A stretch of DNA of 7,444 nucleotides, taken from positions 1-7,444 of the forward strand of contig JAUXIQ010000088.1 of assembly GCA_030620925.1 (NCBI GenBank), read 5' to 3'. Made by a program: the position numbers and the translations under genes. Below are positions 1 to 7,444 of the stretch, one piece after another. The DNA is from JAUXIQ01 sp030620925 [NCBI: Nitrospinota bacterium] (GTDB taxonomy: Bacteria; JAUXIQ01). Numbering within the stretch: the stretch's first letter is position 1; each line of letters starts with the position of its first letter. The notes under the pieces are model-generated. The model was not told the DNA's origin. It worked only from the letters and a program-made list of their open reading frames with translations, and did not search any database.

Positions 1-14
1 AATACCCCTCATCA

Positions 15-44
15 CGGAGGGCGGGTTTAAAACCCGCCCCTACG
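15..44. repeat. Perfect palindromic hairpin repeat, GTAGGGGC family, copy 1
   Basis: Positions 19-28 (GGGCGGGTTT) are exactly complementary to 30-39 (AAACCCGCCC) around a single central A, giving a 10-bp stem. The right edge reads GCCCCTACG (36-44), and the same 9-mer recurs at 93-101. It looks like a short dispersed palindromic repeat sitting between genes. It could also act as a weak transcription end, but neither strand has a T-tract next to the stem, so I call it a repeat. Membership of a genome-wide family is inferred from its form and from the second partial copy nearby. Confidence 0.6.
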
Positions 45-69
45 AGAGCCAATGTTTTCATTAAATCTT

Positions 70-101
70 GTAGTCCCGCGATACGCGGTGTTGCCCCTAC
101 G
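70..101. repeat. Imperfect palindromic repeat, GTAGGGGC family, copy 2
   Basis: The element is bounded by GTAG (70-73) and CTAC (97-100). It contains a 5-bp hairpin CCGCG (76-80), loop ATA, CGCGG (84-88). Its right edge GCCCCTACG (93-101) is identical to the right edge of the palindrome at 15-44, in the same orientation and 57 bp away. The interior differs from the first copy, so the two share ends rather than a full sequence. No open reading frame of note covers it. Both elements lie just beyond the acyl-CoA ligase remnant, as expected for intergenic repeats that collect at gene ends. Confidence 0.5.
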
Positions 102-160
102 CCCGCTGTTTAATGCAAATGATATAGCCCTACAAGTCTCCCAATATAATATGCGCTTCG

Positions 161-328
161 TTATTTCTTGAGCTTGATGCCTGCTTTGACCATGTCCCAG
201 GTGTTCTCGTTGACCCCTGTCTCGCGCAGGACCTGTTTCCTCACCTTCTCGGTGGGTGTCTTGGGCAGCTCATCCACGAACTCTATAAAGCGGGGCACCA
301 TGAAGTAGGGTAGGCGTTTCCCATCCTT
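161..328 (-). pseudogene. Orphan C-terminal remnant of an AMP-binding acyl-CoA ligase
   Basis: The minus frame ending at the stop 161-163 is open for about 55 codons back to an in-frame stop at 329-331. It reads RLPYFMVPRFIEFVDELPKT, then PTEKVRK, then a basic tail ending KLKK. This is the end of the C-terminal domain of acyl-CoA synthetases (ANL superfamily). It includes the PKT-x-x-x-K segment whose lysine (codon at about 245-247) is normally the catalytic lysine of adenylation. The large N-terminal AMP-binding domain is absent, because upstream DNA is the end of the ispH fusion gene. The only internal methionines are at 299-301 and 191-193, and no start with a ribosome site was seen. Recognisable homology begins near 316, so the break is abrupt. 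I read it as a deletion remnant. Such ligases often neighbour liv transporters in anaerobes, which would fit local rearrangement, but that is inference. Confidence 0.75.
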
Positions 329-334
329 TTACTA

Positions 335-2056
335 TTAACTTGCCACGTTATACCAGATCAGGGCGACGGTGAGATAGAGCAGCATGAAAGCATCCACCGA
401 AGCGAAAAAGTTGTTTTCGGAATACAGGGCGTTGGCCCGACGCTTTACGGTCAGGATGAAAAAGTAGAGGGGCAGGGGCGCAAAAAAGTATCCCCATGCT
501 GGAAAGATGCGGGCGACGGATGCACCCGCCGTGATGGCGGCCAGGACTATTATGAGCCTGTAAATTAAGGTCACGGTTTTCTTTTCGCCCAACCGCGCCG
601 CCAGCGTCATCCTTCCCAGCATCTTGTCCGCCTGTATATGCCTCAGGGCGAAGAAGTTTAATCTCAGAAACGAGATGAGAAATATGCAGACGCCCGCGAT
701 CAAGAAGGGCAGAAGGGTTGAGTTTGAGGCGGCTGCCGGTGTTCCGGCCAGGGCCAGGGCCCAGGCGAGAGACGTAGTTATCCCCCCTTCTCTCGACCAT
801 CTGCCCGGCCGCATTTTCCCCGCTTCGCCGCCGAAACCGCCCAGGTGGGAGGTTATCCCCAGGGCGAAGGCCGAAGACATGGTAATCAGTGAGACTATTC
901 CCAGCCGGAGCGAGAGCAGCAGCGCTGCAAGACAGGCCGCCCCCGCCAGCGCCGCGAGCAACGTGCGGTTACTGGCGATGAATTTTCCCTTTACGGGGCT
1001 GGAGAAGTATATGCGTTCCGCGTCGGACAGGTTATGAACGGTCTGTTGGGAGAAAACGAAAAGGGCGCAGGCGGCGATCAGGAAAGGGGAGGCTCTCCCT
1101 TCGGTGAGGACGACTGTGGCCATCAGCAGCCCCAATGCAGATAACGCGGTAAGCAGCCCTGAGCTGCACGCAAGATGAAGCAGTTTCGCCAAGACGCCGG
1201 GGAAATAGTGATTTTTCCTTCCCCGGATATGGTGCAGCTTTTCCACCACCCGCCGAATGGTCCAATCGGGTGTGGAGGCGCCTGCGGTTACCCCCACCAC
1301 TTCCGCGCCGGTGAAAAACTCGGGCGAAAGCTCTTCTTCAGATTCGACGTGATGGGTAGGGACTCCATACTCCTTTGAAATTTCCGCCAGCCGGCGGGTG
1401 TTGCCGCTGTTTTTGCCACCCACCACTATCACCGCGTCGACCTTACCGGCCATTCTGCGCACCTCTTCCTGCCGGAGGTGAGTCGATTCGCAGATGGTGT
1501 CGAATGAAATTACATCTCGATACAGGCTTTTAATTCGGGCCACTATGCGGCTGTATTTCTCCTCGTCTTGAGTCGTCTGGGCCACGACCAGCACTTTTTC
1601 CATCGTCGGGAGGTCATCCACCTCCTCCACCGAGTTGATGACCAGTCCCCGGCCGTCGCTATAGCCCACGAGTCCCACGATTTCAGGATGGCCTGCGTCT
1701 CCCACGATAATGGGTGTGTAACCCTTCTTGACGTGCTTCTTGATGGTTGACTGGACGCTGCCCACCCTGGGGCATGTGGCGTCGCAGACCTTGACCCCGG
1801 ATTCTTTTATCTTTTCGCGCAGTTGGGGAGGGATGCCGTGTGCCCGGATGAGCAGGGTGCCGGAGTGGAGGTCTTTAATATCCTCCACCACAGTTACTTC
1901 TTTCTGTTTCAGAAGCTCTACCGTCTGCGGGTTATGTATGAGAGGCCCGTAGGTGTAGACGGCATCCTGCCCCCGGTTGGCGGCATCCAGCACCTTGTTC
2001 ATGGCCCGCTGCACACCCATGCAGAAGCCGGAGGTCTTCGCGACTTTTACCTTCAA
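335..2056 (-). CDS. ispH: IspH (4-hydroxy-3-methylbut-2-enyl diphosphate reductase) fused to a UbiA-like membrane domain
   Basis: Residues 1 to about 275 are IspH/LytB, the [4Fe-4S] enzyme that reduces HMBPP to IPP and DMAPP in the last step of the MEP pathway. The three cluster cysteines are visible: Cys12 (SGFCMGV), Cys95 (DATCP) and Cys189. So are substrate-site residues His41, His73 (RAHG), His123-x-Glu125 (GHPE), the QTT motif near 160-162, N216-S-G-N and Ser261 (GASTPDW). Classical IspH is about 280-320 residues; this protein has 573. Residues about 287-573 form roughly eight or nine hydrophobic segments. They contain a UbiA-type second motif, HIQADKMLGRMTLAARLG (473-490), and a weak first motif, HNLSDAE (341-347). 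UbiA proteins transfer prenyl groups to aromatic or lipid acceptors in the membrane. Some of the usual Mg-diphosphate aspartates are replaced (Leu343, His473), so catalysis by this half is uncertain. The frame is continuous. The start is TTG at 2056 with AGGGAG six bases upstream; the nearby ATG at 2061 is out of frame. The gene appears to be transcribed alone from its own promoter. Confidence 0.93.
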   Translation of the reverse strand: MKVKVAKTSGFCMGVQRAMNKVLDAANRGQDAVYTYGPLIHNPQTVELLKQKEVTVVEDIKDLHSGTLLIRAHGIPPQLREKIKESGVKVCDATCPRVGSVQSTIKKHVKKGYTPIIVGDAGHPEIVGLVGYSDGRGLVINSVEEVDDLPTMEKVLVVAQTTQDEEKYSRIVARIKSLYRDVISFDTICESTHLRQEEVRRMAGKVDAVIVVGGKNSGNTRRLAEISKEYGVPTHHVESEEELSPEFFTGAEVVGVTAGASTPDWTIRRVVEKLHHIRGRKNHYFPGVLAKLLHLACSSGLLTALSALGLLMATVVLTEGRASPFLIAACALFVFSQQTVHNLSDAERIYFSSPVKGKFIASNRTLLAALAGAACLAALLLSLRLGIVSLITMSSAFALGITSHLGGFGGEAGKMRPGRWSREGGITTSLAWALALAGTPAAASNSTLLPFLIAGVCIFLISFLRLNFFALRHIQADKMLGRMTLAARLGEKKTVTLIYRLIIVLAAITAGASVARIFPAWGYFFAPLPLYFFILTVKRRANALYSENNFFASVDAFMLLYLTVALIWYNVAS

Positions 2057-2062
2057 CCCATA

Positions 2063-2068
2063 CTCCCT
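2063..2068 (-). promoter_or_regulatory. Ribosome binding site deciding the TTG start of ispH
   Basis: On the minus strand AGGGAG lies six bases before TTG (2056-2054). The following residues, MKVKVAKTSGFCMGV, match the usual IspH N-terminus, so this TTG is the natural start. ATG at 2061-2059 is in another frame. Confidence 0.7.
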
Positions 2069-2108
2069 GAATGAGCCTTTGATAGCCGGGGGGCATACGC
2101 CCCGTAAA

Positions 2109-2137
2109 ATTATATTCCCTCAGAGCCTGTATGTCAT
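2109..2137 (-). promoter_or_regulatory. Sigma70-type promoter for ispH
   Basis: On the minus strand ATGACA (2137-2132, five of six against TTGACA) is followed by exactly 17 bp and a perfect TATAAT (2114-2109). Transcription would start near 2102, leaving a leader of about 45 nt before the TTG start. A small hairpin, GGGGC-GTAT-GCCCC (2103-2090), would lie at the very 5' end of the mRNA. The promoter is downstream of the thrC terminator, so ispH is an independent unit. Confidence 0.75.
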
Positions 2138-2180
2138 CAATATGCGATCGCATCCCGGCCTCACCGGAATTTCCGCCCAT

Positions 2181-2214
2181 GAAAAAGAAAGGCGCGGCTT
2201 CTTAAGGCCGCGCC
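2181..2214 (-). terminator. Rho-independent terminator of thrC
   Basis: GGCGCGGC (2191-2198) pairs with GCCGCGCC (2207-2214) in a perfect 8-bp GC stem with an 8-nt loop. Read on the minus strand, the stem is followed at once by TTTCTTTTTC (2190-2181), the expected U-rich tract. It lies about 75 bp past the thrC stop and before the ispH promoter, so it separates the two genes. The plus-strand side has only a short GCTTTT, so termination in that direction would be weaker. Confidence 0.85.
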
Positions 2215-2289
2215 GCTTTTGCTATGAAGATGTGCCTTTGTTATCCCGTCTGATGAAGTTTTGTAAACAAAGATTTTTTCCCCGACCGG

Positions 2290-3516
2290 TTATATTTTCA
2301 CCTGGTCCTTGAAATCGCTGAACTGAGGCTTGATCTTGATGGGGCTTTTCACCGCGCCCATGATGGCTTCCTGGGTCTTGAGCCCGTTTCCGGTGATGTA
2401 GGCCACGGTGCGGTCATCCGGCGCGATCTTTCCCTGCTCCACCAGTTTCTTGAGCACCGCCACGGTGACCCCACCCGCGGTCTCGGTGAAAATCCCTTCA
2501 GTGCGCCCCAGCGTGAGCATACCTTCCACCAGCTCGTCGTCGGTGACGGATTCTATAACCCCTCCTGTCTCGGTAGCCACCCTTATAGCGTAGTATCCGT
2601 CGGCAGGGTTGCCGATTGCGATCGATTTGGCGATGGTTTCCGGCCTCACGGGTTTGATAAAGTCCCTGCCCTCCCTGAAGGCGGTGGCCACCGGCGAGCA
2701 GCCCTCCGCCTGGGCGCCGTTGGTCTTCACCTTCGCTTCCGGGATCAGCCCCAGCATTTGCAGCTCCTGGAAACCCTTGTATATTTTTGTGAGCAGGGAC
2801 CCCGAACCGATGGGCACCACTACCTGATCAGGCGCCGTCCATCCCATCTGTTCGGCGGTTTCATAAGCCAGCGTCTTTGAGCCCTCAGAGTAGTAGGGGC
2901 GGATGTTGATGTTCACGAAGGCCCAGGGGACTTCGTTGGCTATCTCGCTGCACAGGCGGTTTACATCGTCGTAGCTGCCGTCCACCGAGACCAGGGTGGG
3001 CTCGTAAATCTGGCTGCCCACCACCTTGCCCACTTCCAGGTCTCCGGGAATAAATATAAAGCACCGGAATCCTGCCTCGGCCGCCAGGGCAGCAACGGCG
3101 TTGCCCAGATTGCCGGTGGAGGCGCAGGCAACGGTGTCGAAACCCATCTCTTTGGCCCTGGTCAGGGCCACGGATACCACGCGGTCCTTGAATGACAGGG
3201 TGGGGTGGTTAACGCTGTCGTTTTTTAAGTAGAGGTTATTAAGACCCAACTCCCTGCCCAGGTTCTCAGCCTTTATCAGAGGTGTGAAGCCGCTGTTCTC
3301 CCCCACTATCTGTTTGTCTGTCACTGGCAGTAGGTCCTTGTAACGCCACATGCTTGGGGGCCCGTCGCGCAGGGACTGGTGGCTTATGCTTTGCTTGATT
3401 GCATCGTAGTTGTAATTAACCTCCAGGGGGCCGAAGCAAAATTCACATACGTGCAGGTCTTCAGCCGGGTATTCCCTGCTGCACTCGCGGCATATCAATC
3501 CTTTTATCCTGTCCAT
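2290..3516 (-). CDS. thrC: Threonine synthase (PLP-dependent, N-terminal zinc ribbon)
   Basis: This 408-residue protein belongs to the fold-type II PLP family. Threonine synthase converts O-phosphohomoserine to threonine in the cytoplasm. Residues 9-27 form a CxxC-x11-CxxC zinc ribbon (Cys9, 12, 24, 27), common in archaeal-type and many deep-branching bacterial enzymes. The Schiff-base lysine is Lys110 in TLSFKDR. The cofactor or substrate loop STGNLGNA is at 133-140, and the phosphate-binding glycine loop PIGSGS at 235-240. TETAGG near 344-349 and TGNG near 375-378 are further family motifs. Length is normal for this subfamily. The ATG at 3516 has AGGAGTG about five bases upstream. The gene sits behind a SAM-I riboswitch with a terminator (3648-3841) and ends at a strong terminator (2181-2214). 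Threonine synthase has paralogues with other reactions, such as cysteate synthase, and the S-box keeps a sulfur-related role open. The family call is firm, the exact substrate less so. Confidence 0.93.
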   Translation of the reverse strand: MDRIKGLICRECSREYPAEDLHVCEFCFGPLEVNYNYDAIKQSISHQSLRDGPPSMWRYKDLLPVTDKQIVGENSGFTPLIKAENLGRELGLNNLYLKNDSVNHPTLSFKDRVVSVALTRAKEMGFDTVACASTGNLGNAVAALAAEAGFRCFIFIPGDLEVGKVVGSQIYEPTLVSVDGSYDDVNRLCSEIANEVPWAFVNINIRPYYSEGSKTLAYETAEQMGWTAPDQVVVPIGSGSLLTKIYKGFQELQMLGLIPEAKVKTNGAQAEGCSPVATAFREGRDFIKPVRPETIAKSIAIGNPADGYYAIRVATETGGVIESVTDDELVEGMLTLGRTEGIFTETAGGVTVAVLKKLVEQGKIAPDDRTVAYITGNGLKTQEAIMGAVKSPIKIKPQFSDFKDQVKI

Positions 3517-3543
3517 TTATTCACTCCTGCACTTGGCTGAGTT

Positions 3544-3593
3544 CCAGGACGGCCCGAGAGACAGCCGGATTATGGAAATTCTCCGCGTCCTGG
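3544..3593 (-). repeat. Inverted repeat in the thrC leader between riboswitch and start codon
   Basis: CCAGGACG (3544-3551) and CGTCCTGG (3586-3593) are perfectly complementary over 8 bp with a 34-nt interior. The structure lies in the roughly 130-nt leader between the S-box terminator and the thrC start, so it would form in read-through mRNA. No known RNA element is recognised. It may be a simple leader stem or a remnant regulatory hairpin. Confidence 0.35.
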
Positions 3594-3647
3594 CTGCATA
3601 TCCTTTTATCCGGGAGTATTTCCCCCAGCCCGGTTCCCCATATTAAC

Positions 3648-3680
3648 AAAAAAACCTCTTCTTAAGTTATAAGAAGAGGT
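3648..3680 (-). terminator. Intrinsic terminator of the SAM riboswitch expression platform
   Basis: On the minus strand ACCTCTTCTTA (3680-3670) pairs with TAAGAAGAGGT (3664-3654) in an 11-bp stem with a 5-nt loop. An uninterrupted run of T down to 3648 follows. The 5' arm can instead pair with the 3' strand of riboswitch stem P1 (ATAAGAGAGG, 3700-3691) with one bulge, which would form an antiterminator. SAM binding should stabilise P1 and free the terminator, turning thrC off. It may also terminate transcripts coming from livM. Confidence 0.92.
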
Positions 3681-3693
3681 CTTGATTTCTCCT

Positions 3694-3841
3694 CTCTTAT
3701 CTCCCAAGAAGCGTCAAAGCCCTTATTTTAATGTCGGCTTTTGCTGTCTTCTTGCGGGAATTGGCACCGAAACGGCGAGGATCGATCCGTTTGGTTGCCG
3801 TGGTTTCGCAGGGCCCGTCCCTCCACCACTCTTGATAAGAG
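3694..3841 (-). promoter_or_regulatory. SAM-I (S-box) riboswitch aptamer upstream of thrC
   Basis: The minus strand from 3841 to 3694 carries the S-box consensus blocks in order. P1 5' strand CTCTTATC (3841-3834) pairs perfectly with GATAAGAG (3701-3694). Next comes AAGAGTGGTGGAGGGAC, then GGGCCC-TGCGAAACCAC and CGGCAACC, the kink-turn and P2 region. P3 is AAACGG paired with CCGTTT. Then comes GGTGCCAATTCCCGCA, the conserved joining and P4 region, followed by a long nested stem (CAAGAAG with CTTCTTG, AAAGCC with GGCTTT) and GGGAGATAAGAG closing P1. The aptamer is 148 nt, a typical size with an enlarged P4 arm. It binds S-adenosylmethionine; with the terminator at 3648-3680 it is predicted to be an OFF switch for thrC. 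Small deviations are GACGGGCCC for GACTGGCCC and GCGAA for ATGAA. The SAM-binding core blocks look intact. Confidence 0.95.
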
Positions 3842-3869
3842 GCCTTCTTTATTTCATGCTTCAAGGCCT
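3840..3869 (-). repeat. Inverted repeat at the 5' edge of the riboswitch
   Basis: AGGCCTT (3840-3846) and AAGGCCT (3863-3869) are exact complements separated by 16 nt. The inner arm overlaps the first two bases of riboswitch stem P1. It would be transcribed only if RNA starts upstream of 3869, for example by read-through from livM. No T-tract follows, so it is not a terminator. It could be a fortuitous stem or a structure competing with P1. Confidence 0.3.
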
Positions 3870-3929
3870 GAACCTGTTACCTTATCCTGAACTTTCCTCT
3901 CTGGCTTACATTCTGCTGTTAATCTTTTC

Positions 3930-3966
3930 GCTCACTGCTCGCGCTTACTGTATCTCTTGCTCACTG
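3930..3966 (-). repeat. Three CAGTRAGC repeats over the livM stop codon
   Basis: Read on the minus strand, CAGTGAGC occurs at 3966-3959 and 3937-3930, with a variant CAGTAAGC at 3950-3943 between them. The middle copy contains the livM stop codon TAA. Spacing is 16 and 13 bp. Nothing is known to bind this sequence. It may be a chance cluster or a small operator in front of the riboswitch. Confidence 0.3.
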
Positions 3967-4940
3967 GTTGCCATGGCTTTCAGAGCACGTTTGTATTGGA
4001 TACCTTTAATCAGGCCCGCTACCCCGTATGGCACGAAGATGATGAAGAAGAGTAGAATGAGGCCGAATACGATTATCTGCCATTCTTGCAGTGATGACAT
4101 GAATTCCGGCAGGGCGGTCAGGAACACTGCCCCCATGATCGATCCTACGACGCTGGCGAAGCCTCCCACCACTATCATGACCAGGAACTGAAAGGAGAGG
4201 AAGATGGTGAAGGCGTTGGGCGCTATGTAGTGGAGGAGGTTACCGAACAGGGCGCCCGCGATGCCGGTGTAGAAAGCGCTGATGGTGAACGACATGGTTT
4301 TATATTTAGTGAGGTCCACTCCCATGGTGGACGCGGCAATCTCGCTTTCCCTGATGGCCAGGAAGGCGCGCCCGTATTTGGTGCGCACAATATTGATGGC
4401 GAGGAATATAAAGATTAGTGTCATGGCCAGTATAAAGTAGTAGAACTTCTTGTCGGAATCCATCACTATACCGGAATTGAAACCACCTATGGTGGGCATC
4501 GGCACGGCGATGCCCTGATGGCCGCCGGTGATAGCGTTCAACTGGAGTACGGTCTCTTCTACGATGAATCCGAAAGCAAGAGTGGCCATGGCGATATACA
4601 TCCCGAAAAGGCGCAGACAGGGCAGGGCCAGAAGGAAACCTATCACCCCTGTAAAAATGCCCGCTATGGGCAAGGCCACAATAAACGGCACCAATCCTCT
4701 ATCCACCAGGATGGCGGCAGTGTAGGCACCTATGGCGAAGAACCCCGCGTGGCCTATGGAGATGAGGCCGGTATAACCGGTCATTATGTTGAAACCGATA
4801 GCCACGATGGTATATACGCCTATCAGAGACAGTATGAATACATAGTAGTCCAGCACGAAAGGAAGGGCGGGTACCACCAAAAGGACGATAATAATGGGTA
4901 ACATCCACTTTAATGATTGTTTGGTTATCACTTTTTCCAT
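3945..4940 (-). CDS. livM: LivM-type branched-chain amino acid ABC transporter permease
   Basis: This 331-residue inner-membrane protein is one of two permeases of a HAAT-family ABC importer (leucine, isoleucine, valine or related substrates). It has about nine hydrophobic segments, beginning at residues 13-30. Family motifs are present: GYTGLISIGHAGFFAIGAY (55-73), the cytoplasmic coupling-loop stretch YGRAFLAIRESEIAASTMGV (189-208), GGFASVVGSIMGA (259-271) and FVPYGVAGL (302-310). The ATG at 4940 is preceded by GGAAGGA six to seven bases upstream. It follows livH with a 36-bp gap, so the two are co-transcribed. The livG and livF ATPases that usually come next are absent; thrC with its S-box follows instead. 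No terminator with a T-tract is seen between its stop and the S-box. The true substrate could be another amino acid, urea or an amide, because this permease family is broad. Confidence 0.93.
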   Translation of the reverse strand: MEKVITKQSLKWMLPIIIVLLVVPALPFVLDYYVFILSLIGVYTIVAIGFNIMTGYTGLISIGHAGFFAIGAYTAAILVDRGLVPFIVALPIAGIFTGVIGFLLALPCLRLFGMYIAMATLAFGFIVEETVLQLNAITGGHQGIAVPMPTIGGFNSGIVMDSDKKFYYFILAMTLIFIFLAINIVRTKYGRAFLAIRESEIAASTMGVDLTKYKTMSFTISAFYTGIAGALFGNLLHYIAPNAFTIFLSFQFLVMIVVGGFASVVGSIMGAVFLTALPEFMSSLQEWQIIVFGLILLFFIIFVPYGVAGLIKGIQYKRALKAMATSEQEIQ

Positions 4941-4976
4941 GAGTGTCCTTCCTTGATTCCGAGACTATTGTGGAAG

Positions 4977-5840
4977 CTAAACTTTCTTTATCATTACGCC
5001 GAAGATGCCACTCGGTCTTATCACCAGTACGGCCAGGAGGATGATGTACGCGAAAATATGTTTGAACTGGGCCGGGAGATAGAGGACCGACAGGTTTTCG
5101 GCGGCGCCGATAATCATGCATCCCACTATGGCGCCGGGTATGCTCCCGAAGCCGCCCAGAATAATGCCCGCAAACGATTTGATGAGGACCAGCCCCATTG
5201 CCGGCCACAGGTAGAGGATGGGAGCGGCCAGAATCCCCGCCGCGGCTCCGATGCTGGCGCTGATGATGAAGGTCATGCTGAATATGTTTTTAACCCCGAT
5301 GCCCATGAGCGAGGAGGCCGTTCTATTCTGGGCGACAGCCCTCATGGCGGTGCCCATTTTGGTGAATTTGAAGAACAGCGATAGCGCCGCCACAATCATC
5401 ATGGAGATGGCTATGATCCAGAGGCTCAAGGGTGTGAAGGCTATGTTACCTATCTTGAAGGCGTCCATGGTGAAAAGAGGGGGATAGACGACCACGTCGA
5501 AAGTCCAGATAAGCCCCGCTCCTCCTTGTAATACCGAAGCAAGTCCAAGGGTTGCGATAACGATGGTAAACACCGGGGTATCCATAATGGGTCTGATGAC
5601 GCCGCGTTCAAGCCCATATCCGAAGGCGCCTGAGATTAACAGGGTGAGAATCACCGCGGCCCAGGTAGGCATTACTTGTAACAGGGAGAAGCTTATGAAG
5701 GCGCTTATCATCATCATGTCACCTTGGGCGAAGTTAATCACGTCTGTGGACTTGAAGATGATGATGAAAGCCAGAGCGGCAAGAGCATAAATGCTGCCGG
5801 TGGCGACCCCGTTGGTGACTGCCTGGATGACGTCTTCCAT
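4977..5840 (-). CDS. livH: LivH-type branched-chain amino acid ABC transporter permease
   Basis: This 287-residue inner-membrane permease is the partner of LivM; together they form the transmembrane channel of a HAAT-type importer. It is almost entirely hydrophobic. It carries LivH signatures: ATGSIYALAALAF (13-25), VINFAQGDMMMISAF (34-48), the ATPase-coupling loop GTAMRAVAQNRTASSLMGI (163-181), KSFAGIILGGFGSIPGAIVG (221-240) and VIRPSGIFG (273-281). Length matches the family. The ATG at 5840 has AAGGGGGAA about nine bases upstream. It is the first gene of the unit and has its own promoter (5935-5964), divergent from plsC. No periplasmic binding protein or ATPase is encoded in the window, so these must be elsewhere or shared with other liv systems. 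Confidence 0.94.
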   Translation of the reverse strand: MEDVIQAVTNGVATGSIYALAALAFIIIFKSTDVINFAQGDMMMISAFISFSLLQVMPTWAAVILTLLISGAFGYGLERGVIRPIMDTPVFTIVIATLGLASVLQGGAGLIWTFDVVVYPPLFTMDAFKIGNIAFTPLSLWIIAISMMIVAALSLFFKFTKMGTAMRAVAQNRTASSLMGIGVKNIFSMTFIISASIGAAAGILAAPILYLWPAMGLVLIKSFAGIILGGFGSIPGAIVGCMIIGAAENLSVLYLPAQFKHIFAYIILLAVLVIRPSGIFGVMIKKV

Positions 5841-5934
5841 TACTTTTTATTCCCCCTTAATCTATTCCGGGCTGTCCGCTGAATTTCGAACTTGTTCTTT
5901 AATAATATATGGTTTTGGTTGTAATAGCTTGTAA

Positions 5935-5964
5935 CATATAAGCGAAATGGGTGCACTATGTCAA
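5935..5964 (-). promoter_or_regulatory. Sigma70-type promoter of livHM
   Basis: On the minus strand a perfect TTGACA (5964-5959) is followed by 18 bp and TATATG (5940-5935), or by 17 bp and TTATAT. Transcription would start near 5928, about 88 nt before the livH ATG. The -35 box is ideal and the -10 is moderate (four of six), leaving room for an activator. No operator was recognised. Confidence 0.65.
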
Positions 5965-6215
5965 GGGAAAATTAAAAAAACCCCTTAATTTCTTTCAATA
6001 GTTGCTGAAATTCGATGAACCTACCTCTATTGAGTGCTCCAGAACCGGTGTGTCGGCCGGTTTCTGAGATTTTCCCCTTCAAAGGATAGCTTGAATGTTG
6101 TATTGTATATCTTTACAGACTTAAGATTCCGCTCCGCGGATGGGCCTCCATCAAAATCACTGCATCTCAAGATGAGGGGTTTCTCTGCGGGTTCTTTACT
6201 CATCAGGGCTGATAT

Positions 6216-6220
6216 GGAGG
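6216..6220 (+). promoter_or_regulatory. Ribosome binding site deciding the TTG start of plsC
   Basis: GGAGG lies seven bases before TTG at 6228-6230. Upstream in the same frame the first stop (TGA) is at 6210-6212 and no ATG intervenes. The nearby ATG codons at 6214 and 6223 are in other frames, so TTG is the only well-placed start that keeps the acyltransferase N-terminus. Confidence 0.7.
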
Positions 6221-6227
6221 ATATGGC

Positions 6228-6842
6228 TTGCTCTATCATTTTTCCCACGCGCTTTTCTTCGTGATAGCGTCCATTTTTTTTCGAATGCGGGCTTACGGGC
6301 GGAAAAATGTACCGCGCAAGGGGCCGGTGGTACTCGCTCCCAACCATGTAAGCTATTTTGATCCGGCGATAATAGGCACCGCGCTGTGGCGCAAGGTCAA
6401 TTATGCCGCCAAAAGAGAGCTCTTCGATCGGCCCGTCTTCGGTTGGTGGCTGCGCAGCGTCCAGAGCTTCCCCATCGCCCGCGACGTAATGGACAGGCGA
6501 GCGCTGCGAATGGCCCTTAATTTTCTGAAGGATGAAAAGATAGTGCTCATGTTCCCCGAAGGCACGCGCGGCGACGGCAAACAACTCCTCGAAGCGCGGC
6601 CGGGGGTGGGGATGTTGGCCTATATGTCCAAAGCTCCCGTGGTGCCCGTCTACATTACGGGAACGGACCAGGTTTATCCCAAAGACGCAAAGATGTTTCG
6701 TTTCAAGCCCATTACAGTCTATTACGGTAAACCCCTTGACCTGGAACGATATTACTCATCCAAAAAATATAAGGGCATGTATATGGATATCAGCCGGGAG
6801 ATAATGAAAGGGCTTCAGGAGCTGAAAGATAAGCACGGCTGA
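6228..6842 (+). CDS. plsC: PlsC-type 1-acyl-sn-glycerol-3-phosphate acyltransferase
   Basis: This 204-residue protein belongs to the LPLAT family, which adds the second acyl chain to lysophosphatidic acid to make phosphatidic acid at the inner membrane. The four acyltransferase blocks are visible. Block I is NHVSYFD (His40-x4-Asp45, the catalytic pair). Block II is GWWLRSVQSFPIARD (72-86). Block III is FPEGTRG (109-115, glycerol-phosphate binding). Block IV is APVVPVYI (136-143). A hydrophobic stretch at 6-18 may anchor or dip into the membrane. Length is at the short end of the family but complete. The start is TTG with GGAGG seven bases upstream. It is the only plus-strand gene, divergent from livH and convergent with the coiled-coil gene. 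Exact lysolipid preference cannot be read from sequence, and other lysophospholipid acyltransferases share these blocks. Confidence 0.92.
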   Translation: MLYHFSHALFFVIASIFFRMRAYGRKNVPRKGPVVLAPNHVSYFDPAIIGTALWRKVNYAAKRELFDRPVFGWWLRSVQSFPIARDVMDRRALRMALNFLKDEKIVLMFPEGTRGDGKQLLEARPGVGMLAYMSKAPVVPVYITGTDQVYPKDAKMFRFKPITVYYGKPLDLERYYSSKKYKGMYMDISREIMKGLQELKDKHG

Positions 6843-6874
6843 TTGCGGCGAAAACAGGCGATAAACGACCGCAA
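6843..6874. terminator. Possible weak bidirectional hairpin between convergent genes
   Basis: TTGCGG (6843-6848), immediately after the plsC stop, pairs with CCGCAA (6869-6874), a 6-bp stem with a 20-nt loop. It fills most of the 42-bp gap between the converging genes. There is no T-tract on either strand, so it would be a poor intrinsic terminator. It is recorded because it is the only structure at this convergent junction. Confidence 0.25.
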
Positions 6875-6884
6875 CAAATCTTAA

Positions 6885-7444
6885 TCACTCCGTCTTTCGG
6901 TGGAGCTCTTCCAACGCTTCCACCTCAATGTTTACTTCCTCGATGATCTCTTGTAGTTCCTCTTCTGAAGGGGCAGCGTCTTCCGCCCCGAAGCTGAGGC
7001 GTTTTATCCTGTGGCTGAGTTTTTCCGCCACCGCTGCGGTGTTCATCAATTGCTTCCTGAGCTTTCCCGCCTTCTCCTCCAGTTGTTTCCTGGTGATTAA
7101 TTCTTCTTCCAGAGCCTCCATCTCGGCGTTAATCTCGGTTCTATGCTCACTCTCGGGCGTCCAGTTGAGCCTGCGTCGGAGCCTGCTCCGCCTGCGTTCT
7201 ATTCGATAGAGGTCGCTTCCTCGCAGATGTTTTCCCACTTCCTGAAGTCGTTTATTCAGTCGGTTTGCGGCTTCGTCCATCTCCCGCATCCTCTCCCTTA
7301 CGCCCGACGCGCGCTGCTGGAATCCTTTGTTCCCGCTCTTAATATCCGCATCTACGGCCCTGCGGTGCCTCGTTGTTTTAAGAGCATAAGGTTCCCTGGT
7401 CGATGGGATGAGAAGGGCGGTTGCAAGCCCGACCACGGGGAAGA
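6885..7444 (-). CDS. Unrecognised membrane-anchored coiled-coil protein (partial, N-terminus outside window)
   Basis: The minus frame ends at TGA (6887-6885) and stays open to the window edge. GTG at 7436 could be called a start, but the codons before it (Phe-Pro) continue the same hydrophobic stretch and no ribosome site is visible, so the gene probably extends further. Numbering from that GTG, residues 1-11 are hydrophobic, like the end of a membrane segment. The rest is highly charged and predicted helical: likely coiled coils at about 44-71 and 99-146, a very basic patch at 78-92 (RIERRRSRLRRRL) and an acidic tail at 157-183 (EEELQEIIEEVNIEVEALEE). This suggests a short membrane anchor followed by a cytoplasmic rod. 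I do not recognise a family and assign no function. It is convergent with plsC across a 42-bp gap. Confidence 0.7.
   Translation of the reverse strand, partial: FPVVGLATALLIPSTREPYALKTTRHRRAVDADIKSGNKGFQQRASGVRERMREMDEAANRLNKRLQEVGKHLRGSDLYRIERRRSRLRRRLNWTPESEHRTEINAEMEALEEELITRKQLEEKAGKLRKQLMNTAAVAEKLSHRIKRLSFGAEDAAPSEEELQEIIEEVNIEVEALEELHRKTE

What the first reader, a model, noticed from the sequence alone, without database searches (positions are those of the whole stretch)
335..2056. IspH fused in one frame to a UbiA-like membrane protein
A complete IspH with all three cluster cysteines continues without interruption into a polytopic domain with a UbiA-type second motif. The known bacterial IspH fusion I can recall is with ribosomal protein S1 domains in clostridia; a membrane prenyltransferase partner is unusual. 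It suggests IPP/DMAPP production tethered to the membrane, next to an enzyme that uses or once used prenyl diphosphates.
Basis: partly seen in the sequence, partly recalled or inferred. Interest (0 to 1): 0.72.

Follow-up and report, generated by a model that had tools for sequence, protein, structure and literature searches.

The report
Isoprenoid enzyme fused to membrane domain
One bacterial protein joins the last enzyme of isoprenoid-precursor synthesis to a membrane domain that looks like a prenyltransferase; the fusion was already described in 2015, but in this organism the membrane half has lost most of its known active-site residues, so it probably only holds the enzyme at the membrane.

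Summary
Window 335-2056 (minus strand) is one 573-codon frame: a complete IspH (residues 1-275) running into a UbiA-fold membrane domain (276-573; Z about 20 to solved UbiA structures). The architecture is not new: Rao et al. 2015 (PMC4746011) described IspH-UbiA fusions. It is not an artefact: 61 of 62 named loci are fused, two of them cut by a contig end, and in 25 of 25 fusion genomes examined the fusion is the only ispH match. IspH trees fit one main origin with one or two reversals. The new point is the state of the membrane half. Of seven positions mapped to Mg/diphosphate or reaction-centre residues of AfUbiA the window keeps two (D345, D477), the fewest of 102 rows, and its UbiA/IspH divergence ratio is the highest of 98. 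Its IspH site is complete. Best reading: a working, membrane-tethered IspH whose prenyltransferase half is degenerate in this lineage. Active transferase, prenyl-diphosphate sensor and decaying passenger remain possible. Hosts go beyond sulfate reducers.

The parts
335..2056 (-). IspH-UbiA fusion gene, 573 codons plus stop, TTG start
1232..2056 (-). IspH (LytB) domain, residues 1-275; C12/C95/C189 and substrate residues intact
338..1231 (-). UbiA-fold membrane domain, residues 276-573
1010..1036 (-). First Asp-rich motif, degenerate: H341 in place of Asn (AfUbiA N68), D345 kept (D72)
785..850 (-). Loop (residues 403-424) that in many relatives reads GxxYS...LKDIPASKD; window lacks the Tyr (Y139), the Ser (S140) and both Lys
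626..640 (-). Second Asp-rich motif, H-I-Q-A-D: H473 in place of Asp (D198), D477 kept (D202)

Best explanation
The gene makes a membrane-tethered IspH. The N-terminal half most likely performs the last step of the MEP pathway (HMBPP to IPP/DMAPP) for the whole cell, since it is the only ispH found. The C-terminal half is a UbiA-fold domain inherited from an old fusion; in this lineage it has lost most of the mapped Mg2+/diphosphate and reaction-centre residues and probably no longer transfers prenyl groups, but still holds IspH on the cytoplasmic face of the membrane, near the membrane enzymes that use its products. Shown: frame, intact IspH site, UbiA fold, only copy found, conserved architecture, residue losses, faster divergence of this half. 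Inferred: IspH activity, membrane location, lack of transferase activity, anchor role.
For: IspH site complete in the window and invariant in 99 of 99 fused rows at 11 of 12 positions (98 of 99 at the twelfth). Sole LYTB match in the own genome and in 25 of 25 fusion genomes (25 of the 29 found). IspC, IspG and two polyprenyl-synthase-family genes are present, so the pathway reaches IspH. UbiA fold. Window keeps 2 of 7 mapped UbiA site positions, the fewest of 102 rows. The family's second loop lysine (ASK) is K or R in 101 of 102 rows and G in the window. Loss is not confined to the window: of the 41 rows that were not chosen by a residue pattern, only 10 keep all seven and 16 have lost three or more. 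UbiA/IspH divergence ratio 3.11, rank 1 of 98, with IspH itself among the slow ones (rank 93). In AfUbiA the mutants R22A, N68A, D72A and K146A lose GPP binding, and in EcMenA the equivalents of N68, D72, D198, D202 and Y139 are needed for function (PMC4106721, passages; that R22, N68, D72 and K146 are the four is my reading of 'four of the mutations').
Against: D345 and D477 are kept, His can bind metal, and D198A only weakened GPP binding 45-fold in AfUbiA, so residual binding or an altered activity is possible. 65 of 102 rows have lost at most one of the seven positions, so anchoring need not be the family's main role; that figure is inflated by how the 61 named rows were found. The equivalence of K146 rests on a weak profile alignment in a loop where the window model is poor (pLDDT under 50 at 407-421). 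R22 was not mapped. No expression or localisation data exist.
Confidence: 0.58

Rival explanations
1. The C-terminal half is still an active prenyltransferase that uses prenyl diphosphates made from locally supplied IspH products (the main proposal of Rao et al.).
For: UbiA fold; D345 and D477 kept; 43 of 102 rows keep all seven mapped positions; 61 of 61 members match Pfam UbiA at E <= 0.001 and 59 of 61 match NCBIfam 'prenyltransferase' PRK13591.
Against: In the window the Asn, the near-universal Tyr, the first Asp of motif 2 and the loop Lys are all changed; the window scores only E 0.047 against PRK13591 (E 0.006 in a one-genome search); IspH makes C5 units, so a polyprenyl synthase would normally stand between the two active sites.
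Confidence: 0.17
2. The UbiA domain is a prenyl-diphosphate sensor that adjusts IspH activity, comparable in idea to UBIAD1 acting on HMG-CoA reductase.
For: Fold match to UBIAD1 in the HMGCR-UBIAD1 complex (8djk); the partner is a precursor enzyme; two site residues are kept while others are lost; UBIAD1 control of HMGCR is stated in abstracts seen in the listings.
Against: No direct evidence. The residues lost here include ones needed for GPP binding in AfUbiA.
Confidence: 0.12
3. The UbiA half in this lineage is a decaying passenger with no function beyond not harming IspH.
For: Highest UbiA/IspH divergence ratio of 98 and most lost site residues of 102.
Against: 298 codons stay open, helices are predicted with high confidence and the frame matches the family profile nearly end to end.
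Confidence: 0.1
4. Assembly or sequencing artefact joining two genes.
For: Draft genome, 445 contigs, 3.55% contamination; a displaced tail that I read as acyl-CoA synthetase lies just downstream.
Against: Same architecture in other genomes; one continuous profile match in one frame.
Confidence: 0.03

Closest known systems
IspH-UbiA fusion proteins (Rao et al. 2015, PMC4746011; UbiA part called PT_UbiA_5)
   Same: IspH N-terminal, UbiA-like C-terminal in one polypeptide; function of the UbiA part unknown; localisation of IspH to the membrane, local IPP/DMAPP supply and a sensor role of IspH were all raised there.
   Different: They report two DXXXD repeats and only sulfate-reducing anaerobes; the window has HxxxD and a degenerate first motif, and members lie in records titled Nitrospinota, Nitrospirae, Zixibacteria and Planctomycetota.
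IspH / LytB (TIGR00216)
   Same: All site residues checked; IspH fold (3f7t: Z 34.9, rmsd 1.5 over 279 residues).
   Different: Carries a membrane domain; most stand-alone IspH frames seen are about 280-330 codons.
UbiA prenyltransferases with solved structures (A. fulgidus 4tq3/4tq4, A. pernix 4od4/4od5)
   Same: Fold (Z about 20).
   Different: 10-11% identity in that alignment; N68, Y139, S140, K146 and D198 equivalents changed in the window.
NCBIfam NF010117 (PRK13591 prenyltransferase)
   Same: The named model matched by most members of the fused domain: 59 of 61 at E <= 0.001.
   Different: The window itself matches only at E 0.047; the model names no specific function.
IspH-RPS1 fusions
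   Same: Another fusion on the IspH C-terminus (PMC4746011, abstract and passages).
   Different: Partner is ribosomal protein S1.
UBIAD1-HMG-CoA reductase pair (human)
   Same: A UbiA-fold protein coupled to an isoprenoid-precursor enzyme (abstracts).
   Different: Separate proteins, mevalonate pathway, control through ER degradation.

Membership tests
IspH (LytB) | Score above curated cut-off | tested here: met
   LYTB 310 vs 24.5 bits; TIGR00216 289.2 vs 187.85 bits
IspH (LytB) | Three cluster cysteines and substrate residues | tested here: met
   C12, C95, C189, H41, H73, H123, E125, T161, T162, S217, N219, S261 (roles recalled from E. coli IspH)
IspH (LytB) | HMBPP reductase activity | not testable with these tools
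   needs enzyme assay
UbiA superfamily (fold) | UbiA helical fold | tested here: met
   Z 20.1 to 4od4 and 4tq4; Foldseek prob 1.00, E 3.1e-4 to 4tq3
UbiA superfamily (fold) | Pfam PF01040 curated cut-off | tested here: inconclusive
   33.7 bits whole protein and 32.6 for residues 280-573 alone vs 34.2; 34.9 with neighbouring stretches in the genome search
UbiA prenyltransferase (enzyme) | NDXXDXXXD first motif | tested here: not met
   H341-N-L-S-D345-A-E-R-I349
UbiA prenyltransferase (enzyme) | DXXXD second motif | tested here: not met
   H473-I-Q-A-D477
UbiA prenyltransferase (enzyme) | Reaction-centre tyrosine (AfUbiA Y139, in 97% of UbiA sequences per PMC4106721) | tested here: not met
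   Ser403 in the window; Tyr in 89 of 102 rows
UbiA prenyltransferase (enzyme) | Mg2+-dependent prenyl transfer | not testable with these tools
   needs assay
IspH-UbiA fusion (Rao et al. 2015) | IspH followed by UbiA-like domain in one chain | tested here: met
IspH-UbiA fusion (Rao et al. 2015) | Two DXXXD repeats (reported as present) | tested here: not met
   window: HNLSD and HIQAD
IspH-UbiA fusion (Rao et al. 2015) | Host a sulfate-reducing anaerobe | tested here: inconclusive
   host unnamed; its genome holds a frame read by eye as heme-copper oxidase beside a UbiA start read as heme O synthase (3.55% contamination)
IspH-UbiA fusion (Rao et al. 2015) | CDD class PT_UbiA_5 | not testable with these tools
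   CDD not held

The most novel reading that the evidence does not exclude
A UbiA prenyltransferase was captured once, early, by IspH and kept as a built-in membrane and prenyl-diphosphate-binding module of the cell's only IspH; in lineages such as this one catalysis has been lost and only an anchoring or sensing role remains, making a bacterial counterpart of UBIAD1 acting on HMG-CoA reductase.
Probability: 0.12. Interest if true: 0.72.

Novelty: new variant of a known kind. Interest (0 to 1): 0.4.

Why it matters
IspH is usually treated as a soluble enzyme. In these bacteria the only copy found is joined to a membrane domain, so the exit of the MEP pathway would be fixed at the membrane. That the domain persists where its prenyltransferase residues are largely gone separates two ideas that the 2015 paper left together, substrate hand-over and anchoring, and gives natural variants with which to test them. 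The wider host range also removes sulfate reduction as the explanation for the fusion.

Tried and rejected
Frameshift or compensated indel in the odd loop: rejected, the family profile matches frame 0 only and nearly end to end. Separate halves in relatives: rejected as the rule; of 62 named loci 61 are fused (58 with both IspH motifs in frame, L130 by reading its translation, L144 and L152 cut at a contig end), the other (L156, a cyanobacterium) being a stand-alone UbiA-like frame. Fission of the fusion in family f83 (stand-alone UbiA-like frame L094 between genes that I read as sdhB and murA): the IspH of its three genomes falls outside the fused group, so a simple split is not supported; it may be a pre-fusion relative or a case of IspH replacement.

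Gene neighbourhood as a clue: 12 of 56 downstream neighbours match glycosyltransferase family 2, 5 of 56 an O-methyltransferase domain, and 11 of 30 upstream neighbours match Dus. I scanned 56 of 57 downstream neighbours (L147 left out) and 30 of 52 upstream ones (those on the + strand). Isoprenoid-related families appear among upstream neighbours once each: DXP synthase (1 of 30) and UbiD C-terminal domain (1 of 30). No recurrent prenyl-substrate gene. The window's own neighbours (threonine synthase, two branched-chain amino acid permeases, acyltransferase) give no hint.

A genome-collection scan with the window's C-terminal half alone found no relatives. Searches of the PDB by sequence with the fused-domain profiles gave only weak UbiA matches. 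The PRK13591 lead to methanogen prenyltransferases was followed into one paper (PMC6315138, passages) and gave no function for this subfamily.

Full report
What is there. The minus-strand frame 335-2056 encodes 573 residues from a TTG start. Residues 1-275 are IspH: Pfam LYTB 310 bits, TIGR00216 289 bits against a cut-off of 188, best solved relative by sequence 3dnf (E 9.4e-75). Residues 276-573 match Pfam UbiA just under its cut-off (33.7 bits in the whole protein, 32.6 for residues 280-573 alone, against 34.2). An AlphaFold2 model of the whole protein, made from the window and 58 fused relatives, is confident (mean pLDDT 90.3, pTM 0.86; the loop 407-421 is below 50). Among the PDB chains compared, the first half matches IspH (3f7t, Z 34.9, rmsd 1.5 over 279 residues) and the second half UbiA of A. 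pernix and A. fulgidus (Z 20.1, rmsd 3.1-3.6 over 254-261 residues), above the best polyprenyl-synthase rows (Z 16.3) (a second look at Foldseek's ranking; Foldseek itself).

It is already known as a kind. Rao et al. 2015 (PMC4746011; outline and passages read) found 47 IspH-UbiA fusions, called the UbiA part PT_UbiA_5 of unknown function, saw two DXXXD repeats, placed all in sulfate-reducing anaerobes, and proposed membrane localisation of IspH with local supply of IPP/DMAPP (or IspH as a sensor); they could not make full-length active protein. Searches for 'IspH + fusion + UbiA', 'IspH-UbiA', 'PT_UbiA_5', '4-hydroxy-3-methylbut-2-enyl diphosphate reductase + UbiA + fused' and 'IspH + membrane-anchored + prenyltransferase domain' listed no later study of it, judged by titles and the starts of abstracts; the only other paper with 'IspH-UbiA' cites it in its references (PMC12605070, passages). 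The library holds open-licence papers only.

How widespread it is. Among 386 genomes (the own one and 385 given by the tool as relatives, those listed being all of 'same domain' kinship only), 36 match the C-terminal profile A2 at E <= 1e-8. In 29 of these, from 24 family codes, the match lies in an open frame of at least 558 codons, and IspH in the same frame was seen for these places; in the other 7 it lies in a frame of 281-333 codons. In the phylum of one of them (G003) 15 of 17 genomes match, 13 of them without an internal stop in the best matched stretch. In the named genome collection 62 loci were found with the query A5: both IspH motifs lie in the same frame in 58, in L130 by reading its translation, and L144 and L152 are frames with the end of IspH cut at a contig end, so 61 of 62; the other, L156, is a stand-alone frame. 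Their record titles include Nitrospinota, Nitrospirae, Zixibacteria, Planctomycetota, Zymogenus, Desulfobacterota and 'Deltaproteobacteria'. Nitrospinota include aerobic nitrite oxidisers (recalled), so 'all in sulfate reducers' no longer holds. A search of 25 of the 29 fusion genomes for LYTB gave exactly one match each, always the fusion; the own genome is 89.5% complete.

One main origin. In a careful tree of 70 IspH domains (50 of the 99 fused rows, 20 single ones) the fused rows form one group, support 99/95, that also contains one single row, L030, on a long branch; two changes of state are needed, and a strict single clade was found in 0% of 200 bootstrap trees. A quick tree of 115 rows (99 fused, 16 single) needs three changes, a quick tree of 79 rows (50 fused, 29 single) two. 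Shuffled labels need 15-24. Single rows missing because my motif cut failed on them (8 of 24) were added by BLAST where still missing, and L163 was dropped there as a very long branch. This fits one old fusion with one or two later losses or misplaced long branches; it does not prove it. The window's nearest row is L134, a 'Deltaproteobacteria' record (97/85).

The UbiA site. A. fulgidus UbiA binds Mg2+ through N68, D72, D198 and D202, with R22 and K146 on the diphosphate and Y139/S140 at the reaction centre; Y139 is present in 97% of UbiA sequences (PMC4106721, passages). I mapped seven of these on an alignment of 102 fused rows; R22 was not mapped, and K146 is placed on the LKD lysine by the weak alignment. 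Rows dropped before the count: L089 (same genome as L042), L094 and L156 (no IspH). Allowing D/E, S/T and K/R as equivalents, the counts are: Asn at N68 82 of 102; D72 83; Tyr at Y139 89; S140 61; K146 87; D198 93; D202 100. All seven are kept in 43 rows, one is lost in 22, two in 20, three in 12, four in 4 and five in one row, the window: H341, D345, S403, H404, no Lys, H473, D477. A further lysine of the family (in ASK) is Lys or Arg in 101 of 102 and Gly in the window.

Bias in those counts. The 61 named rows were found with the patterns LKDIPASK or Y[VIF]F[SA]M..N, which themselves contain the K146 and N68 positions, so they overstate conservation. Among the 41 rows found by whole-protein or profile search the counts are N68 22, D72 34, Y139 29, S140 19, K146 27, D198 37, D202 41, the ASK lysine 40; all seven are kept in 10 of 41, and three or more are lost in 16 of 41. 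These 41 in turn hold 15 rows from the one phylum of G003. Five pairs of rows have identical IspH across the two collections, so they are probably the same organisms counted twice. Erosion of the site is therefore common in the family, and the window is its extreme. By contrast 11 of 12 IspH site positions are invariant in 99 fused rows and the twelfth in 98. The first Asp of NDxxD is rare in the whole family (2 of 102).

Rate. For 98 fused rows I compared median distances of the two halves on quick trees. The UbiA/IspH ratio has median 1.83 (5-95% range 1.58-2.61); the window has 3.11, rank 1 of 98, with its IspH half among the least diverged (rank 93) and its UbiA half rank 12. Lost residues and ratio correlate over the 98 rows (Spearman 0.50), though related rows are not independent. 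The profile match in one frame argues against sequencing error.

Mechanism. Upstream MEP enzymes (IspC, IspG) and two polyprenyl-synthase-family genes are in the genome, and no other ispH is found, so the IspH half most likely serves the cell's isoprenoid supply. Joined to a UbiA fold it should lie on the cytoplasmic face of the membrane. In many relatives the UbiA half may still bind prenyl diphosphates; in the window the loss of five of seven positions makes transfer unlikely, leaving an anchor, perhaps a sensor, or a decaying domain. Against this: two acidic residues remain, and in AfUbiA the D198A change only weakened GPP binding (45-fold). The genome has one other UbiA match, a fragment at a contig end that I read as heme O synthase beside a heme-copper-oxidase-like frame.

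Verdict. A real, conserved and already described fusion, here with an eroded prenyltransferase half: a new variant of a known kind, of moderate interest.

Noticed in passing
window 164-328, minus strand: A 55-codon tail (KDGKRLPYFMVPRFIEFVDELPKTPTEKVRKQVL...) that I read as the C-terminus of an AMP-binding acyl-CoA synthetase lies in the same frame, right after the three consecutive stop codons that end the fusion; it may be a remnant of a rearrangement or an assembly join.
   Followed up: partly
L032 (own genome, contig C10, 1-1700): UbiA fragment with an NHFLDRDVDGIMARTKNRPLPSG stretch (read as heme O synthase) beside a frame read as a heme-copper oxidase subunit: the host may respire oxygen, unless this contig is contamination.
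   Followed up: partly
   Followed up: no
L003 and L036-L049 (small phylum of G003): First UbiA motif replaced by a kept D/E-W-Q/R type stretch ending in DP (WQGLALVDPSK in several), with Tyr or Val in place of the Asn: perhaps a changed ligand.
   Followed up: no
L094 1507-2370 (unnamed family f83): Stand-alone relative of the fused UbiA domain between genes read as sdhB and murA; IspH is elsewhere and outside the fused group. In L003 the end of a murA-like frame also overlaps the fusion start.
   Followed up: partly
neighbours of the named fusion loci L095-L155: Recurrent neighbours of the fusion: glycosyltransferase family 2 downstream (12 of 56 scanned) and Dus upstream (11 of 30 scanned).
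   Followed up: partly
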